Source of the DNA: Paraburkholderia sp. IMGN_8
Lineage (GTDB): Bacteria; Pseudomonadota; Gammaproteobacteria; Burkholderiales; Burkholderiaceae
Assembly (NCBI RefSeq): GCF_038050405.1
Contig: NZ_CP150901.1
Span: forward strand, 3,968,001-4,032,000
Reading direction: 5' to 3'
Length of the DNA: 64,000 nt
Shown here: piece after piece, positions 1-64,000 of the stretch
How the letters are laid out: each line of letters begins with the position of its first letter
Numbering within the stretch: the stretch's first letter is position 1
Made by a program: the position numbers and the translations under genes
Notes under the pieces: model-generated
The model's database searches: none
The model's input: the letters and a program-made list of their open reading frames with translations, nothing else
What the model was told of the DNA's origin: nothing

Positions 1-32
1 ACAGACATAAAGCGCCGCGCAGGCAAAAAGAT
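1..32. repeat. End of a long intergenic repeat element (partial copy at window edge)
   Basis: The first bases match, with a few substitutions, the outer end of the right arm of the repeat seen at 59590-59620 (a stretch reading ATAAAGCGCC.CGCAGGCAAAAA). The rest of this copy lies outside the window. Confidence 0.6.
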
Positions 33-80
33 CAAAAGCAAAGACCACCACCGAAGCCCCCCGCTGCGGCAACGCAAGCG

Positions 81-983
81 CTAATGTGCATGCTCAAGCA
101 GTTCGCCCGGAATAAACGCCCTCTCAAGCCCCCCTTCGCTCAACCACTTTCGCGTTTTCTCGGCCGCCCGGTCGATCAGCCGATCGCATTGGGTGTAGTC
201 GTAAGGCGAAACTTCCAGCGGGCACAGCGGCGGGACGACGAAGATCTCCACGCGGGTCGAATAGAACTCGAGGTCGCGCACGAGTTGCCGTGCGATGACG
301 AGCGTCAACGCATGCATCGCCTGGGCAATCGCGCTGGAAGGCACCGCCCGCAGCGCACAAGCAAAGCCGGCCGGGAGCACAACCACGCGCGTCGCGCCGA
401 GCCCGACCGCCACTGAGATGGGTGTGTTGTTGGCCACACCGCCGTCGACCAGATCGCGACCGCCGATCCGCACGGGCGGGAACACGCCAGGAATCGCTGC
501 GCTCGCCAGAACGGCGTCCACCACCGGTCCGGAAGACAAAACAACCTCGTTGCCGGTCAGCATGTCAGTGGCCACGATGTGCAGCGGTATCGCTGCCTGC
601 TCCACGCGCGTGTACGGTAAGTTTTTTTCCAGCAGCACACGCAGCGCAGTAGCCTCGAAGAGGTGCGGCCGACGCCGCAGCACCATGTCGAGAAACCCGC
701 GCATCGTCAGCGGCATGATGTCCCGCCGATGGATGCGGCGCCAAAGCGCTTCAAGCATTGCGACACCGTTGCCATCGGGGCGGCCGGCGAAATAGGCAGC
801 GTTGATTGCACCGGCGGATGCACCGACCACAAAGCCCGGCCGTTCGCCCCGGTCGAGCAGTTCGCGCAACATGCCGACCTCGATCGCGCCCAGGCTGCCG
901 CCGCCAGCGAACACAAACGCGGTCGACCCGGTGCGGGTCGAGGCAGCCGATAAATCGGATAACGCGCAATGATGGAAGGACAT
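81..983 (-). CDS. Patatin-like phospholipase family protein
   Basis: About 300 aa. It shows the patatin hallmarks: a glycine-rich oxyanion motif (FAGGGSLG, about residues 25-32), the nucleophile elbow GASAG (Ser about 56), and a later LVDGGVANN segment holding the Asp of the Ser-Asp dyad. The family hydrolyses acyl chains from lipids. Neither a signal peptide nor membrane spans are evident, so it is probably cytoplasmic or peripheral. The ATG at 983 is preceded by an AGGAG ribosome site. A longer reading to 1100 exists but has no such site. The natural substrate cannot be deduced. Confidence 0.88.
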   Translation of the reverse strand: MSFHHCALSDLSAASTRTGSTAFVFAGGGSLGAIEVGMLRELLDRGERPGFVVGASAGAINAAYFAGRPDGNGVAMLEALWRRIHRRDIMPLTMRGFLDMVLRRRPHLFEATALRVLLEKNLPYTRVEQAAIPLHIVATDMLTGNEVVLSSGPVVDAVLASAAIPGVFPPVRIGGRDLVDGGVANNTPISVAVGLGATRVVVLPAGFACALRAVPSSAIAQAMHALTLVIARQLVRDLEFYSTRVEIFVVPPLCPLEVSPYDYTQCDRLIDRAAEKTRKWLSEGGLERAFIPGELLEHAH

Positions 984-1162
984 GTGGATCGCTCCTGCCG
1001 GACAACGCGGAATTCGTGCGCCGATACTGCTTAATGCAGCGTCGCACGAAACGGCGCCCGGCTCAATGCGGACCATTCCTGATGACTCCCGGCAGCTCAA
1101 ACGACAGCGGGCTGACGAAGCTGCGCCCGTCCAGGCGCAGCCTCAGTCAGCCATCGGCGAGA

Positions 1163-1456
1163 TCAGTGCCCCTTGAACAGATCAAGCAACTGGTTCTGGA
1201 TCGCCATCATCTCGTGCGCATGCTTCATCTCCATCTGCGCCATCGTGTCCTGATACTCCATTTCCATCTGCATCATCTTCTGTTGAATGCCAATGGCCTG
1301 CGTGCGTTGTTCGGGCGTAAGCTTGTCCATCATCATGCTGTAGTTCGGCGGCATGACGTAGGTGCCGGCGCGCCCGATTCCTTGTGCCTGCACCGAACCT
1401 GCCGCGAGCGCCAGCGGCAGCAGTCCGCACAGAATGATGGTTCGAATCGATTTCAT
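1163..1456 (-). CDS. Small predicted periplasmic protein, function unknown
   Basis: 97 aa. The N-terminus MKSIRTIILCGLLPLALAAG followed by SVQAQG is a clear Sec signal peptide with an AxA-type cleavage site. The mature part is rich in Met, Gln and Glu (MMQMEMEYQDTMAQMEMKH) and probably forms a helical or coiled-coil segment. A Met/His-rich periplasmic helix could bind metal, but this is speculation. ATG 1456 was chosen because it begins the signal peptide. I do not recognise the family. Confidence 0.7.
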   Translation of the reverse strand: MKSIRTIILCGLLPLALAAGSVQAQGIGRAGTYVMPPNYSMMMDKLTPEQRTQAIGIQQKMMQMEMEYQDTMAQMEMKHAHEMMAIQNQLLDLFKGH

Positions 1457-1701
1457 GTCATCTCCAGTCTTACGTGAGTAGCCGACCATCGAGGCGGGCG
1501 GCATAAGCGACGTCAAGCACCCAGAACGGCTGGCTTCGGTGGGATCCGTCGCGCACGCCTGCTCCGGGAACACAACACCCGGACCGGCTCTTAAGATCAC
1601 CAGCCGGGGGTTTCATGGGCTTAGTCGCGAACGCTGACTGGAAATGACAGAGGGAAGGAAAATAGTCTCGACGGCTTTTTTTGCTCACCTGAAGACGCGC
1701 A

Positions 1702-3033
1702 TCATTGCGACGCATCCTTCTGACGCAACGATTCCGGCAGACCGTACAGCACGATCAGCGCACAGACGAGGCTCGTTGCACCGATCACATACAGCGCCGG
1801 CGTGGTGCTGCCCGTCAGGTCGCGCACGCGGCCGACCATCACCGGACTCACAATGCCGCCAATCTGCCCGAGCGTATTGATCAGCGCGATCCCGCCTGCG
1901 GCGCCAGCGCCGGTCACGAGTTTCGGCGGCAGCGCCCAGAACGCCGGAATGGAAGCGACGACGCCCGCGCCCATCACGGCCAGCGCAACGACCAGCAACG
2001 CGGTTTGCTTATCGAAGAAGCCTGCGGCAAAGAAGCCGACCGCCGCCATCACGAGCAGACCGCAGACGAACCTGCGCCTTTCGCCCGTGGCATCCGACAT
2101 CCGGCCGACAACCACCATGCAGATCGCACCGGCGATATAAGGCACTGCCGTGAGCAAACCGACCACCGTCGGATTGTTGGTGCCGGCGACGCGGATCAGA
2201 TGCGGCGCCCAGAAGTTAAGTCCATACGACGCGACCTGAATCAGGAAGTAGACGAGCCCAAGCGTCAGGAAGCCAGGTGTTCTAATTGCGCCCATCAACG
2301 AATGTCCACTGCTGGGGTGCCGGCTCTGTTGCGCGATCTGGCTCGACAGATACGATTTCTCCGCCGCCGACAACCATCCTGCATCCTCGATGCGATCTTT
2401 CAACAGCTTCAGCACGAGAATGCCAAGCGCCACGCAAGGCAAACCGCCGAGCAGAAACAACCAGTGCCATCCCGGCATGCCGAGCACACCGTTCATATGC
2501 CCGATCACCAGACCCGCAACCGGCGCACCGACCAAACCCGAAAACGCGGATGCGAGAAACAGCATCGACGTGATGCGCCCGCGATAGCTCGGCGGAAACC
2601 ACAGCGTCAGGTAATACAGCACGCCCGGCGCAAAGCCCGCTTCCATCGCGCCGATCAGAAATCGCAGCCCGTAGAACTGCCATTCGGTATGGACGAACAC
2701 CATCGCCGCCGTCGCCAGCCCCCAGGAAATCATGATCCGGGCAATCCAGCGACGCGCACCGACCTTGTACAGAAACAGATTGCTCGGTACTTCGAACAAC
2801 ACGTAGCCGATCACGAACAGACTCGCGCCAAGGCCGTACGCGGTATCGGACAACCCAAGGTCGCTCTGTAACTGAAACTTGGCGAAGCTGATATTGATGC
2901 GGTCGAAGAACGCGAACAGATAACAGATCATGATCAGCGGCATCAGCCGCCATGCAACTTTGCGGATGATTGTCGCGGCGTCGTGCCCGCTGTGCTGACG
3001 GCTGCCGGTTGCGACTGCGCCGAGGTCACTCAT
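1702..3033 (-). CDS. MFS transporter, anion:cation symporter type
   Basis: 443 aa with about twelve hydrophobic spans. The early segment DRINISFAKFQLQSDLGLSDTAYGLGASLF contains the first inter-helix signature of the ACS group of the major facilitator superfamily, which imports organic anions such as hexuronates and aromatic or dicarboxylic acids. The ATG at 3033 is preceded by GGAG; a TTG 12 bases upstream is less likely. It follows the HMG-CoA lyase gene by about 60 bases on the same strand, so it probably brings in the acid that the two enzymes upstream activate and cleave. Confidence 0.88.
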   Translation of the reverse strand: MSDLGAVATGSRQHSGHDAATIIRKVAWRLMPLIMICYLFAFFDRINISFAKFQLQSDLGLSDTAYGLGASLFVIGYVLFEVPSNLFLYKVGARRWIARIMISWGLATAAMVFVHTEWQFYGLRFLIGAMEAGFAPGVLYYLTLWFPPSYRGRITSMLFLASAFSGLVGAPVAGLVIGHMNGVLGMPGWHWLFLLGGLPCVALGILVLKLLKDRIEDAGWLSAAEKSYLSSQIAQQSRHPSSGHSLMGAIRTPGFLTLGLVYFLIQVASYGLNFWAPHLIRVAGTNNPTVVGLLTAVPYIAGAICMVVVGRMSDATGERRRFVCGLLVMAAVGFFAAGFFDKQTALLVVALAVMGAGVVASIPAFWALPPKLVTGAGAAGGIALINTLGQIGGIVSPVMVGRVRDLTGSTTPALYVIGATSLVCALIVLYGLPESLRQKDASQ

Positions 3034-3093
3034 AGTCGTCTCCAATGCCGGATTCGGCAGCGCCGTCCGGTCGTATAGTCGGTTAAGGGAAGA

Positions 3094-4038
3094 TCAGATT
3101 TGCAGGACGTATTCCGGCACGGGATGCAGATCGCAATTGCGGCCCGCTTTCGCCAGTTGCCCAGGCACCTCGTGACCGAGCAAAGCAGGCAAACCGCGCG
3201 ATAGCGCAATCAGCTTTTCCAGGTCGATCGCGGTCGGAATGCCGATTTCGTCGCACATATTCACGAGGTCCTCCGTGCAGATGTTGCCGGACGCGCCCGG
3301 CGCGAACGGACAGCCGCCGAGGCCGCCCAACGCCGCGTCGAAGCGGCGCGCGCCGGCCTCATACGCGGCCAGCACGTTGGCGAGGCCAAGACCGCGCGTG
3401 TCGTGAAAGTGCAGCGTCAGCGCCGCAGCGGGCAGACGTTCGAGCACGCGCGTGACAAGCCGCGCGACCTGGCGCGGATTCGCCATACCGGTCGTATCGG
3501 CCAGCGTGACGCCCTGGATGCCCATCTCGCGATAAGTTTCGACGATGCCGATCACGCGGTCTTCGTCGATCTTGCCTTCGAACGGACAACCGAACGCGGT
3601 CGCCACGGTCGCGTTCAGCGTGGCCTGCGACGAACCCTTGACGAGCCGCACAATGTCGCCGAATGCCATCAGCGACGCCTCGCAACTCATCCGCATGTTG
3701 GCGCGGTTGTGCGTCTGACTCGCCGACATCACCAGATTCAGTTCATCGGCGCGCGATGCCAGCGCGCGTTCGGCGCCCTTCAGGTTCGGCACCAGCGCGA
3801 CGTAGATCACGTCCGGACGCCGCTCGATCTGCTGGAATACGGCCTCGCCGTCACGCAGTGCCGGAATCGCTTTCGGCGACACGAACGAACCCGCCTCGAT
3901 GCGCGTGAACCCCGCTGTCGAAAGCGCGTTGATCAACGCGATCTTGTCTGCGGTTTCGACCCATGTCGGTTCGATCTGCAAGCCGTCGCGCGGCGCTACT
4001 TCCTGCACGATCAGCTTGTCGAAGCTGGAAGCGTTCAT
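3094..4038 (-). CDS. mvaB: Hydroxymethylglutaryl-CoA lyase
   Basis: 314 aa, typical for bacterial HMG-CoA lyase. It has the N-terminal catalytic signature VAPRDGLQIEP, the metal-binding HFHDTRGLGLANVLAAYEAG segment, and the G-loop GGLGGCPFAPGASGN with the active-site Cys. The enzyme splits HMG-CoA into acetoacetate and acetyl-CoA; relatives accept other 3-hydroxy-3-methyl acyl-CoAs. Its ATG overlaps the TGA of the upstream CoA-transferase by four bases (ATGA), so the two are translationally coupled. The context suggests catabolism of an imported acid rather than leucine breakdown, because no liu genes are next to it. Confidence 0.92.
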   Translation of the reverse strand: MNASSFDKLIVQEVAPRDGLQIEPTWVETADKIALINALSTAGFTRIEAGSFVSPKAIPALRDGEAVFQQIERRPDVIYVALVPNLKGAERALASRADELNLVMSASQTHNRANMRMSCEASLMAFGDIVRLVKGSSQATLNATVATAFGCPFEGKIDEDRVIGIVETYREMGIQGVTLADTTGMANPRQVARLVTRVLERLPAAALTLHFHDTRGLGLANVLAAYEAGARRFDAALGGLGGCPFAPGASGNICTEDLVNMCDEIGIPTAIDLEKLIALSRGLPALLGHEVPGQLAKAGRNCDLHPVPEYVLQI

Positions 4039-5228
4039 TGCACTGCTCCTTCGCGGCGCAGCCGCTCGATATCGCCGCCGCCGAAGCCAAGTTCGCTCAG
4101 CACGCTTTCGGTATGCTCGCCCAGCGCCGGCCCTTGCCAGCGCACTTCGCCCGGCGTGTCCGACAGCTTGGGCACGATGCCCGGCATCTTCACCGAGGCA
4201 CCACCGGGCAGGTCCGCTCGCAGCAACATGCCGCGCGCCTGGTAGTGCGGATCGGCAACGATGTCGGCGACGGAATAGATGCGCCCCGCAGGCACTTCGG
4301 CGCGTTCGAGCGCGGCCAGCACGTCCTCGGTGGAATGGTGCGAAGTCCACGCAGTGATCGCCTGATCGAGCCGCGCGCATTGCTTCGCGCGGCCGTCGTT
4401 GCGGGCGAGAGTTGGATCGTCGGCGAGATCGGCGCGGCCGATCACATGCATCAGGCGTTTGAAGATCGGATCGCTGTTACCGGCGATCACGACGTAGCCA
4501 TCGTCTTCGGTCGGATAGGTGTTCGATGGGGCGATGCCCGGCAACGCGCCGCCGCTGCGCTCACGCACGTGACCGAGCAAGTCGTATTCGGGCACGAGGC
4601 TTTCCATCAGATTGAACACGCTCTCGACCAGCGAGACATCGACGACCTGGCCCTCGCCCTGTCCCGTCTTCACGCGCAGCAGCGACATCAGTGCGCCAAT
4701 CACGCCGTGCAGCGAAGCGAGCGAATCGCCGAGACTCACGCCGACGCGCGCCGGCGCGCCGTCCACTTCACCGGTCGTATAGCGGATGCCGCCCATCGCT
4801 TCGCCGATCGCGCCGAAGCCCGGCCGGTCGCGATACGGACCGGACTGGCCGTAGCCGGAGATGCGGACCATCGTCAGTTTGGGGTTGATCGCGTGCAGCA
4901 CGTCCCAGCCGAGACCGAGCTTTTCGAGCGCACCAGGACGGAGATTTTCGATCACGACGTCGGCGTCGGCGGCAAGACGTTTGACGATATCGATACCGTC
5001 AGCCGACTTCAGATTCACGCAGATGGATTTCTTGTTGCGCGACTGCAGATACCACCAGAGCGAGGTGCCCTCATGCAGCTTGCGCCATTTGCGCAGGGGA
5101 TCGCCCGTCTCCGGGGCTTCGATCTTGATGACCTCGGCGCCGAACTCGGCCATGAGGCGCGCGGCGAACGGCGCGGCGATGAGGGTTCCGATCTCGACTA
5201 CGCGGATACCCTGAAGGGGTCCACCCAT
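4035..5228 (-). CDS. Family III CoA-transferase (CaiB/BaiF family)
   Basis: 397 aa. The N-terminus (GIRVVEIGTLIAAPFAARLMAEFGAEVIKIE) and the segments NLRPGALEKLGLG and GPYRDRPGFGAIGEAMGG are standard for family III. The conserved LGDSLASLHG carries the likely catalytic Asp at about residue 168. Such enzymes move CoA between carboxylic acids. The four-base overlap with the lyase gene implies that this enzyme makes the CoA ester the lyase cleaves. Substrate identity is inferred only from this pairing. Confidence 0.9.
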   Translation of the reverse strand: MGGPLQGIRVVEIGTLIAAPFAARLMAEFGAEVIKIEAPETGDPLRKWRKLHEGTSLWWYLQSRNKKSICVNLKSADGIDIVKRLAADADVVIENLRPGALEKLGLGWDVLHAINPKLTMVRISGYGQSGPYRDRPGFGAIGEAMGGIRYTTGEVDGAPARVGVSLGDSLASLHGVIGALMSLLRVKTGQGEGQVVDVSLVESVFNLMESLVPEYDLLGHVRERSGGALPGIAPSNTYPTEDDGYVVIAGNSDPIFKRLMHVIGRADLADDPTLARNDGRAKQCARLDQAITAWTSHHSTEDVLAALERAEVPAGRIYSVADIVADPHYQARGMLLRADLPGGASVKMPGIVPKLSDTPGEVRWQGPALGEHTESVLSELGFGGGDIERLRREGAVQ

Positions 5229-5333
5229 AATGCCGTCTCCGAAGCTGGTTTCGTGTTGAGAGACAGCTTAGAAGCGAGGCCGCAGTAGCGTCCAACCGCA
5301 ATTCGCCAACGACCGTTCGCGAACGGCGAACGC

Positions 5334-6275
5334 TTAGCGATTGGACGCAGCCGGCAAGGTTTCCGACGCCTCGATCGAGCGCAGGTGGTCGAACAGCAGC
5401 CGGCTCACCGGCGACAGCGCCTCAACATCGCGCACCACCAGCAGCAGTTTGCGTTCGGACCAGTCGTCTTCCAGCGGCACGCCGATCAGGCCAAGCGGCC
5501 GGCCCATGATCTGATAGACCTTCAGTGGCAAAACGCCTACGCCCATGCCGGCCTGCACCATCCGGCACACTGCGTCGAAGCCCGGCACGTGGATGCGCAA
5601 ACGCAATGGTTTGCCCGCCTGGCGCGCGGCCATATGCGTGCGGGCGTTGATCGAGCTGGCCGCGTGCAGGCCGACGTGATCGCCGTCCAGCGTTTCAGCG
5701 AAGGCGATACTGCTGCGGCCGGCCAACGGATGATCGTCGCGCATCACGAGCACCAGCGAGTCGTGCCGATAGTGCGCGACGTGCAGATCGCGCGTGTCGG
5801 CGTCGCCGGAACAGATGCCGAGGTCGGCGAGGCTATCGTCGACGGCTTCGACCACGCCGCCGCTCGGCCGCTCTTCGAGATCGAGTTTGACGCGCTCGTG
5901 CTGCAACTGGAACGCGCGTAAATCCTCCGGCAGGAATTCGACGATCGCCGAGAGGTTGGCCATCATGCGCACGTAGCCGCGCACGCCGCTCGCGTGCCCA
6001 GCCAGTTCGATGCCGATATTTTCGATGTCGCGCATCACGCGGCGCGCATGATGCAGCAGCGTTTCGCCGGCCGGCGTCAGCGTCATGCCGCGCGCGTTGC
6101 GCTGGAACAATGTGGCGCCGACCGCCTGTTCGAGTTCGAGCAGACGTTTGCTCGCGGCGGACACGGCAATCGCCTCGCGCTCGGCGGCACGCGTGAGCGT
6201 GCCTTCTTCGTAGACGGCGAGAAAGAGTTGAAGCGTAGTGAGGTCGAGCCTTCGTAGAAGGTTTTTGATTACCAT
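5334..6275 (-). CDS. LysR-family transcriptional regulator
   Basis: 313 aa. An N-terminal winged helix-turn-helix (residues about 9-65, LTTLQLFLAVYEEGTLTRAAEREAIAVSAASKRLLELE) is followed by a periplasmic-binding-like effector domain (LHAASSINARTHMAARQAGKPLRLRIHV). It lies on the same strand about 105 bases upstream of the CoA-transferase, lyase and transporter genes, so it is the likely regulator of that set. Confidence 0.9.
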   Translation of the reverse strand: MVIKNLLRRLDLTTLQLFLAVYEEGTLTRAAEREAIAVSAASKRLLELEQAVGATLFQRNARGMTLTPAGETLLHHARRVMRDIENIGIELAGHASGVRGYVRMMANLSAIVEFLPEDLRAFQLQHERVKLDLEERPSGGVVEAVDDSLADLGICSGDADTRDLHVAHYRHDSLVLVMRDDHPLAGRSSIAFAETLDGDHVGLHAASSINARTHMAARQAGKPLRLRIHVPGFDAVCRMVQAGMGVGVLPLKVYQIMGRPLGLIGVPLEDDWSERKLLLVVRDVEALSPVSRLLFDHLRSIEASETLPAASNR

Positions 6276-6354
6276 GGCGGGGCGCCGCGTCGTTGAGCAA
6301 TGCGTCTATTCTGACGCTAGACACGGAAAATAGGTGCCGCCCCCAGCTAAACCC

Positions 6355-6993
6355 CTAATCCCTCCACGCCGAGCCAAGAATCATCGTGCAGAAATTCTCG
6401 CGATGATAATGCGGGTCTTTGAGCGCCAGCACGTCCGCCTTCACGTTGCCGAAAGTCGTCTCCGGTTTGTGAATCGTGCCATGTGCAAACGCGTCGATGA
6501 TGCCTTCCTTGAAATGCGCGCCGCGTGGATGCGCATGGATCACCTCATGCCGCTGTTGCTCAGTGAACTCGTCGTAGGCGAGGCCGAGCACGTCCATCTC
6601 GACGCCCGCCGTGACCAGCGCGACCACCGGCTTCATATATTGCGGAATGCCCGGCGTAGTGTGCAGCGCAATCGAATTCCACACCTGCTCGATATCGTCC
6701 TCGCCGATGCCGTGGCGCCGCAGGAAATCACGCGCCGCGTTCGCGCCGTCCACCTCGAAGCGATCGTGTTCGCTGCTATACGGCGCGACGAGTCCCATGT
6801 CATGGAACATCGCGCCGATGTACAGCAGCTCCGCATCGTACTTGAGCTGTTTGCGCGTGCCGGCTAGCGAACCGAACAGGAACACGCGCCGCGAATGATG
6901 GTAGAGCAACTCGGTTTCGGTATCGCGCACGAGCTGTGTGGCTTCGCGCGCCATCATGCTGTCGGGAATCTGGATGCCTGCGATCGTGGTCAT
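6355..6993 (-). CDS. HD-domain protein (metal-dependent phosphohydrolase fold)
   Basis: 212 aa. HD residues are visible as FHDMGL (His64-Asp65), with His at 32-33 and later His residues in IALHTTPG. The layout resembles the cyanamide hydratase-like HD family more than nucleotide phosphohydrolases, but activity cannot be assigned. It is divergent from the GlxA-type regulator gene at 7231, across about 240 bases. Confidence 0.75.
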   Translation of the reverse strand: MTTIAGIQIPDSMMAREATQLVRDTETELLYHHSRRVFLFGSLAGTRKQLKYDAELLYIGAMFHDMGLVAPYSSEHDRFEVDGANAARDFLRRHGIGEDDIEQVWNSIALHTTPGIPQYMKPVVALVTAGVEMDVLGLAYDEFTEQQRHEVIHAHPRGAHFKEGIIDAFAHGTIHKPETTFGNVKADVLALKDPHYHRENFCTMILGSAWRD

Positions 6994-7230
6994 GTGATGT
7001 GCTCCGTGAATGACGCGGTCAAGAAAGCGCGCGGTCCTGGTGAGTTGAAAGCGCGTTTGGTATGCTGGTTCGTGACGCTTTTCCTGCTGCTCAAACCATG
7101 CGCCGATGAAAATCAGTATTGGCTAACGCGTTATCACGGGCAATCGCGGCGGGCCGCCAAACACTGCCAAACGCACTGCGTCTACTGCCGCGGCCTGCGG
7201 ATCCAGTTCATCGTTAAAGGAAGTCATTCG

Positions 7231-8190
7231 ATGCCTACCGTCGCGATCGCGATCTTTCCGGGCGTTCAGGCTCTCGACGTCGCCGGTCCCGTCGATGTCT
7301 TCTCCGAAGCCAATCGGTTCGTCGCACCGCAAGATCGCTATGAGGTGACACTGCTGAGCGCGGAGCCGGAACCGCTGCGCGCATCCAACGGCATGACGCT
7401 CACTGCCGACGCCACTTTCGAACAGGCGCGCCGCCCCTTCAATCTCGCATTGGTCGCCGGCGGCCCCGCGTTGCCGGACACCGCGCCCGATGCGCGGCTG
7501 CTGGAATGGCTAATGAACGTCGCCATGCAGTGCGACCGTTACGGCTCGATCTGCACCGGTGCTTTCGCGCTCGGCCATGCCGGACTGCTCGACGCACGCA
7601 ACGTCACGACGCACTGGCAGCATGCGGCTCAACTGGCGGCGCAATTTCCACACGCGCACGTCGACTTCGATCGCATCTATCTGCGCGACCGGCAACTGGT
7701 GACGTCGGCCGGCGTCACGGCGGGTATCGATCTCTCGCTTGCGCTGGTGGCGGAGGACCACGGGCCGCACACGGCGCTGGCTGTCGCCAAGCGGCTGGTG
7801 GTGTTCGCGCAGCGGCAAGGCGGCCAGTCGCAGTTCAGCCCATACCTGACTGCGCCGGCCGATGAAACCTCGCCGGTCGCCAGGGTGCAGGCGCATGTGA
7901 TGGAGCGGATTCGCGAGAGTTTCACGGTGAAGCAGCTGGCCGACGTCGCGGGCATGAGCGCGCGAAACTTCGCGCGTGTGTTCGTGCAGGAGACCAACGT
8001 CACGCCGCACGAGTTCGTCGAGCGCGCTCGCGTGGATGCGGCGCGCAAGTTGCTCGAAAGCAGCGGCGCGGCGCTCAAGGCCATTGCTTACGACTGCGGT
8101 TTCGGCACCGCGGACCGGATGCGCATTGTCTTCGCCAGACGAATCGGTGTGACGCCGATGCAGTATCGGGAGCGCTTTCGCTCCGCCTGA
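7231..8190 (+). CDS. GlxA-type transcriptional regulator (DJ-1/PfpI domain + AraC HTH)
   Basis: 319 aa. The N-terminal two thirds are a DJ-1/PfpI-like class I glutamine amidotransferase fold (VAIAIFPGVQALDVAGPVDVF; SICTGAFALGHAGLLD holds the elbow Cys). The C-terminus is an AraC double helix-turn-helix (residues about 215-315, FTVKQLADVAGMSARNFARVF). ATG 7231 has an AAAGGAAG ribosome site. It probably controls the divergent HD-domain gene or the SDR gene downstream (86 bases away); the effector is unknown. Confidence 0.9.
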   Translation: MPTVAIAIFPGVQALDVAGPVDVFSEANRFVAPQDRYEVTLLSAEPEPLRASNGMTLTADATFEQARRPFNLALVAGGPALPDTAPDARLLEWLMNVAMQCDRYGSICTGAFALGHAGLLDARNVTTHWQHAAQLAAQFPHAHVDFDRIYLRDRQLVTSAGVTAGIDLSLALVAEDHGPHTALAVAKRLVVFAQRQGGQSQFSPYLTAPADETSPVARVQAHVMERIRESFTVKQLADVAGMSARNFARVFVQETNVTPHEFVERARVDAARKLLESSGAALKAIAYDCGFGTADRMRIVFARRIGVTPMQYRERFRSA

Positions 8191-8275
8191 AGGAAACCCG
8201 ATAGGCAGCGTCGCTGCAAGCATGCAATGCTGCATGAGAAAATGGTGGCTTCCCCAAGCCACCCATCACAACGAC

Positions 8276-9034
8276 ATGCCCCCCTCTTCTCCGATCCGCG
8301 CGATCGTCACCGGCCATACTCGCGGCCTCGGCGCTGCGCTCGCAGAACAACTGCTCGCGCGCAACGTCGCGGTGCTGGGCCTGTCCCGCTCGCGTCACGC
8401 CACGCTTGCACAGCGCTTCCCGGCTTTGCTCGAAGAGATCGAACTGGAACTGGCCGACCCCGCGCGCGTCGCGCAATGGCTGGCAGGCGACGCACTGCGC
8501 GGCTTTGTCAGCGGCGCGCAAAGCGTGCTGCTCATCAACAACGCGGGCATGGTGCAGCCGATCGGTCCGATCGAGGGGCAGGACGCCGCGGCCATCGCGA
8601 GCACGGTAAGCCTGAATGTCGCGACGCCGCTGATGCTGGCGAGCGCCGTCGCAGCGGTCAGCGTCGACGCTAACGATCGGCGCATCGTGCATATTTCGAG
8701 CGGCGCGGCGCGCAATGCGTACCCTGGCTGGAGCATCTACTGCTCGACCAAAGCCGCGCTCGACCATCACGCGCGCGCCGTCGCGCTCGATGCGAATCGC
8801 GCGCTGCGTATTTGCAGCCTCGCACCAGGCGTCATCGATACGAATATGCAGGCACAGATTCGCGACAGCGGCTCCGAGCAATTTCCGATGCGCGAAAAAT
8901 TCGAAGACCTCAAGCGCAACGGCCAGCTTTCGACGCCTGAACACTGCGCGACCCAGTTGCTCGACTACGCCTTCAGCGATGTGTTCGGGCAAACACCCGT
9001 GGCCGACATTCGCGAGATAGCGAAGCAAGCCTGA
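8276..9034 (+). CDS. Short-chain dehydrogenase/reductase family oxidoreductase
   Basis: 252 aa, a classical SDR. It has the nucleotide-binding TGHTRGLG near the N-terminus, NNAGM in the middle, and the catalytic Ser plus YCSTK (Tyr-x-x-x-Lys). It uses NAD(P)H to reduce or oxidise an unknown carbonyl or alcohol. ATG 8276 gives a start just before the Rossmann fold; no strong ribosome site is visible, so the start is only fairly sure. Downstream is the first group of satellite iterons. Confidence 0.88.
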   Translation: MPPSSPIRAIVTGHTRGLGAALAEQLLARNVAVLGLSRSRHATLAQRFPALLEEIELELADPARVAQWLAGDALRGFVSGAQSVLLINNAGMVQPIGPIEGQDAAAIASTVSLNVATPLMLASAVAAVSVDANDRRIVHISSGAARNAYPGWSIYCSTKAALDHHARAVALDANRALRICSLAPGVIDTNMQAQIRDSGSEQFPMREKFEDLKRNGQLSTPEHCATQLLDYAFSDVFGQTPVADIREIAKQA

Positions 9035-9547
9035 GGCGCGGTTTCTCTGCTCCCGAAAAATCTCACCTTTGGCACGAAGCGGCCGGGGAAAGGCACGAGA
9101 TGCGCATCGGCCAGCCCCCGAAAAAGCTCACCTCAGGCGCTTGCGTACGGCCTGCAAAGGCATGCTGGGCGGGGCACCAGTGGTTCCGGACCGGCCACTC
9201 CCGCAAACCCTCACCTTTGAGTGTGTTTCAGGTAATTTGCATACCCAGGTAAGAAGCGGTGCGCCGGGCAGACTTTCATCAGCCGGGTGAACGCGGATCG
9301 ATCTTGCCGCTCACCGAATTCGGTCCAAAACCCGCTACGGCTCGTGACCATGTGCGCGGCTCCCGAATATTCTCACCTTTGCTCCGGTGATCGCATCTGG
9401 GAGCCGCCTGCAGCCACCCGCGGCCTCCACAATCACAACGTGTGAAGGATGCCCACGATCACCATTGCCTGACTTTTTGCGCGCGGCTCCCGAAAGTTCT
9501 CACCTTTGACCGGAACCGCGGCGCTCGTGCTGCCGCGCGCGTACTGC
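9035..9547 (-). repeat. Satellite iteron group A (five copies) in a convergent intergenic region
   Basis: The 513 bases between two convergent genes hold no supportable gene. They carry five copies of the origin iteron, reading GGTGAG-N6-CGGGA on the minus strand, at 9051-9072, 9115-9137 (last base changed), 9199-9220, 9361-9381 and 9488-9510. Spacing is irregular (about 64, 84, 162 and 127 bases). They are opposite in orientation to the main array 20 kb away. Confidence 0.85.
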
Positions 9548-9913
9548 TCAGCTCGCCAGCTTGCGGAACGTTTCCAGCACCGCGTCGCCCTTGAACGGCT
9601 TGACGATCCAGCCTTTCACGCCGGCCGCCTTGCCGCGCTCCTTCATCGCCGGGCTGCTTTCGGTGGTCAGCATGATGACGTTGACCGTCGTGTTCGCGAG
9701 TTCGCCGCGAATCTTTTCGACCATCGTCAGACCGTCCATGTTCGGCATGTTGACGTCGCTGATCACCAGTTTGATGCCGGGGCTGGCCTTCAGCTTGGCG
9801 AGACCGTCTTTACCGTCCACGGCGGTGTCGACATCCAGACCGTTCTTCTTCAGAAAGCCGGCCACTTCATCGCGCACCGTGCTCGAGTCGTCCACCACGA
9901 GAATCTTCGACAT
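9548..9913 (-). CDS. CheY-like single-domain response regulator
   Basis: 121 aa, a lone receiver domain. Acidic residues at 8-9 (VVDDS), the phosphoacceptor Asp53 (VISDVNMPNMDG), Thr in MLTTESS and Lys in WIVKPFKGD are all present. It is the last gene of the operon running from 14632 to 9548, 21 bases after the receiver-CheX gene, and is the likely phosphorylation target of the CheA-like kinase. There is no output domain, so it must act by protein contact. Confidence 0.93.
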   Translation of the reverse strand: MSKILVVDDSSTVRDEVAGFLKKNGLDVDTAVDGKDGLAKLKASPGIKLVISDVNMPNMDGLTMVEKIRGELANTTVNVIMLTTESSPAMKERGKAAGVKGWIVKPFKGDAVLETFRKLAS

Positions 9914-9934
9914 GATTTTTTCCTATGACAACAA

Positions 9935-10906
9935 TCAGAACAGCTCGAGTTCGCCCGCATCGACCATCGCGCCGACGTCTTCCTCGACTTCCTTGAAATC
10001 CTCGGGCGACCACCTCAGGCTGAACACAAAACGTTGATGCAGCTTGACCGACCGGCCCGACTGCGGGTCCGTCAGCCGATACATGAAACACAGCTGCGGA
10101 TTGCCGCTGCCGAACGAGATGTACTTGTGCTTGTGATTCACCAGCAGCGGCACCTGCACCTGGCTGCGCAGCCACGCGTCCGCATCGCCGACATAGCGGT
10201 TCCGGAAGGAACCCCAGATCAGATTGGTCACTTCACCCAGCACGCCATTCAGATCGCGAAAGTCGGCCTCGCCGTCATGCGCGCCATGGGCCATCTGGAA
10301 ACGATCCAGCAATTCGAGAATCGGCGCCTCCTCGACCTGCATCATCATGTAGCCGCGGCACCACGCGCTCTCCAGCGGAATCAGGCTGAACACCTCGCCG
10401 AAGATGATCCGGTCGCGCACGATGTAGGGCGTCTCGCAGGCGATGACCAGATCCTTGAAGACGTCGCCGAGGATCGCCTGCGTCATCTCCGCAATGCCGC
10501 GCACCAGCGCGTTCGGGTAATCCAGGCTGAAGATGTATTCGTCGATTACCTTGCGCAGCGGCGCCATGTCGTGCCCGACGTAGGCAGCGCAGACCACCCT
10601 CCGCAGACTTTCCGGCAGACCGTCCAAAGTCGGATCGGATTCGCGGCGCATGATGATCGGCAGTTCGGGCCGCACGGCATTGATCCTGATCGCGATCTCG
10701 GCGCTCGCCTCGGCCGAACCGCCGTATCCTTCGCCAAACAGAATCGCGCCCAGATCGATATTCGAGCGCAATACCGAAGGCAGACGACTCTTGCTGACCT
10801 TCACGCCGACCAGATTGTTCTCGTCGCAGAAGCGCTTCAGCGCGTCTTTATGCGCCGGGCAGTCATCCAGCACCAGTACCTTGCTGACCGGCTTGTTCAC
10901 GTTCAT
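9935..10906 (-). CDS. Receiver-like domain fused to a CheX/CheC-type phosphatase domain
   Basis: 323 aa. The first about 120 residues resemble a receiver (VLVLDDCPAHKDALKRF; GAILFGEGYGGS), but the usual phosphoacceptor Asp region is not convincingly conserved, so it may be a pseudo-receiver. The C-terminal half is CheX/CheC-like, with the phosphatase signature E-x-x-N in LNGVLGEVTNLIWG. CheX and CheC dephosphorylate CheY-P. ATG 10906 follows a GG-rich site 37 bases after the preceding gene. It lies between the stand-alone CheX-like gene and cheY. Confidence 0.75.
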   Translation of the reverse strand: MNVNKPVSKVLVLDDCPAHKDALKRFCDENNLVGVKVSKSRLPSVLRSNIDLGAILFGEGYGGSAEASAEIAIRINAVRPELPIIMRRESDPTLDGLPESLRRVVCAAYVGHDMAPLRKVIDEYIFSLDYPNALVRGIAEMTQAILGDVFKDLVIACETPYIVRDRIIFGEVFSLIPLESAWCRGYMMMQVEEAPILELLDRFQMAHGAHDGEADFRDLNGVLGEVTNLIWGSFRNRYVGDADAWLRSQVQVPLLVNHKHKYISFGSGNPQLCFMYRLTDPQSGRSVKLHQRFVFSLRWSPEDFKEVEEDVGAMVDAGELELF

Positions 10907-10943
10907 TTCGGGTTCCTGCTCATTGCCGATATCGACATAACGT

Positions 10944-11483
10944 TCAAAACATCTCCAGCTCGCCGCTGGTCTCTTCGACGGCGCTCGTATCCGCCACGAA
11001 GTCGACTGGCGCATCTGCGCAGACGCAAATCGTCGCGGCGAGCTGTACCGAACCGTCGATCGTGATCGAATACGAAGACAGAAAATCCGGTTTCAGTTCC
11101 TGCAAATGCGACAGGCAGCGAGCGCTCAGCACGTAAGGCGTCGACATGCCGAGGTCCGGAAAATAGCGCAGCAGTTCGTGATTCATCGCGCCGCAGCACA
11201 GGTTGCAGATTTCCAGAAACACTTCCTGGAAAGACCGGTCCGCAGTGTCTTTCAGGAAGTAGTTGCAGGTGCTGTCGTTTTCATCGAACTGAACGATCAG
11301 CAGCAGTCTAAACACCATCGACGAGATGGTCAGTACGACGACCTGGGTGTCTCTCGTCGCGCCCATGCCGGCTTGCGCGACCGGCACGATCTCGCACGTA
11401 TCGCTCGATTGCAGCGGCAAGCGCGCTTGCGCAGCTCTGCGGAAAATGCGTTCGAAGCTTTCCTTCGCGTGGCCGGTGATCAC
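10944..11483 (-). CDS. CheX/CheC-like chemotaxis phosphatase
   Basis: 179 aa. The E-x-x-N-x-x-x-G signature (EVFLEICNLCCGAMNHELL, middle of the protein) identifies a CheC/CheX/FliY-like phosphatase fold. It appears paralogous to the C-terminal half of the next gene. It starts at GTG 11483, which overlaps the TGA of the MCP gene by four bases (GTGA) with AGGTG upstream, so it is translationally coupled. Expected role: shortening the lifetime of the phosphorylated CheY protein encoded downstream. Confidence 0.72.
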   Translation of the reverse strand: MITGHAKESFERIFRRAAQARLPLQSSDTCEIVPVAQAGMGATRDTQVVVLTISSMVFRLLLIVQFDENDSTCNYFLKDTADRSFQEVFLEICNLCCGAMNHELLRYFPDLGMSTPYVLSARCLSHLQELKPDFLSSYSITIDGSVQLAATICVCADAPVDFVADTSAVEETSGELEMF

Positions 11484-12214
11484 GTCGACACCTGGTTAAG
11501 CTTCGCCTGGAACTGATTGGCCAGCGACTCGACGCTGCTCAGCGACGCGGCGATCATCTTGCCGCCCGCCTGGATGTCCTGAAACGTCGAGGTCGTGGTC
11601 AGGTCGTTGCGGTGCAGGCTGTCGCGATAGCTCTTCGACAGGTCTTCGGAGCGCGCCGCAAGCGCGCGAACCTCGCTCGCCACCACCGCGAAGCCGCGCC
11701 CGGCCGGGCCCGCTCGTGCGGCTTCGATCGAAGCGTTCAGCGAAACGATCACCACGTGCCGGACAATCGACGAAAGCTCCTGATTTTTCGCGTGCATGTC
11801 GTGGTTTTGCGTCATCAGCGAAATCATCTGATCGTGCCAACGCTCGAACGTCGCGCCGAGGCTCTTCAGCCGCGCGGCTTCGCTCGCGATCTGTTGCGCG
11901 TGATGTGCCCACTGGCCTTTGTCGTCGGTGGCGGCTTGCAATGCCGTGCGCAGATCTTCAGATGCCGCCGATTGCCGCGCCAGTTCCTCGCGCAACTGAG
12001 TGAGCGACGCCTCCAGATCTTGCGCGAACTGCTCGCGCTCACGGAGCGTTTCGACATGACCCGCATGCTCGGACAGGAGCGTGTCGATTCGCGCTTCGCT
12101 TTCAGCGCGCAATCGTGCGATGGTCTTCCTGCTTTGCAACTTGTGCACGGCGAACGCCAGCAGCGCAGTGATTGCGCCGCCTGCCACCGCTGCCATCAGA
12201 TACTCTGGAATCAC
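11480..12214 (-). CDS. Short methyl-accepting chemotaxis protein with one membrane span
   Basis: 244 aa. One N-terminal hydrophobic helix (LMAAVAGGAITALLAFAVHKL) is followed by a long coiled coil and a short MCP signalling hairpin with the conserved tip region ASIEAARAGPAGRGFAVVAS followed by EVRALAARS. There is no ligand domain. It is shorter than ordinary receptors (about 500 aa or more), so it is probably a scaffold or an internal-signal receptor. It sits 30 bases after the kinase gene. Confidence 0.85.
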   Translation of the reverse strand: MIPEYLMAAVAGGAITALLAFAVHKLQSRKTIARLRAESEARIDTLLSEHAGHVETLREREQFAQDLEASLTQLREELARQSAASEDLRTALQAATDDKGQWAHHAQQIASEAARLKSLGATFERWHDQMISLMTQNHDMHAKNQELSSIVRHVVIVSLNASIEAARAGPAGRGFAVVASEVRALAARSEDLSKSYRDSLHRNDLTTTSTFQDIQAGGKMIAASLSSVESLANQFQAKLNQVST

Positions 12215-12244
12215 AACCGATCCTTCCGAAAATCCTTGCCCGGC

Positions 12245-14632
12245 TCACGCCATTGCGTCGAGCCGCAGTTCACCGGCATCGCCGCGTGCTTGCACACCTA
12301 ACGTATCGACCGCGACGCTGTCCGGCAGACAGACGATCGTCTGGAACTGGCGGAACGATGCGCCCTTGTGATCGTCGGTGAAACGCAGCTCGATGCTGCC
12401 GTTTTCGCGCTTAAGAAAATCGCGCACGGCATCCATACCGACACCGCGGCCCGACACTTCCGTGACCGTTTCCGCCGTCGAGAAGCCCGGCCGGAAAATG
12501 AAATCGGCGATGGCTTCGTCGCTGAGCGATTCGTCCCGACCGATCCAGCCGCGCTCGGCGGCGATGCCGCGAATCCGTTCGAGCGCGAGACCGCGGCCGT
12601 CGTCGCTGAGCGTGATCTGCAACGCGCCCCTGTCCACGCCGACTTCGATATCGATCGTGCCGGCCTGCGTCTTGCCCTGCGCGGTACGCGCCTCGGCGGT
12701 TTCGATGCCGTGGTCCATCGAATTGCGCAGCAGATGCATGAACACGTTGTTCAGCGTGCCGCCTGCCTGGCCGCGCAGGCGATAGCCGTTGTCGTCGATG
12801 CGCACGTTCGGCGCCTGCTTGCCCAGTTCATGCGCGAGAGACGGCAGCGAGTCGAGCACACCGGACAGCGCGTCGCGCACGCTTTCGCTGCCCAGAGCCC
12901 GCAAGGTTCGGCGCACGGCGTCGCGCATCGACTGCAATTCCTGGAGCTCGCTTGCGTTCGCCTTGTCCAGCAGGCTCAGGGTCTGCTGGATGTGTTCCTT
13001 CTCGACCATCACATAGCGCCCCGCGTTGCCGGCGTCGTTCACGCGGCCCTTGCCTTTGCGACCGAGACTCTGTTCGTTGATCTTCGCGTAGCTCTCAATG
13101 GCCTCGCGCACGCGCGTCAACTCCTGCATCAGATGTTCCTGATCCCACGAACGGTCCGCGTCCGGCTGGCGCAATTCGTCATAGCTCTGCTCGGTTTCGT
13201 GGACGACGTTAGTCAGATGCTGGAGGTTGTAGGTCCGTGCGTTGCCCTTGATGGTGTGCATGTTGCGGAACAGCTCGGCGATCGCCGCGTGGTCCGCTTC
13301 GGAATGCTTGCGAATAATCCGTTCGTTCTCGCTGACAAACCCAGCAGAGCTTTCGATGAAGTGATGGAACTTTTCTTCGCTGACCGCGAGAATCTCGCCG
13401 ATCATGTCGAGGCGGCGACGCTGTTCGCTGGCTTCGGCCGCGAGCTTGCGCAACTCGGTGACGTCGCGCACGCACAGCATCAGGCGCACGATGACGTCGT
13501 TTTCGTCGGTGATCGCCGACCAGCTCAGGTCGAGAATCTTCACGCGGCCATCGGGCATGCGCTTCGAAATCTCGCCCACCAGCAGATGCTGATTGAAAGC
13601 GAAGTTGATGCAGTCTTCGCCGAGGCACGCGTGCGTCGCCGCATCGACTTGCGAGAGGACGTCCGAGCCGAGATCGGTGTCTGAAAATACCAGGTCCATC
13701 AGACTGCGGCCGGCGATGTCCTTCGTTTCGAAGATGTCTTCCAGATACGCCGAGTACTCCGCGTGAACCACGGCGCCATCGATGACCGTCAGGATACCCT
13801 GCTGCATGTTCTGCAACATCGCCTGAATGTCGGCGGTCTTCTGTTTGAGTTGCGCCGAGCTTTCCTGGATCTTTTCGATCATTCCGTTGAAGGCGACGAT
13901 CGAGTGGCCGATCTCATCCAACCGGCCCACCGGCACGCGCCGCGTGAAGTCCTGGCTCGAGGCGATCTCGCTCATCATCGCCTGCATGCGGCTGAGCGGG
14001 CGAGTGATCTGGCGGTAGAGCAGCGAGCCGATTGAGGTCAGCAGAATGATCGCGATGCCGGTGACGATGGCGATCGCCGTCGTGGTGGTGGCCAATCTTG
14101 CGTTCAGCGTGGTGATCGCTTCATCTTTTTCGCGGTTCTTCTCGACGCGCAAGGTTTCGACGATGCCTTCGAGTTCGTCGCGATACTGCGCGACGTTGGC
14201 GAACAGATAGGCTTGCGCGAGTTCGTTCTTGCCCGCGGCCTTCATCTTCGCCGTCTCGGCGATTGCGGAGAAGTAGTTTTCCAGGCTGTCGTTGGCTTGC
14301 AGCACCAGGCCCTTTTGCGCGTGGCTGGCGGCGTCTTTCGCTTGCAGCGCGAGCGCCTGTTGCAGCGAGACTTTTTTCTTCTTCAGTTCGTCCTGTGCCT
14401 GGGCGACCATGTTGTCGTCCGGCGCGTAGACCAGCGTCATTGTGGCGAGTTGCACGTCTTTGACTTGCGACACGAGGTCGGCGGACGCGAGTGCGCTGGG
14501 CACGACGCCCTCCGTCACCTGCCGCACTTCGACTGCGCTGCCGCGGGTCTGATAGACGGCGTAGCCGCCGATCGCCGATAGAGCGACGAACATCAAGACA
14601 ACCAATAACGTGATGCGATGACGGATAGTCAT
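12245..14632 (-). CDS. Membrane receptor-histidine kinase of CheA-like architecture (4HB-HAMP-PAS-Hpt-HATPase)
   Basis: 795 aa. Order: TM1 (about 8-27), a periplasmic four-helix-bundle sensor (30-180), TM2 (183-205), HAMP (206-260), a PAS-like domain (275-395), then an Hpt domain with the phospho-His at 459 (MHTIKGNA), as in CheA. A CheA-type ATPase domain follows: N box HLLRNSMDHGIE at 633-644, G1 DDGRGL, G2 GRGVGMDAV. No C-terminal CheW-like domain follows. It thus combines a receptor and CheA-style kinase in one chain and heads the operon with the MCP, two CheX-like proteins and CheY. Confidence 0.88.
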   Translation of the reverse strand: MTIRHRITLLVVLMFVALSAIGGYAVYQTRGSAVEVRQVTEGVVPSALASADLVSQVKDVQLATMTLVYAPDDNMVAQAQDELKKKKVSLQQALALQAKDAASHAQKGLVLQANDSLENYFSAIAETAKMKAAGKNELAQAYLFANVAQYRDELEGIVETLRVEKNREKDEAITTLNARLATTTTAIAIVTGIAIILLTSIGSLLYRQITRPLSRMQAMMSEIASSQDFTRRVPVGRLDEIGHSIVAFNGMIEKIQESSAQLKQKTADIQAMLQNMQQGILTVIDGAVVHAEYSAYLEDIFETKDIAGRSLMDLVFSDTDLGSDVLSQVDAATHACLGEDCINFAFNQHLLVGEISKRMPDGRVKILDLSWSAITDENDVIVRLMLCVRDVTELRKLAAEASEQRRRLDMIGEILAVSEEKFHHFIESSAGFVSENERIIRKHSEADHAAIAELFRNMHTIKGNARTYNLQHLTNVVHETEQSYDELRQPDADRSWDQEHLMQELTRVREAIESYAKINEQSLGRKGKGRVNDAGNAGRYVMVEKEHIQQTLSLLDKANASELQELQSMRDAVRRTLRALGSESVRDALSGVLDSLPSLAHELGKQAPNVRIDDNGYRLRGQAGGTLNNVFMHLLRNSMDHGIETAEARTAQGKTQAGTIDIEVGVDRGALQITLSDDGRGLALERIRGIAAERGWIGRDESLSDEAIADFIFRPGFSTAETVTEVSGRGVGMDAVRDFLKRENGSIELRFTDDHKGASFRQFQTIVCLPDSVAVDTLGVQARGDAGELRLDAMA

Positions 14633-14717
14633 GTGGAACCCCCGGGGGTATGGCCTGGTGCGTCGGCCCTCTCGCGGGGCAGCGCGTTTTTTTGCGAAAT
14701 CTGGTCATGCGTGCAAC

Positions 14718-14738
14718 GCGTCCGATTATTCCGGACGC
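14718..14738. promoter_or_regulatory. Perfect inverted repeat upstream of the chemosensory operon
   Basis: GCGTCCG-ATTATTC-CGGACGC, a 7-base perfect inverted repeat about 90 bases upstream of the kinase start. It has no T tract, so it is more likely an operator or mRNA hairpin than a terminator. The binding partner is unknown. Confidence 0.35.
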
Positions 14739-14958
14739 ATGTTACTGAGCGATGACTAAATGCTAATAAAACAACTTAAAGGTGTGGTTTTGGGGGAAGC
14801 CCGATTTGCTAATTTTTTTCTAAAGTTTTTCTCGGGGATGTCGTTATATAAAGCCTATTTAAATTTGGCTTTAATTCGGGGTTGGTGTTTTCTTGTTCTG
14901 GTTGCCTGCTCGGCGCTATGGTATGTTCGCCTGCGGTGTTGGTCTTTGCTTTCTTTTT

Positions 14959-15860
14959 TTGCCTGCGCGGCGCTTTTTGGCTGTGTGCCTATGGCGTTGG
15001 CCTTTCCTTGATTTGTTAGTGGTTTATTAGCTTCGCCCCTGTGCGGGGCAGGCACTTACTTTCTTTGCCGCCGCAAAGAAAGTAAGCAAAGAAAGCGGCT
15101 TCACACCGCTAATTCTTAAGCGGGTCCCCTGGCTTGGAGGAGGGAGTGGAGCATCTGGAATCAGTGTTCTCGCGCACTCCGCGCTGGTGACAAGGCAGTC
15201 ATACTTCCGGCGGCGCTGCGCGCGCCGTGGCGGTACTTCATAAAAGCGTCGGGCGCTTTTCGCGCCTGCGGTTGCTCAGGTGTTACGGCTGGTGTTTGCT
15301 GCGCCAGCGTAACTCGCGGGTGCGTTTCGTTCGGCACTTTTTCGGTGCCTGCGGTGGCTCGCCCTCATGTCTTCAATGCCTCGCCGAGGTACTAGCGTGT
15401 CAGCCGGAGTGGTGGCTCACATCCGCACACTTGGGCGCCTCGCCGAGGCGAAGCCGATGGCACCCAGCAAATCAAAACGAAGCCCCCGGTTTCCCTTGCA
15501 GACCGTTCCGGCGAGCACGCAGTGCGAGGCGGGAGGGATGATGCCGGAAGCGCATACGCCCCATCGGTGTTGGGAAGTACCGCTGCGGCGCGCGTAGCGC
15601 CGCCGGAAGGATGACTGCCTTGTCACTCACGCCGAATGTGCGAGAACACAGATTCCAGATGCTCCACTACCTCCTCCAAGCCAGGGGACCCGCTTAGGAG
15701 TTAGCGGTGTGAAGCCGCTTTCTTTGCTTACTTTCTTTGCGGCGGCAAAGAAAGTAAGTGCCTGCCCCGCACAGGGGCGACGCTAATAGACCACTAAGAA
15801 ATCAAGGAAAGGCCAACACCGTAGGCACACAGGCATAACACGCCACGCGAGACAACCAAC
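14959..15860. repeat. Long intergenic inverted-repeat element, copy 1 (about 0.9 kb)
   Basis: No supportable gene lies in this stretch. Its two ends are imperfect inverted copies: the left arm (GGCCTTTCCTTGATTTGTTAG at about 15000, GCCCCTGTGCGGGGCAGGCAC at about 15035) returns in reverse complement near 15750-15830. Each arm contains nested palindromes, notably CTTACTTTCTTTG-N-CAAAGAAAGTAAG. The inner part also folds back (GTGACAAGGCAGTCAT at about 15188 versus ATGACTGCCTTGTCAC at about 15610). A second copy lies at 57484-59617, and fragments at 1-32 and 52845-52920. An AT-rich patch (14750-14900) lies just outside. Confidence 0.8.
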
Positions 15861-15863
15861 CCG

Positions 15864-16559
15864 TCAGCGAATCGACGGAAGATGCTTCGCGGCCTCACGC
15901 AATGTGAGCGGCGAGATAACGTCTCGCGCGGCAGACAGAAAGTCGCTCACTGCATCAGGCGCATGCCACGCGTAGTCACGCAAGGCCCAACCGATCGCCT
16001 TGCGAATGAAGAAGTCAGTTTCCGCCGCCAGCGAGCGGGCATAGCCAAATAGCCGCTCTTCATCGGTATGCTCGCGCCAGCCGAGTTGATGAATCATCGC
16101 GATCCGCCGAACCCACAGCGACTCATGTTCGAGCGCCGCATCCATGCAGGCCTGCGCGTGCGGCGCCTGCTCGCGCGCCGCTTTCAGAACGTCGCCAACC
16201 ACACCAGCCAGCGGATCGACCGAATCCCACCATGCACTGCGTTGAGCTATCGACAGCAAATGCTCGATGTCCGCGAGGCCGAGGGTCTTCCACTTGCGCG
16301 CCAGCAGGTCGATGGCAGCGTATTGGTACTCGCGTTGCGGCATGGACCATAAGACGTGCGCGCACGCCAAGAGGTGCTCCGCGCTCTCGACCGGCAGCCG
16401 CTTGAAAACCGGCAATATCGCTTGCCGCCGCAGCGGCGTCGGCACGCCGATGAACTCGAAGTGGTTCCGCATGTAAGCGCGCATCGCGAGCGCGCGCTGG
16501 GCATCGGCATGCGGGGCGAGTGCCGCCTTGATCTCGTCGCCGAAAGCGTTGGGCGTCAT
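15864..16559 (-). CDS. DNA alkylation repair protein (AlkD-like HEAT-repeat family)
   Basis: About 231 aa, helical, with the AlkD-family features: an early VPTPLRRQAILPVFKRL, the central WWDSVDPLA segment with the Trp/Asp used for excision in AlkD, and FIRKAIGWALRDYAW near the C-terminus. AlkD-type glycosylases remove bulky or cationic alkyl-purines. The chosen ATG at 16559 sits just after a satellite iteron whose AGGTGAGG half lies 9 bases upstream and would serve as ribosome site. A GTG at 16574 inside the iteron is the alternative. Confidence 0.85.
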   Translation of the reverse strand: MTPNAFGDEIKAALAPHADAQRALAMRAYMRNHFEFIGVPTPLRRQAILPVFKRLPVESAEHLLACAHVLWSMPQREYQYAAIDLLARKWKTLGLADIEHLLSIAQRSAWWDSVDPLAGVVGDVLKAAREQAPHAQACMDAALEHESLWVRRIAMIHQLGWREHTDEERLFGYARSLAAETDFFIRKAIGWALRDYAWHAPDAVSDFLSAARDVISPLTLREAAKHLPSIR

Positions 16560-16642
16560 CCCGAATATCCTCACCTTTGAGTTTGAAGTGCGTCGACAGG
16601 TAGTATTATTCTCACCACGCGCTCCCGAATATTCTCACCTCT
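16559..16642 (-). repeat. Satellite iteron group B (two copies)
   Basis: Two minus-strand iterons at 16559-16580 (GGTGAG-GATATT-CGGGA) and 16623-16642 (GGTGAG-AATATT-CGGGA), 64 bases apart. The first overlaps the leader of the alkD-like gene; the second abuts the efflux-gene remnant. Confidence 0.85.
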
Positions 16643-16659
16643 TGGCATTTGGCATCACG

Positions 16660-16920
16660 CCCATCCACCACCCTGTGCAAGGTCACGAGATTGGCCTGTC
16701 GCGACGGCGTATCCAATGTGAGTTGCTGCTGCGCAGTATAGAAGGTGCGCTGCGCATTGAGGAACGTGAGGAAGCTGTCCGTCCCCGCCTTGTAGCGCGC
16801 CTGAGCAAGCGTGTAATAGCGCTGCGACGACGCCACCTGTTCGCGATCCGTGCCTGCATCTGATCAAAGTAGGTCACGCGCAGTGAGCTTAAACTCTATC
16901 TGAACGGCACCGTCGGCCGT
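16660..16920 (-). pseudogene. C-terminal remnant of a TolC/NodT-type outer-membrane efflux protein
   Basis: In the minus-strand frames one reads YFDQMQARIANR and then, after a frame change near 16836, SSQRYYTLAQARYKAGTDSF and QRTFYTAQQQLTLDT, ending near VTLHRVVDG. This is the typical C-terminal part of an RND efflux outer-membrane factor. The frame break fits a short deletion in an ancestral ...ANREQVASSQ... sequence. The rest of the gene is missing and the 3' end runs into an iteron. It lies beside, and divergent from, a two-component system that may once have regulated it. Confidence 0.8.
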
Positions 16921-17067
16921 AATAAACTGTAAGCGCCTATAAGAACCCGAAACCGCCACCGCCACGCGATTCGCTATATTCCGGTGTGCGACGGGCGTGG
17001 CGGGCGCTATACCTGTCCGCCTTCGGCCGCGCTGTCCGTCAACTATCCTCCTCGATCTGGTCCAGCC

Positions 17068-17811
17068 ATGTCCGACACGCCCATCCAGGTTTTACTGGTC
17101 GACGACGACGCCGACTTGCGTGACCTGCTGAGAACATTCTTTCAACAACGCGGCATCGAGATGTCCGTGTTGCACGACGCGAATCACCTCGCGCGACGCC
17201 TGGAACGCGAGCGACCTTCGATCATCGTGCTCGATCTGATGATGCCGGGCGTCGATGGACTCAGCGCGCTCAGGCAATTGCGCGCGAGCGGTGACACGAT
17301 TCCCGTCATCATGCTGACCGCGCGCGCAGACGGCGTGGACCGCGTGATCGGTCTGGAACTCGGCGCCGACGACTATCTCGGCAAACCGTTCATGCCGCAG
17401 GAACTGCTCGCGCGCATTCATGCGGTGCTGCGCCGTCATGCTCAACCGTCGGCGTCGTCGGCGGCGGCACCGGTCGAACGGCGCGAGGCGCTGCGCTTCG
17501 GCCGCTTCCGGCTCGATTTCGCGACCCGCACACTGTTTCGCGATGACGAGCCGCTCAAACTGACCGGCAGCGAATATGCGCTGCTCGAAGTGCTCGCCCA
17601 GCATCCCATGGAAACGCTGTCGCGCTCTAAGCTCGTCGATCTGCTGCACGGCCCGCACGCGGAAGTGACCGAACGCGGTATCGATGTGCCGGTGTGGCGC
17701 CTGCGCCGGCTGCTCGAAGACGATCCGGCCAACCCGCGCCGGATCCAGACAATACGCGGCATCGGCTACATGTTCGTGCCCGGCGATAGTGACAATGAAG
17801 AATCCGTTTAA
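17068..17811 (+). CDS. OmpR-family response regulator
   Basis: 247 aa. The N-terminal receiver has VDDDAD, the phosphoacceptor Asp in IIVLDLMMPGVDG, and Lys in YLGKPF. The C-terminal winged helix (about 145-240) shows LKLTGSEYALLEVLAQHP and the RIQTIRGIGYMFV recognition region. ATG 17068 begins the receiver. It overlaps the sensor kinase gene by 17 bases. It is probably a transcription factor; its likely original target, an efflux operon, survives only as the adjacent remnant. Confidence 0.93.
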   Translation: MSDTPIQVLLVDDDADLRDLLRTFFQQRGIEMSVLHDANHLARRLERERPSIIVLDLMMPGVDGLSALRQLRASGDTIPVIMLTARADGVDRVIGLELGADDYLGKPFMPQELLARIHAVLRRHAQPSASSAAAPVERREALRFGRFRLDFATRTLFRDDEPLKLTGSEYALLEVLAQHPMETLSRSKLVDLLHGPHAEVTERGIDVPVWRLRRLLEDDPANPRRIQTIRGIGYMFVPGDSDNEESV

Positions 17812-19042
17812 CACGCTGTTCGGCCGGCTCTCGCTCATGACGGTGAGCCTGATCGTGCTGGTGCACCTCACCGCATTGTTCCTCGTGGACCGGGAACGCG
17901 GCCATATCGACGCCGATCACGCGCAACGCGCCGTGCTTCTCGCGGTACAAGCCGAACACGATGGCATGCTCGCCGCATCCCACGTCACACAGACGCTCGG
18001 CGTGTCCTATGTGAGCGCGCGCGACGCGATCCAGTCAGGCTGTCCCGCGCCTTGCCAGAACACCTTTGGCCCGTTCGAGCGCGACTTGCGCGGCCGGCTT
18101 CCGGCAGGTAGCCAGGTCGTGGCCGACGGTGACAGCGGCACGGTCTGGGTACGTGATGCGGGCAATCCGGATTGGCTCAGAATGCAAAATTCGATGCTGC
18201 CGGTGCGCCGTTTTTTCGGCGCATCGGCGACGATGCTGGTGATGGCGGTCATCGTCGCGTTGCTCGGCGCGTGGCAACTGCAACGGCCATTGCACCGGCT
18301 GGCTCACGCGGCGCGCGAATTCCGGGTCGGCCATCGCGCGCCCGTGGTGCAGGCGAGCGGCCCGCGCGAGGTGAAGCAACTAATCGGCGACTTCAACCAG
18401 ATGGTGCATGAACTCGCGCAAGCCGAGCAGGAACGCGCGGTAATGCTGGCCGGCGTGGCGCACGATCTGCGTGCGCCAATTACACGGATGCAGGTGCGTG
18501 CGGATCTGCTACCCGACGAAGCAAACCGCCGCGGTTTTCTGCGCGATGCGGAGTCGTTGTCGCGGATCGTCACGCAGTTTCTCGACTTCGCCCGCGAGAC
18601 AGCCGATACGTCGCCAAGCACCAATGTCGACGCTCACTGCCGCCGGCATTACGGCGACAGTCTCGCGGACGACGCGCTCGTGCGCCTCGATCTGCAGGCC
18701 GGCGACGGCTTTGGCCTGCCGCTCGTCGATCTCGACCGGATTCTTTCCAATCTGATCGAGAACGCACTCACCTACGGCGAACCGCCTGTGGAAATCTCGA
18801 CGTCCAGACGCAACGGTCAATACACGCTCGAGGTCCGCGATCACGGCGGCGGCATTCCCAGCGATCAACTCGAGCGCGCGCTGCAGCCGTTCGTGCGGCT
18901 CGATGAAGCGCGTAGCGGCGATGCTCACTGCGGACTGGGCCTCGCGATCGTGCGGCGCCTCGTGCGGTATAACGGCGGCGTTTTTCATGCCGGTAACGCA
19001 ACCGATGGCGGTTTCGTCGTATCGCTTAAGTTTCCTGATTAG
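17795..19042 (+). CDS. Sensor histidine kinase (EnvZ-like), partner of the preceding regulator
   Basis: 415 aa. Order: TM1 (about 10-32), a periplasmic domain of roughly 110 residues containing a Cys pair (GCPAPCQ), TM2, HAMP, HisKA with His223 in GVAHDLRAPITRM, and an HATPase domain with N box (LIENALTYGEPP), DHGGGI and GLGLAIVRRLV. It overlaps the regulator gene by 17 bases. Its stop codon overlaps that of the convergent small lipoprotein gene by three to four bases. Confidence 0.92.
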   Translation: MKNPFNTLFGRLSLMTVSLIVLVHLTALFLVDRERGHIDADHAQRAVLLAVQAEHDGMLAASHVTQTLGVSYVSARDAIQSGCPAPCQNTFGPFERDLRGRLPAGSQVVADGDSGTVWVRDAGNPDWLRMQNSMLPVRRFFGASATMLVMAVIVALLGAWQLQRPLHRLAHAAREFRVGHRAPVVQASGPREVKQLIGDFNQMVHELAQAEQERAVMLAGVAHDLRAPITRMQVRADLLPDEANRRGFLRDAESLSRIVTQFLDFARETADTSPSTNVDAHCRRHYGDSLADDALVRLDLQAGDGFGLPLVDLDRILSNLIENALTYGEPPVEISTSRRNGQYTLEVRDHGGGIPSDQLERALQPFVRLDEARSGDAHCGLGLAIVRRLVRYNGGVFHAGNATDGGFVVSLKFPD

Positions 19043-19224
19043 CCCTGGGCGGCGTTTCCAGGAACGACGATTGCGCCATGCGGCCCGCCGCCACCGGGGC
19101 CACCCCCGCCTGGCCCGCCGCCACCCGGGCCGCCACCGCCCCAACCCGGGGGCGGTCCCCACCAGCATCCGCTCAAGGTTGCGGTCAGGGCGGCCAACGC
19201 CGCGATTGCCAACAGCTTTTTCAT
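19039..19224 (-). CDS. Small glycine/proline-rich predicted lipoprotein
   Basis: 61 aa. MKKLLAIAALAALTATLSGC is a lipoprotein signal with lipobox LSGC. The mature part is WWGPPPGW followed by GGGGP units repeated four times. Function unknown. It is convergent with the histidine kinase gene, with overlapping stop codons. The repeat could be prone to length change by slippage. Confidence 0.7.
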   Translation of the reverse strand: MKKLLAIAALAALTATLSGCWWGPPPGWGGGGPGGGGPGGGGPGGGGPHGAIVVPGNAAQG

Positions 19225-19952
19225 GCCTTCTCCTTCGATGGATCAATGGTCACCTCGCGTCGCCGCTCGGGTGGCGACGCCATGTGTCATCCGCAACTTA
19301 TCAATCAGCGAAGGATCATGTTTTACGAAGCCGTTACAACCACCGCAAAGTCGGCTCGCTCGTGCGATGCCGGCCTGCCGTCCGTATGCCCGCGGCATGC
19401 ACTCCACGCGGGCTTCGCGGCGTCACGTGGCGCAAGGTGACGCGTTCACGCTTTGTTTATATATGGAAGAGGAAGTAAGGAGATCGACGGTTTCGCCCCT
19501 GAATTGCGTTGCTTCGTTTCAGGGTGAGGTTTCGAACGCTCGATGCATCACCGTCGGCGGATATGGGGTGGACTTCCTGGAAATCCTCACCTTATTGCCT
19601 CGTCGCGCTTGCGGTGGATCTTCCTCACCTCCTGGAATGGCTCACCTTTGCGGGTCATCTCCTGGAACTCCTCACCTTGACGTGTCTTTCTGCACTTCAA
19701 GGGTGCCGTTTAGCTCCTGGAACGGCTCACCTCTCGCCGATTCGGCTCTATCTCCTGGAATTCCTCACCTTCCCCCTTGCGCTAACGTCTTATCCACCGC
19801 CAGAAAATTTATTGCCCGCCCCCTGTAAGAATCGCGCCTATGCTCCGACTAAGTCCAATGCCCTGTCTTATGGCGATAGCTCGTTCGTTTCCAGGCTATC
19901 AATACAAAAGCGGGCGCAATTGGATGGCCCAAAGGGCAGAGGAGCTTGACGA
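19225..19952. other. Intergenic region of about 730 bases holding variant iterons
   Basis: Open frames here look like chance products of a GC-rich region: no ribosome site, no recognisable domain. The supportable contents are five variant iterons (19575-19772) and one DnaA-box-like TTATCCACC at 19792-19800, upstream of the cysteine-cluster gene. Confidence 0.6.
19575..19772 (-). repeat. Satellite iteron group C, variant type (five copies)
   Basis: Five minus-strand copies read GGTGAG-N6-CAGGA rather than CGGGA, at 19575-19594, 19630-19650, 19660-19680, 19713-19734 and 19751-19772. A half site (CTTCCTCACCT) lies at about 19618. All five share the G-to-A change, so they form a distinct class. 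A DnaA-box-like TTATCCACC follows 20 bases later. Confidence 0.82.
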
Positions 19953-20747
19953 ATGGATATCGACTTCGACTGCACAATGTGCGGCAAGTGTTGTCACAAC
20001 CTTCGGTTACCGTTGACGGTGCCTGAAGCCATCACCTGGCTAAGACGAGGTCACCAAACTCAGCTATTTCTCGAAGCTATCCCGTGGCCCGAGGAGCCGC
20101 CAGAAGATAACTTGATAGCGGCGCACAAGCGCCGGCGCTCGTTTCCAGCCTCGAGCGGTTCTCTACCTATACGGGTCGTGGCGGTGATTGTCGCCGCGTT
20201 TGACGGTCCGTGTCCGAACCTCAAGGAGGATATGCGGTGCGGCGTTTACGGAAGCCGACCGCTGGTGTGCCGTATCTATCCGGCGGAGATTAACCCATTC
20301 ATTCCTTTGAACCCGGAGCAGAAAGCGTGTCCGCCCGAAGCATGGACACAGGCCACCACACCGCTACTTAGGCAAGGAAACATCGTCGATGCGCAAATCG
20401 CAGCGTTGATCGCGGAGTCGCGCAACACAGATGCTGCCGACGTTGACGCAAAGGCCGCTCTTTGCGAGGCACTCGGAATCGCAAGCGTTGCGCTGAGCAA
20501 TGAAGGCTTCGTTGTCTACACGCCGGACCCATCCGCTCTGTTGAGCGCCCTGGAATCGGCGCAAGCGGCCATCACGTCAGTACGACCACAGTCATGGCAA
20601 TTTGTATCAAATCGAAGCGCGACCGTCGACGCGTTACGTTCTGTCGATGCGGTCGCGTCGGAGAGGTCAGCGTGGGAAACAGAATCAGCCGAATTTTTAG
20701 GCTTTTTCCCAGACGAAGTTATAGGAAATTCCGGCTCAAACGCCTAG
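19953..20747 (+). CDS. YkgJ-type cysteine-cluster protein (predicted metal-binding)
   Basis: 264 aa. The N-terminal CTMCGKCC and later CPNL..RCGVY..RPLVCRIYP pattern fits the YkgJ/UPF0153 family (CxxCxxCC with downstream Cys), thought to bind zinc or an iron-sulphur cluster. The C-terminal about 120 residues have no recognised domain. The stop codon overlaps that of the convergent gene at 20744. Function unknown. Confidence 0.8.
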   Translation: MDIDFDCTMCGKCCHNLRLPLTVPEAITWLRRGHQTQLFLEAIPWPEEPPEDNLIAAHKRRRSFPASSGSLPIRVVAVIVAAFDGPCPNLKEDMRCGVYGSRPLVCRIYPAEINPFIPLNPEQKACPPEAWTQATTPLLRQGNIVDAQIAALIAESRNTDAADVDAKAALCEALGIASVALSNEGFVVYTPDPSALLSALESAQAAITSVRPQSWQFVSNRSATVDALRSVDAVASERSAWETESAEFLGFFPDEVIGNSGSNA

Positions 20748-21262
20748 AACTTCACCTTCACCTGAAACCCGATCGTGAAAGGAAGATGGTCCGAAGGAAT
20801 CGGCGGAATCACAATGAAGTTCGCCCCGACGCGCTTGTATTCGACCATCACGATCGGCGCGACCACGGGCCCGATCGTATGGTCGCGACCCAGGCCCCAG
20901 TTGCCGTAGTTGTAGCCCGAGATGATCCCGCCGATCGCCGCGATCCGGACGATACCCCAGTGCGCGAAGTCAGGCGACCAGACCCCGCCACCGTAGTACG
21001 AAGGGCGCCGCAGCGAGTTGCGAAAGCCGCCGGCGGTCAGCGCCCATTGGTTGTTGAGCCAGCATTCGACGCCCAGACCTGGGTTGAACTGTTCGAAATG
21101 GGTGTTGGGGTCGGGGTTGATGTGATACGAGCCGAGCATCATGTCACCCCAAATGCCGCCCTTGCACCAGTCGCCCGCATGCGCCGCGGACGCTGCGGCG
21201 AGGCTCGCGATGAGCGCCACGGCGGTGCGTCGGATATTTCTTTTTATCTGCCGAAAATGCAT
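20744..21262 (-). CDS. Predicted secreted outer-membrane beta-barrel-like protein
   Basis: 172 aa. N-terminal signal peptide (RTAVALIASLAAASAAHAGD). The mature region alternates aromatic and small residues in short strands (NNQWALTAGGFRNS, YGNWGLG) and ends in a Phe (GFQVKVKF), as outer-membrane barrels do. The size would fit an eight-stranded barrel, but I cannot name the family. Its stop overlaps the stop of the convergent upstream gene. Confidence 0.65.
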   Translation of the reverse strand: MHFRQIKRNIRRTAVALIASLAAASAAHAGDWCKGGIWGDMMLGSYHINPDPNTHFEQFNPGLGVECWLNNQWALTAGGFRNSLRRPSYYGGGVWSPDFAHWGIVRIAAIGGIISGYNYGNWGLGRDHTIGPVVAPIVMVEYKRVGANFIVIPPIPSDHLPFTIGFQVKVKF

Positions 21263-21473
21263 GTCCTCTCCGTCACCGGTCGAGCGCCGGTGTCATTCAC
21301 GTTTTGGGTATTCCTGCTTGCCGTCCGTCGCGCACTGTACCTCAACCCGCACACGCGATGCGGAGGACACGCTCGGGCGCTCGGGCACAGGACGTGCCCC
21401 GCGGCGCAGGCACAACAATAACGGAGAACCGGGACAGAGCGGTGAACGCACGGCGGGCGTTCACCTCGAGGGT

Positions 21474-21953
21474 TTAGAGCCCGAGATCGGAGAGGCCCGG
21501 ATGATCGTCGGGACGGCGCCCCAGCGGCCAATGATACAAACGGTCGGCTTCACGGATCGGCATATCGTTGATGCTCGCATGACGGTGCGCCATCAACCCG
21601 CGCTCGTCGAATTCCCAGTTTTCGTTGCCGTAAGAACGGAACCAGTTGTTCGAATCGTCATGCCATTCGTAAGCAAAGCGCACGGCGATGCGATTATCGG
21701 TGAACGCCCATAGCTCCTTGATCAGCCGATAGTCGAGCTCCTTGGCCCATTTACGGCGCAACAGTCCGACGATCTCCGCGCGGCCACGTGTGAACTCGGC
21801 GCGGTTGCGCCACACGCTGTCCGGCGTGTAGGCGAGCGACACGCGCTCGGGGTCGCGGGTATTCCAGCCGTCTTCCGCGGCGCGCACTTTCTGGATCGCG
21901 GTTTCGCGCGTGAACGGTGGCAGCGGTGGGCGGGTTTCGATCGGGTCGGCCAT
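21474..21953 (-). CDS. NTF2-like fold protein, DUF1348 family
   Basis: 159 aa. [22 protein letters not shown] and [23 protein letters not shown] are characteristic of DUF1348, a SnoaL/NTF2-like family without settled function. It follows the TetR gene by 13 bases on the same strand and is probably co-transcribed with it. Confidence 0.85.
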
Positions 21954-21966
21954 GATGGCTCCTCAG

Positions 21967-22623
21967 TCAGGTTGCGGTCCGCCGGGATGGCGGCCGGTTG
22001 TGTGCAAATTTTCCTGTGGATTCGGTGTCGAGCAATGCTTCGGCTGCGGCGCGCGCATCGAGCGCGGCATCGGGCTCGCCGCTCACCAGCGCGACGGCGA
22101 TTGCGCCGTCGAGCAGGATCAACCATTGGCGCGACAAGCGCGCGGCGCGGCGACCGTCCATGCCGGATTCCAACGCGTATTCATCGCACTGCGTTCGCAC
22201 GAAGGCCAACAGACGTTCCTTGTGCTCGCGCGCGACGATTCGAATCGGATCGTCCGCGGCGCCAATCTCGCCGGCCGCGTTCAGAAACGCGCAGCCGTGA
22301 AAATCCGCCGACGCAAACCATTCGCGCAGCACCTCGAACATGCCGAGCAGGCGTTTGCGCGCGTTCTTGCCGTGCCGCTGCGTGCCGGCGACGAACCAGT
22401 TCATCCAGCGTTCGTCGCGTCGTTCAAGCGCGGCGACCACCAGCGCATCTTTCGATTCGAAATGCGTGTAGAAGCTTTTGCGCGCGGTGCCGGACTGCTT
22501 GACGATGGCGTCCACGCCGGTTGCATGGATGCCGCCGGCGTAAATCAATGCTTCAGCGGCATCGAGCAGCCGTTCGCGCGCACTGCCCGGCGCGAGAGAT
22601 TCAGTTTCAGTTTGCGTAGCCAT
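21967..22623 (-). CDS. TetR-family transcriptional regulator
   Basis: 218 aa. N-terminal HTH (residues about 18-62: RERLLDAAEALIYAGGIHATGVDAIVKQSGTARKSFYTHF) plus a helical effector domain (FHGCAFLNAAGE, as in NemR/AcrR-like regulators responsive to small or electrophilic molecules). Divergent from the yceI-like gene; the inverted repeat at 22634-22650 is its likely operator. Confidence 0.9.
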   Translation of the reverse strand: MATQTETESLAPGSARERLLDAAEALIYAGGIHATGVDAIVKQSGTARKSFYTHFESKDALVVAALERRDERWMNWFVAGTQRHGKNARKRLLGMFEVLREWFASADFHGCAFLNAAGEIGAADDPIRIVAREHKERLLAFVRTQCDEYALESGMDGRRAARLSRQWLILLDGAIAVALVSGEPDAALDARAAAEALLDTESTGKFAHNRPPSRRTAT

Positions 22624-22633
22624 GTACGGATGG

Positions 22634-22650
22634 TAGAACGATCATTCTCC
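22634..22650. promoter_or_regulatory. Probable TetR-type operator
   Basis: The sequence TAGAACGATCATTCTCC contains the near-palindrome AGAA-CGATCA-TTCT just upstream of the tetR start and between divergent genes, the usual place for an autoregulatory operator. Confidence 0.45.
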
Positions 22651-22733
22651 TCCGTCAAGTTTCCGCGTGCTTTTTGCGGATTGAGTACGCTAGCTGCTAT
22701 CGTGACGACGATCGGTCAACCGGGACGAACTTC

Positions 22734-23384
22734 ATGAGCACATCTACTGTCCGCGCAACGTTCATGCGCGCGTTGCTCAGCGCAGTACTGCTGACGTCGA
22801 CGGCCTGCACGCCGCTGCAGGTACTCACGCATTCGGTCAGCCAGAACGAGGCGCGGGTGCCGGTGGGCCACTACGAACTCGATCCGGACCATTGCAGCAT
22901 TACCTTCGATGTCGATCACTTCAAGTATTCGCGCTTCACGATGCGCTTCGATCGCAAGCAGGCGCAACTCGACTGGAACGAAGGCGGTCTGGATAAAAGT
23001 ACAGTAGCCGTGACAATCGACGCGGCGAGCATCGATACGAATGTGCCGATACTCGACAAGATGGTGAAAAGCGAAAGCATGCTCGACGTGTCGCGCTATC
23101 CGCAGTTGCGTTTTGTCAGCACGCGCTTTGAGCGCACTGGCGAATCGCGCGGCACCTTGACCGGCGATCTGACGATTCGCGACGTCACGCAGGCGGTCAC
23201 GCTGGAGGTGACCTTTAACGGCTTCGCACCCGATCCGCTCACGAAAAAAGACACGCTCGGCTTTTCCGCGGACGGTCATTTCAGCCGCGCGAAGTTCGGT
23301 CTGTCGACGTGGTATCCGGCCGTCGGCGACGATATCCATGTGCGCATCCAGGCCGAGTTCGTGAAAACGCCCGCAGGCGCTTGA
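22734..23384 (+). CDS. YceI-family lipid-binding protein, predicted lipoprotein
   Basis: 216 aa. The N-terminus has a hydrophobic stretch ending LLTSTACT, a probable lipobox. The body fits YceI (YELDPDHCSITFDVDHFKYSRFTMRFD; LTGDLTIRDVTQAVTLEVTFNG), a lipocalin-like barrel that binds isoprenoid or amphiphilic lipids in the periplasm. ATG 22734 gives the full leader; a second Met ten residues on is possible. Its 3' end lies inside a hairpin terminator. Confidence 0.88.
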   Translation: MSTSTVRATFMRALLSAVLLTSTACTPLQVLTHSVSQNEARVPVGHYELDPDHCSITFDVDHFKYSRFTMRFDRKQAQLDWNEGGLDKSTVAVTIDAASIDTNVPILDKMVKSESMLDVSRYPQLRFVSTRFERTGESRGTLTGDLTIRDVTQAVTLEVTFNGFAPDPLTKKDTLGFSADGHFSRAKFGLSTWYPAVGDDIHVRIQAEFVKTPAGA

Positions 23385-23399
23385 GCGCGCTGCGGGCGT
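23367..23399 (+). terminator. Hairpin terminator overlapping the end of the yceI-like gene
   Basis: A 10-base perfect stem (ACGCCCGCAG with CTGCGGGCGT) starts within the last codons and is followed by a short TTT. The gene's TGA lies in the loop. Confidence 0.6.
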
Positions 23400-23440
23400 T
23401 TCATTCGGAGTGCTGCGGTTTGGCGCGTCGTTGTTTCAGA

Positions 23441-24472
23441 TCACGCGGCGGTCCAGTCGAGAATCACCTTGCCGCTTTCGCCCGACAGCATCGTGGCAAA
23501 CGCCTGTTGATAATCGTCGACCTTGAAATGGTGGGTGAGGATCGGCGACAGATCCAGGCCGCTTTGCAGCATCGCCACCATCTTGTACCAGGTTTCGAAC
23601 ATCTCGCGGCCATAAATGCCCTTGATTTCGAGGCCCTTGAAGATCACCTGGGTCCAGTCGATCGCGGTTTGCGCCGGAGGAATGCCGAGCAGCGCGATCT
23701 TGCCGCCGTGGTTCATCGCTTCGAGCATGCTGGTGAAAGCGCTTGGCACGCCAGACATTTCCAGCCCTACATCGAAGCCTTCGGTCATGTGCAAATCGGC
23801 CATCACGTCGCGCAGCGTTTCGCGCGATACGTTCACAGCACGTGTTGCGCCCATTTTGCGCGCGAGTTCGAGCCGGTAGTCGTTAACGTCGGTAATCACA
23901 ACGTTGCGCGCGCCCACGTGTTTTGCAATCGCGACTGCCATGATGCCGATCGGCCCAGCGCCGGTAATCAACACGTCCTCGCCGACCAGGTTGAACGACA
24001 GCGCGGTATGCGTGGCGTTGCCGAACGGGTCGAAGATCGCGGCGAGATCGTCGGAAATCTCCGGCGGAATCTTGAACGCGTTGAAGGCGGGAATCACCAG
24101 ATACTCGGCGAACGCGCCTTCCCGATTCACGCCTACACCCACCGTGTTGCGGCATAGATGCCGGCGACCCGCGCGACAGTTGCGACAGAAACCGCAGGTG
24201 ATATGCCCTTCGCCCGACACGCGATCGCCGATCTCGAAGCCGCGCACTTCCTGGCCCATTTCGACGATCTCGCCGACGTATTCGTGGCCGACGTGCATCG
24301 GTACCGGAATCGTCTTTTGCGCCCAGTCGTCCCATTTCCAGATGTGGATGTCGGTGCCGCAAATCGCGGTGCGCGTGATGCGGATCATTACGTCGTTGTG
24401 GCCGACTTCGGGTTTCTTGACGTCCGTGAGCGTGAGGCCCGGTGCGCGTTCGAGTTTTGCCAATGCTTTCAT
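23441..24472 (-). CDS. tdh: L-threonine 3-dehydrogenase
   Basis: 343 aa, matching the usual 341-343. Catalytic zinc ligands begin at [15 protein letters not shown], the structural zinc cluster is [15 protein letters not shown], and the NAD motif is [15 protein letters not shown]. It oxidises threonine to 2-amino-3-ketobutyrate for the next enzyme, encoded 13 bases upstream (kbl). Both form a two-gene operon divergent from an XRE-cupin regulator. Confidence 0.96.
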
Positions 24473-24485
24473 ATGCGCCTCCGCT

Positions 24486-25685
24486 TCAGATAATGCCGAG
24501 TTGACGGCCGACGCGCGCGAATGCATCCACGGCGCGGTCGATCTGTTCGGGCGTGTGCGCGGCGCTCATCTGCGTGCGGATGCGCGCGCGGCCTTTCGGC
24601 ACCACCGGGAACGAGAAGCCGATCACGTAGACGCCTTCCTTCAACAACGCGTCAGCCATGTTCGACGCGAGTTGCGCGTCGCCGAGCATGACCGGAATGA
24701 TCGGATGTTCGCCCGGCACGAGCGTGAAGCCGAGCGCGCTCATCGCGCGGCGGAAGTGCGCGCCGTTTTCGCGCACGCGTGCGCGCAGTTGCGCGCCTTC
24801 GTCGCTCGCCAGCAATTCGAGTACTTTCAGCGATGCGGCGGCAATGCTCGGCGTCAGCGTGTTCGAGAACAGATAAGGACGCGAGCGTTGGCGCAGCAAA
24901 TCGATAACCTCCTGGCGCGCGGCGACATAGCCGCCCGATGCGCCGCCCAGCGCTTTGCCGAGCGTGCCGGTAATGATGTCGACGCGCGACAGCACGCCGC
25001 AATGTTCCGGCGTGCCGCGCCCACGTTCGCCGACAAAGCCGACCGCATGCGAGTCGTCGACCATCACCAGCGCGCCGTAACGGTCGGCGAGATCGCAGAT
25101 GCCCGCGAGGTCGGCGATGATGCCGTCCATCGAGAACACGCCGTCAGTGGCGATCAGTTTGAAGCGCGCGCCGGCCGCGTCGGCTTCTTTCAGTTTTGCT
25201 TCGAGATCGGCGAGGTCGTTGTTCTTGTAGCGAAAGCGCTTCGCCTTGGACAGCCGCACGCCGTCGATGATGCTGGCGTGATTCAGCTCGTCGCTGATGA
25301 TCGCGTCGGATTCGTCCAGCAGCGTTTCGAACAGGCCGCCGTTCGCATCGAAACAACTCGAGTAGAGGATGCAGTCGTCTGTTTGCAGGAAGGCGGCCAG
25401 CGCTTTTTCGAGTTCCTTGTGCACGGTCTGCGTGCCGCAAATGAAGCGCACCGATGCCATGCCGAAACCGTCTTTGTCCAACCCTTGCTTGGCGGCCTCG
25501 ATCAGGCGTTCGTCATTGGCGAGGCCCAGATAGTTGTTCGCGCAGAAATTCAGCACGTCGGCGCCATTCGCGAGACGGACGTCGGCCGACTGCGGGCTCG
25601 CGATCACGCGCTCACTCTTGTAAAAACCGTCGGCGCGGATCTGCTCGAGGGTGCCGCGCAGATGGGCGAGGTAAAGGTCACGCAT
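24486..25685 (-). CDS. kbl: Glycine C-acetyltransferase (2-amino-3-ketobutyrate CoA ligase)
   Basis: 399 aa (usual about 398). A PLP-dependent alpha-oxoamine synthase: [14 protein letters not shown] near the N-terminus, [20 protein letters not shown] and the PLP lysine in [16 protein letters not shown]. It cleaves 2-amino-3-ketobutyrate with CoA to glycine and acetyl-CoA. First gene of the kbl-tdh operon. The start at 25685 matches the family N-terminus. Confidence 0.96.
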
Positions 25686-25809
25686 GAAGCAGGCTCCTGA
25701 AAAGGTACTGGCACCCGCGGCCAGTATGTTCGGCATTTGCGGCCACGGGGCGGCCTGTTATAGTCAGCCGTCAGTTTTATCGGATATTTTCGTTTTTTCG
25801 AACTAAAAT

Positions 25810-25822
25810 CCGGTATATCGAA
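25810..25822. promoter_or_regulatory. Possible operator between kbl and the XRE-cupin gene
   Basis: CCGGTATATCGAA includes the near-palindrome CGGTATATCG, with a related TATCGGATAT about 30 bases before it, in the divergent spacer. It is plausible as an XRE binding site. Confidence 0.3.
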
Positions 25823-25846
25823 CAACTCTAAACGATAGGTCCGTAA

Positions 25847-26485
25847 ATGGCAAGTTCGGGGACCCGCCGCGCCGCAGTCAAGGCCGCACCCAGCGCGACA
25901 CCCACTTCAGGCTCGACCTCGGTCCCGGCGATCGCGGCGCCGCCTCGCGTCGGCGAGCAGATTCAGCGCTTGCGCGCCGAACGGCGCATGACGCTCGACG
26001 ACTTGTCGCGCGCGGCCGGCGTGTCGAAATCCATGCTATCGGAAATCGAGCGCGACAAGGCGAATCCGACGATTGCGGTGGCCTGGCGCCTGACGAACGC
26101 ACTCGGCGTCAGTCTCGATTCGCTGTTCGCGCCGCAAAAAGCGCCCGAGGCGATCGCCGTGTCCGGTCCGCACGAGATTCCGACCTTGAGCGGACACGAC
26201 GCAAAGTATCAGCTGCGCGTGTGGGGGCCGATCGAGTTGGCCGGCAAGTTCGAGTGGTACGAACTGACGTTGCAGGCGGGTGGGGCGCTGGTGTCGAACG
26301 CGCACGAACCCGGCACGCGCGAGCATCTGACCGTTCTGCAAGGATCGATCGAAGTCGAGGCGGCCGGCGCGACGAAACGGCTGAAGGCAGCGGACACGGC
26401 GCGCTACGTCGCCGACGAGCCGCACGCGATCCGCAACGCCGGCAAAGGTGAGGCGAAAGCGCTGCTAGTGGTGATCCACGGCTGA
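25847..26485 (+). CDS. XRE-family regulator with C-terminal cupin domain
   Basis: 212 aa. After about 34 low-complexity residues comes a lambda-repressor-like HTH (VGEQIQRLRAERRMTLDDLSRAAGVSKSMLSEIERDKANPT), then a cupin sensor domain. This architecture is common in regulators of amino-acid catabolism. Its divergence from kbl-tdh makes those genes the likely targets. Confidence 0.88.
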   Translation: MASSGTRRAAVKAAPSATPTSGSTSVPAIAAPPRVGEQIQRLRAERRMTLDDLSRAAGVSKSMLSEIERDKANPTIAVAWRLTNALGVSLDSLFAPQKAPEAIAVSGPHEIPTLSGHDAKYQLRVWGPIELAGKFEWYELTLQAGGALVSNAHEPGTREHLTVLQGSIEVEAAGATKRLKAADTARYVADEPHAIRNAGKGEAKALLVVIHG

Positions 26486-26590
26486 GCGCCGGGCGCACCG
26501 TTACTAGCCGTTGACGGAATTGGCTGTTCGGCCGAGGTTGCGCGAGGCACTGTATATTTGTACAGTACAGGGTATCGACTGGAGCCGATA

Positions 26591-26989
26591 ATGAACGACC
26601 TGACGACCGACCATGCCGACCATGATCTGGCCGCGCTGCGCTTTCAAACCGCGGCGCGCGACCTCGAACACATCGTGCGCAATATCGCCGCGCGCTACAT
26701 CGTGCAGCAGGTGCCGCTTACGTGGCGGTTGCTGCACGCGATCGAAGCCGAGGCCTTGGCGGATCTCGGGTTTGCCAGCCGTCATGACGCGCTGATGCTG
26801 GGCTTGTTTCAACGGCCGTCCGACTTGCCTTACCCCGAAACGGACGAGGCGGTGGATTTCGGCACGTCGACCGCGTTGCCCGCGGTGTTCGCGTTTGCTG
26901 TGTCGGCCTATGAAGAGGCGTCACGGCGTGTCGCGCATGCCGTTTCCAATGATTCTTCGCCGAAACGGGCGCGAGCATGGGGCGGCTAA
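26591..26989 (+). CDS. Conserved hypothetical protein, function unknown
   Basis: 132 aa, mostly helical and acidic at the N-terminus (TDHADHDLAALRFQTAARDL). No recognisable motif, signal peptide or membrane span. ATG 26591 follows GGAG. It precedes the recombinase gene by 56 bases on the same strand. Codon use looks native. Confidence 0.6.
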   Translation: MNDLTTDHADHDLAALRFQTAARDLEHIVRNIAARYIVQQVPLTWRLLHAIEAEALADLGFASRHDALMLGLFQRPSDLPYPETDEAVDFGTSTALPAVFAFAVSAYEEASRRVAHAVSNDSSPKRARAWGG

Positions 26990-27045
26990 GCTTTATTTTC
27001 AGCGGTTGCGACCTACAATATGCGCAACTAACGGAAAGATAGCCT

Positions 27046-28128
27046 ATGTCACCTCCCCATCTGTCTGACCCGATCGAACGCCCAGCGCCGTCTACTGATC
27101 TCTTCGATCAGGAACGCGAGGATTGGCGCCGCGACCCGCAAATCGCCTTCGACGCGTGGCTCGCCAAACAGCATTTCAGGCGTTCCTCCGCCGAGGTCTA
27201 TCAAGCGCAATGGGGATCGTTCCTCGATTGGCTTGCGTTTCGCCAGAAGAGTCTCATTACAGTCGACGCGCAGACGATTGCCGAATTCGTCGCCGGCCTG
27301 GCGATTAAAAAGACGCAGCGTGTCCGATATCTGCGCCTGATTGAACGAGTGCTGGATCATGTTCGCGAGATCGAATCGGCTTCCACCAATCCAGCACGCT
27401 TCATTGCTCAAGACGGTGAAGCCGCGTGGCGAAACGCGCGCGATAACGAGCCAACCGGTTTTCTCAGCCATCCTGAACGCGCCGCGCTGATCGCACACCT
27501 GTTTTCGCCTTTGACGGCTTTGTCCGCCGCGCAGCGCTGGAGAGAGCGGCGCGATCGCGCGTTGATTGCGGTATTTCTCGGCGGCGGACTGAAAACGGGC
27601 GAAGCGGCGGCGCTAACGGTTAGTTGCGTGAACGTGGGCTCCCCGTGGGTGACGATCGAGTCGGCTAATCCGATGCTGACACGCCGTACCCGGCTTGCGC
27701 CGTTCGCGGTGGCGATTCTCGATGCATGGCTGGCCGAGCGGCGGCTTTCCGAACTGGCCGGCAACCTTGTCTTTCCCGCTTCGCCTTCGGGACGGCCGAT
27801 GCATAAGGCGACCATGTTACGAGCAGTCGACGCGCTAATCGACACTGCCGGAATTGCCGCGTCCAGGGCATCACGCGCAAGTCCGCAAACATTGCGCAAT
27901 ACTTTCGCCGCGGATCTGTTCGAAAGCGGGGTTGAGGCTGAACTGGTCGGACAATGGCTGGGATTTGTCCAGGCGGTATCCGTGAATCGTTTGTATCGAG
28001 CGTGGCAGACATGGGCGGAACAGCAGGATTCGCCGGCAGTCGACGAACCGGATCCTGCCGCCCCGCCATTGCCAGTGCCTAGGCGTGACGGGCGTTTGAC
28101 GAGGAAAGCGGGGCCGGGCGAGTCCTGA
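27046..28128 (+). CDS. Tyrosine recombinase-like protein with altered catalytic residues
   Basis: 360 aa. An N-terminal SAM-like core-binding domain (about 30-110: FDAWLAKQHFRRSSAEVYQAQWGSFLDWL) precedes a tyrosine-recombinase catalytic fold. Aligning by eye: the first Arg is Lys (FLGGGLKTGEAAAL), box II is SPQTLRNTFA (His replaced by Gln, Arg kept), the next His/Trp position is Phe (WLGF), and the Tyr is present (NRLYRAW). It may be an inactive or DNA-architectural XerD relative. It lies beside the origin, and two satellite iterons follow its stop. Confidence 0.8.
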   Translation: MSPPHLSDPIERPAPSTDLFDQEREDWRRDPQIAFDAWLAKQHFRRSSAEVYQAQWGSFLDWLAFRQKSLITVDAQTIAEFVAGLAIKKTQRVRYLRLIERVLDHVREIESASTNPARFIAQDGEAAWRNARDNEPTGFLSHPERAALIAHLFSPLTALSAAQRWRERRDRALIAVFLGGGLKTGEAAALTVSCVNVGSPWVTIESANPMLTRRTRLAPFAVAILDAWLAERRLSELAGNLVFPASPSGRPMHKATMLRAVDALIDTAGIAASRASRASPQTLRNTFAADLFESGVEAELVGQWLGFVQAVSVNRLYRAWQTWAEQQDSPAVDEPDPAAPPLPVPRRDGRLTRKAGPGES

Positions 28129-28168
28129 AAATCCTCACTTTCGAGGTCCCGAATTTCCTCACCTTTGG
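28122..28168 (-). repeat. Satellite iteron group D (two copies)
   Basis: Minus-strand iterons at 28122-28143 (AGTGAG-GATTTT-CAGGA) and 28147-28168 (GGTGAG-GAAATT-CGGGA), between the convergent recombinase and KfrA-like genes. The first has the A variant and one mismatch, intermediate between the origin and group C types. Confidence 0.8.
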
Positions 28169-28201
28169 CAATTTATCCGCTATCGCTACCGCGTCGAACC
28201 A

Positions 28202-29407
28202 TCACGCCGATGCGGAAATCGATCCCTTCGACAAAAACCGGCTGACCGCCTCCAGGCGCGACTCGCCGGGTCCCGACGAGTGATCGCATTCCGGACACTG
28301 CAATTCAAAGCGGTGATCCACCTGCGATAGCTCGGGCTCACCTTCTTCGCATTTCGGACATCGCTGCGGCAGCGTGACATGGCCGTCGGCCGCGGTACCG
28401 ATCACCGTCAGTTCGTCGTTCGTCAGCCGGCCGGCTTCGACCAGCGTGCACAGCAGCCTTGCAACCGCCGGATCGATACCTTGCTGGCCGCGCAACTCGG
28501 CGACTTCCTTCGTCAAAACATCCAGTTCGTCGGACTGCTCGCGCAATTGCGCGTCCAGCCGATCGCCGCGCGCCTTGGCCGAGGCAATTTGCTGAATGAA
28601 ATCGAACTCCTTGCGACTCGCGTCGCGTACCCCTGACTGATAGGTGGTGGCCATGCTGCGCAAGGAATCCAGTTCGACCAACATCGGCTTGACGCGCCGC
28701 TCAGCCTCAGCGACCGCGTCTTTGATCTGTTGCGCATAGTGTTCCGTGCCCTGGCGCAATTCGACATGCAACGCGTCGATCCGGTCGCGAAGCGTGGCAT
28801 TGGTCGACTGCTCAGTGTCCAGGCGCTGGCGAAGTGCTTCGTTTTCACGGTCGAGTCGCTGCACCGTTGCCTGTAAGCCTTCCTGATGGGCAGTGCCATG
28901 TGTGGTGACACTGGATAACTCGGCTTCGAGCGCGCGAACCCGCTCCCACGCGACTTCCGCTCGCAGTTCGCTGCGTTTGACGGCTTCTTCCGACGCGTCC
29001 CGGCGGATTTCCGCTTCTCGTGTGCGCTGGTCGGCGGCGGCAATCTGCGCGCGAATTTCCTCGCGCTCCCCGTCGAGCGTTGAACGGGCATGCACGACGG
29101 CTTCTTCGAAGAGTGCTCCCAATAGTTCACCGGCCCGGTCTTCCAGCGCTTTTGGAATAGCACCGGCGCCGACTTTTACTCGCGACACATTTCTGATGCG
29201 TTCCCAGAAGTTGTCAATGTCCTTTGGAATGTCGCTCGCGCTGCCTGTTTGGGTCAGGTCGCGAACGGCGGCCATCGACGGACGGATTCCAAGATCAAAA
29301 AAAAGCCGCTTGCAGGCGTGGAGCGACAGTTCCTGGCGTCGCGCGCCGTTCGCTCGCATCGATTCAAGCTCGTCACGTATGGCTTGACGTTCTTTGTCCA
29401 GATTCAT
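28202..29407 (-). CDS. KfrA-like DNA-binding coiled-coil protein with C-terminal zinc ribbon
   Basis: 401 aa. The N-terminal about 110 residues fit the KfrA DNA-binding domain (DLGIRPSMAAVRDLTQTGSASDI). A long Glu/Arg/Gln-rich coiled coil runs from about 120 to 330. It ends in a Cys4 zinc-ribbon-like module (CPKCEEGEPEL...LQCPECDHS). Plasmid KfrA proteins autorepress and are linked to partitioning; the zinc module is not part of the classic KfrA. It is transcribed away from the iteron array, with TACGTATT repeats upstream. Confidence 0.82.
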   Translation of the reverse strand: MNLDKERQAIRDELESMRANGARRQELSLHACKRLFFDLGIRPSMAAVRDLTQTGSASDIPKDIDNFWERIRNVSRVKVGAGAIPKALEDRAGELLGALFEEAVVHARSTLDGEREEIRAQIAAADQRTREAEIRRDASEEAVKRSELRAEVAWERVRALEAELSSVTTHGTAHQEGLQATVQRLDRENEALRQRLDTEQSTNATLRDRIDALHVELRQGTEHYAQQIKDAVAEAERRVKPMLVELDSLRSMATTYQSGVRDASRKEFDFIQQIASAKARGDRLDAQLREQSDELDVLTKEVAELRGQQGIDPAVARLLCTLVEAGRLTNDELTVIGTAADGHVTLPQRCPKCEEGEPELSQVDHRFELQCPECDHSSGPGESRLEAVSRFLSKGSISASA

Positions 29408-29449
29408 TTACACCTCGATGTTGCTCGAATTGGATGAATCATAACAATT

Positions 29450-29471
29450 TACGTATTGTTTGCTACGTATT
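29450..29471. promoter_or_regulatory. Direct repeat TACGTATT x2, candidate KfrA-like operator
   Basis: Two copies of TACGTATT at 29450-29457 and 29464-29471, each containing palindromic TACGTA, lie about 45-65 bases upstream of the KfrA-like start. The surrounding sequence is AT-rich. Confidence 0.45.
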
Positions 29472-29792
29472 TATGTGTGTCGGTTAAGGTTTGATGAATT
29501 AGGCGGGTTTATCGGTACAAGTAGACCAATGGATCGGAGCAGCGCTTCTTTTTCCGTGAAACAAAACGAAGAGTAGCCAATAAAGCCTTGTAAAGAAAGA
29601 AGTTTTTCGCTGTGTTCACTGATCGCGCACTGTTTCACGAACGCTCGATGATGGCTAGGTGGTGGGGAGGGTCTTGTCCGAAGGACGCGCGGGGAAAATT
29701 CTAGAGAGTAATAAAAGTAAACACCTTTGAACCCATGTTAAAAACGTTAACGCCATCGCAGAGCCTTGCCTGGCAAGGCTTCCAGCCCGGTA

Positions 29793-31430
29793 AGGTGAAG
29801 CTTTACGGGAGAGGTGGTGAGGTCCTGCGGGAGTATTGAGTGATGGGGTTCGGGGACGTCGGTGAGTGGGTCCGGGACAGAACGTGAGCGGGTTCAGGAG
29901 CCGCTGCAAAAGTGAGGCTTAGCCAAAGGTGAGGTTTTGCGGGACCTGACGGGCGCAGATCGCCCGGCAGCGCTCGAAAGTGCGTTTAGAGCACGGCCCT
30001 GCTGGAGGTGAGCGCTTTCAGGACCGCTCTGGACCCTATTTTTTGGCCTTATTTTGGGCTCCCAAACCCCATTGGTGAGTCAAGACGGGACTGAACGCGA
30101 ACCGCAGGTGAGATTTTACGGGAACAAGGTGCCATTTTTGCCTTAAATCTAGGCACTCAGGCCGCTAAGGTGAGTGTTTGCGGGAGGCGTGCTGCGTTTT
30201 GGGCGAAATTCGGCTGATACCGGTATCGGAATTGACGGTGACCTTTTGACAAAGGTGAGCAAATTCGGGAGATAAGGGGCGGGTCGATCCGCGCGTCAAT
30301 AATTGGCCTATTTTTGGCCAAAGGTGAGGCTTTTCGGGATGACTTTTAGGTGCTGCCGATCGTTGAGGTGAGGAAATACGGGACCAAAGTCGTCATCGCC
30401 CGCCGGAAATGCCCTGCAGGCGCTGTCGGACGCAGTCTGGTTCAGCTGCTGCGGAATTCGAATGGTGAGGTTTTTCGGGACCTTTGGGGGCGCGCTCAGG
30501 AATCGCTGGATTCACGGAAAAACTGCGGAAGGTGAGGAAATTCGGGAGTGGATGACTGCGTTATCGACCAAAGTGATTTGGTAAGTGCATGAATATATGG
30601 AGAAATTTGTCCTCTCTCGGCAAGGGTGAGGTTTTTCGGGAGGTGCTTGCCATGCTATGCGCAAGCACGAGTCGCACTCAATGGTGAGGCTTTTCGGGAG
30701 TATTTATCGGTGGTTTTTTGGACTACCAGGCCCGAAGGCCGCGTCAATTCAAGCGCTGAATAGGCTGAAAGGTGAGCTTTTTCGGGTGAGTTTGTCGTGC
30801 GTTGACTCGCAAGCATCGGTAAGTTGAGATGCTTGCTTGGCATTTAGTCGCCCTTCACTCGATGTAGGCATGCCACGGTATGTGCCGCCGGGGTCCTCTG
30901 CGCCACCGTCGGTCTATGCGGCGCGAGGGCATGTAGCCGTACGCTGCGTGTCTCCATTCGGAGCAGCATGGGTGCGCCGGCTGATTGGGTGGATGCCGGA
31001 TTGGGAGGCCGCTCCGACGGCGCCGATGCGGCGTGGGACCTCAGGAGGGGGTTTGCGGGCGTGGGGCGCATGCCGTTCAGCCCGCTTCGGGCGGTACGAG
31101 ACAACGGGCCCCGCCCACTGGCGCCGCTCGTGACGAAGCCGGCGCTCCGCCGACTCCGGGGCCGACATTGGACGGGTGCCCAGTTCTCCCCTGCCCTTCC
31201 GCTCGAGAACGAAGCATAAAAATTTTCGCTGCGTTGACCCCACGCGAGTTGACCCCACGCGCAACGTGGGTGCGGCCAAAATTCACGAGATTTTTTTAAG
31301 GTGAGGAGATTCGGGATCGAACGCGTCCCGTTCGAGGCAGGTCCGAAATTGGTCCGGATTTCCGGACGCCGCGACCTGCAAGGATGCCCCGAACCTGGCG
31401 CGAAATGCTTGAGGTGAGGGTTTTCGGGAG
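29793..31430 (+). repeat. Origin iteron array, about 19 copies of GGTGAG-N6-CGGGA
   Basis: Plus-strand copies start near 29793, 29815, 29861, 29883, 29925, 30006, 30073, 30105, 30167, 30252, 30320, 30366, 30462, 30529, 30623, 30681, 30769, 31298 and 31411. Best consensus: A(A/T)GGTGAGG(T/C)TTTTCGGGAG. Copies at 29883 and 30006 carry CAGGA. Spacing is irregular (20 to 140 bases), unlike a CRISPR or tandem iterons. All share one orientation, toward rep. A half copy without the CGGGA part lies at 31437. Confidence 0.88.
31233..31262. repeat. 15-base tandem repeat near rep
   Basis: GTTGACCCCACGCGA followed directly by GTTGACCCCACGCGC. GCGCAACGTGGG right after partly inverts it. It lies in the iteron-free part of the origin, about 250 bases before rep. 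Confidence 0.6.
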
Positions 31431-31515
31431 TTGCTCGAGGTGAGTTGCGACTCGTAAACTCACTTCACCAGGAACGGTGAGACCCACGCTATAGACGTGC
31501 ATCACCGCAGCCGGT

Positions 31516-32898
31516 ATGCTCTCGCCAAATCCCTCCTCGACCCGACGCATGGCCACGAAGCGCGCGAAGAAGACCGATGTTGTGAGCCCGAGTTCGGCCG
31601 AATTGCGAAAAGCCGTCGAGGCGATCGCCATCCAGCCCAAGAGCGGCAAAATCACACTCCTCACCCGTAAGCTGTTCAACGTGCTCCTCGCCGTCGCTCA
31701 GCAAGCGGACGAGTCCGGCGACACCTATCGGGCATTGCTGTCGGACATCGTCGCCAATTCTGCGTTCGATTCGAATGACACCGCGCTAGTGAAGGAACAC
31801 TTGCGGCGCATGGTGTCGGTGCAGGTCGAGTGGAGTACCGGTACGTCGAGTCAGAAGCCGGGCCGCAAATGGGGTATCTCCACGCTGATCGCTGACGCTG
31901 AAATTCTCGAAGACCCCACCACTCGCCGCGTGTGGGTCGAGTTCTCGTTTGCGCCGAAGATCAAGAAGAAGCTGCTCGATCCAGTTCAGTACGCACGCTT
32001 GAGTCTGCAGTTCCAGAGCCAGCTGCGCAGTAGCGCGGGCCTTGCGCTCTACGAAATCTGCGTGCGCTACCTGACGAACCCGAGTCATCTGACGATGCGC
32101 GAAACGTGGGAGTGGTGGCGCCCTATCCTCTCGGGCACGCCTGACACGGAAGCCGGCGACGAAGCGAAACGCGAGTACAAGTATTTCAAGCGCGATTACC
32201 TGCGTCCGGCGATCGCCGAAGTGAACGCCGTCACCAACATCTTTGTCGAGTTGATCGAGCATCGGGAAGGACGGCGGGTCGCCGAGATCCAGTTCCGCGT
32301 GACGGAGCGCAAGCAGCCGATGCTCGCACTCGACGAACATCCAAACGTGTTCGACAGCACGCTGGTCGACCGCATGGTGAAGATCGGCATTCCGCTGAAG
32401 GAAGCGCAAACGCTGTACGCCGATAGCGAAGAAAATCGTATTCGTGCAGCTTTGCAAATGACTGAGCAACGCATGCGCAGCACGTCCTTGCCGCCTGTGC
32501 GCAGCGCGCCTGCGCTGTTCAAGGATGCGTTGAAGAAAGGCTATGCGCCGCCGGTCGAAGCGGTGCCGTCCATCGGCGGTGGCAAGGCGGCGGTCGCTGC
32601 GCCGGCAGACGATCTGAAAGCCCGTCTGCTTGGCGAGTACTCGGCGTATCGCCGCAAGGAAGCGCGCGAGCTTTACGACGAACAAGGTGAGTCCGAGCGG
32701 GAGATCGCTCGGCAGTCGTTTGAAGAAGATGAATTGCCGGGGCTCGGCACGCACATGCGGGACGACTGGCGTCGGCGCGGACTGGATTCGAAGATTGTCG
32801 AAACGGCGTTCTTCGATTGGCTGGCTCGCAAGACGTGGGGTGAGCCCACCGATGGCGATCTGCTCGCTTTCACGCTGAGCCAATCTCGCGCGGCGTAA
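31516..32898 (+). CDS. Replication initiator protein of the secondary chromosome (Rep_3-like)
   Basis: 460 aa. The central region has the paired winged-helix layout of iteron-binding plasmid initiators (LTRKLFNVLLAVAQQ; LSLQFQSQLRSSAGLALYEI; KREYKYFKRDYLRPAIAEVNAV). It would bind the GGTGAG-N6-CGGGA iterons and open the origin. The C-terminal about 150 residues are acidic and less conserved. Start is 31516 or ATG 31549 (MATKRAKKTD); neither has a good ribosome site. It is convergent with parB. An iteron match lies inside its 3' coding part. Confidence 0.88.
   Translation: MLSPNPSSTRRMATKRAKKTDVVSPSSAELRKAVEAIAIQPKSGKITLLTRKLFNVLLAVAQQADESGDTYRALLSDIVANSAFDSNDTALVKEHLRRMVSVQVEWSTGTSSQKPGRKWGISTLIADAEILEDPTTRRVWVEFSFAPKIKKKLLDPVQYARLSLQFQSQLRSSAGLALYEICVRYLTNPSHLTMRETWEWWRPILSGTPDTEAGDEAKREYKYFKRDYLRPAIAEVNAVTNIFVELIEHREGRRVAEIQFRVTERKQPMLALDEHPNVFDSTLVDRMVKIGIPLKEAQTLYADSEENRIRAALQMTEQRMRSTSLPPVRSAPALFKDALKKGYAPPVEAVPSIGGGKAAVAAPADDLKARLLGEYSAYRRKEARELYDEQGESEREIARQSFEEDELPGLGTHMRDDWRRRGLDSKIVETAFFDWLARKTWGEPTDGDLLAFTLSQSRAA
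32685..32704 (+). repeat. Iteron match inside the rep coding region
   Basis: AAGGTGAG-TCCGAG-CGGGAG, an exact match to all fixed iteron positions and flanks, but with a GC-rich spacer unlike the AT-rich spacers of the array. It encodes QGESERE of Rep. Confidence 0.45.
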
Positions 32899-32951
32899 TC
32901 TTGCTGCAGGACGGTGGCCACGTTTCAACGCCGCCGTAACCTGCTCTTCTC

Positions 32952-34007
32952 TTATTTCAACATCTGTTCGATCTGACGAAGAATGTCGTCGCGCTTTTCG
33001 CGTGAGAGACCCTTCAGGCGGAGCTCGATTCGATCGTCGCCGTACGATTTCAGATCTCCGACCGAAACACCGCCGAGCTTGATTTCCAGACGCTGCGCAT
33101 AGCGCTGCCGGCCCGCCGGTTTCGTGCTTTCCTGCGCGCTTGCCCTGCCCTTCACGATGTCGGCGACTTGCCTCGTGCTCAGATCATCCGAAAGGATCTT
33201 GTTGATCAGACGCAGCGTCGCGTCGGCGCCGCGGGCGGTGTGATAGCGGCCTACCTGATAGGCCATGTTCGAGCCGAACCGGTCAGGTCTTGCGACCATC
33301 TCATGCATTACCACTTCGGGCAGCTTCGCAATCGACAAGGCGACGGCAACGGTCGACTCGTCTAGTCCAAGGTGTTCGGCGAGCTCCTTCTGGCTCTGGA
33401 AATGCCGATCCTCCAGAAAGCGTTTCCACACGACGGCGTTATCGAATACCGTCTGCGAATCGCGCTGGACGTTGAGGTCGTAGCCGAGCTTATAGCTTTG
33501 GATGCCGATCGGCAGGTCGATAACGATCGCCTTCACCGATTCCTTGTTCGCTTCTTTCAGCGCTCGAACACGCCGGCCGCCGTCGCTGACGAAGTACGTG
33601 CCGGGATTGTCGTAATCCGGAATGACGTGAATGGCCTGTTGCTGCCCCTGTTTGGCCAGATTGACGGCAAGCTCGGCAATCGACGACTTCAGATAGAAAT
33701 GTCGGGGATTAAACGGACTCGGCTTGATCGTTTTGAGCGCGAGATCGATGACCTGGCCTGGCCGGTAGCCATGCTCGATGCGCCACGCGCGATAGGCCGA
33801 CGATTCATTGGCGGTGTCAGTCGATTCGATTTCCGCGACGACTTGCGGCATCACAGGCTGGTTCACGCGGCCCGGCGCATTGTTACTCGTGGGGCCATTC
33901 TTAACCAAACCGTCGATGGCATTCAGGCGGTCGAGAGCGGTCCGCTTTTCGCTGCTGGTCGTATCAGGACGTGCTTGAAAGCCTTTGGCGAATTGGGAGG
34001 GTTTCAT
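32952..34007 (-). CDS. parB: ParB family chromosome/plasmid partitioning protein
   Basis: 351 aa. It has the ParB/Srx-like CTP-binding region with SDGGRRVRALKEA, a central HTH (KELAEHLGLDESTVAVALSIAKLPE), and a C-terminal dimer domain (DRIELRLKGLSREKRDDILRQIEQML). It binds parS and loads onto flanking DNA. It follows parA, with a parS-like site in the 24-base gap between them. Confidence 0.94.
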   Translation of the reverse strand: MKPSQFAKGFQARPDTTSSEKRTALDRLNAIDGLVKNGPTSNNAPGRVNQPVMPQVVAEIESTDTANESSAYRAWRIEHGYRPGQVIDLALKTIKPSPFNPRHFYLKSSIAELAVNLAKQGQQQAIHVIPDYDNPGTYFVSDGGRRVRALKEANKESVKAIVIDLPIGIQSYKLGYDLNVQRDSQTVFDNAVVWKRFLEDRHFQSQKELAEHLGLDESTVAVALSIAKLPEVVMHEMVARPDRFGSNMAYQVGRYHTARGADATLRLINKILSDDLSTRQVADIVKGRASAQESTKPAGRQRYAQRLEIKLGGVSVGDLKSYGDDRIELRLKGLSREKRDDILRQIEQMLK

Positions 34008-34015
34008 TCAGGGTC

Positions 34016-35231
34016 CTTTATGCGCATAAATTCACGGAAGCAGGGCGGCGATTTCGTTGGCGCACGCCCGGATTTCGATGCCGGCGAGCTTGGCGCCGCG
34101 ATCGTTCATCTGAAGCACTGTTTGCCCTAAAGCCATCGCCTGCTTGTACGCTTCGCGAGTTGGGATTTGGGTTTTGAGTAGCGGGAATCCGAGTTCTTCT
34201 AACGCGCGCTTCAGTTCACGCGTCAGCATCCGCTTCTCTTCGGTCTTGTTGAGCAGAAAGACTGCGCGCAGGTCTTCGTTCATGACCTGGGCTTGCTGGA
34301 CAAGTTTGACCAGACCGACGCTTGACCAATAGTCAGCGGGCGACGATGAGGTCGGGATAACGGCGACGCTCGCTGCGAGCAACACAACGCCGGACACTTT
34401 CTCGGTGATGGAGGGCGGGCAGTCGACGACGATGATGTCGTAATCAGCGACGAACTTCTTGATCTCGCGATGGATCTGGCTGCCGGCTTCAGAGAGGTTG
34501 ACGACTGGAAACGGGATGCCGGATTCGCCATCGGATGAGGCACTGGCCCAATGGATCAGTGTGTTTTGACCATCTGCGTCCACAACGAGGACGCGTTTGC
34601 CTTTCTCATGGAACGCAGCGCCGAGGTGCATCGCGATAGTGCTCTTCCCGACCCCGCCCTTCTGCTGAGTTACCGCGATGATTTCTGCTGCCAATCTTCA
34701 CCTCCTCTTTTTAGACGCAGATGGATTTTACCTGGATGAATTCGTATTTCAATCGATTTTGTGTAAACACGCGAAGAAATAGCCATTCGGGATAGGTTTA
34801 TGCGCATAAACGTTGGAAGGCGCTGCATAGAGACTGGGAGGTGGCGTGGGACAAGATGAGCGGCGCGCCGTTTTCTAAATATTCCGGACGTGTTCGTTCT
34901 CAAGTCGGCTTGACTCAGTCCGGGACTCGGATGCTCGTGCTGTTTTGCATTGGCGCTTTGATCGGATAACGGGCCGATCTTTATGCGCATAAACGTGCTT
35001 TCCGAAACCGCTTACGGGTGAGGCCGTGCAACGGTGTCTTGACGCGCCGGATCGATACATCGTCTCGGCGGCAACCGCATTCGACGATTTGGTGATTGCC
35101 GCAACGAGGCCGCTCCACTCGTGCGTACCGAGCAGGCCCGTTTCAACGGCCTGAGAAATGCCGACATGTACGACCGGCTGCGCGCCAATCGAGAGGCTTA
35201 CGCGACAGGTCCGCGCTTTATGCGCATAAAG
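34016..35231. other. Four parS centromere sites (core TTTATGCGCATAAA)
   Basis: 16-mers at 34016-34031 (between parA and parB), 34796-34811 (exact GTTTATGCGCATAAAC), 34979-34994 and 35216-35231. All four keep the 14-base palindromic core; the outer pair varies. From memory this core is the one used by chromosome 2 of Burkholderia cenocepacia. They bracket parA. Confidence 0.9.
34032..34694 (-). CDS. parA: ParA family partition ATPase (small, type Ib)
   Basis: 220 aa. Deviant Walker A at the N-terminus (QQKGGVGKSTIAMHLGAAF), Walker A' and B regions (VVDADGQNTLIHWA; IIVVDCPPS). It lacks the N-terminal HTH of large plasmid ParAs. It positions ParB-parS complexes on the nucleoid. The start codon is TTG at 34694, supported by a strong GAGGAGG site six bases before it and by the Walker motif starting just ten residues in. 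Probable parAB operon. Confidence 0.94.
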   Translation of the reverse strand: MAAEIIAVTQQKGGVGKSTIAMHLGAAFHEKGKRVLVVDADGQNTLIHWASASSDGESGIPFPVVNLSEAGSQIHREIKKFVADYDIIVVDCPPSITEKVSGVVLLAASVAVIPTSSSPADYWSSVGLVKLVQQAQVMNEDLRAVFLLNKTEEKRMLTRELKRALEELGFPLLKTQIPTREAYKQAMALGQTVLQMNDRGAKLAGIEIRACANEIAALLP

Positions 35232-35928
35232 CGTTACGCTTCTCGCAGCAGCGCGAGTGGGCGTTTCTACATCGCCTCGCGTCCACGCTCTAATGCACTA
35301 TCACTCGCTTTCACTCGGTCACTGGGCGCGAAGAGCAGGCGCCTGGTCGTGTTCCGTCCCATGCTCGCGTTGAGCAAGACGATCCGCTTCCCATACGCTC
35401 AACCGTTAACGAGCAAACAATGCGAAGCATCGCCGCTGGGCCTGGCGCTCGAGTTGTCGAGGTCCTAAGCCTGGAGAGAACTATCGATCAGAGGGTGACC
35501 GCCAATGCAGTCTGCCTTTCACAGTTCGCCGTTGAGCAGACCGCCCCACGCCGTGTCGCCCATGCTTTCCGGCAACATCCGGTTCTATCTGCTGGCACCG
35601 AAACCCCCACCGCCGCCGAGCTACGTCGTTCCGGGTGTGACTCAACGAGGCGTCATTCCAAACCCAGCCATTCGCGTTGGAGGAAGAATAATAAATAGAA
35701 AAGAAAATATAGCGTCAAGTTAGACGGGCGATCCGGATCTATCGCTAGCGCAAAGACCGGCCTCACTGGAAGCCTCATACCCGCCGGACCTGGAGAGCGC
35801 TTCCCACCAGCGATCAATCACGCACAACCCATCGACAAACCGGATCCCATCAAAGACCACCCCACCGCTCACAGCCGCTAAAATCCACCACGAAAAAACA
35901 CCCAGCAACCGCGACCGCGAAAACCACC
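34695..35928. other. Intergenic region of about 1.2 kb upstream of parA with three parS sites
   Basis: Apart from the three parS sites nothing gene-like is convincing. The open frames lack ribosome sites, run through the parS palindromes and have no recognisable domain. It probably serves as centromere, and as promoter for parA on one side and arsC on the other. Confidence 0.55.
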
Positions 35929-36288
35929 ATGATCACCATCTACCATAACCCGCGCTGTTCAAAATCGCGCGCCGCCTGCGAGCTGATTGCAAGCACCTAT
36001 AACAACACAAACGAACCGACAGAAATCGTCGAATACCTGAAGCAGCCGCTAACAATTGCGCAACTGAAGCAACTCAACGCGCAGCTAGGTTGTACGGTCC
36101 GCGAGATGATCAGGGACACGGAATCAGAGTACAAGGAACTTCAGCTCTCCGATCGCACCCTGAGCGACGCTCAGTTATACGAAGCATTGGCCAGGCATCC
36201 GATCCTTTTGCAACGCCCGATCGTCGTGCGAAACGGGCGGGCCGTGATCGGCCGCCCGCCGGAAAATGTCGAAGCGCTGTTTGCCTGA
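35929..36288 (+). CDS. arsC: Arsenate reductase-family protein (glutaredoxin-dependent ArsC type)
   Basis: 119 aa. It begins ITIYHNPRCSKSRAACELI with the catalytic Cys in NPRCSKSR, and ends with RPIVVRNGRAVIGRPPENV containing the conserved Arg residues. ArsC reduces arsenate to arsenite using glutathione/glutaredoxin. No ars operon is adjacent, so it may be an orphan copy or a Spx/ArsC-fold oxidoreductase. Confidence 0.88.
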   Translation: MITIYHNPRCSKSRAACELIASTYNNTNEPTEIVEYLKQPLTIAQLKQLNAQLGCTVREMIRDTESEYKELQLSDRTLSDAQLYEALARHPILLQRPIVVRNGRAVIGRPPENVEALFA

Positions 36289-36368
36289 CCGTCCAAACGG
36301 CGCTCCTCACGCCTTGCACTGCAGCCCGTTTCGGGCGTTCGCAGGCGCGTTTCATATGTGAACAGACC

Positions 36369-37352
36369 CTAGGCCTTCGCCGCCAATACAGCGTCCTTCG
36401 TAACGATCTTCGTCGGGATGATGCGCAGTTCGTTGAACGTGTCGGCGATACGCTGCTGCTCGGCGAGCACGTTCGCATCGATTGGTTTGTAGATGTGCGC
36501 GTAGTGCCGCAATCCGGCCTCGATCACGCCCGCATCGAGGCCCTGAATCGGCGCAAGCTGTGCGGCTGCTTCGCTGTAATGGCCGCGCACCCAGGCGCCT
36601 TCTTTTCCGGCTTCGTCCATCACGATAGCGAGCACATCGCCGTTTTGCTGCGCGAACGGCCGTGCGCTCAGAAAGAACTGATGGTGATTCACGATACCTT
36701 CGCCGTCGGTGAGCAGGCGCGCGTTCGATTGCCGTTTCGCCGCTTCGAGGAACGGATCCCAGATGGCCCATGCGTCGATCGCGCCGCGCTCGAAGGCCGC
36801 GCGCGCGTCGGCGGGCGGCAGATGGACCGGCTGGATTTCGCTGTACTTCACGCCGGCCTTCTCCAACGCCGCGACCAGGAACCAGTGAACGTCCGAACCC
36901 TTGTTGAAGGCGATTTTCTTGCCCTTCAGGTCGGTGAGCGTTTTGATCGGTGCGTCCTGATGCACGAGGAGGCCTTCCGCGTGCGGAGTCGGAATTTCGT
37001 AGGCGGTGTAGACAAAGTTGGCGCCGGCCGCTTGCGCGAATACCGGCGGCGCCTCGCCGACATAACCGAAGTCGATGGCGCCGACGTTCAAGCCTTCGAG
37101 CAACTGCGGCCCGGCGGGAAACTCAGTCCATTTAACTGTGATGCCGAGCGGCGCGAGCCGCTTTTCGAGTGTGCCGTGCGCCTTGAGCAGCACCAGCGTG
37201 TTGGCCGCTTTCTGGTAGCCGATGCGAAATTCCTTCGCATGCGCATCGGCGGCGAAGGCAGAGGTGGACACGATGGGCAGGGCCGCGGCGGCCAGCGAGG
37301 CGCCCACGCCGGCGATAAATGCGCGGCGCGTAAGCAGCGGATGACGGGACAT
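36369..37352 (-). CDS. Aliphatic sulfonate ABC transporter substrate-binding protein (SsuA-like)
   Basis: 327 aa. The N-terminus has twin arginines (TRRAFIAGVGASLAAA) and an AFA-A cleavage region, so export is by Sec or possibly Tat. The body is SsuA/TauA-like (FRIGYQKAANTLVLLKAHGTLEKRL; AIDFGYVGEAPPVFAQAAG; INHH-type AIWDPF segment). It binds sulfonates in the periplasm. The permease, ATPase and monooxygenase genes are not nearby, so it must work with a transporter encoded elsewhere. Confidence 0.85.
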   Translation of the reverse strand: MSRHPLLTRRAFIAGVGASLAAAALPIVSTSAFAADAHAKEFRIGYQKAANTLVLLKAHGTLEKRLAPLGITVKWTEFPAGPQLLEGLNVGAIDFGYVGEAPPVFAQAAGANFVYTAYEIPTPHAEGLLVHQDAPIKTLTDLKGKKIAFNKGSDVHWFLVAALEKAGVKYSEIQPVHLPPADARAAFERGAIDAWAIWDPFLEAAKRQSNARLLTDGEGIVNHHQFFLSARPFAQQNGDVLAIVMDEAGKEGAWVRGHYSEAAAQLAPIQGLDAGVIEAGLRHYAHIYKPIDANVLAEQQRIADTFNELRIIPTKIVTKDAVLAAKA

Positions 37353-37740
37353 AGCAGTGCTCGTTAAAAAGACGGACGCAAAACGGACCGATTGGCACCG
37401 ACGATAAGCCGTCTGCAAACCTGGACGAACCGATAAATTCGCATAAGCAAATCACGCCGGAGGTGGCAGCCGTCATGGCGCATGACCACTCCGGCCGTCC
37501 ACCCGCATCACTGCGCCACGTTGGCCTCGCGTTGACGCTTGTGATGTGGACGGTGTTGACCTGACAGCGGCATAGGCATTGGGCGCGATTGCCGGCGCGC
37601 GCGAGCGGGCGTGGTGGCAGGAATTGACGCGCTGCTGTCCATTCCGCATCGCGCTTGCCGCTTACACTGCTCCGCATCCGGCAAGCGCGGTTGACGCGAC
37701 ATACGCGCTCGCTTTCCCCTGTCGATGCGGAGCCAGAACC

Positions 37741-38031
37741 ATGCTTGAACTGAGACCATCCTGCGAAGGATGTGGCAAATCACTGCCGCCGAACGTGCCC
37801 GACGCGATGATCTGCACCTACGAATGCACCTTCTGCGAAGTGTGCGCGCTCAGCACGCTGCGCAATGTGTGTCCGAACTGCGGCGGCAATTTCCAGCATC
37901 GGCCGATCCGTACGCGAGCGCAGCTCGCCAAGCATCCGGCTCGCACTGAACCGCATCCTGTCGGCATCGACGAAGCGTCGCACGCGAACTTCTTCGCCCG
38001 CTACCGCAACACGCCGCCGGGCGAGCGCTAA
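37741..38031 (+). CDS. DUF1272 zinc-ribbon-like protein
   Basis: 96 aa. Cys pairs CEGCGK, CTYECTFCEVC and CPNCGG are the DUF1272 pattern and probably bind zinc. The start at 37741 (MLELRPSCEGC) matches the family. Function unknown. Confidence 0.85.
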   Translation: MLELRPSCEGCGKSLPPNVPDAMICTYECTFCEVCALSTLRNVCPNCGGNFQHRPIRTRAQLAKHPARTEPHPVGIDEASHANFFARYRNTPPGER

Positions 38032-38080
38032 GCAAGGCGCCTGGTTGACGCGCTGCTAACGCGCAGACTCTGGCCGCACA

Positions 38081-38284
38081 TCAATCATCGGAGGCGGCCG
38101 CGCCCGGTGCTTCAATCCCGCTTGCCGCATGCGCGGCCACCCGCAGCAGACGGATCTGTTTGCGGTAGTTGCGGCAGCCGCTGCAGGTCGGCAGATGCAG
38201 CCGGATCGCGACCCATTCGCGGGTCGTCAATCGACGGTCGAGCGCATCGGACAGCAGGCGCGTGATGTTTTTACACTTCCCCAT
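38081..38284 (-). CDS. Small zinc-finger (HC2-like) protein, putative anti-sigma factor
   Basis: About 67 aa. HLPTCSGCRNYRKQI gives the H-x3-C-x2-C zinc-binding anti-sigma motif; there is no membrane span. The GAGAGG site supports ATG 38284. It overlaps the end of the sigma factor gene by 14 bases and is almost surely co-expressed with it. Cytoplasmic ZAS proteins of this size sequester the sigma factor and may sense redox. Confidence 0.8.
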   Translation of the reverse strand: MGKCKNITRLLSDALDRRLTTREWVAIRLHLPTCSGCRNYRKQIRLLRVAAHAASGIEAPGAAASDD

Positions 38285-38879
38285 TCGCATCCTCTCTGGA
38301 TAGGCCTTTTTCGCTCAGGCAAGTGCGCAAGCGCAGCCGCGCCCGGTAGATCAGCACGCTGCAATGATTAGCGGTCATCTGCAATTCCGCGCAGATGGCA
38401 TCGGTATCGAGATCGAGGAATTCGCGCATCATGAACACGCGCCCGATGTGTTCGGGCAGATGTTCGAGGCACATCTCAAACAAGGTCCAGAACTGCTGCT
38501 GACGCAACGCCGTTTCGGGCGTCGGCCACGGCTGCGGCTTGGTCTCGCGCGACCAGTGGCCGTTGTCCTTGAACAGCTCCCGGTCGAGCAGCGCCTCGCC
38601 GTCGAGTTCGGATTCGAGGGCCGATAGGTTCACCGTGCGCTGCCGGGCGCGCAAGGTATCGACGAGCTTGTGCCGCAGGATGCCGAACACCCACGTCTTG
38701 TGTTCCGACTGCGCGGCGAACCGGTCCGCTTGCGTCCACGCGGCTGCTAGCGCTTCCTGGACGGCGTCTTCGGCGGCTGCGGCATCGCGCAGTTGCAAAC
38801 GGGCGAAGCGCAACAGGTCGCGCCGCAACTGCGTCAGATAGACGGGATCGTCGAGCGCGGGCCCGCTTATCCGCGCCAT
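38271..38879 (-). CDS. ECF-type RNA polymerase sigma factor
   Basis: About 202 aa. Region 2 (DAVQEALAAAWTQADRF, HKTWVFGILRHKLVDTLRAR) and region 4 (LPEHIGRVFMMREFLDLDTDAICAELQMTANHCSVLIYRARLRLR) are clear. A GGAG six bases before ATG 38879 sets the start; a longer reading to 39026 is less likely. The linked small zinc protein is its probable anti-sigma. Target promoters are unknown; the secreted peptide gene at 39329 is the nearest candidate. Confidence 0.9.
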   Translation of the reverse strand: MARISGPALDDPVYLTQLRRDLLRFARLQLRDAAAAEDAVQEALAAAWTQADRFAAQSEHKTWVFGILRHKLVDTLRARQRTVNLSALESELDGEALLDRELFKDNGHWSRETKPQPWPTPETALRQQQFWTLFEMCLEHLPEHIGRVFMMREFLDLDTDAICAELQMTANHCSVLIYRARLRLRTCLSEKGLSREDANGEV

Positions 38880-39328
38880 GACGCGCTCCGTCTGCGCGCC
38901 AACGGCTGCCGCACGTCTTCTATTGAATTGTTGTTGTTCATGAGCGGGTGACTTTCCTCGCGCTGTTTTTGGACTCGTGCGCCATTCTCCCGCACGTTCC
39001 TGCGCAAGCGAATCGATATTGAACATGTGCCCGCCGGAAAGCGATAACTCGATGACTTTAGTCGCGCCGGAAAGGCTTATATGACAGCGAAATACATTGT
39101 TGCGTAAATTGAAAGCAAAACCTCGGGATCAACCCGGGACCTGAAGCATATGCGCTACGGCTGAAGCCGAGGCGCAAGCGCATCCCCGGCCGCACAGTCC
39201 TTCAATTATTTCATTATTTGAAAAAATATCTTCTCAACTTCGATGTTTTTAGGTGAATGCTGAATCGCTATTCTTCACTCCATCGATCGCACCAGATCGC
39301 GAACCAAACGCTGAAGAGGAGTAGCACC
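38880..39328. other. Spacer of about 450 bases between the sigma factor and the small peptide gene
   Basis: No gene is supported. It contains an AT-rich stretch (39200-39260) likely to hold the promoter of the downstream peptide gene, and a TCGGG-N-CCCGGGA-type short palindrome near 39122. Confidence 0.4.
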
Positions 39329-39460
39329 ATGAAACGCATTCTTTCCGCCCTGATCGCTTCCGTCGCTCTGTTTGCCGCCGCTTCGGGCGTGGCCCAAGCT
39401 GCCTCGCCGGCACAATGCAACGGTCCGGCATCGTACTGCAACGTGTTCTTCGGTAACTGA
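39329..39460 (+). CDS. 43-residue predicted secreted peptide with two cysteines
   Basis: MKRILSALIASVALFAAASG followed by VAQAAS is a strong signal peptide, leaving a mature peptide of about 18 residues (SPAQCNGPASYCNVFFGN) with two Cys that could form a disulphide. It has a good ribosome site (AAGAGGAG) eight bases before the ATG and a terminator 70 bases after the stop, so it looks like a genuine monocistronic gene. Function unknown: possibilities include a signalling peptide, a cell-surface stress peptide or an ECF-regulated product. Confidence 0.75.
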   Translation: MKRILSALIASVALFAAASGVAQAASPAQCNGPASYCNVFFGN

Positions 39461-39985
39461 TCGCTTGGTGGGCACGGTCGGACGAATGTCCGGCGCAATG
39501 CTTGCCAACGAAACCGACTCACAAAGTAAAAGAAGGGCACCGATAGCGGCGCCCTTTTTGCATTCACGGCCAACACATTTGCGGCGCATGCCGCCAAACG
39601 CAGTAACGGACCTGTGCGACACGCGGCCAGCCAGCGGTACACCTTACGCGGCACCACGAAGCAACGCTCGCGCCCGGCGGCCAAATGCGTCGAATGCTCT
39701 CTCAACTTACGTGTTACAGTGAGCCAACCGCTTGCAGTTCTCCTGCGTGTCCTGCGCAGTCCCAGACGCAAAAAAGTCTCTCATCCCAGCGCCCTGGTTT
39801 GAACAGGGTTCTTTCCTTCTACTCAGCTTTGCGTTGTCGTCGGCTCGGCTTCCTTGAAGCGGCCGCTCTTTGCGCGCATCGTCGATCAATATTTTTTTCG
39901 CGGAAACGGCGCAATTCGCCCGGTTTCACGCCGAAGCCACAGCGATGCGTTTTTACGCGAAAAGCCTTCACCGGAGACGACCACC
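39461..39985. other. Spacer of about 525 bases
   Basis: It holds the terminator above and presumably the promoter of the next gene pair. Nothing else is supported: open frames on both strands are short and lack ribosome sites. Confidence 0.4.
39533..39559 (+). terminator. Rho-independent terminator after the small secreted peptide gene
   Basis: Stem AAGGGCACCG with CGGCGCCCTT (one mismatch) followed by TTTTT. Confidence 0.8.
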
Positions 39986-40270
39986 ATGAGCAACACGATC
40001 AGAAGTTACCGGGGCCTTGAGATCTATCCGCTGGTTTATCCACATCAACCGCGCAGCCTCGACGGCGCCCGTCACTACGATGCGGGCTTTGACGCAGCCG
40101 TGCGAATCTGCCGACGCGGCACAGACGATACATTGACCAGCAGCCGTGTGTTTCGCGTGCCGAGCCGTTCGCCATTTGGTGCGGCCGGCGACGCCCGCAT
40201 CGCGTCAGCCAGTTATGCGGAGCGCGTGATCGACGGCATGGTGACAGGCCAGTCGATTGCCGGACTCTGA
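39986..40270 (+). CDS. Small conserved hypothetical protein
   Basis: 94 aa, basic, without signal peptide or membrane span (MSNTIRSYRGLEIYPLVYPH; YDAGFDAAVRICRRG). ATG 39986 follows GGAG. Its TGA shares a base with the ATG of the next gene (TGATG), a translationally coupled pair. I do not recognise a characterised family. Confidence 0.65.
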   Translation: MSNTIRSYRGLEIYPLVYPHQPRSLDGARHYDAGFDAAVRICRRGTDDTLTSSRVFRVPSRSPFGAAGDARIASASYAERVIDGMVTGQSIAGL

Positions 40271-40551
40271 TGGGCGCATCAATGGCAACTCCCGTTTCCA
40301 GGCGCTCGCAGCGCGCAGACCCCCCAGCCCTCACGGACCGCGCGAACTATCAGGTCGCGGTCTCGTCGCGCCGTACGTCGAGCGGCACCGTGCCGACGCT
40401 GAAGGTCATCCGTTTGAGCGACGAGCGGGTGATTTACCCATTCCAGGGCCACGCGGACATGCCGTTTTTCGACAGCGCCGACGCCGCCCAGGTGTTCGCC
40501 GAGACCTACGGCTGGCAGCTTGTGGATGGCGACATCGCCGTGCCGGAATGA
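40270..40551 (+). CDS. Small conserved hypothetical protein, coupled to the preceding gene
   Basis: 93 aa. A mixed alpha/beta chain (NYQVAVSSRRTSSGTVPTLK; DSADAAQVFAETYGWQL) with no known motif. It starts at 40270 in TGATG. The two products share the general shape of a short domain with xYxVxVxxR strands and a C-terminal helix, so they may be distant paralogues or partners. Confidence 0.62.
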   Translation: MGASMATPVSRRSQRADPPALTDRANYQVAVSSRRTSSGTVPTLKVIRLSDERVIYPFQGHADMPFFDSADAAQVFAETYGWQLVDGDIAVPE

Positions 40552-40977
40552 CCGCCCGTGCCGGTTGAGCGCGGACGGTTTCCAGACGCCAGACCATCGG
40601 CCTTGGCGTCTCGCCCGGCTCGCCGTCGTTGTATGCAGCGCACCGCCGGCCGCCATCAGTCGTCTATGCCAGACGTGTCGATTTGCATCCGGGCAGACAA
40701 AGCAGAACGTCCATTTGCCTCAAATCGTCATACACCGGAAGCAGGCTTGATTGACAAGGCAAAAGTACTACTTATCCACAAGGTTATTCAGTGAAACTGT
40801 GGATAACTTTGGGTGCTACCGGGTTATCCACTAGCTGCAACGGCCATCGTTTGCTCCCCGTTTTCCCGATCGTCGGCGTTTTTGTTGCCGCGGCCGTCAT
40901 CTCGTCCGGCTTTTGCCTATGATTGTCAGTTCTGACCCTTTTCGCGCGTCAAGCGCTTCACACCGAAGGAGCGAGAC
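40552..40977. other. Intergenic region of about 425 bases with DnaA-box cluster
   Basis: No gene is supported. The distal part contains three DnaA-box-like sites (listed separately) and the promoter region for the FMN reductase gene. Confidence 0.5.
40772..40832. promoter_or_regulatory. Cluster of three DnaA-box-like sites
   Basis: TTATCCACA at 40772-40780 (perfect, plus), TGTGGATAA at 40798-40806 (perfect, minus) and TTATCCACT at 40824-40832 (one mismatch, plus), 17-18 bases apart. A weaker GTTATTCAG lies between the first two. Confidence 0.75.
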
Positions 40978-41532
40978 ATGGCCCATCACATTGCAGTCGT
41001 TGTCGGCAGCTTGCGTCGTGAATCTTTCAACCGCCAGTTGGCCCACGCCGTGATTTCGCTCGCGCCGGCCGATTTCACCTTCGAATTTATCGACATCGGT
41101 TCATTGCCGCTCTACAGCCAGGAATACGACGCCGACTATCCCGAAGTCGCGAAACAGTTGAAGCAGCGCGTCGAAGCTGCCGATGGCCTGCTGTTCGTCA
41201 CCCCCGAATACAACCGCTCCATGCCTGGTGTGCTGAAGAACGCAATCGATTGGGGCTCGCGTCCGTGGGGCACCAATTCGTGGGCCAACAAGCCCGGCGC
41301 GGTGATCGGCACGTCCCCCGGCGCGACCGGCACGGCGCTGGCGCAACAGCATCTGCGTAATGTGCTGGCGTATCTCGATGTCGCCACGCTCGGCCAGCCC
41401 GAAGTGTTCATCAAGCACGACGCGGCGGTCATCAACGAGAAAGGCGAGATCCTGAACGACGGCACGCGCAAGTTCCTGCAGACATTCGTCGAGCGCTACG
41501 TCGCGTGGGTCAAGTTGCATACCGCCGCCTGA
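40978..41532 (+). CDS. NADPH-dependent FMN reductase family protein
   Basis: 184 aa, flavodoxin-like. VVVGSLRRESFNRQLAHAV binds the FMN phosphate, and TPEYNRSMPGVLKNAIDWGSR is the family signature (ChrR/YieF-like). It reduces quinones, chromate or azo compounds with NAD(P)H. A GGAG site precedes the ATG. It lies alone, and a DnaA-box cluster sits 150 bases upstream. Confidence 0.93.
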   Translation: MAHHIAVVVGSLRRESFNRQLAHAVISLAPADFTFEFIDIGSLPLYSQEYDADYPEVAKQLKQRVEAADGLLFVTPEYNRSMPGVLKNAIDWGSRPWGTNSWANKPGAVIGTSPGATGTALAQQHLRNVLAYLDVATLGQPEVFIKHDAAVINEKGEILNDGTRKFLQTFVERYVAWVKLHTAA

Positions 41533-41566
41533 CGGCGTTGCCGCGAAAGCGATCGGGTAAATGAAA

Positions 41567-41605
41567 AGCGCCGGCGTTGCCGCAACCTCACGGCACGCCG
41601 GCGCT
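41567..41605 (-). terminator. Terminator for the minus-strand stress-protein gene
   Basis: An 11-base perfect stem (AGCGCCGGCGT / ACGCCGGCGCT) followed, on the minus strand, by TTTTCATTT. It lies just past the stop at 41620 and may also stop the plus-strand FMN reductase transcript weakly. Confidence 0.7.
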
Positions 41606-41619
41606 ACCGCTCACCCCGT

Positions 41620-42627
41620 TTAGACGTGGTGATGCCTCGTCACACGTTCCCAGCCGTGACGCACGGCGAGCTTGAAGCGCTCCCACGTGCTCTCCGGTGA
41701 GGTGGTTTCCCAATGGCGCCGGGCTTCCGGTTCGACATCGTCCCACGGCCTGTCGCGATAACGCGTGTCGCGGGCGATGTCCGCGCCGTAGCGATAGGCC
41801 GGCACGTAATCCTCGAAACGCGAATTGTCGGTCGCGTACTCCTCGTCGTAGTGGCTGCGGAAATCTTCTTCGTATTCCAGATACTCGTTCGGAATCTGCT
41901 CGCCCATGCCGGCGGTCGGCTGGCGCGCTTCGGGAACGACCTCTGACGGCTGCATGATGGCGCCCGAACCCGGCAAGCTACCGGCGGCAATCGCGCTGCG
42001 TCCCGCATCGCCGACCAGCGGATCGGTGACCGGCTCGTTCAGCGGATCGGTGACCGGCCGCTCAGCCCGCGGTGGCGGCGTAAATGGTTTGGCCGCGCCG
42101 GCGCCAGCGCCCACGGGCGGCGGTGAATACTGCGGATCGGCCTGCGTCGCGGGCCGGGTGGTCGCACCCGGCGTGGTGACGCTCGATGTGCGAGGCGTGC
42201 CCGCTGTCATCGCGCCGATGCCCAGTTCGTCGAGTATGGAATGATCACGGCTCGGCGGCGTGTCCCAGTCGGGCGAGCGCTCGCCGATGTCGGTAGCGCC
42301 CAGCCTCCTCAAGGTATTGCGAGCGAGTTCCGCATGCGATTCGCTCGCCGCGTTCACGCACACCAGCACGGCGCCGCGGCGCACGGCCTCGGTATAGCGG
42401 GCCGTTTCGGACGCGCGCGGGCCGCTGGCAAACAGGCTGGAAAGAAAGCGTTCGATGTTGGCCAGCACACCCGCGCTCGCGACTTCGTCGGTTGCCGAGC
42501 CGACGGAGGGTTCCGGGTTCGCCTGCAACTCGATCGATTCCCGTACAAAACCGGTCTGCACAAGCGTGTCGCGGGCGGTTTCCGCTTGTGAATAGGTGTC
42601 GAATAAACCAATCACGGTGTGTCGCAT
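41620..42627 (-). CDS. General-stress-protein-17M-like protein with long disordered linker
   Basis: 335 aa. The N-terminal about 100 residues (MRHTVIGLFDTYSQAETARDTL; RRGAVLVCVNAASE) resemble the YflT/GSP17M ferredoxin-like domain. A Pro/Thr/Ala-rich linker follows, then a Tyr/Asp/Arg-rich C-terminus (YRYGADIARDTRYRDRPWDD). The start is the ATG at 42627, not the longer reading. Probably stress-induced; molecular role unknown. Confidence 0.75.
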   Translation of the reverse strand: MRHTVIGLFDTYSQAETARDTLVQTGFVRESIELQANPEPSVGSATDEVASAGVLANIERFLSSLFASGPRASETARYTEAVRRGAVLVCVNAASESHAELARNTLRRLGATDIGERSPDWDTPPSRDHSILDELGIGAMTAGTPRTSSVTTPGATTRPATQADPQYSPPPVGAGAGAAKPFTPPPRAERPVTDPLNEPVTDPLVGDAGRSAIAAGSLPGSGAIMQPSEVVPEARQPTAGMGEQIPNEYLEYEEDFRSHYDEEYATDNSRFEDYVPAYRYGADIARDTRYRDRPWDDVEPEARRHWETTSPESTWERFKLAVRHGWERVTRHHHV

Positions 42628-42827
42628 GGCAGTCTCCCGACGTCTTGAGCGGAGTGGACAGCGCGGGAACGCGCCGCTCTCCTTCCCCAACCGTGCTGCA
42701 ACGTTCGTGCCGGAACCGTCCAATGCCCGTGCGCGCCCGTTTGGAAGGCAAGAAACGTGGCGTGTCGCCGGTTGTAGCCGACGCGTTTTTACAATTGCCG
42801 GTAAATCACGGCGATGTCTGAAGAGGG

Positions 42828-45110
42828 TTAATCAGCCGGGTGAGCCGCCGGGTACGCACCCGACTGCGCCAGATCGCGCTGGATCGTTTGCAGGAGCTTG
42901 TCGAGCAACGCGATATCGAAGGGTTTGGACAGCACGCGCACGTCCACATGCCGCGCGCGGTCGAGTTCTTCCGCGTAGCCGGTGACCAGAATGACCGGCA
43001 GCCTCGTATCGAACGCCTGCACCGCTTCAGCCAGATCGATGCCGTTCATCGTGCCGGGCATGTGAATGTCGGACAGCACCAGATCGAACGGCAGCGGCTC
43101 GCCGGTGCGGGCCTGCTTCGCGTGGGCGTCGTCGAACAGGCGCAGCGCGGTGTCAGCATTGAAGACCCAGGTGACCTGGTGACCCATCATCTGCAGCAAG
43201 GCTTCGGTGCCGGCGGCGACTTCGTCGTTATCCTCGACCAGCAGAATGCGCAGACCGTGCGGTGCGCCGGTTTCTTCGACGCCCGGTTCAGCCGGCCGTT
43301 CAGCCTCAGGCGCCGCGGCGGCGCGCGGCAGATAGAGGCGCACTGAGGTACCCGCGCCGATCGCGCTGTCGATCGCCGCGAGGCCACCCGAGCGCTCGCA
43401 GAAGGCAAACACCTGCGGTAGCCCGAGACCCGTACCCATGCCTTTCGGCTTGGTCGTGAAAAGCGGCTCGAAGGCGCGCGCGAGCACTTCAGGCGGCATG
43501 CCGCCGCCGGTGTCTTCGAGCGACAACTGCACGAAGTCGCCGGTGAGCGGAAAGCCGTCCTCGTGACGGAAATTGATATTGGTGGCCCGCACGGTGAAGC
43601 GGCCGCCGTTGGGCATCGCATCGCGCGCGTTCACGGCGATGTTGATCAGCGCCAGTTCGAGCTCCGCCACGTCGACGCGCATCGGCCAGATTTCGACGCC
43701 GATATCCATCACCAGCGAAATCTTCGCGCCGAGCGACGCGCGCAGCAATTCGCGGCACGCCGGCAACCAACGCTCGAGGGCAAGCGTCTCGTTTCTCAAC
43801 GGCTGCTTGCGTGCGACGCCGAGCAATTGCCGCGTGAGCGATTGGCCGCTCTTGAGCGCCCGCTCGATGGCCGACAGCTCACGGTCGAGCCCAGGTGCGC
43901 CGCGCCGCCACGCGATCTGCACGTTCGCCGACACGATCATCAGCAGATTGTTGAAGTCGTGCGCGACGCTGCCGACCAGATTGCCGAGCGCCTCCATCTT
44001 GCGCGACTGACGATACGCGGATTCGATCGAGCGGCGCATCGACGCCTCGGCCTGCCAGCGCTCCCACGCCTCCTCTTCGGCGCCGAGGCGCCGCAGCGAC
44101 AGCCAGATCACGCACCACAGCACGACCGACGGCGTAAACATCGACAGGATCAGCACGCTGAGATGCCGATACCAGCCGGCCCAGATGGCCGAAGCGCGAT
44201 AGCCGCACGACACGTACACCGGATACGCGCCGACGCGCCGGTACGCGAGGATCAGATTGTCGCCGTCGATGTCCGAGCGCATCCTTACGACGCCGGCCCG
44301 CCGTACTTGCGCCAGCGCCTGGGCGAGCGGCGACTGCGGCAACACCGTCACCGGCTCGCGCGGACTGCGCGGATAGTGCGCGAGAATCGCGCCGTCGGTG
44401 CGGATCAGGCTCATGGTCATCGGCGTGTCGTCGCTGCCGCCCAGCAGCTCGCGGTAGAACGCGCTGAAATAGCTGGGCCGCAGCGCGACCGACACGACCC
44501 CGGCGAACGCGGCGTCGGCGGTGCGCCGCTCGACGCCCATGTTGAACACCTGTTCACCGGCAACGTGCCCCGTCATCACCTTCGACACGTGCTCGATGTC
44601 CTTGCCGTCGCGAATCCCGGTGAAATCTTCACGCTCGGCAATCGACATCGGCGGCGCCGGATAGAAACGGCTGCTGGCGAGCAAATCGCCGTCGCGGCCG
44701 AAGATCGACACGGCGGCCACCTGCGGATAACCGCCGCCCATGGTGCGCAGCTTGTCGTGAATGGCGGATTCGCCGGCGCGAATGCCGTTGTCGTCGAGTC
44801 CTTGCGTGAGATCGACAATGCGCGAATCGAGCGTCTCGTTCATGTCGAACACTTTCAGCGCGTGTTCTTCGGCGACCCGCACCGTGCGTAGCGTCATGTC
44901 CGTGGCGTCGGCCTCGCGCGCGCGCAGATCGTTGAGCGCCATGGCCGCCACGTACACGCATGGCAGGACGATCGCTGCGATCAGCAGCGCGATCAGCGTC
45001 ATGCGCCGGACGTGGAAATTCTGTTCCGGCACGGCTGGGAACAACGCCTCGTCCTGCCGGTTAGCGGAAAGGCGGTTCGCTTGAGGCGGCTCGAACCGGT
45101 CAGGTGTCAT
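42828..45110 (-). CDS. Membrane hybrid histidine kinase with C-terminal receiver
   Basis: 760 aa. TM1 (about 37-60), a periplasmic double-Cache-like domain (about 70-305, GGGYPQVAAVSIFGRDGDLLAS), TM2 (about 315-340), HisKA with SVAHDFNNLLMIV, HATPase (ALINIAVNARDAMPNG; DTGGGM; GMGTGLGLPQVF), and a receiver at about 625-745 with the Asp in LVLSDIHMPG. No linked response regulator gene exists; phosphate may pass to a distant Hpt or regulator. Confidence 0.92.
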   Translation of the reverse strand: MTPDRFEPPQANRLSANRQDEALFPAVPEQNFHVRRMTLIALLIAAIVLPCVYVAAMALNDLRAREADATDMTLRTVRVAEEHALKVFDMNETLDSRIVDLTQGLDDNGIRAGESAIHDKLRTMGGGYPQVAAVSIFGRDGDLLASSRFYPAPPMSIAEREDFTGIRDGKDIEHVSKVMTGHVAGEQVFNMGVERRTADAAFAGVVSVALRPSYFSAFYRELLGGSDDTPMTMSLIRTDGAILAHYPRSPREPVTVLPQSPLAQALAQVRRAGVVRMRSDIDGDNLILAYRRVGAYPVYVSCGYRASAIWAGWYRHLSVLILSMFTPSVVLWCVIWLSLRRLGAEEEAWERWQAEASMRRSIESAYRQSRKMEALGNLVGSVAHDFNNLLMIVSANVQIAWRRGAPGLDRELSAIERALKSGQSLTRQLLGVARKQPLRNETLALERWLPACRELLRASLGAKISLVMDIGVEIWPMRVDVAELELALINIAVNARDAMPNGGRFTVRATNINFRHEDGFPLTGDFVQLSLEDTGGGMPPEVLARAFEPLFTTKPKGMGTGLGLPQVFAFCERSGGLAAIDSAIGAGTSVRLYLPRAAAAPEAERPAEPGVEETGAPHGLRILLVEDNDEVAAGTEALLQMMGHQVTWVFNADTALRLFDDAHAKQARTGEPLPFDLVLSDIHMPGTMNGIDLAEAVQAFDTRLPVILVTGYAEELDRARHVDVRVLSKPFDIALLDKLLQTIQRDLAQSGAYPAAHPAD

Positions 45111-45801
45111 TTTCGATTAACGCTACGGTCGTTCAAGACGAAAAAACTGGAAGCCGACATCATCATATGAGAAGCATAGACCCGTGGCGGCGCGAGTCGT
45201 TGCTGCGGCTAATGGCCGTACAGATTTGTCTGCCTTCTGAATCAGCGACGAATCGACAAGCGCAAACGTACACAAAAGTATAAAGGCAAAAGAAAGCCGC
45301 CGAGACCTAAGAAAATATTTTCAAAAATAGCATTAAATGGGGAAATCTGATTAGTGTAGGCTAAATTGGCGTGTTGCCTTTCCGCCCAATTACTTCGAAA
45401 ATCGACGCCACCATAAATAATGCGTCCGCCATGTTCGGACACATTTGCCGCGAGGGCCGCCAGACAACGCGCACAACGCGTGATGGACGGCGTTTGCGGA
45501 ATCACGCGCGCGGCAAGGGGACCAGCCCGATCCACCAAGTCGCGCAGATTCATCTACGGGGTAGGCTTCGAACATGCCGGTCATAGCCGTCGTCCACCGT
45601 GCGCGCACGCATTCATGCCTGCCCGGCGGTTCCACCATAAGCGCCTCGCGGCGCGCGCTCCCCGGCCGTCCCCAGCCTGAATTCCCGCCAGCATCAGATC
45701 TATCAGTCCTTCTTGCCGCCGGTCGACAGACCCCGCGCTAAAGAAATCGCCGCTACCCGCCGTTAACGCGCCAGAGCTCATTTCGCTTTCCCGACCTGCC
45801 C
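45111..45801. other. Intergenic region of about 690 bases with no recognised gene
   Basis: It separates divergent transcription units (hybrid kinase and the cheY-cheC-DGC operon). It is partly AT-rich (45250-45420). Open frames on either strand lack ribosome sites and family signatures. A short Cys-containing frame on the minus strand near 45450 could be a gene remnant, but nothing supports it. Confidence 0.4.
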
Positions 45802-46170
45802 ATGCCTTTGCCTATTGTGATCGCCGATGATTCGTTGCTTGCCCGAAAGGTGCTCACCAAGGCATTGCCGCCGGACTGGGATGTCGACGTGACCTACGCA
45901 ACGAACGGACGCGAGGCGCTCGCTCTGTATCGCGAAGGCAAAGCGTCGGTGATGTTCCTCGACCTGACGATGCCGGACATGACCGGCTATCAGGTGCTGG
46001 AAGCATTGCAGCATGAGGACCTGAACACCTTCGTGATCGTCGTCTCCGCCGATGTTCAGCCGATGGCCCAGTCGCGCGTTCGCGCGCTCGGTGCCGCGGC
46101 GTTCATCGCCAAGCCTGTCACGCCCGAGGCGCTACTACCCATCCTCCAGGAGTACGGGTTGTATGTCTGA
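45802..46170 (+). CDS. CheY-like response regulator
   Basis: 122 aa, a lone receiver: IADDS, the phospho-Asp in MFLDLTMPDMTG, Ser in VVSADVQ and Lys in FIAKPVTPE. It overlaps the cheC-like gene by eight bases. First gene of a three-gene set whose last member makes c-di-GMP. Confidence 0.93.
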   Translation: MPLPIVIADDSLLARKVLTKALPPDWDVDVTYATNGREALALYREGKASVMFLDLTMPDMTGYQVLEALQHEDLNTFVIVVSADVQPMAQSRVRALGAAAFIAKPVTPEALLPILQEYGLYV

Positions 46171-46786
46171 GCCAGTCCTTAACGAAGACCGGCGCGACGC
46201 GCTGCAAGAGGTCGCCAATCTGGCGATGGGCCAAGCCGCGACGCGCCTCGCACGGCTGCTCGACGCGTTCATCGAATTGTCGGTGCCGCGTGTGAAGATG
46301 GTGGCGGTGAGCGAAGCCGCGCAGGCGCTGCGCGAGATGACCGGGATCGAAGACACGGTCAGCGCGGTGCGCCAGGGCTTTCGCTCCGATATCAAGGGCG
46401 AGGCGCTGGTGATCTGCCGCAGCGACAACATCGAGCAGCTGTGTTCGCTCGTGAGCGACCCGTACGCGCGTTCCACCTACGAGACGGTGAGCCAGAACGA
46501 ACTCGTGTTCGATGTCGCGAACGTGCTGACGGGCGCGTGCGTCTCGTGCATTCTCGACCAGCTCGGCCGCACACCGGTTTTCTCGGCGCCCGGTCTGCTC
46601 GGCGAAGCAATGACGCTCGACGACGTGTTCCAGCCCGGCGTGCTGCAATGGGAAGTCGCGTTGCTGGTCGAAGTGAATTTCGCCCTCGAAGACCAGAGCT
46701 TCCGCGCACATCTCGTGATGCTGATGGCCGAAGAATCGATCCGCCACATGAACGAGGCGCTCGACGCCCTCCTGTCCAGCTTATGA
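46163..46786 (+). CDS. CheC-like CheY-P phosphatase
   Basis: 207 aa. It carries two CheC signatures: E-x-x-N in ALQEVANLAMGQAATRLARL, and a second in NELVFDVANVLTG, where the acidic residue is Asp in place of Glu. The stop overlaps the next gene start (ATGA). It likely removes the phosphate from the CheY encoded just upstream, tying the signal to the cyclase. Confidence 0.85.
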   Translation: MSEPVLNEDRRDALQEVANLAMGQAATRLARLLDAFIELSVPRVKMVAVSEAAQALREMTGIEDTVSAVRQGFRSDIKGEALVICRSDNIEQLCSLVSDPYARSTYETVSQNELVFDVANVLTGACVSCILDQLGRTPVFSAPGLLGEAMTLDDVFQPGVLQWEVALLVEVNFALEDQSFRAHLVMLMAEESIRHMNEALDALLSSL

Positions 46787-47721
46787 ATGTGCCCGCTGAT
46801 TCGTTGAGCGATCTGGTAGTCGAACGTGTCGGCTTCGGCATTTTCGTGCTCGATCGCGAGATGAACGTGTTGATGTGGAATCGGTTCATGCAGGATCACA
46901 GCAGTTTGTCGCCGGAACAGGTGGTCGGCAAATCGCTCTTCACGCATTTTCCCGAACTGCCGCGCGTGTGGCTGTCGCGCAAGATCGAAAGCGTGTTCCA
47001 GCTTGGCAGTTTCGCGTTCAGTTCGTGGGAACAGCGCCCGTATCTGTTCAAGTTCGATCACGACCGGCCGATTACCGGCGGCGTCGATTTCATGCAGCAG
47101 GACTGCACGTTCATGCCGCTTACGCGCGATCGCGAAGTGGTGGCCGTATGCGTGACCATCTCGGATGTCACGCACGTCAGCATCGTGCAACGCGAGCGCG
47201 AGGAGGCGGTCGCCAAGTTGCAGGAATATGCGGACCGCGACGGTCTGACGGGTATCGCCAATCGCCGTTACTTCGAAGCGCGCCTGCTGGACGAATACAC
47301 GCGCTGGCAGCGCTACGGCGGCGACATGTCCGTGCTGCTGTTCGATCTCGATCACTTCAAGAAAATCAACGACCAGTTCGGTCACGGCGTCGGCGATACG
47401 GTGTTGCGCGTGATGGCGCAGCGGGTCGCCGAGGTAGTGCGGGCGCAGGACACCTTTGGGCGTTTCGGCGGCGAGGAGTTCGCCTTGCTGTTGCCGTGTA
47501 CGCCGCTCGACGACGCGATGCGGGTGGCGGAAAAGATTCGCCGGACGATTAGCGACACGCCGGTCGAAGTGCAGGGCACGAGCGTGCCGGTGACGGCGAG
47601 TGTCGGCGGCGCGGCGGCGCGCGTGGGCGTGCCGGCATACGACGTGCTGATCAACGAAGCCGACGCGGCGCTTTACAGCGCGAAGCGGCAGGGGCGCAAC
47701 CGGTCGGTTGCATTTATCTGA
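46783..47721 (+). CDS. PAS-GGDEF diguanylate cyclase
   Basis: 312 aa. N-terminal PAS (LVVERVGFGIFVLDREMNVLMWNRF) to about residue 125, a short coiled coil, then GGDEF with the signature GGEEF in FGRFGGEEFALLLP, YADRDGLTGIANRRYF before it and no EAL domain. It makes c-di-GMP from two GTP. There is no obvious RxxD inhibitory site before the signature. The start overlaps the cheC stop by ATGA, so three products are made in step. Confidence 0.92.
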   Translation: MNVPADSLSDLVVERVGFGIFVLDREMNVLMWNRFMQDHSSLSPEQVVGKSLFTHFPELPRVWLSRKIESVFQLGSFAFSSWEQRPYLFKFDHDRPITGGVDFMQQDCTFMPLTRDREVVAVCVTISDVTHVSIVQREREEAVAKLQEYADRDGLTGIANRRYFEARLLDEYTRWQRYGGDMSVLLFDLDHFKKINDQFGHGVGDTVLRVMAQRVAEVVRAQDTFGRFGGEEFALLLPCTPLDDAMRVAEKIRRTISDTPVEVQGTSVPVTASVGGAAARVGVPAYDVLINEADAALYSAKRQGRNRSVAFI

Positions 47722-47971
47722 CGCGGACGCCGACGGTTTTTGCGCGCGCCGCGCGCCACCGGATGCGATGACCACCGCCGGGTGCGGGCCCGCTTCAGAC
47801 CCCTTATTCGTCCCCAAAACTGCGACATCCCACAAAGGTTGTTATACTTTTCGCCGTTTCCGGCATGCCTGCCGGGTGTTTCGCGCGTGTCCGCGCGCGC
47901 GGGCCGCTTGCCCTGCGGGTAAGCATGAATTCTTGAACGCCTTTCAGCGGGCGCCTCCAGCGGAGATCGTC

Positions 47972-48820
47972 TTGGCTGTTTCCAATCTTGTCGTGGACGA
48001 TACAGAAATCGACGCCGCTGCCGCCACGTCCGGCAGCTCGTTCTATCTCGCGATGCGCATCCTGCCAGCCGCGCAGCGCGACGCGATGTATCGGGTCTAC
48101 GCCTTCTGCCGCGCTGTCGACGATATCGCCGACAGCGACATGCCGCGCGCCGAACGCGCCGCCGCGCTCGAGCGCTGGCGGGCCGACATCGACGCGTGCT
48201 ACGCCGGTGCGCCGCGCGCTTCATTGCGCGCGTTGACACGGCACATTCATACGTTCCACCTGCAGCGCGAAGATTTTCACGCGATGATCGACGGCATGGC
48301 GATGGACGCCGCCGCCGACATCTGCGCGCCCGATGAAGCCACACTCGATCTGTACTGCGACCGCGTCGCGAGCGCGGCGGGCCGTCTATCGGTGAGGATA
48401 TTCGGGATGCAGGACGAGCCCGGCCGCCTGCTGTCGCACCACTTGGGCCGCGCGCTGCAACTGACCAACATCCTGCGCGATATCGACGAAGACGCCGGTA
48501 TCAACCGCTGCTACCTGCCGCGCGAATTGCTGGCGCGCGAAGGCATCGCCGTGACGAGTCCGGCGCAGATCGCCGACGATCCGTCGCTGCCGCGCGTGTG
48601 CGCGACGCTCGCCGAGCGCGCCAAGAAGCATTTCGCCGCCTCCGACGCAATCATGGACCGCGAGCCGCGCAATAACGTCCGCGCGCCGCGCATCATGTCG
48701 GGCGTCTATCGCGTGCTGCTCGAACGCACGCTCGATCGCGGCTTCGACATTCCACGTACGAAGGTCAGCAAGCCGCGCATGCACCTGCTGTGGATCGTCG
48801 CGCGTTACGCGCTCTTCTGA
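47972..48820 (+). CDS. hpnD: Presqualene diphosphate synthase HpnD
   Basis: 282 aa from a TTG start at 47972 (GGAG six bases before). Squalene/phytoene synthase fold with the two Asp-rich motifs FCRAVDDIADS and LTNILRDIDEDA. It condenses two FPP to presqualene diphosphate. The gene opens the hopanoid operon hpnD-hpnE-shc-hpnG. A perfect iteron sequence is embedded at codons for SVRIFG. Confidence 0.93.
   Translation: MAVSNLVVDDTEIDAAAATSGSSFYLAMRILPAAQRDAMYRVYAFCRAVDDIADSDMPRAERAAALERWRADIDACYAGAPRASLRALTRHIHTFHLQREDFHAMIDGMAMDAAADICAPDEATLDLYCDRVASAAGRLSVRIFGMQDEPGRLLSHHLGRALQLTNILRDIDEDAGINRCYLPRELLAREGIAVTSPAQIADDPSLPRVCATLAERAKKHFAASDAIMDREPRNNVRAPRIMSGVYRVLLERTLDRGFDIPRTKVSKPRMHLLWIVARYALF
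48390..48409 (+). repeat. Iteron match inside hpnD
   Basis: CGGTGAG-GATATT-CGGGATG matches all fixed positions and is identical over 19 bases to the satellite copy at 16559. It is read as Ser-Val-Arg-Ile-Phe-Gly-Met using AGG and ATA, codons that are otherwise scarce in this GC-rich gene. Confidence 0.5.
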
Positions 48821-48824
48821 GCTG

Positions 48825-50090
48825 ATGCAAAAGCTCGTACATGTGATCGGCGCGGGCCTCGCCGGTCTGGCCGCTGCGGTGCAATTGCAGCGGCGCGGCG
48901 CGCAAGTCGTGCTACATGAAGCGTTGCCCCAGGCGGGCGGCCGTTGCCGTTCGTATTACGACAGTACGCTGGGCGCGACCATCGACAGCGGCAATCATCT
49001 GGTGCTGTCCGGCAACTACGCGACGCTCAACTATGTGCGTGCGATCGGCGCCGCCGATGAACTGACCGGACCGGTCCAGCCCGACTATCCGTTCGTGGAT
49101 CTGGCCACGCGGGCGCGCTGGACCGTGCGCATGTCGCCGGGCCGTTTGCCCTGGTGGATCTTCGATCCGAACGCACGCGTGCCGAACACCGGCCCGACCG
49201 ACTATCTGGCGCTCGCGCCGCTGCTGTTCGCCAAACCTGGCCGCAGCATGGCGCAGACCATGCGCTGTAACGGCGCGCTGTGGGACCGCTTGCTGCGGCC
49301 GTTGTTTCTCACGATGCTGAACGTCGAGCCGCGCGAAGCCTCGGCGGAGCTGGCGGCCGCGATGCTCAGGGAGACTGTCATCGCCGGCGGTCAGGCGTGC
49401 CGGCCTCTGGTGGCGCGTAACGGACTGGGCAGCGCCTTTGTCGATCCGGCGCTGCGCCTGCTGCAACATGGCGGCGCGGCGATCCGGCTCGGTTCGCGCC
49501 TGAAAGACATTCAGTTTGCCGACACCGGTCGTGTGTCGTCGCTGAATTTCGCCGATGAAAGCATCGCGATCGACGCGAGCCAGGCCGTGGTCCTCGCGGT
49601 GTCACCGGACATAGCACAGACGCTCGTGCCCGGCTTGCGCGCGCCCAATCGCTTCGCGGCGATCGCTAACGTGCATTTCGCGGTCGAGCCGCCGTTCGGT
49701 TTGCCGCCGATCACAGGGCTGCTCAACGCGACTGCCGATTGGCTGTTCGCGTTCGATGGCCGGCTCTCCGTGACGATCAACGCCGCTGATCGATGCCTCG
49801 ACACGCCACCCGAAGCGCTGGCGAAAACCGTCTGGGCCGAAGTAGCCCGGGCGGCCAGTTTGCCGCCCGAGCCGATGCCGGCCTGGCAAGTCGTAATGGA
49901 AAAGCGCGCGACGTTCGCCGCGTTGCCTGATCAGGAAACGCTGCGGCCCGGCACGCGTACTCGCTGGAATAACTTGATGCTCGCGGGCGACTGGACGGCC
50001 ACCGGCCTGCCCGCGACGATTGAAGGCGCGATCCGCTCCGGCCAGAAGGCCGCGGATATGCTGCTGAATCAACCGATGGAACGCCGATGA
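48825..50090 (+). CDS. hpnE: Hydroxysqualene dehydroxylase HpnE
   Basis: 421 aa, an FAD amine-oxidoreductase-like protein. GxGxxG at the N-terminus (VHVIGAGLAGLAAAVQLQRRG) and the C-terminal FAD segment NLMLAGDWTATGLPATIEGAI. It reduces hydroxysqualene to squalene after HpnD and HpnC. It starts 4 bases after hpnD and its stop overlaps the shc start (ATGA). Confidence 0.93.
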   Translation: MQKLVHVIGAGLAGLAAAVQLQRRGAQVVLHEALPQAGGRCRSYYDSTLGATIDSGNHLVLSGNYATLNYVRAIGAADELTGPVQPDYPFVDLATRARWTVRMSPGRLPWWIFDPNARVPNTGPTDYLALAPLLFAKPGRSMAQTMRCNGALWDRLLRPLFLTMLNVEPREASAELAAAMLRETVIAGGQACRPLVARNGLGSAFVDPALRLLQHGGAAIRLGSRLKDIQFADTGRVSSLNFADESIAIDASQAVVLAVSPDIAQTLVPGLRAPNRFAAIANVHFAVEPPFGLPPITGLLNATADWLFAFDGRLSVTINAADRCLDTPPEALAKTVWAEVARAASLPPEPMPAWQVVMEKRATFAALPDQETLRPGTRTRWNNLMLAGDWTATGLPATIEGAIRSGQKAADMLLNQPMERR

Positions 50091-52111
50091 ACGACTTATC
50101 TCAAGCCCAGCAGCTGGACGCCGTCCTGCCTGAATTCGCCGATGCGTCGCCTGACGCGCCGGCCGTTGTGCCGCAAGCGTCCGTAGCCTCGCTCGACGCC
50201 GCGATCGCGCGCGCGACCGATGCGATCCTCGCCGCGCAGAAGCCGGACGGCCACTGGGTCTACGAACTCGAGGCCGACGCGACGATTCCCGCCGAATACG
50301 TGTTGCTGGTTCACTACCTCGGCGAAACGCCGAACCTGGAACTGGAACAGAAGATCGCCCGCTACCTGCGCCGCATCCAGCTGGCAAACGGCGGCTGGCC
50401 GCTCTTCACCGACGGCGCGCTCGATATCAGCGCCAGCGTGAAGGCGTACTTCGCGCTGAAGATGATCGGCGATCCTGAAGACGCGGAGCACATGGTCCGC
50501 GCGCGCGAAGCGATTCTCGCGCACGGCGGCGCGGAAACGGTGAACGTGTTCACGCGGATTCTGCTCGCGTTGTTCGGTGTGGTGTCGTGGCGCGCGGTGC
50601 CGATGATGCCCGTCGAGATCATGCTGCTGCCCATGTGGTTCCCGTTCCATCTGTCGAAGGTGTCGTACTGGGCCCGCACGGTGATCGTGCCGTTGCTGGT
50701 GCTCAACGCGAAGCGGCCGGTCGCGCGCAATCCGCGCCGCGTGCGCATCGACGAGCTGTTCCGCGGCGCGCCGGTCAATACCGGCATGCGTGAGCGAGCA
50801 CCGCATCAACACCTCGGCTGGTTCCGCTTTTTCCGCGGCGTGGACGTGATGCTCCGCGCGGTCGACGGCCTGTTCCCGAAGGCGACACGCGAACGCTCGG
50901 TGCGCGCGGCGGTAGCTTTCGTCGATGAACGGCTGAACGGCGAAGACGGTCTCGGCGCGATTTTCCCGGCGATGGCCAATTCGGTCATGATGTACGACGT
51001 GCTCGGCTATCCGGCCGATCATCCGAATCGCGCGATTGCCCGCCAGTCGATCGAAAAGCTGCTCGTTATCAAGGATGACGAAGCGTATTGCCAGCCGTGT
51101 TTGTCGCCGGTGTGGGATACCTCGCTCGCCGCGCATGCGTTGCTCGAAACCGGCGAAGCGCATGCTGAGCAGGCCGCTGAACGCGGGCTGGCATGGCTAC
51201 GCCCGCTGCAGATTCTCGACGTGCGCGGCGACTGGATCTCGCGCCGTCCGAACGTGCGGCCTGGCGGCTGGGCGTTCCAGTACAACAATGCGTACTATCC
51301 GGACGTCGACGATACGGCAGTGGTGGCGATGGCGATGCAGCGTTCGGCGGCGCTGACGCAATCGGATGTCGATCGCGAAGCCATTGCGCGTGCGCGCGAA
51401 TGGGTGGTCGGCATGCAGAGTAGCGACGGCGGCTGGGGCGCGTTCGAACCGGAAAACACGCAGTACTACCTGAACAACATTCCGTTCTCAGATCACGGCG
51501 CGTTGCTCGATCCGCCGACCGCGGACGTATCGGGGCGCTGTCTGGCGATGCTCGCGCAACTCGGCGAACTGCCGGCGAGCAGCGAACCGGCGCGACGCGC
51601 GTTCGATTACATGCTGAAGGAACAGGAATCGGACGGCAGCTGGTACGGGCGCTGGGGCCTGAACTACATCTACGGCACGTGGACCGCGCTGTGTTCGCTG
51701 AACGCCGCGGGCATGCCGCACGACGACCCGCGTATCAGGCGCGCCGCGCAGTGGCTGCTGTCGATCCAGAACGACGATGGCGGCTGGGGCGAGGGCGGCG
51801 AGAGCTACAAGCTCGACTACCGCGGCTACGAGCGCGCGCCGAGCACGGCCTCGCAAACGGCATGGGCGCTGATGGGTTTGATGGCGGCAGGCGAGGTGAA
51901 TCACGAGGCGGTCGCGCGCGGCATCGAGTATCTGCAGCGCGAACAGCGCGAGCATGGTCTGTGGGACGAAACGCGCTTTACCGCGACCGGCTTCCCACGC
52001 GTGTTCTATCTGCGCTACCACGGCTATCGCAAGTTCTTCCCGTTGTGGGCGCTGGCGCGCTTCCGGCATCTGAAACGTAACGGGCTGACGCGCGTCACGG
52101 TCGGGATGTAA
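50087..52111 (+). CDS. shc: Squalene-hopene cyclase
   Basis: 674 aa, a class II triterpene cyclase. The protonating DVDD motif is at residues 406-409 (YPDVDDTAVVAMAM), and QW repeats such as KPDGHWV, SSDGGWGAF, ESDGSWYG and NDDGGWGEG are spread through it. It turns squalene into hopene at the inner membrane. Coupled to hpnE by a four-base overlap and followed after 3 bases by hpnG. Confidence 0.96.
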   Translation: MNDLSQAQQLDAVLPEFADASPDAPAVVPQASVASLDAAIARATDAILAAQKPDGHWVYELEADATIPAEYVLLVHYLGETPNLELEQKIARYLRRIQLANGGWPLFTDGALDISASVKAYFALKMIGDPEDAEHMVRAREAILAHGGAETVNVFTRILLALFGVVSWRAVPMMPVEIMLLPMWFPFHLSKVSYWARTVIVPLLVLNAKRPVARNPRRVRIDELFRGAPVNTGMRERAPHQHLGWFRFFRGVDVMLRAVDGLFPKATRERSVRAAVAFVDERLNGEDGLGAIFPAMANSVMMYDVLGYPADHPNRAIARQSIEKLLVIKDDEAYCQPCLSPVWDTSLAAHALLETGEAHAEQAAERGLAWLRPLQILDVRGDWISRRPNVRPGGWAFQYNNAYYPDVDDTAVVAMAMQRSAALTQSDVDREAIARAREWVVGMQSSDGGWGAFEPENTQYYLNNIPFSDHGALLDPPTADVSGRCLAMLAQLGELPASSEPARRAFDYMLKEQESDGSWYGRWGLNYIYGTWTALCSLNAAGMPHDDPRIRRAAQWLLSIQNDDGGWGEGGESYKLDYRGYERAPSTASQTAWALMGLMAAGEVNHEAVARGIEYLQREQREHGLWDETRFTATGFPRVFYLRYHGYRKFFPLWALARFRHLKRNGLTRVTVGM

Positions 52112-52114
52112 CGG

Positions 52115-52843
52115 ATGCCTCTTTTGACAACGCCGTTGTCCGACGCCGGCAGCAGTATCTTGCCGGTGATCGCGGTGACGGGCATGGCGTTCGAGGCGCG
52201 CATCGCGCGCGGCAAGGGCGTCGAGGTGGTGTACGCCGCGCGTGCCGATTTGCTGGAACGTGCGCTGAGCGCGGCGGTTGCGCGCGGGTGTTCGGGCATC
52301 GTCAGTTTTGGCACGGCGGGTGGTTTGGCGCCCGATCTGGAGCCGGGCACGCTGATCGTCGCGGACGCGGTCGAAGGGCCGTTTGGGCGGCTCGAAACCG
52401 ATCCGCGGTGGGCGGATAGGCTGGCTGCAGCGTTGGCAGTTGGGCCGCTTGTGGCGCGGTTGCGGCGCGGCTCGATGGCTGCCGTTACTGCGCCTTTGGT
52501 CAGCGCTGACGATAAGCGCGTGTTGCATCGCTCGACCGGTGCTTTGGCCGTTGATATGGAATCGCATATTGCCGGGGCTGCTGCGGCGGCGCATGGTTTG
52601 CCGTTTGCTGTGTGCCGGGCGATTGTCGATCCGGCTTGGCGGACGTTGCCTTCGGCGGCTACGGCTGGCTTGCGGGATGATGGGAGTACTGCGCTTGCGC
52701 CAATTCTGCGGGAGTTGCTGCGGCAGCCGTCGCAGATTGGGGCGCTGATTCAGGTTGCGGTCGATGCTCGGGCGGCCCGCATTTCCTTGGTGCAGGCGCG
52801 GCATGCGATCGGCGAGGCTGGGGCCTTTCGGATGGGGGCCTGA
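52115..52843 (+). CDS. hpnG: Hopanoid-associated phosphorylase HpnG
   Basis: 242 aa with a purine nucleoside phosphorylase fold (GIVSFGTAGGLAPDLEPGTLIV; TGALAVDMESHIAGAAA). HpnG removes adenine from adenosylhopane to give ribosylhopane, a step of the extended side chain. The 3' part shifts to less GC-biased codons (TTG, CGG, GGG runs), but the frame is intact. Confidence 0.88.
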   Translation: MPLLTTPLSDAGSSILPVIAVTGMAFEARIARGKGVEVVYAARADLLERALSAAVARGCSGIVSFGTAGGLAPDLEPGTLIVADAVEGPFGRLETDPRWADRLAAALAVGPLVARLRRGSMAAVTAPLVSADDKRVLHRSTGALAVDMESHIAGAAAAAHGLPFAVCRAIVDPAWRTLPSAATAGLRDDGSTALAPILRELLRQPSQIGALIQVAVDARAARISLVQARHAIGEAGAFRMGA

Positions 52844-52844
52844 A

Positions 52845-52930
52845 GGCGTTTGCCTACGGTGTTGGCCTTTCCTTGATTTGTTAGTGGTCTATTAGCGTCG
52901 CCCCTGTGCGGGGCAGGCACTCGCCGCGCT
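52845..52930 (+). repeat. Partial left arm of the long intergenic repeat
   Basis: It matches the left arm of the repeats at 14990 and 57510 (GGCCTTTCCTTGATTTGTTAG...GCCCCTGTGCGGGGCAGGCAC), then diverges. It sits between hpnG and the convergent mlaA-like gene and may act as terminator. Confidence 0.7.
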
Positions 52931-52991
52931 TTACGCGGCGTCCCGTTTTCGGGTGCCCCGCGCGGCGCGCGCAGAGGCAGTGGTTGGATGC

Positions 52992-54017
52992 TTATTGGAC
53001 TGCAGGCGCCGCGGCCGGTTGTTTGTTGTCCGTCGGCGCGGTTTGAGGCGCCGCTTTCGGTGCAGTCGTACCCGACGCAGCGGCCGGTGCCGCCGCCGGG
53101 GCACCCGGCGTCAAGCCACCCGCGCCGCTCGCGGGCGTGTCGCCCGGGTCGGCGTAGTTCGGTACGCCCGCCGGCGCGCCTGTGGCGCTTCCGGAGGCGG
53201 CGTTCGGTGCTTCCGCTGCGTCGCCCGGGTCCGCGTAGTTCGGCAGCCCCGTCGGTGCGCTACCTGCGGCACCCTTTGGGGGCGCCGCAGATGCGCCGGA
53301 GTCGTCTTGGTCTTCGTAGTTCGGCGGCGGCGCCGCGCCTTCGCCGGTGGCGCGCAGACGCGCTTTGCGTTGCTGCGTATAGGCGTCGCGAACGAATGAA
53401 TATTTGTCGAGCGCGGCCTGTTGCAGCAGGTCCGTCGCGCCCAGCAGGTCCGAGCGCACGCTCACGAACTGCAACACGTACAGCGGATTGCGCTCCGCCG
53501 GTTCGATGTAGTTCAGCGGGTTGAACTTCACGTCCACCACGAGACCCGCGCTGTCGCGTACCGAGCTCGGACCGAACAGCGGCAAGACGAGGTACGGGCC
53601 CGATGGGATGCCCCAGTGACCGAGCGTCAGGCCGAAGTCCTGGTGGTGCTTCGGCAGGCCGGCCGGCGTCGCCCAATCAAGTAAGCCGCCCAGGCCGAAG
53701 GTCGAGTTGAACGCGAAGCGAACGATGTCTTCGGTCGCGTCGGTGATCTTCAACTGCAACAGGTTGTTCGCGGCGTTGGTCAGGTCGCCCAGATTCGAGA
53801 AGAAGTTGCTCACCGCCGTGCGCAACGGCTGCGGCGTGACCTTTTGATAACCCTTCGCGACCGGGACGGCGACATAGCGGTCGACGCCGTCGTTGAAGTT
53901 GAACACGACCCGGTTCACCGGTTCGAACGGGTCGCCAGGCTTGCGGTCGGGACCGGTCGCACAGCCAGAGATCAGACCGGTGGCGACAAGCGCCAGCGCG
54001 GTGGTTCGCAGCTTCAT
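52992..54017 (-). CDS. MlaA (VacJ)-family outer-membrane lipoprotein
   Basis: 341 aa. Lipoprotein signal with lipobox ISGC (ALALVATGLISGCATG). The MlaA core has DPFEPVNRVVFNFNDGVDRY and FGLTLGHWGIPSGPYLVLPLFGPSSVRDS. The last about 110 residues are Ala/Pro/Gly-rich with three PNY(A/E)D units. MlaA extracts phospholipids from the outer membrane; here it follows hpnN by two bases, so it probably acts in hopanoid or lipid traffic. Confidence 0.9.
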   Translation of the reverse strand: MKLRTTALALVATGLISGCATGPDRKPGDPFEPVNRVVFNFNDGVDRYVAVPVAKGYQKVTPQPLRTAVSNFFSNLGDLTNAANNLLQLKITDATEDIVRFAFNSTFGLGGLLDWATPAGLPKHHQDFGLTLGHWGIPSGPYLVLPLFGPSSVRDSAGLVVDVKFNPLNYIEPAERNPLYVLQFVSVRSDLLGATDLLQQAALDKYSFVRDAYTQQRKARLRATGEGAAPPPNYEDQDDSGASAAPPKGAAGSAPTGLPNYADPGDAAEAPNAASGSATGAPAGVPNYADPGDTPASGAGGLTPGAPAAAPAAASGTTAPKAAPQTAPTDNKQPAAAPAVQ

Positions 54018-54019
54018 GC

Positions 54020-56635
54020 TTAAATTCCTTTCTTCTTCGCGCGACGTGGCCGCGGTTTGCCCATCAGTACGGGTTGGAACACCACCGCGCCGATCAGCGT
54101 GCAAAACAACGAGAGCGCCAGCAGGCGTCCCATGCTGGACGTCCCCGGATGGTGCGACAGCCAGAGGCTGCCGAACGCTGTTGCCGTGGTCGCCGCGCTG
54201 AACAACACAGCGTGCGTGAGGCTCGACTGCAAGAGGCCAGTCTGACCGTTGCGCCACGCCATGACAAAGTAAATCTTGAATGCCACGCCGACGCCCAGCA
54301 TAAGCGGTAACGCGATGATATTCGCGAAGTTCAGTGGCATGCCGAATACCACGCACAGCTCGAGCGTCACCAGCGCCGATACCAGCAGCGGAACCAGCGT
54401 GCGCAGCACGTCGCCGATCCGGCGCAGCGCAAGCCACAGCAGAATCGCGATGGTCAGTAGCGCGTAGCCGGCCGCTTGCATAAACGCCTTGATGATGGTG
54501 TCGGCCGAATGCAGGATTGAAATCGGACCGCCGATCGCGCCCGGTTCGGCCTTCTTCACCGCGTGCGCGAAGCGGGCTAGCATCGCGTCGTCGTTCGGAT
54601 CGGCGCCGGGCTTGACCTTCGGCGCGATGTCGACGAGCGCGCGGCCATCCTTGGAAACCCAGCTCCCGGAGATTTCCTTGGGCAGGTTGTCGCGGGTGAT
54701 TTCGGTCGGTTGCAGCAGATCCGCCAGTTGCTTCAGCGCGATTCGCAGCGGTTCCGACAGCGCGGTTTCGGCGCGGTCGCGCGTAGCGGCGTCCGCGGCG
54801 GCCAGCTTTTGCAGCGTCGCCGACAGATGCTTGGCTTCGGCGGCGCCGGGGCCCGGGTGATCGTCGGCGGCGAGTGCGAGCTGGTTCGACGCGCGTTTCA
54901 ACGCGGCGACGCGCACCGCGTCCGTGGCTTGCGGCGCGGGCTGCTGCGTCAGCGCGGGCAAGAGTTGCTGCGCGGCGCTCGCGACCAGCATCAGCTTTTG
55001 CTGCTGCTCAGTCGGAATGAAGGTGTCGAGCGTGGTCACGCGGCCCACTTCCGGCAACGTTTGCAGATGCGCGGCTATGCGGTCCGCGTCCGCCAGCGAC
55101 GGCGCCAGCGCTTGTACATTGTTGACCGCCGCTTCCGGCGAATCCTTCAGCGACAGCAGCGTCGCCATCGATTCCGTGTGCGGGTCCTTCAGATGCAGCG
55201 GGTTGAAGTCGAAGCGCAAACGCGTGAGCAGGGGCGTTGCGCCGATCACGACGATAAGCGTCGCAATCAGCACCGGCTTGCGGTGTTGATCGAGGAAATC
55301 GTCGACGGGCGCGAGTCGCGGGAAACCTGGCGACACGGGTTCGCCCGGCGGGTTGAAGACTTTCAGCAGCGCCGGCAGCAGCGTCATGTTGGTGAAGTAC
55401 GCGACGAACATGCCGACACCGGCGATCTTGCCCAACTCCGACACGCCGCGATAAGCGGTCGGCAGGAACGAGAAGAAGCTTTCCGCGACCGCGACCGCCG
55501 CGAGCGTGAGCGGCACGCCGATGGTGTGGGCGGTGTGGACGAGCGCGGCGGAGAGGCGGTCGTCGCGATTGCGTTCCTCGCGGTATTTGACGCCGAACTG
55601 CACGCCGAAATCGACCCCGAGCCCGACGAACAGCACCATGAACGCGACCGAAATCATGTTGAGCGCGCCGACCATCATCAAGCCGAGCGCGGCGGTGATC
55701 GCGAGGCCGGCGAACAACGTGATGAACACAGCGAGGATCATGCGGCCCGAGCGCAGCGCCAGCCACAAGATCACCAGCACGACGATAAAGGTGCCGATGC
55801 CGTTGAGCACCGCACCGTCCTGGACCGAGGCGAATTCCTCGTCGGCGAGCGGCTGTTCGCCGGTCAGACGGACGGTTGCGCCGTAGCGTGTATCGAGGTG
55901 CAGCGATGCGGCGGTGTCGCGGATTGCCTTCGACGCGCTTGCGCCCGCTTCGAGCGCGTCGTAGTTCACGACGGGCTGCACGGTAACAAATGCGCGCGCC
56001 GGATCGGTGGCGGTGCTCCTGTCGACCAGCGCGCGCCACGAAAACGCCGCCGGCTGCCCAGCCAACACGCGATCGAGCACGGTCGCGCTTTGCGACAGCA
56101 GATGGCTCATGTCGGCGAGCTTCACCTGACCGATTTGCAACGGCAACAGCAGGCTCGTCGTGAGCGTGCCGGCGAGGCCGGTCAAGCTCGGATCGTGGGC
56201 GAGGGCGTTGACCAGCGGCCGGGACTGGACGAGCTGCGAAGTGGTCGACAGGACTTCATTGGTCGACGGGAACAACAGGCCATTGCGTTCGAAGAACGGG
56301 CCGCCGGCCGGTTGCGTGACCGCGACGAACTCCTTCGGGTCGGCTTTCAGCGCGGCGGTGAGCGCATTGGCTGCGGCGTCGGCGAATTCGGGGGCACGGG
56401 CTTCGACCACGACCAGTACCGTTTGACCGCGCTGGGGGAAGGCCGCGTCCAGTGCATCGCCGAGCGACGACCATTCCTTGTCGGTTTCGACGAGACGGCT
56501 GATATCCGTGTTGATCTTGAAGTGATGGACGACGTAAAAGCTGCTCAGGACCGCGAGCACGAGCGAAAGGACGATGACGCTTATCGGATGGCGCACCGAA
56601 TAGGCGACGAGACGGACGATAGATGACTTCAGCAT
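54020..56635 (-). CDS. hpnN: Hopanoid transporter of the RND superfamily, HpnN
   Basis: 871 aa. TM1 near the N-terminus ([27 protein letters not shown]), a large periplasmic domain, clusters of spans around 270-410, a second periplasmic part and a C-terminal group, the duplicated layout of MmpL/HpnN transporters. It moves hopanoids to the outer membrane. ATG 56635 is preferred over a longer reading from 56689. Operon with the mlaA-like gene. Confidence 0.92.
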
Positions 56636-56849
56636 GTAGGCGGAGGGGGCCTTCTTATCACGGATGGTGTTTTTGACGAAAGTGCACAAGTATACAGAGC
56701 CGGCGCGATCCGGCTCGTATTCGGCAGCGAGTGCGACGCTGGGCTTAAGGGGCCAGGGTGGGAACGCAATCTCGGTATACTGGTCTATCTTGCTTTTGCC
56801 GCTGGCTTGTTGGCTTGCCGGGGCTTACTTTTCAGGTGTTGACGAGCGT

Positions 56850-57455
56850 ATGAAACGTTATTTGTCTGCTTTTCTGGCTGCGGCTGTGATGTCCACGGCG
56901 GCGTATGCGCAAAGCGCGCCTGATGCCGTGGTGAAAAGTGCTGTTGAAGGCACTGTTGCCGCGATGAAGGCCGATCCGCAGGCGCGCGGCGGCGATATGA
57001 ACAAGATCACCGAACTGGTGGAAACGCGATTCGTGCCCGCGACGGATTTTCAGCGGACCACGCGGATTGCTGTAGGCAAGGCGTGGACTACTGCCACGCC
57101 TGAGCAGCAGAAGCAGTTGTATGAGCAGTTTCAGATCCTGCTCGTGCGGACGTATGCTTCTTCGTTGTCGCAACTGCGGGATCAGGATGTGAAGTTTAAG
57201 TTCTTACCGGTTAGTGTGCCTGCCGGCGCTAAGGATGTGGTGGTGCAGTCGCACGTTATTAGTAATGGCGGTGATGATTCCATCGATTATCGGCTTACTA
57301 AGGGTGCCTCCGGCTGGAAGGTCTATGACATCAATATGATGGGGGCCTGGTTGATTCAGGTTTATCAAACGCAGTTTGCCGATCAGCTTTCTAAAGGCGG
57401 GGTTGATGGGTTGATTAAGTTTTTGACTGCTCATAATGCGCGGAGCGCGGGGTAG
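56850..57455 (+). CDS. hpnM: HpnM / MlaC-like periplasmic lipid-binding protein
   Basis: 201 aa. Signal peptide (RYLSAFLAAAVMSTAAYAQS), then a MlaC/Ttg2D-type body (TRIAVGKAWTTATPEQQKQLYEQF; LLVRTYASSLSQL; WKVYDINMMGAWLIQVYQTQF). It carries lipid through the periplasm. Divergent from hpnN. Together with the MlaA-like protein and HpnN it could form a lipid route. Confidence 0.9.
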   Translation: MKRYLSAFLAAAVMSTAAYAQSAPDAVVKSAVEGTVAAMKADPQARGGDMNKITELVETRFVPATDFQRTTRIAVGKAWTTATPEQQKQLYEQFQILLVRTYASSLSQLRDQDVKFKFLPVSVPAGAKDVVVQSHVISNGGDDSIDYRLTKGASGWKVYDINMMGAWLIQVYQTQFADQLSKGGVDGLIKFLTAHNARSAG

Positions 57456-57598
57456 GTTTTGCGCGTAGCGCCTGATTGGGTTTTTGCCTGCGCGGCGCTA
57501 TTTGTTTGTGTGCCTGCGGGGTTGGCCTTTCCTTGATTTGTTAGTGGTCGATTAGCGTCGCCCCTGTGCGGGGCAGGCACTTACTTTCTTTGCCGCCG

Positions 57599-58866
57599 TG
57601 TATAGACCGGGGACATAGCTGACAGGTGTGCGGGGACATGGTTGACACTTCCGGGTATTAAAACGCCCGGTCCCGACCATGCCCTGGAACGCAAGAGACA
57701 CCATGAGCCTCCGACAGGAATTTGTTCATCTGGCCAGTCAGGACACCCTGACGATCACCGAGTTGTGCCAGCGCTTCAACATCAGCCGGCAGACCGGCTA
57801 CAAATGGCTTAAGCGTGGCGAGAACGCGCTGTCAGATCAATCACGGCGCCCAGCCACCAGCCCCTTGAAGACTCCCGCTGCCATGGAGCAGGAAGTGGTG
57901 CGGCTGCGCCAGGCCCATCCGCGCTGGGGCGGGCGCAAGATCAGTCGGCGCCTGCAGGATCTGGGCTTTGAGGCGGTGCCGCAGCCCAGCACCGTGACCG
58001 ACATCCTGCACCGGCATAACCTGATCCTGCCGACCGATTCAGCAATGAGCGAACCGTGGAAGCGCTTTGAACACGAGCAGCCCAACGTACTCTGGCAGAT
58101 GGATTTCAAGGGTCACTTCGATACCCTCCAGAAGCAGCGTTGCAGCCCCCTGACGGTGCTGGACGACCACTCGCGTTTCAGCATCCTGCTGCGTGCCTGC
58201 GGGCCGACGGACACCTCGACCGTGCAGGCGGGATTACGTGAGGCGTTTGGGCACTACGGCCTGCCGTTGCGCATCAACACCGATAACGGCTCGCCGTGGG
58301 GTTCGCCCAGCAGTCCGGGGCAGCTTACCGAGCTGGCCGTCTGGCTGATCCGGCTGGGTATCCGTATCAGCTACAGCCGGCCGTATCACCCGCAGACCAA
58401 TGGCAAGGATGAGCGGTTTCACCGTACGTTGAAGGCTGAAGTGCTGAACGGACGAAGCTTCGCTACGCAGGAGCACGTGCAACAGGAACTGGACCGCTGG
58501 CGCACCGTGTATAACTGCGAACGTCCGCACGAGGCGATTGGCATGGACACGCCGGTCAGCCGTTACAAGCCCAGCCCCCGGGCGTATCCATCGATCCTGC
58601 AGGAGCCTGAATACGGCCCGGACGACGTGGTGCTACGAGTCAGGTCAGATGGCCAGCTACGCTTTAAGGGACGGAAACTTAAGGTCTCGAACGCACTTTA
58701 TGGACTGCCGGTTGCGGCACGCGCAAAGGTGGGCGAAGACGGCGTATTTGAATTCTGGTTTGCACATCACCGCATCCTCACCCTTGACCTGAGGAGCGAG
58801 AATCACTGACCATAAAGTGTCAACGATGTCTCCGCACGTTTGTCAATCATGTCCCCGGTCTATACA
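57599..58866 (+). mobile_element. Insertion sequence of the IS481 type, complete
   Basis: 1268 bases. Terminal inverted repeats begin TGTATAGACCGGGGACAT at both ends, and inner parts (GACA..TGTGCGGGGACAT) also repeat. The target duplication appears to be CCGCCG, which lies in the loop of the CTTACTTTCTTTG hairpin of the host repeat. One transposase gene fills the element. Confidence 0.9.
57679..58809 (+). CDS. IS481-type transposase
   Basis: 376 aa. An N-terminal HTH (FVHLASQDTLTITELCQRFNISRQTGYKWL) and linker HTH precede the rve/DDE domain: D in LWQMDFKGHF, D in RINTDNGSPWG, and E in NGKDERFHRTLKAEV. Frame intact, so potentially active. Confidence 0.93.
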   Translation: MPWNARDTMSLRQEFVHLASQDTLTITELCQRFNISRQTGYKWLKRGENALSDQSRRPATSPLKTPAAMEQEVVRLRQAHPRWGGRKISRRLQDLGFEAVPQPSTVTDILHRHNLILPTDSAMSEPWKRFEHEQPNVLWQMDFKGHFDTLQKQRCSPLTVLDDHSRFSILLRACGPTDTSTVQAGLREAFGHYGLPLRINTDNGSPWGSPSSPGQLTELAVWLIRLGIRISYSRPYHPQTNGKDERFHRTLKAEVLNGRSFATQEHVQQELDRWRTVYNCERPHEAIGMDTPVSRYKPSPRAYPSILQEPEYGPDDVVLRVRSDGQLRFKGRKLKVSNALYGLPVAARAKVGEDGVFEFWFAHHRILTLDLRSENH

Positions 58867-59715
58867 CCGCCGCAAAGAAAGTAAGCAAAGAAAGCGGCTT
58901 CACCCCGCTAATTCTTAAGCGGGTCCCCTGGCTTGGAGGGGGCAGTGGAGCATCTGGAATCAGTGTTCTCGCACATTCCGCGCTGGTGACAAGGCAGTCA
59001 TTCTTCCGGCGGCGCTGCGCGCGCCGATGCGGTACTTCATCAAACCGCCAGGCCGTTTTGGTCCCGCGCCGGTTTTGGCGCTTGCGCCTACTTTGGCGCC
59101 GTGGCCGACCTCGTGTCCCCTATGCCTCGCAGCAGCGCTAGCTTCTTACCCGGAGTGATCGCTCACACTCGCACGCTTGGACGTCTCGCCGAGGCAAAGC
59201 CGATGGCATCCACCGAACCCACGGGTTTCCTGGGCGGACCGTGCCGGCGAGCACGTAGTGCGAGGCGGGAAGGATGATGCCGGAAGCGCATACATCCCAT
59301 CGGTGTTGGGAAGTACCGCCACGGCGCGCGCAGCGCCGCCGGAAGAATGACTGCCTTGTCACCAGCGCGGAATGTGCGAGAACACTGATTCCAGATGCTC
59401 CACTACCTCCTCCAAGCCAGGGGACCCCCCTAAGAATTAGCGGTTTGAGCCGCTTTCTTTGCTTACTTTCTTTGCGGCGGCGCCCCGAAGGAAGTCCACT
59501 TGGTGGGCAAAGAAAGTAAGTGCCTGCCCCGCACAGGGGCGAAGCTAATAGACCACTAAGAAATCAAGGAAAGGCCAACGCCGCAGGCACACAGATATAA
59601 AGCGCCACGCAGGCAAAAAAAGACCAATAAAAAAGCGCGATAGCAACAAAGCCACCGCGCTTTCAAAAAACCTGCAGGGTAAGGGGCATGAAAAACCGCC
59701 CCTATAAACCAAATT

Positions 59716-60867
59716 TTAATGTGCAGAAGCCGTCTGCACCTTCTTACCCTTACCAGCCCGCTGGATTTCATCCAGCTTGATCTCGACATGTCGAGAAAAA
59801 ACATACTCAGCGGGACGCTGCTTATCCAAAGGAATATCCTTGGTAAAAGCACCCGAAGTCTTAGGCCCCCGAAGGCTAACCTTCAAAGCCTTCAACGGAT
59901 GCGCAACCGTATCCATCACCGCGGTAGCTTCAAACCCACAGTGCACCATGCAGTCAGCGCACTTCTCATAGTTACCGGTACCGTAGTTATCCCAGTCCGT
60001 GGTTTCCATCAGTTCCTTGAAGGTCTTCACATACCCTTCGCCGACCAGATAGCACGGCTTCTGCCAGCCGAACACGGTACGTGCCGGATTACCCCACGGC
60101 GTGCACTCGTACGTCTGATTGCCGGCCAGGAAATCCAGGAACATCGCCGACTGGCTGAACGACCAGTTCTTGCCGTTGTTGCCGCGCTTGAAAATCTCGC
60201 GGAACAGATGCTTGGTCTTGTCGCGGTTCAGGAAGTGCTGCTGATCCGGCGCGCGCTCATACGCATAACCCGGTGAGACGGTGATGCCGTCCACGCCCAT
60301 CGGGCCCAGCGTGTCAAAGAACGCTGCAACCCGTTCCGGCACCGCGTCGTTGAACAGCGTGCAGTTGATGTTCACGCGGAAACCACGGCGCTTCGCTTCC
60401 TTGATCGCAGCGACAGCCTTGTCGTACACGCCTTCCTGCGACACCGAGTGATCGTGCGCCTGCTGGTCGCCGTCCAGGTGAACCGACCAGACGAAGTACG
60501 GATTCGGCTCGTAATCGTCCATCTTCTTTTCCATCAGCAACGCATTCGTGCAGAGATACACGAACTTCTTGCGCGCGATGATGCCCTTCACGATCTGCGG
60601 CATTTCCTTGTGCAGCAGCGGTTCGCCGCCTGCAATCGACACCACCGGTGCGCCGCATTCGTCGACCGCGCCAAGGCACTCTTCGAGCGAAAGACGCTGG
60701 TTCAGGATGGGATCCGGATAATCGATCTTGCCGCAACCATTGCAGGCAAGATTGCAGCGGAACAGCGGCTCCAGCATCAACGCGAGCGGGTAGCGCTTGT
60801 TGCGCGAAAGGTGCTGACGCATGATGTAAGCGCCAACCCGGACTTTCTGTAGCAGCGGAATAGACAA
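59716..60867 (-). CDS. hpnH: Adenosyl-hopene transferase HpnH (radical SAM)
   Basis: 383 aa. The radical-SAM Cys cluster CNLACNGC is near residue 36, followed by VSIAGGEPLLH and a C-terminal SPASM-like Cys pair (CADCMVHCGFEA). It adds 5'-deoxyadenosine to hopene, starting the side chain. A gap of 10 bases separates it from ispH, so they form an operon. Confidence 0.95.
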   Translation of the reverse strand: MSIPLLQKVRVGAYIMRQHLSRNKRYPLALMLEPLFRCNLACNGCGKIDYPDPILNQRLSLEECLGAVDECGAPVVSIAGGEPLLHKEMPQIVKGIIARKKFVYLCTNALLMEKKMDDYEPNPYFVWSVHLDGDQQAHDHSVSQEGVYDKAVAAIKEAKRRGFRVNINCTLFNDAVPERVAAFFDTLGPMGVDGITVSPGYAYERAPDQQHFLNRDKTKHLFREIFKRGNNGKNWSFSQSAMFLDFLAGNQTYECTPWGNPARTVFGWQKPCYLVGEGYVKTFKELMETTDWDNYGTGNYEKCADCMVHCGFEATAVMDTVAHPLKALKVSLRGPKTSGAFTKDIPLDKQRPAEYVFSRHVEIKLDEIQRAGKGKKVQTASAH

Positions 60868-60877
60868 GACGTCCTCC

Positions 60878-61822
60878 TTAAACTTCGCGTGCAGCGAGTG
60901 GTTGCATCAGTTTCGATGGCAACTTGAATTCGACTTTTTCTTCACGGCCCGCCATCGTCGTGACCTCGACGGGCCCCAATGCGCGCAGCGCATCGATTAC
61001 GTTCGTTACCATTTCTTCCGGCGCCGAAGCACCCGCCGTGATGCCGACGGCTTGTACGTTCGCAAACCACTCCGGCTTCACTTCCGAACCGTCGGCGACG
61101 AGATAACTCGCGACGCCGCTTTCGCTGCCGATCTCGCGCAGCCGGTTCGAGTTTGAACTGTTGGTTGCACCCACCACCAGCAGCACATCGACCTGCTTGC
61201 TCAGTTCGCGAACCGCCGCCTGACGGTTTTGCGTCGCGTAGCAGATGTCGCGCGTGTCAGGACCGACGATGTCGGTGAAGCGGCGCAACAAGGCATCGAT
61301 AATGCCGCGAGTGTCGTCGACCGATAGCGTGGTCTGCGTCACGTACGCGAGCGGCGTATCGAGGGGCAGATCCAGGTGCGCAACTTCGGCTTCGCTCTGC
61401 ACCAGCAGCACCGTGCCGGGAATCTGTCCGATCGTGCCTTCGACTTCCGGGTGCCCGGCGTGGCCGATCAGAATCAGCGTGCGTCCCGCGGCCACATACT
61501 GACGGCCCTGCACGTGAACCTTGGTGACCAGCGGGCAGGTCGCGTCGAGCACGTCGAGGCCACGTTGTTCCGCGTCGCGCTCGACTGTTTGCGCAACACC
61601 GTGGGCGCTGAAAATCGCCACAGCGCCTTGCGGTACTTCATCGAGCTCTTCGACAAAGCGCGCACCCTTTTGGCGCAGATTGTCGACCACATGGCGGTTG
61701 TGGACAATCTCGTGACGCACGTACACGGGTGCGCCGTGTTGCTGTAACGCGCGATCGACAATCTCGATCGCACGAACAACACCCGCACAAAAGCCGCGGG
61801 GTTGAGCAAGGATGACTCGCAT
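60878..61822 (-). CDS. ispH: 4-hydroxy-3-methylbut-2-enyl diphosphate reductase
   Basis: 314 aa from ATG 61822. Three [4Fe-4S] Cys: [23 protein letters not shown], and ICYATQNRQ, plus [13 protein letters not shown]. It makes IPP and DMAPP in the last step of the MEP pathway, feeding the FPP used by HpnD. Its place beside hpnH in a hopanoid cluster suggests a second, cluster-specific copy besides a housekeeping one. Confidence 0.94.
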
Positions 61823-62234
61823 AAGTTGGCGAACTCCGACTGACGCGGGTTCCGAAGAAGTCGGTAAAAATGACTTTATCGCCGCGACCATCATATTTAG
61901 TTGATGTCTTGAGCCCGGCGTAAGCCGGTACAGCAAAACCAAACGCGCATTCTAACGCTATCGCGGCCGCTTTGCTTTGGCGCGCCTGCCCGGGTGTCGG
62001 GCAGGCGCCGCAACCGCCGGCTCGCTGTCCGGCGGCGCATCCGCGTCTCGTGCGGCAATGATTGCACACTGCACCGGTTTATCGGAACCCTTAAACTACG
62101 GGATCCTGCGGCACACGTTTGCCGCCGCAATACAGAATGAAACCGAGGCTCGCTGGATGGACGTCGATCACTACGAAAATTTTCCGGTCGCGGTGCGTCG
62201 GCGCGCAGGCGCGTTCAATCGAGGGTAATGCTTA
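61823..62234. other. Spacer of about 410 bases with an hpnC remnant
   Basis: Divergent promoter region between ispH and hpnB. Apart from the remnant at 62157-62228 it holds only short frames without ribosome sites. Confidence 0.5.
62157..62228 (+). pseudogene. hpnC: Probable 5' remnant of hpnC (hydroxysqualene synthase)
   Basis: A 23-codon frame begins MDVDHYENFPVA, which is the characteristic N-terminus of proteobacterial HpnC, then diverges into VRRRAGAFNRG and a stop six bases before hpnB. It looks like a large internal deletion. It could still be translated as a leader peptide for hpnB. Confidence 0.65.
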
Positions 62235-63407
62235 ATGGCGGTGGTTCTGTTTCTTCTTTCGTGTCTGTCGTTGTTGATCTGGTGCGTGTTGCTGTTCGCG
62301 CGTGGCGGTTTCTGGCGGGCCCGTCCTGCCCCACCGCTGACGCTCGAGCCGCGCGAAACATGGCCGGCGGTCGCTGCGGTCGTACCGGCGCGCAATGAAG
62401 TCGATGTGATCGCCGAGGCCGTGACCACCTTGCTTCAGCAGGACTATCCCGGCGAATTCCACGTGATCGTCGTCGACGACCACAGTACCGACGGCACCGC
62501 CGACGCCGCCCGCGCCGCGGCATTGCAACTGCAATGCGCGGACCGTCTGACGGTGCTGAGCGCGAAGCCGCTGCCGCCGGGCTGGTCCGGCAAGGTATGG
62601 GCGCAGTCGCAAGGCATCGAGGCGGTGAGCACGCTCGATTTGCCGGCCGATTTCCTGTTATTGACCGACGCCGACATCGGCCATCCCGCCGACGCTGTCT
62701 CCCAGCTCGTCGCCCGAGCAGATGCCGAAAAGCGCGACCTCGTCTCGCTGATGGTCCGTCTGCGTTGCGATTCGTTCTGGGAAAAGGCGCTGATTCCGGC
62801 CTTCGTGTTCTTCTTCGCCAAGCTGTACCCGTTCGCGTGGGTCAACAACCCGCGCAATCGTACGGCTGCGGCGGCGGGTGGCTGCATGCTGGTCCGGCGC
62901 AGCGCGCTCGAAGAAGCGGGCGGCATCGAGTCGATTCGTGCGGAACTGATCGACGATTGCAGCCTCGCCGCGCGTATCAAGCATCGCGGCGCCGGGCGCC
63001 ATCCGATTCGTCTGGATGTGGCGGCGCGCAGCGTGTCGCTGCGTCCATACGATAGCTGGCGCGAAATCTGGAACATGATCGCGCGCACCGCATTCACGCA
63101 ACTGCACTACTCGCCGTGGCTGCTGGTGGGCACCCTGGCGGGCATGACGATCATCTATCTGATGCCGCCCGTCGCCGCGCTGCTGCTCGGTCCGGCCGGC
63201 TGGCCCGCGTGGCTTGCCTGGGCGGCGATGTGCTGCGCCTATGCGCCGATGCTGCGCTACTACCGCCGCTCGCCGTTGTGGGCGCCGTTCCTGCCGTTGG
63301 TCGCGTTGTTCTATGTGGGCGCGACGTTTGCTTCTGCGGTGAGGTACTGGCGCGGCAAGGGCGGGCAATGGAAGGCGCGTGTGCAGGCGCCGGTGCAGGA
63401 GCGCTGA
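62235..63407 (+). CDS. hpnB: Hopene-associated glycosyltransferase HpnB
   Basis: 390 aa. An N-terminal TM helix (VVLFLLSCLSLLIWCVLLFA), then a GT2 glycosyltransferase domain (AVVPARNEVDVIAEAVTTLL; VIVVDDHSTDGTAD; LLTDADIGHP) and three or four C-terminal membrane helices. It is thought to act on hopanoid head groups at the inner membrane. ATG 62235 follows CGAGGG. Confidence 0.9.
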   Translation: MAVVLFLLSCLSLLIWCVLLFARGGFWRARPAPPLTLEPRETWPAVAAVVPARNEVDVIAEAVTTLLQQDYPGEFHVIVVDDHSTDGTADAARAAALQLQCADRLTVLSAKPLPPGWSGKVWAQSQGIEAVSTLDLPADFLLLTDADIGHPADAVSQLVARADAEKRDLVSLMVRLRCDSFWEKALIPAFVFFFAKLYPFAWVNNPRNRTAAAAGGCMLVRRSALEEAGGIESIRAELIDDCSLAARIKHRGAGRHPIRLDVAARSVSLRPYDSWREIWNMIARTAFTQLHYSPWLLVGTLAGMTIIYLMPPVAALLLGPAGWPAWLAWAAMCCAYAPMLRYYRRSPLWAPFLPLVALFYVGATFASAVRYWRGKGGQWKARVQAPVQER

Positions 63408-63466
63408 AGAGGAGCACTGAAGCGCGCGAACACGCAATGACGCGGATTTGTCGGATGAAAAGAAAA

Positions 63467-63491
63467 GCGGCGCTCTTGAGCGCCGCTTTTT
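63467..63491. terminator. Bidirectional terminator between hpnB and the next gene
   Basis: Stem GCGGCGCT-CTTG-AGCGCCGC flanked by AAAA on the left and TTTTT on the right, so it works for both convergent genes. Confidence 0.85.
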
Positions 63492-63495
63492 CATA

Positions 63496-64000
63496 TCACC
63501 CCTTGGTGAGCAGCATGTACAGCTGAATCACCATGTCGGGTGAGAAGGTGAACGGCACCCAGCCGTGGCCGGTGTGGCGCATGACCAGCAGACGGTCGCC
63601 ATTCGACTGTTTCTGCACCGCCATGACCGGGTTCTTCGTCGAGACGAAGCGCCAGCCGGGCGGAATGCCCGGAGGCGGCTCCGGTGTCATCGACGCGCGC
63701 GCGTTCGACAATTCCTCGATCAGTTGCCCGATCTGCTCAGCACGCAGTGCGACCGTCTGGCCGCCGATCGTCATCGTGATCTCGTTCTGAGCGGGGCGGT
63801 TGATTTCGAGCGTCGGCTGGATTTGCGCAGCCGGCTGTTCGGCTAGCGCCGACGTTTCCGCCGCCTGTGCTTCAGGCATAGCGCCTTCTGCTACGGATTC
63901 CGGCGTGGTGAAGTGATCCACCGGCGCTTGCGGCGCGGCAGTTTCTGCGGGTGTCTCGGGGATGTTTTCGGCCTGTGGGGCCACGACAGCCTGGATGAGC
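63496..64000 (-). CDS. Hypothetical protein with Pro/Ala-rich N-terminus (cut by window end)
   Basis: At least 162 aa visible; the frame stays open to the window edge, so the start lies outside. It has a Pro/Glu/Ala-rich disordered part and a C-terminal folded part (EITMTIGGQTVALRAEQIGQ; GDRLLVMRHTGHGWVPFTF). I do not recognise the family. Confidence 0.65.
   Translation of the reverse strand, partial: LIQAVVAPQAENIPETPAETAAPQAPVDHFTTPESVAEGAMPEAQAAETSALAEQPAAQIQPTLEINRPAQNEITMTIGGQTVALRAEQIGQLIEELSNARASMTPEPPPGIPPGWRFVSTKNPVMAVQKQSNGDRLLVMRHTGHGWVPFTFSPDMVIQLYMLLTKG

Follow-up and report, generated by a model that had tools for sequence, protein, structure and literature searches.

The window (the whole 64,000-nucleotide stretch of DNA analysed here) covers positions 3968001–4032000 of contig 2 of the Paraburkholderia genome G000, a 9.11-Mb assembly of two contigs (4.66 and 4.45 Mb). 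In group A (window positions 9051–9504) the origin iteron GGTGAG-N6-CGGGA occurs five times, once with a mismatch and otherwise exactly. The group is flanked by convergent genes, one encoding an SDR protein (plus strand, ending at 9034) and the other a response regulator of the CheY type (minus strand, 9548–9913). All five copies lie on the minus strand, opposite to the plus-strand origin array, whose closest copy is 20.3 kb off, and successive copies are spaced 65, 83, 162, and 127 bp apart. Coordinates and strands thus agree with the original prediction, which had placed five iterons in a convergent gap, opposite to the origin array and ∼20 kb from it. Of the conserved non-iteron element E1 the window holds one exact copy and one further copy at three mismatches; all features are listed in Table 1.

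TABLE 1. Iterons and associated features in the window (window coordinates).
Feature	Position	Strand	Remarks
Group A iteron 1	9051..9067	-	exact; member of fixed-spacing triple
Group A iteron 2	9116..9132	-	one mismatch, CGGGG; member of triple
E1, conserved non-iteron element between iterons 2 and 3	9154..9171	+	18 bp
Group A iteron 3	9199..9215	-	exact; member of triple
E2, second conserved element adjoining iteron 3	9232..9253	+	single copy in window
Group A iteron 4	9361..9377	-	exact; distance to triple differs among relatives
Group A iteron 5	9488..9504	-	exact; copy adjoining cheY end
Satellite pair 16559, 16623	16559..16639	-	spacing 64; first overlaps AlkD-type ORF start
Class B, five variant repeats GGTGAG-N5-CCAGGA	19575..19769	-	relation to Rep uncertain
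Satellites 28147 (exact) and 28123 (two mismatches)	28123..28163	-	between integrase-like and kfrA-like gene ends
Iteron array at origin	29794..31429	+	18 copies with ≤1 mismatch, all plus strand
rep gene, Rep3-type initiator	31549..32898	+	Pfam PF01051 + PF21205
Right-arm satellite	48391..48407	+	within squalene/phytoene synthase gene; in 12/12 mapped genomes

The start of rep was set at M12 of the longest open reading frame, as chosen by the gene caller, and the contigs of several relatives also begin there. Its product matched Rep3_N and Rep3_C in Pfam, its sole solved relative from sequence searching was the pi initiator (2nra, E 0.004), and an ortholog was found in all 58 genus genomes searched. 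The origin region also encodes ParB-type and KfrA-type proteins, the latter a KfrA_N protein (28202–29407) adjoining the array, with an integrase-like gene beside the origin. At ≤2 mismatches to the chromosome 2 parS motif, parS-like matches in the window are confined to 34016–35231, with none near group A or the other satellites. Five DnaA-box matches (three exact) cluster at 40036–41095, ∼7–8 kb to the right of the rep gene, and at 15020–15800 a long inverted similar stretch, seen by eye, lies between the Hpt/kinase gene and the AlkD-type gene.

The window holds 33 iteron matches at ≤1 mismatch, compared with an average of 1.47 in shuffled versions (n = 100). From that mean ∼0.011 matches are expected in 460 bp, giving a Poisson P of ∼1e-12 for five or more. 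Across the whole genome there were 237 matches at ≤1 mismatch (37 of them exact) vs. 109 for a reversed control motif, so lone, distant one-mismatch copies are largely background. Scans of group A and its surroundings returned no match to a sigma-70 promoter or an intrinsic terminator within 8900–9700 and no Rfam match over the family cut-off in 8800–9700 (best E 0.99).

The chromosome 2 (c2) iteron of Burkholderia cenocepacia was given as ctCCCGAAAAacCTCACCTtt (Du et al., 2016; PMC4948915). This is the reverse complement of the motif in group A and at the origin, and the group A motif agrees both with the published c2 consensus and with the origin array. In a family survey of 120 genomes with the stricter pattern GGTGAG-N4-T-N-CGGGA, the motif occurred 11–36 times in 46 and 1–4 times in four of the 50 genomes with a Rep ortholog (78–100% identity), and 0–2 times in the 70 genomes with a distant Rep (≤41%) or none, 35 of which (out of 55 genomes without a match) were placed there by elimination, assuming that both scans drew the same 120 genomes. 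A separate search of relatives recovered 22–44 copies in each of 24 genus genomes, our own included, vs. 0–2 of the reversed control, and 0–2 copies in 16 genomes from other families. The motif is thus that of the origin iteron and tracks the Rep ortholog, in line with the prediction that group A consists of extra, putative initiator-type sites of the kind present at the origin. Four genomes of 1.1–1.2 Mb (G080, G100, G130, and G139) have a Rep ortholog of 78–82% identity and only 1–4 motif copies, and look as though copy control had relaxed.

The conservation search was anchored on the CheX-type gene beside group A and returned 39 named loci, of which the nearest is from Paraburkholderia lacunae and the closest 21 (L081–L101, CheX at least 82% identical) are titled Paraburkholderia in 20 cases and Burkholderia sp. 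OK233 in one. All 150 exact iterons in these 21 loci share one orientation, and an iteron lies ≤60 bp from the end of the cheY match in every locus except L086. The triple, spaced 83 and then 65 (or 64) bp, is kept in 19; it is absent in L096 and L100, where the flank covered may end too early. In some species (L082, L083, and L089) the triple and the cheY-side copy are 8–9 kb apart. Among the outer 18 loci exact iterons occur in only two, Paraburkholderia rhizosphaerae (L105), where the chemotaxis cluster is on the contig of the array, ∼160 kb from it, and P. humisilvae (L106). In L102 and L108 the cluster is off the origin-array contig, since the anchor contig is shorter than the array-contig coordinates, and no exact iteron was found within 10 kb of the cluster. 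Overall, 16 of the 39 anchor loci had no exact iteron in the flank covered, some of them belonging to the same family and some represented by short stretches; they include Caballeronia, Trinickia, four titled Paraburkholderia or Burkholderia, and seven outside these genera. Fetched stretches of G043 and G047 carry satellites at the SDR side and lack the CheX cluster, the SDR-side block of G047 being 230–270 kb from rep. On the question of whether syntenic relatives keep the cluster, place, orientation, and inner spacing are therefore retained in many relatives, not in all.

We aligned 22 triples, namely those of the 19 closest loci, the window, G053, and G022 (loci and G genomes may share assemblies); in the remaining nine of the 12 genomes mapped below, the stretches retrieved contain no triple. 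Iteron core columns were invariant at 32 of 33 positions, a figure partly built in because triples were selected by the motif (≤1 mismatch). E1, which was not selected, was invariant at 15 of 18 columns, compared with 12 of 18 for the inner N6 columns and 10 of 96 for the remaining spacer. At ≤2 substitutions, E1 was found in all 22 triple sequences plus the triple-free G001, with no copy in any outer locus (n = 18), and E2 was found in 18 sequences.

We mapped exact satellites in 12 genomes oriented on rep (our own and 11 relatives), covering 60–91 kb of the left arm and 20–72 kb of the right. Left-arm satellites occur in all 12, spread over the left flank of the origin, and the proposal that group A forms part of a distributed system accordingly stands. 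Counting exact GGTGAG-N4-T-N-CGGGA matches outside the interval from −2500 to +1400 around rep gave 134 satellites: 122 on the left arm, 110 on the minus strand and 12 in the other orientation, and 12 on the right arm, one per genome. Left-arm numbers vary, with five exact satellites in G042, six in G065, and three within 60 kb in G047. Only 13 of the 134 lie within genes, compared with 108 expected, and 12 of these are the right-arm site; convergent gaps hold 46 (4.4 expected), tandem gaps 56 (12.4 expected), and divergent gaps 19 (8.9 expected from all DNA). Our home-made gene caller overlooked one or more genes, the integrase-like gene among them, and hence overstates the intergenic fraction, so that the gene-avoidance test errs on the conservative side; P values are only descriptive, because sites common by descent are not independent. 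Satellites are somewhat nearer the consensus than origin iterons, with an AAA flank in a fraction of 0.43 (n = 134) vs. 0.22 (n = 130; Fisher P 4e-4) and TT preceding CGGGA in 0.71 vs. 0.52 of the same sets. The AlkD-side pair, spaced 64 bp in the window, is spaced 66 bp in 19 of the 21 closest loci.

Because the 12-genome map covers the arms only partly, one-sidedness rests on exact-match listings of six genomes (our own, four relatives, and P. xenovorans LB400, in which group A is located at ∼23.8–25.2 kb of chromosome 2). In each, the right arm has a single site up to 75 kb from the origin, the in-gene one, a tally that omits the exact N6 match inside rep at window position 32686. Distant single matches occur on both arms (e.g., G000 C2:937303 and G053 C2:4425640). 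Farther out, an inverted iteron pair 239–251 bp apart was found in syntenic DNA of G000, G022, G053, and LB400, in every case on the left arm, at 79.5–88.7% of the distance between the origin and the point opposite it; G047 and G043 showed no exact pair of this kind. A scan for E. coli-type dif letters gave no match and the terminus was not located, so the far sites are placed by origin distance only.

Several other arrangements of the repeats were observed. Homologous DNA of G011, G002, and G009 (L131, L132, and L133) carries a far iteron pair 107–108 bp apart, and a left-arm far pair 34 bp apart is common to G000 and G053 (L123 3501–3551 and L124 3283–3333). Contig 3 of G053 (804,682 bp, L125–L128), a third replicon, carries four iterons, two of which fall in a 2.9-kb segment that occurs in two copies with 94% identity. 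On contig 1 of G040 (6.68 Mb of a 6.7-Mb genome, L170–L174) satellites occur together with the origin of chromosome 2 and an open rep reading frame; either the chromosomes have fused naturally or the assembly is in error. Class B repeats, which may be weaker Rep sites or the sites of another factor, number 41 copies in eight of the 12 mapped genomes (1–17 per genome), and in G047 they form 221-bp tandem units. A compact distal array of 11–12 iterons, mostly in 23-bp steps, was present in three genomes from a different genus of the family (probably Burkholderia). Its distance to the array at the origin is ∼136, 149, and 159 kb, the third value being measured across the contig start with the contig taken as circular.

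A homologue of the squalene/phytoene synthase gene starts shortly upstream of the right-arm site in the other mapped genomes. We considered whether this site might be a coding coincidence; the invariance of third codon positions spoke against it, with 4 of 4 such positions invariant at motif letters vs. 4 of 41 elsewhere. For that comparison rows were picked by motif match, yet all 12 genomes had one, and the forced Met position was omitted. On contig 1 there is a single well-formed iteron (L002 1501–1517; G000 C1:2332809). As a candidate crtS analogue it was rejected, because its surrounding DNA was matched in only two of 58 genus genomes, G000 and G019 (with several matches in G019). No crtS-like conserved iteron was found on the main chromosome; a crtS-type site without the iteron motif may still exist there.

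The closest tested parallel is Vibrio cholerae, in which satellite iterons bind RctB and lower the copy number of ori2 plasmids (PMC3937223; reviewed in PMC6090056). Like these, the satellites described here are additional initiator-type sites that share a replicon with the origin and lie outside it, within tens of kilobases, a similar distance at which they would be duplicated early. The motif differs (RctB iterons hold TGATCA), a V. cholerae-type iteron pattern gave no match, and in contrast to V. cholerae the Paraburkholderia clusters often have fixed inner spacing, near-uniform orientation, and E1, and near the origin are almost one-armed. The c2 iterons of B. cenocepacia share the consensus and likewise have copies elsewhere in the genome. 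A supplementary table legend places a second cluster of them at a distance of 140 kb from the origin (Du et al., 2016; PMC4948915), which the compact distal arrays described above fit; the Paraburkholderia satellites differ in being dispersed modules, most of them no more than ∼75 kb from ori2, with far pairs in addition. In E. coli, datA is a cluster near the origin that binds the initiator and restrains re-initiation (PMC3937223), as proposed for the satellites here. The initiator bound by datA is DnaA, and datA promotes DnaA-ATP hydrolysis. Group A lies 20 kb from its array on a chromosome-sized replicon, with the wide and uneven spacings given above, unlike incA of plasmid P1, a negative element made of tandem extra iterons outside the minimal origin, beside the rep gene of a small plasmid. 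The original prediction had invoked both P1 incA and Vibrio chromosome 2; the Vibrio half of that comparison emerged stronger, and the P1 half weaker, since satellites in the genus are dispersed over tens of kilobases. We know of no nucleotide switch for the chromosome 2 Rep.

Judging from motif, position, and conservation, we think it probable that group A is a satellite cluster of chromosome 2 Rep sites and one module of a distributed negative control. Rep would bind group A and the other satellite copies, and the left fork would double these soon after initiation; at the fork speed of ∼33 kb per minute reported for B. cenocepacia (PMC4948915), group A would be copied <1 minute after initiation. 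Once doubled, these sites would take up Rep by titration, become paired with origin iterons carrying Rep (handcuffing), or both, and the origin would be blocked from re-firing until more Rep had been made. Titration by itself leaves the fixed spacing, the orientation, and the one-sidedness unexplained, and the fixed 83 + 65 bp spacing with the inner E1 suggests a defined nucleoprotein complex over loose sponge sites. ChIP-seq in V. cholerae placed RctB at eight chromosome 1 regions and six chromosome 2 regions (PMC11711613), and a bound site need not therefore be a brake. A more elaborate version, which we regard as doubtful, would make Paraburkholderia chromosome 2 a one-armed, polar network of Rep sites, with modules of fixed geometry near ori2 that would bind Rep along with a second protein at E1, and with a far pair, in which passage of the left fork first shuts off and later resets initiation; it takes the far inverted pair to lie ∼80–89% down the left arm, with the circle midpoint taken as the end. 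If true, this would be a replication-progress timer for a secondary chromosome, one that makes no use of a conserved trigger of this motif on chromosome 1.

As an alternative to negative control, Rep, or Rep together with an E1-bound protein, might bridge the satellites to one another and to the origin and thereby fold the left flank of ori2 into a domain for segregation or origin positioning, any effect on initiation being secondary. The near-origin one-sidedness, the near-uniform orientation, the fixed 83 + 65 bp spacing, and the extra conserved element all speak for such an architectural role. Against it, parS sites are the elements that usually serve segregation, and the parS-like matches are found in a different place (34016–35231); we also know of no architectural role of a Rep3 initiator that could be cited. 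Hi-C in B. cepacia, which shows the origin of chromosome 2 in contact with much of chromosome 1 (PMC13342612), is a further point in its favour; on balance we hold this possibility to be unlikely, if the most serious of the competing explanations. Local transcription control, with satellite-bound Rep regulating the adjoining genes, is suggested by the copy at 16559 overlapping the start of the AlkD-type ORF, by the excess of satellites in divergent gaps over the expectation from all DNA (19 vs. 8.9), and by the differing expression of VC1803, though not of VC1042, upon deletion of rctB in V. cholerae with fused chromosomes (PMC11711613). Group A, however, lies between convergent genes and has no promoter match, and when gaps alone are considered divergent ones fall below their share (19/121 vs. 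35%) and convergent ones exceed it (46/121 vs. 17%). Across relatives, moreover, satellites remain beside differing neighbour genes, and the chemotaxis clusters found off the array contig (L102 and L108) have no exact iteron within 10 kb, leaving transcription control a very unlikely main role.

Binding mainly by another origin-linked protein, such as the KfrA-like protein encoded beside the array, would be in keeping with the adjacency of the KfrA_N gene (28202–29407) to the iterons at 28123–28163 and with the presence of a kfrA-like gene in all 12 mapped genomes. We nevertheless consider it highly improbable: this protein is less conserved than Rep (66–90% vs. 91–98% in the 11 mapped relatives), and Rep initiators usually target direct, asymmetric repeats located upstream of their gene. 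The same consensus was, moreover, read as iterons in B. cenocepacia by Du et al. (PMC4948915). The satellites might, finally, be functionless remnants of former origin or plasmid duplications, as the integrase-like gene adjoining the origin and the compact iteron arrays ∼136–159 kb from the origin in the three probable Burkholderia genomes could suggest. The triple-to-origin comparison argues otherwise, the best 12 matches being only 17–27 bp long, i.e., iteron-sized, and so do the near-invariance of the cores (selected by motif) and of E1 amid otherwise diverged spacer and the retention of motif letters at third codon positions of the in-gene right-arm site in 12 of 12 genomes. Of the explanations weighed here, we give this one the least credence.

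Extra c2 iterons outside the origin are already in print, as one legend sentence that goes unanalysed (Du et al., 2016; PMC4948915), and in the open-licence PubMed Central literature we found no study of satellite conservation, geometry, or function in Burkholderiaceae. We regard the retention of orientation and spacing as the part most deserving attention, and the fixed module and E1 narrow the question down to exact base pairs. A 2026 survey infers lineage-specific timers and states that their discovery in further systems would add to the knowledge gained from crtS in V. cholerae and from methylation control in Agrobacterium (PMC13342612). The satellites may bear on how a Burkholderia-type second chromosome is held to one round of replication per cell cycle. 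If they do restrain Rep, a second two-chromosome lineage would make a plasmid-type origin act in a chromosome-like manner by the same principle.
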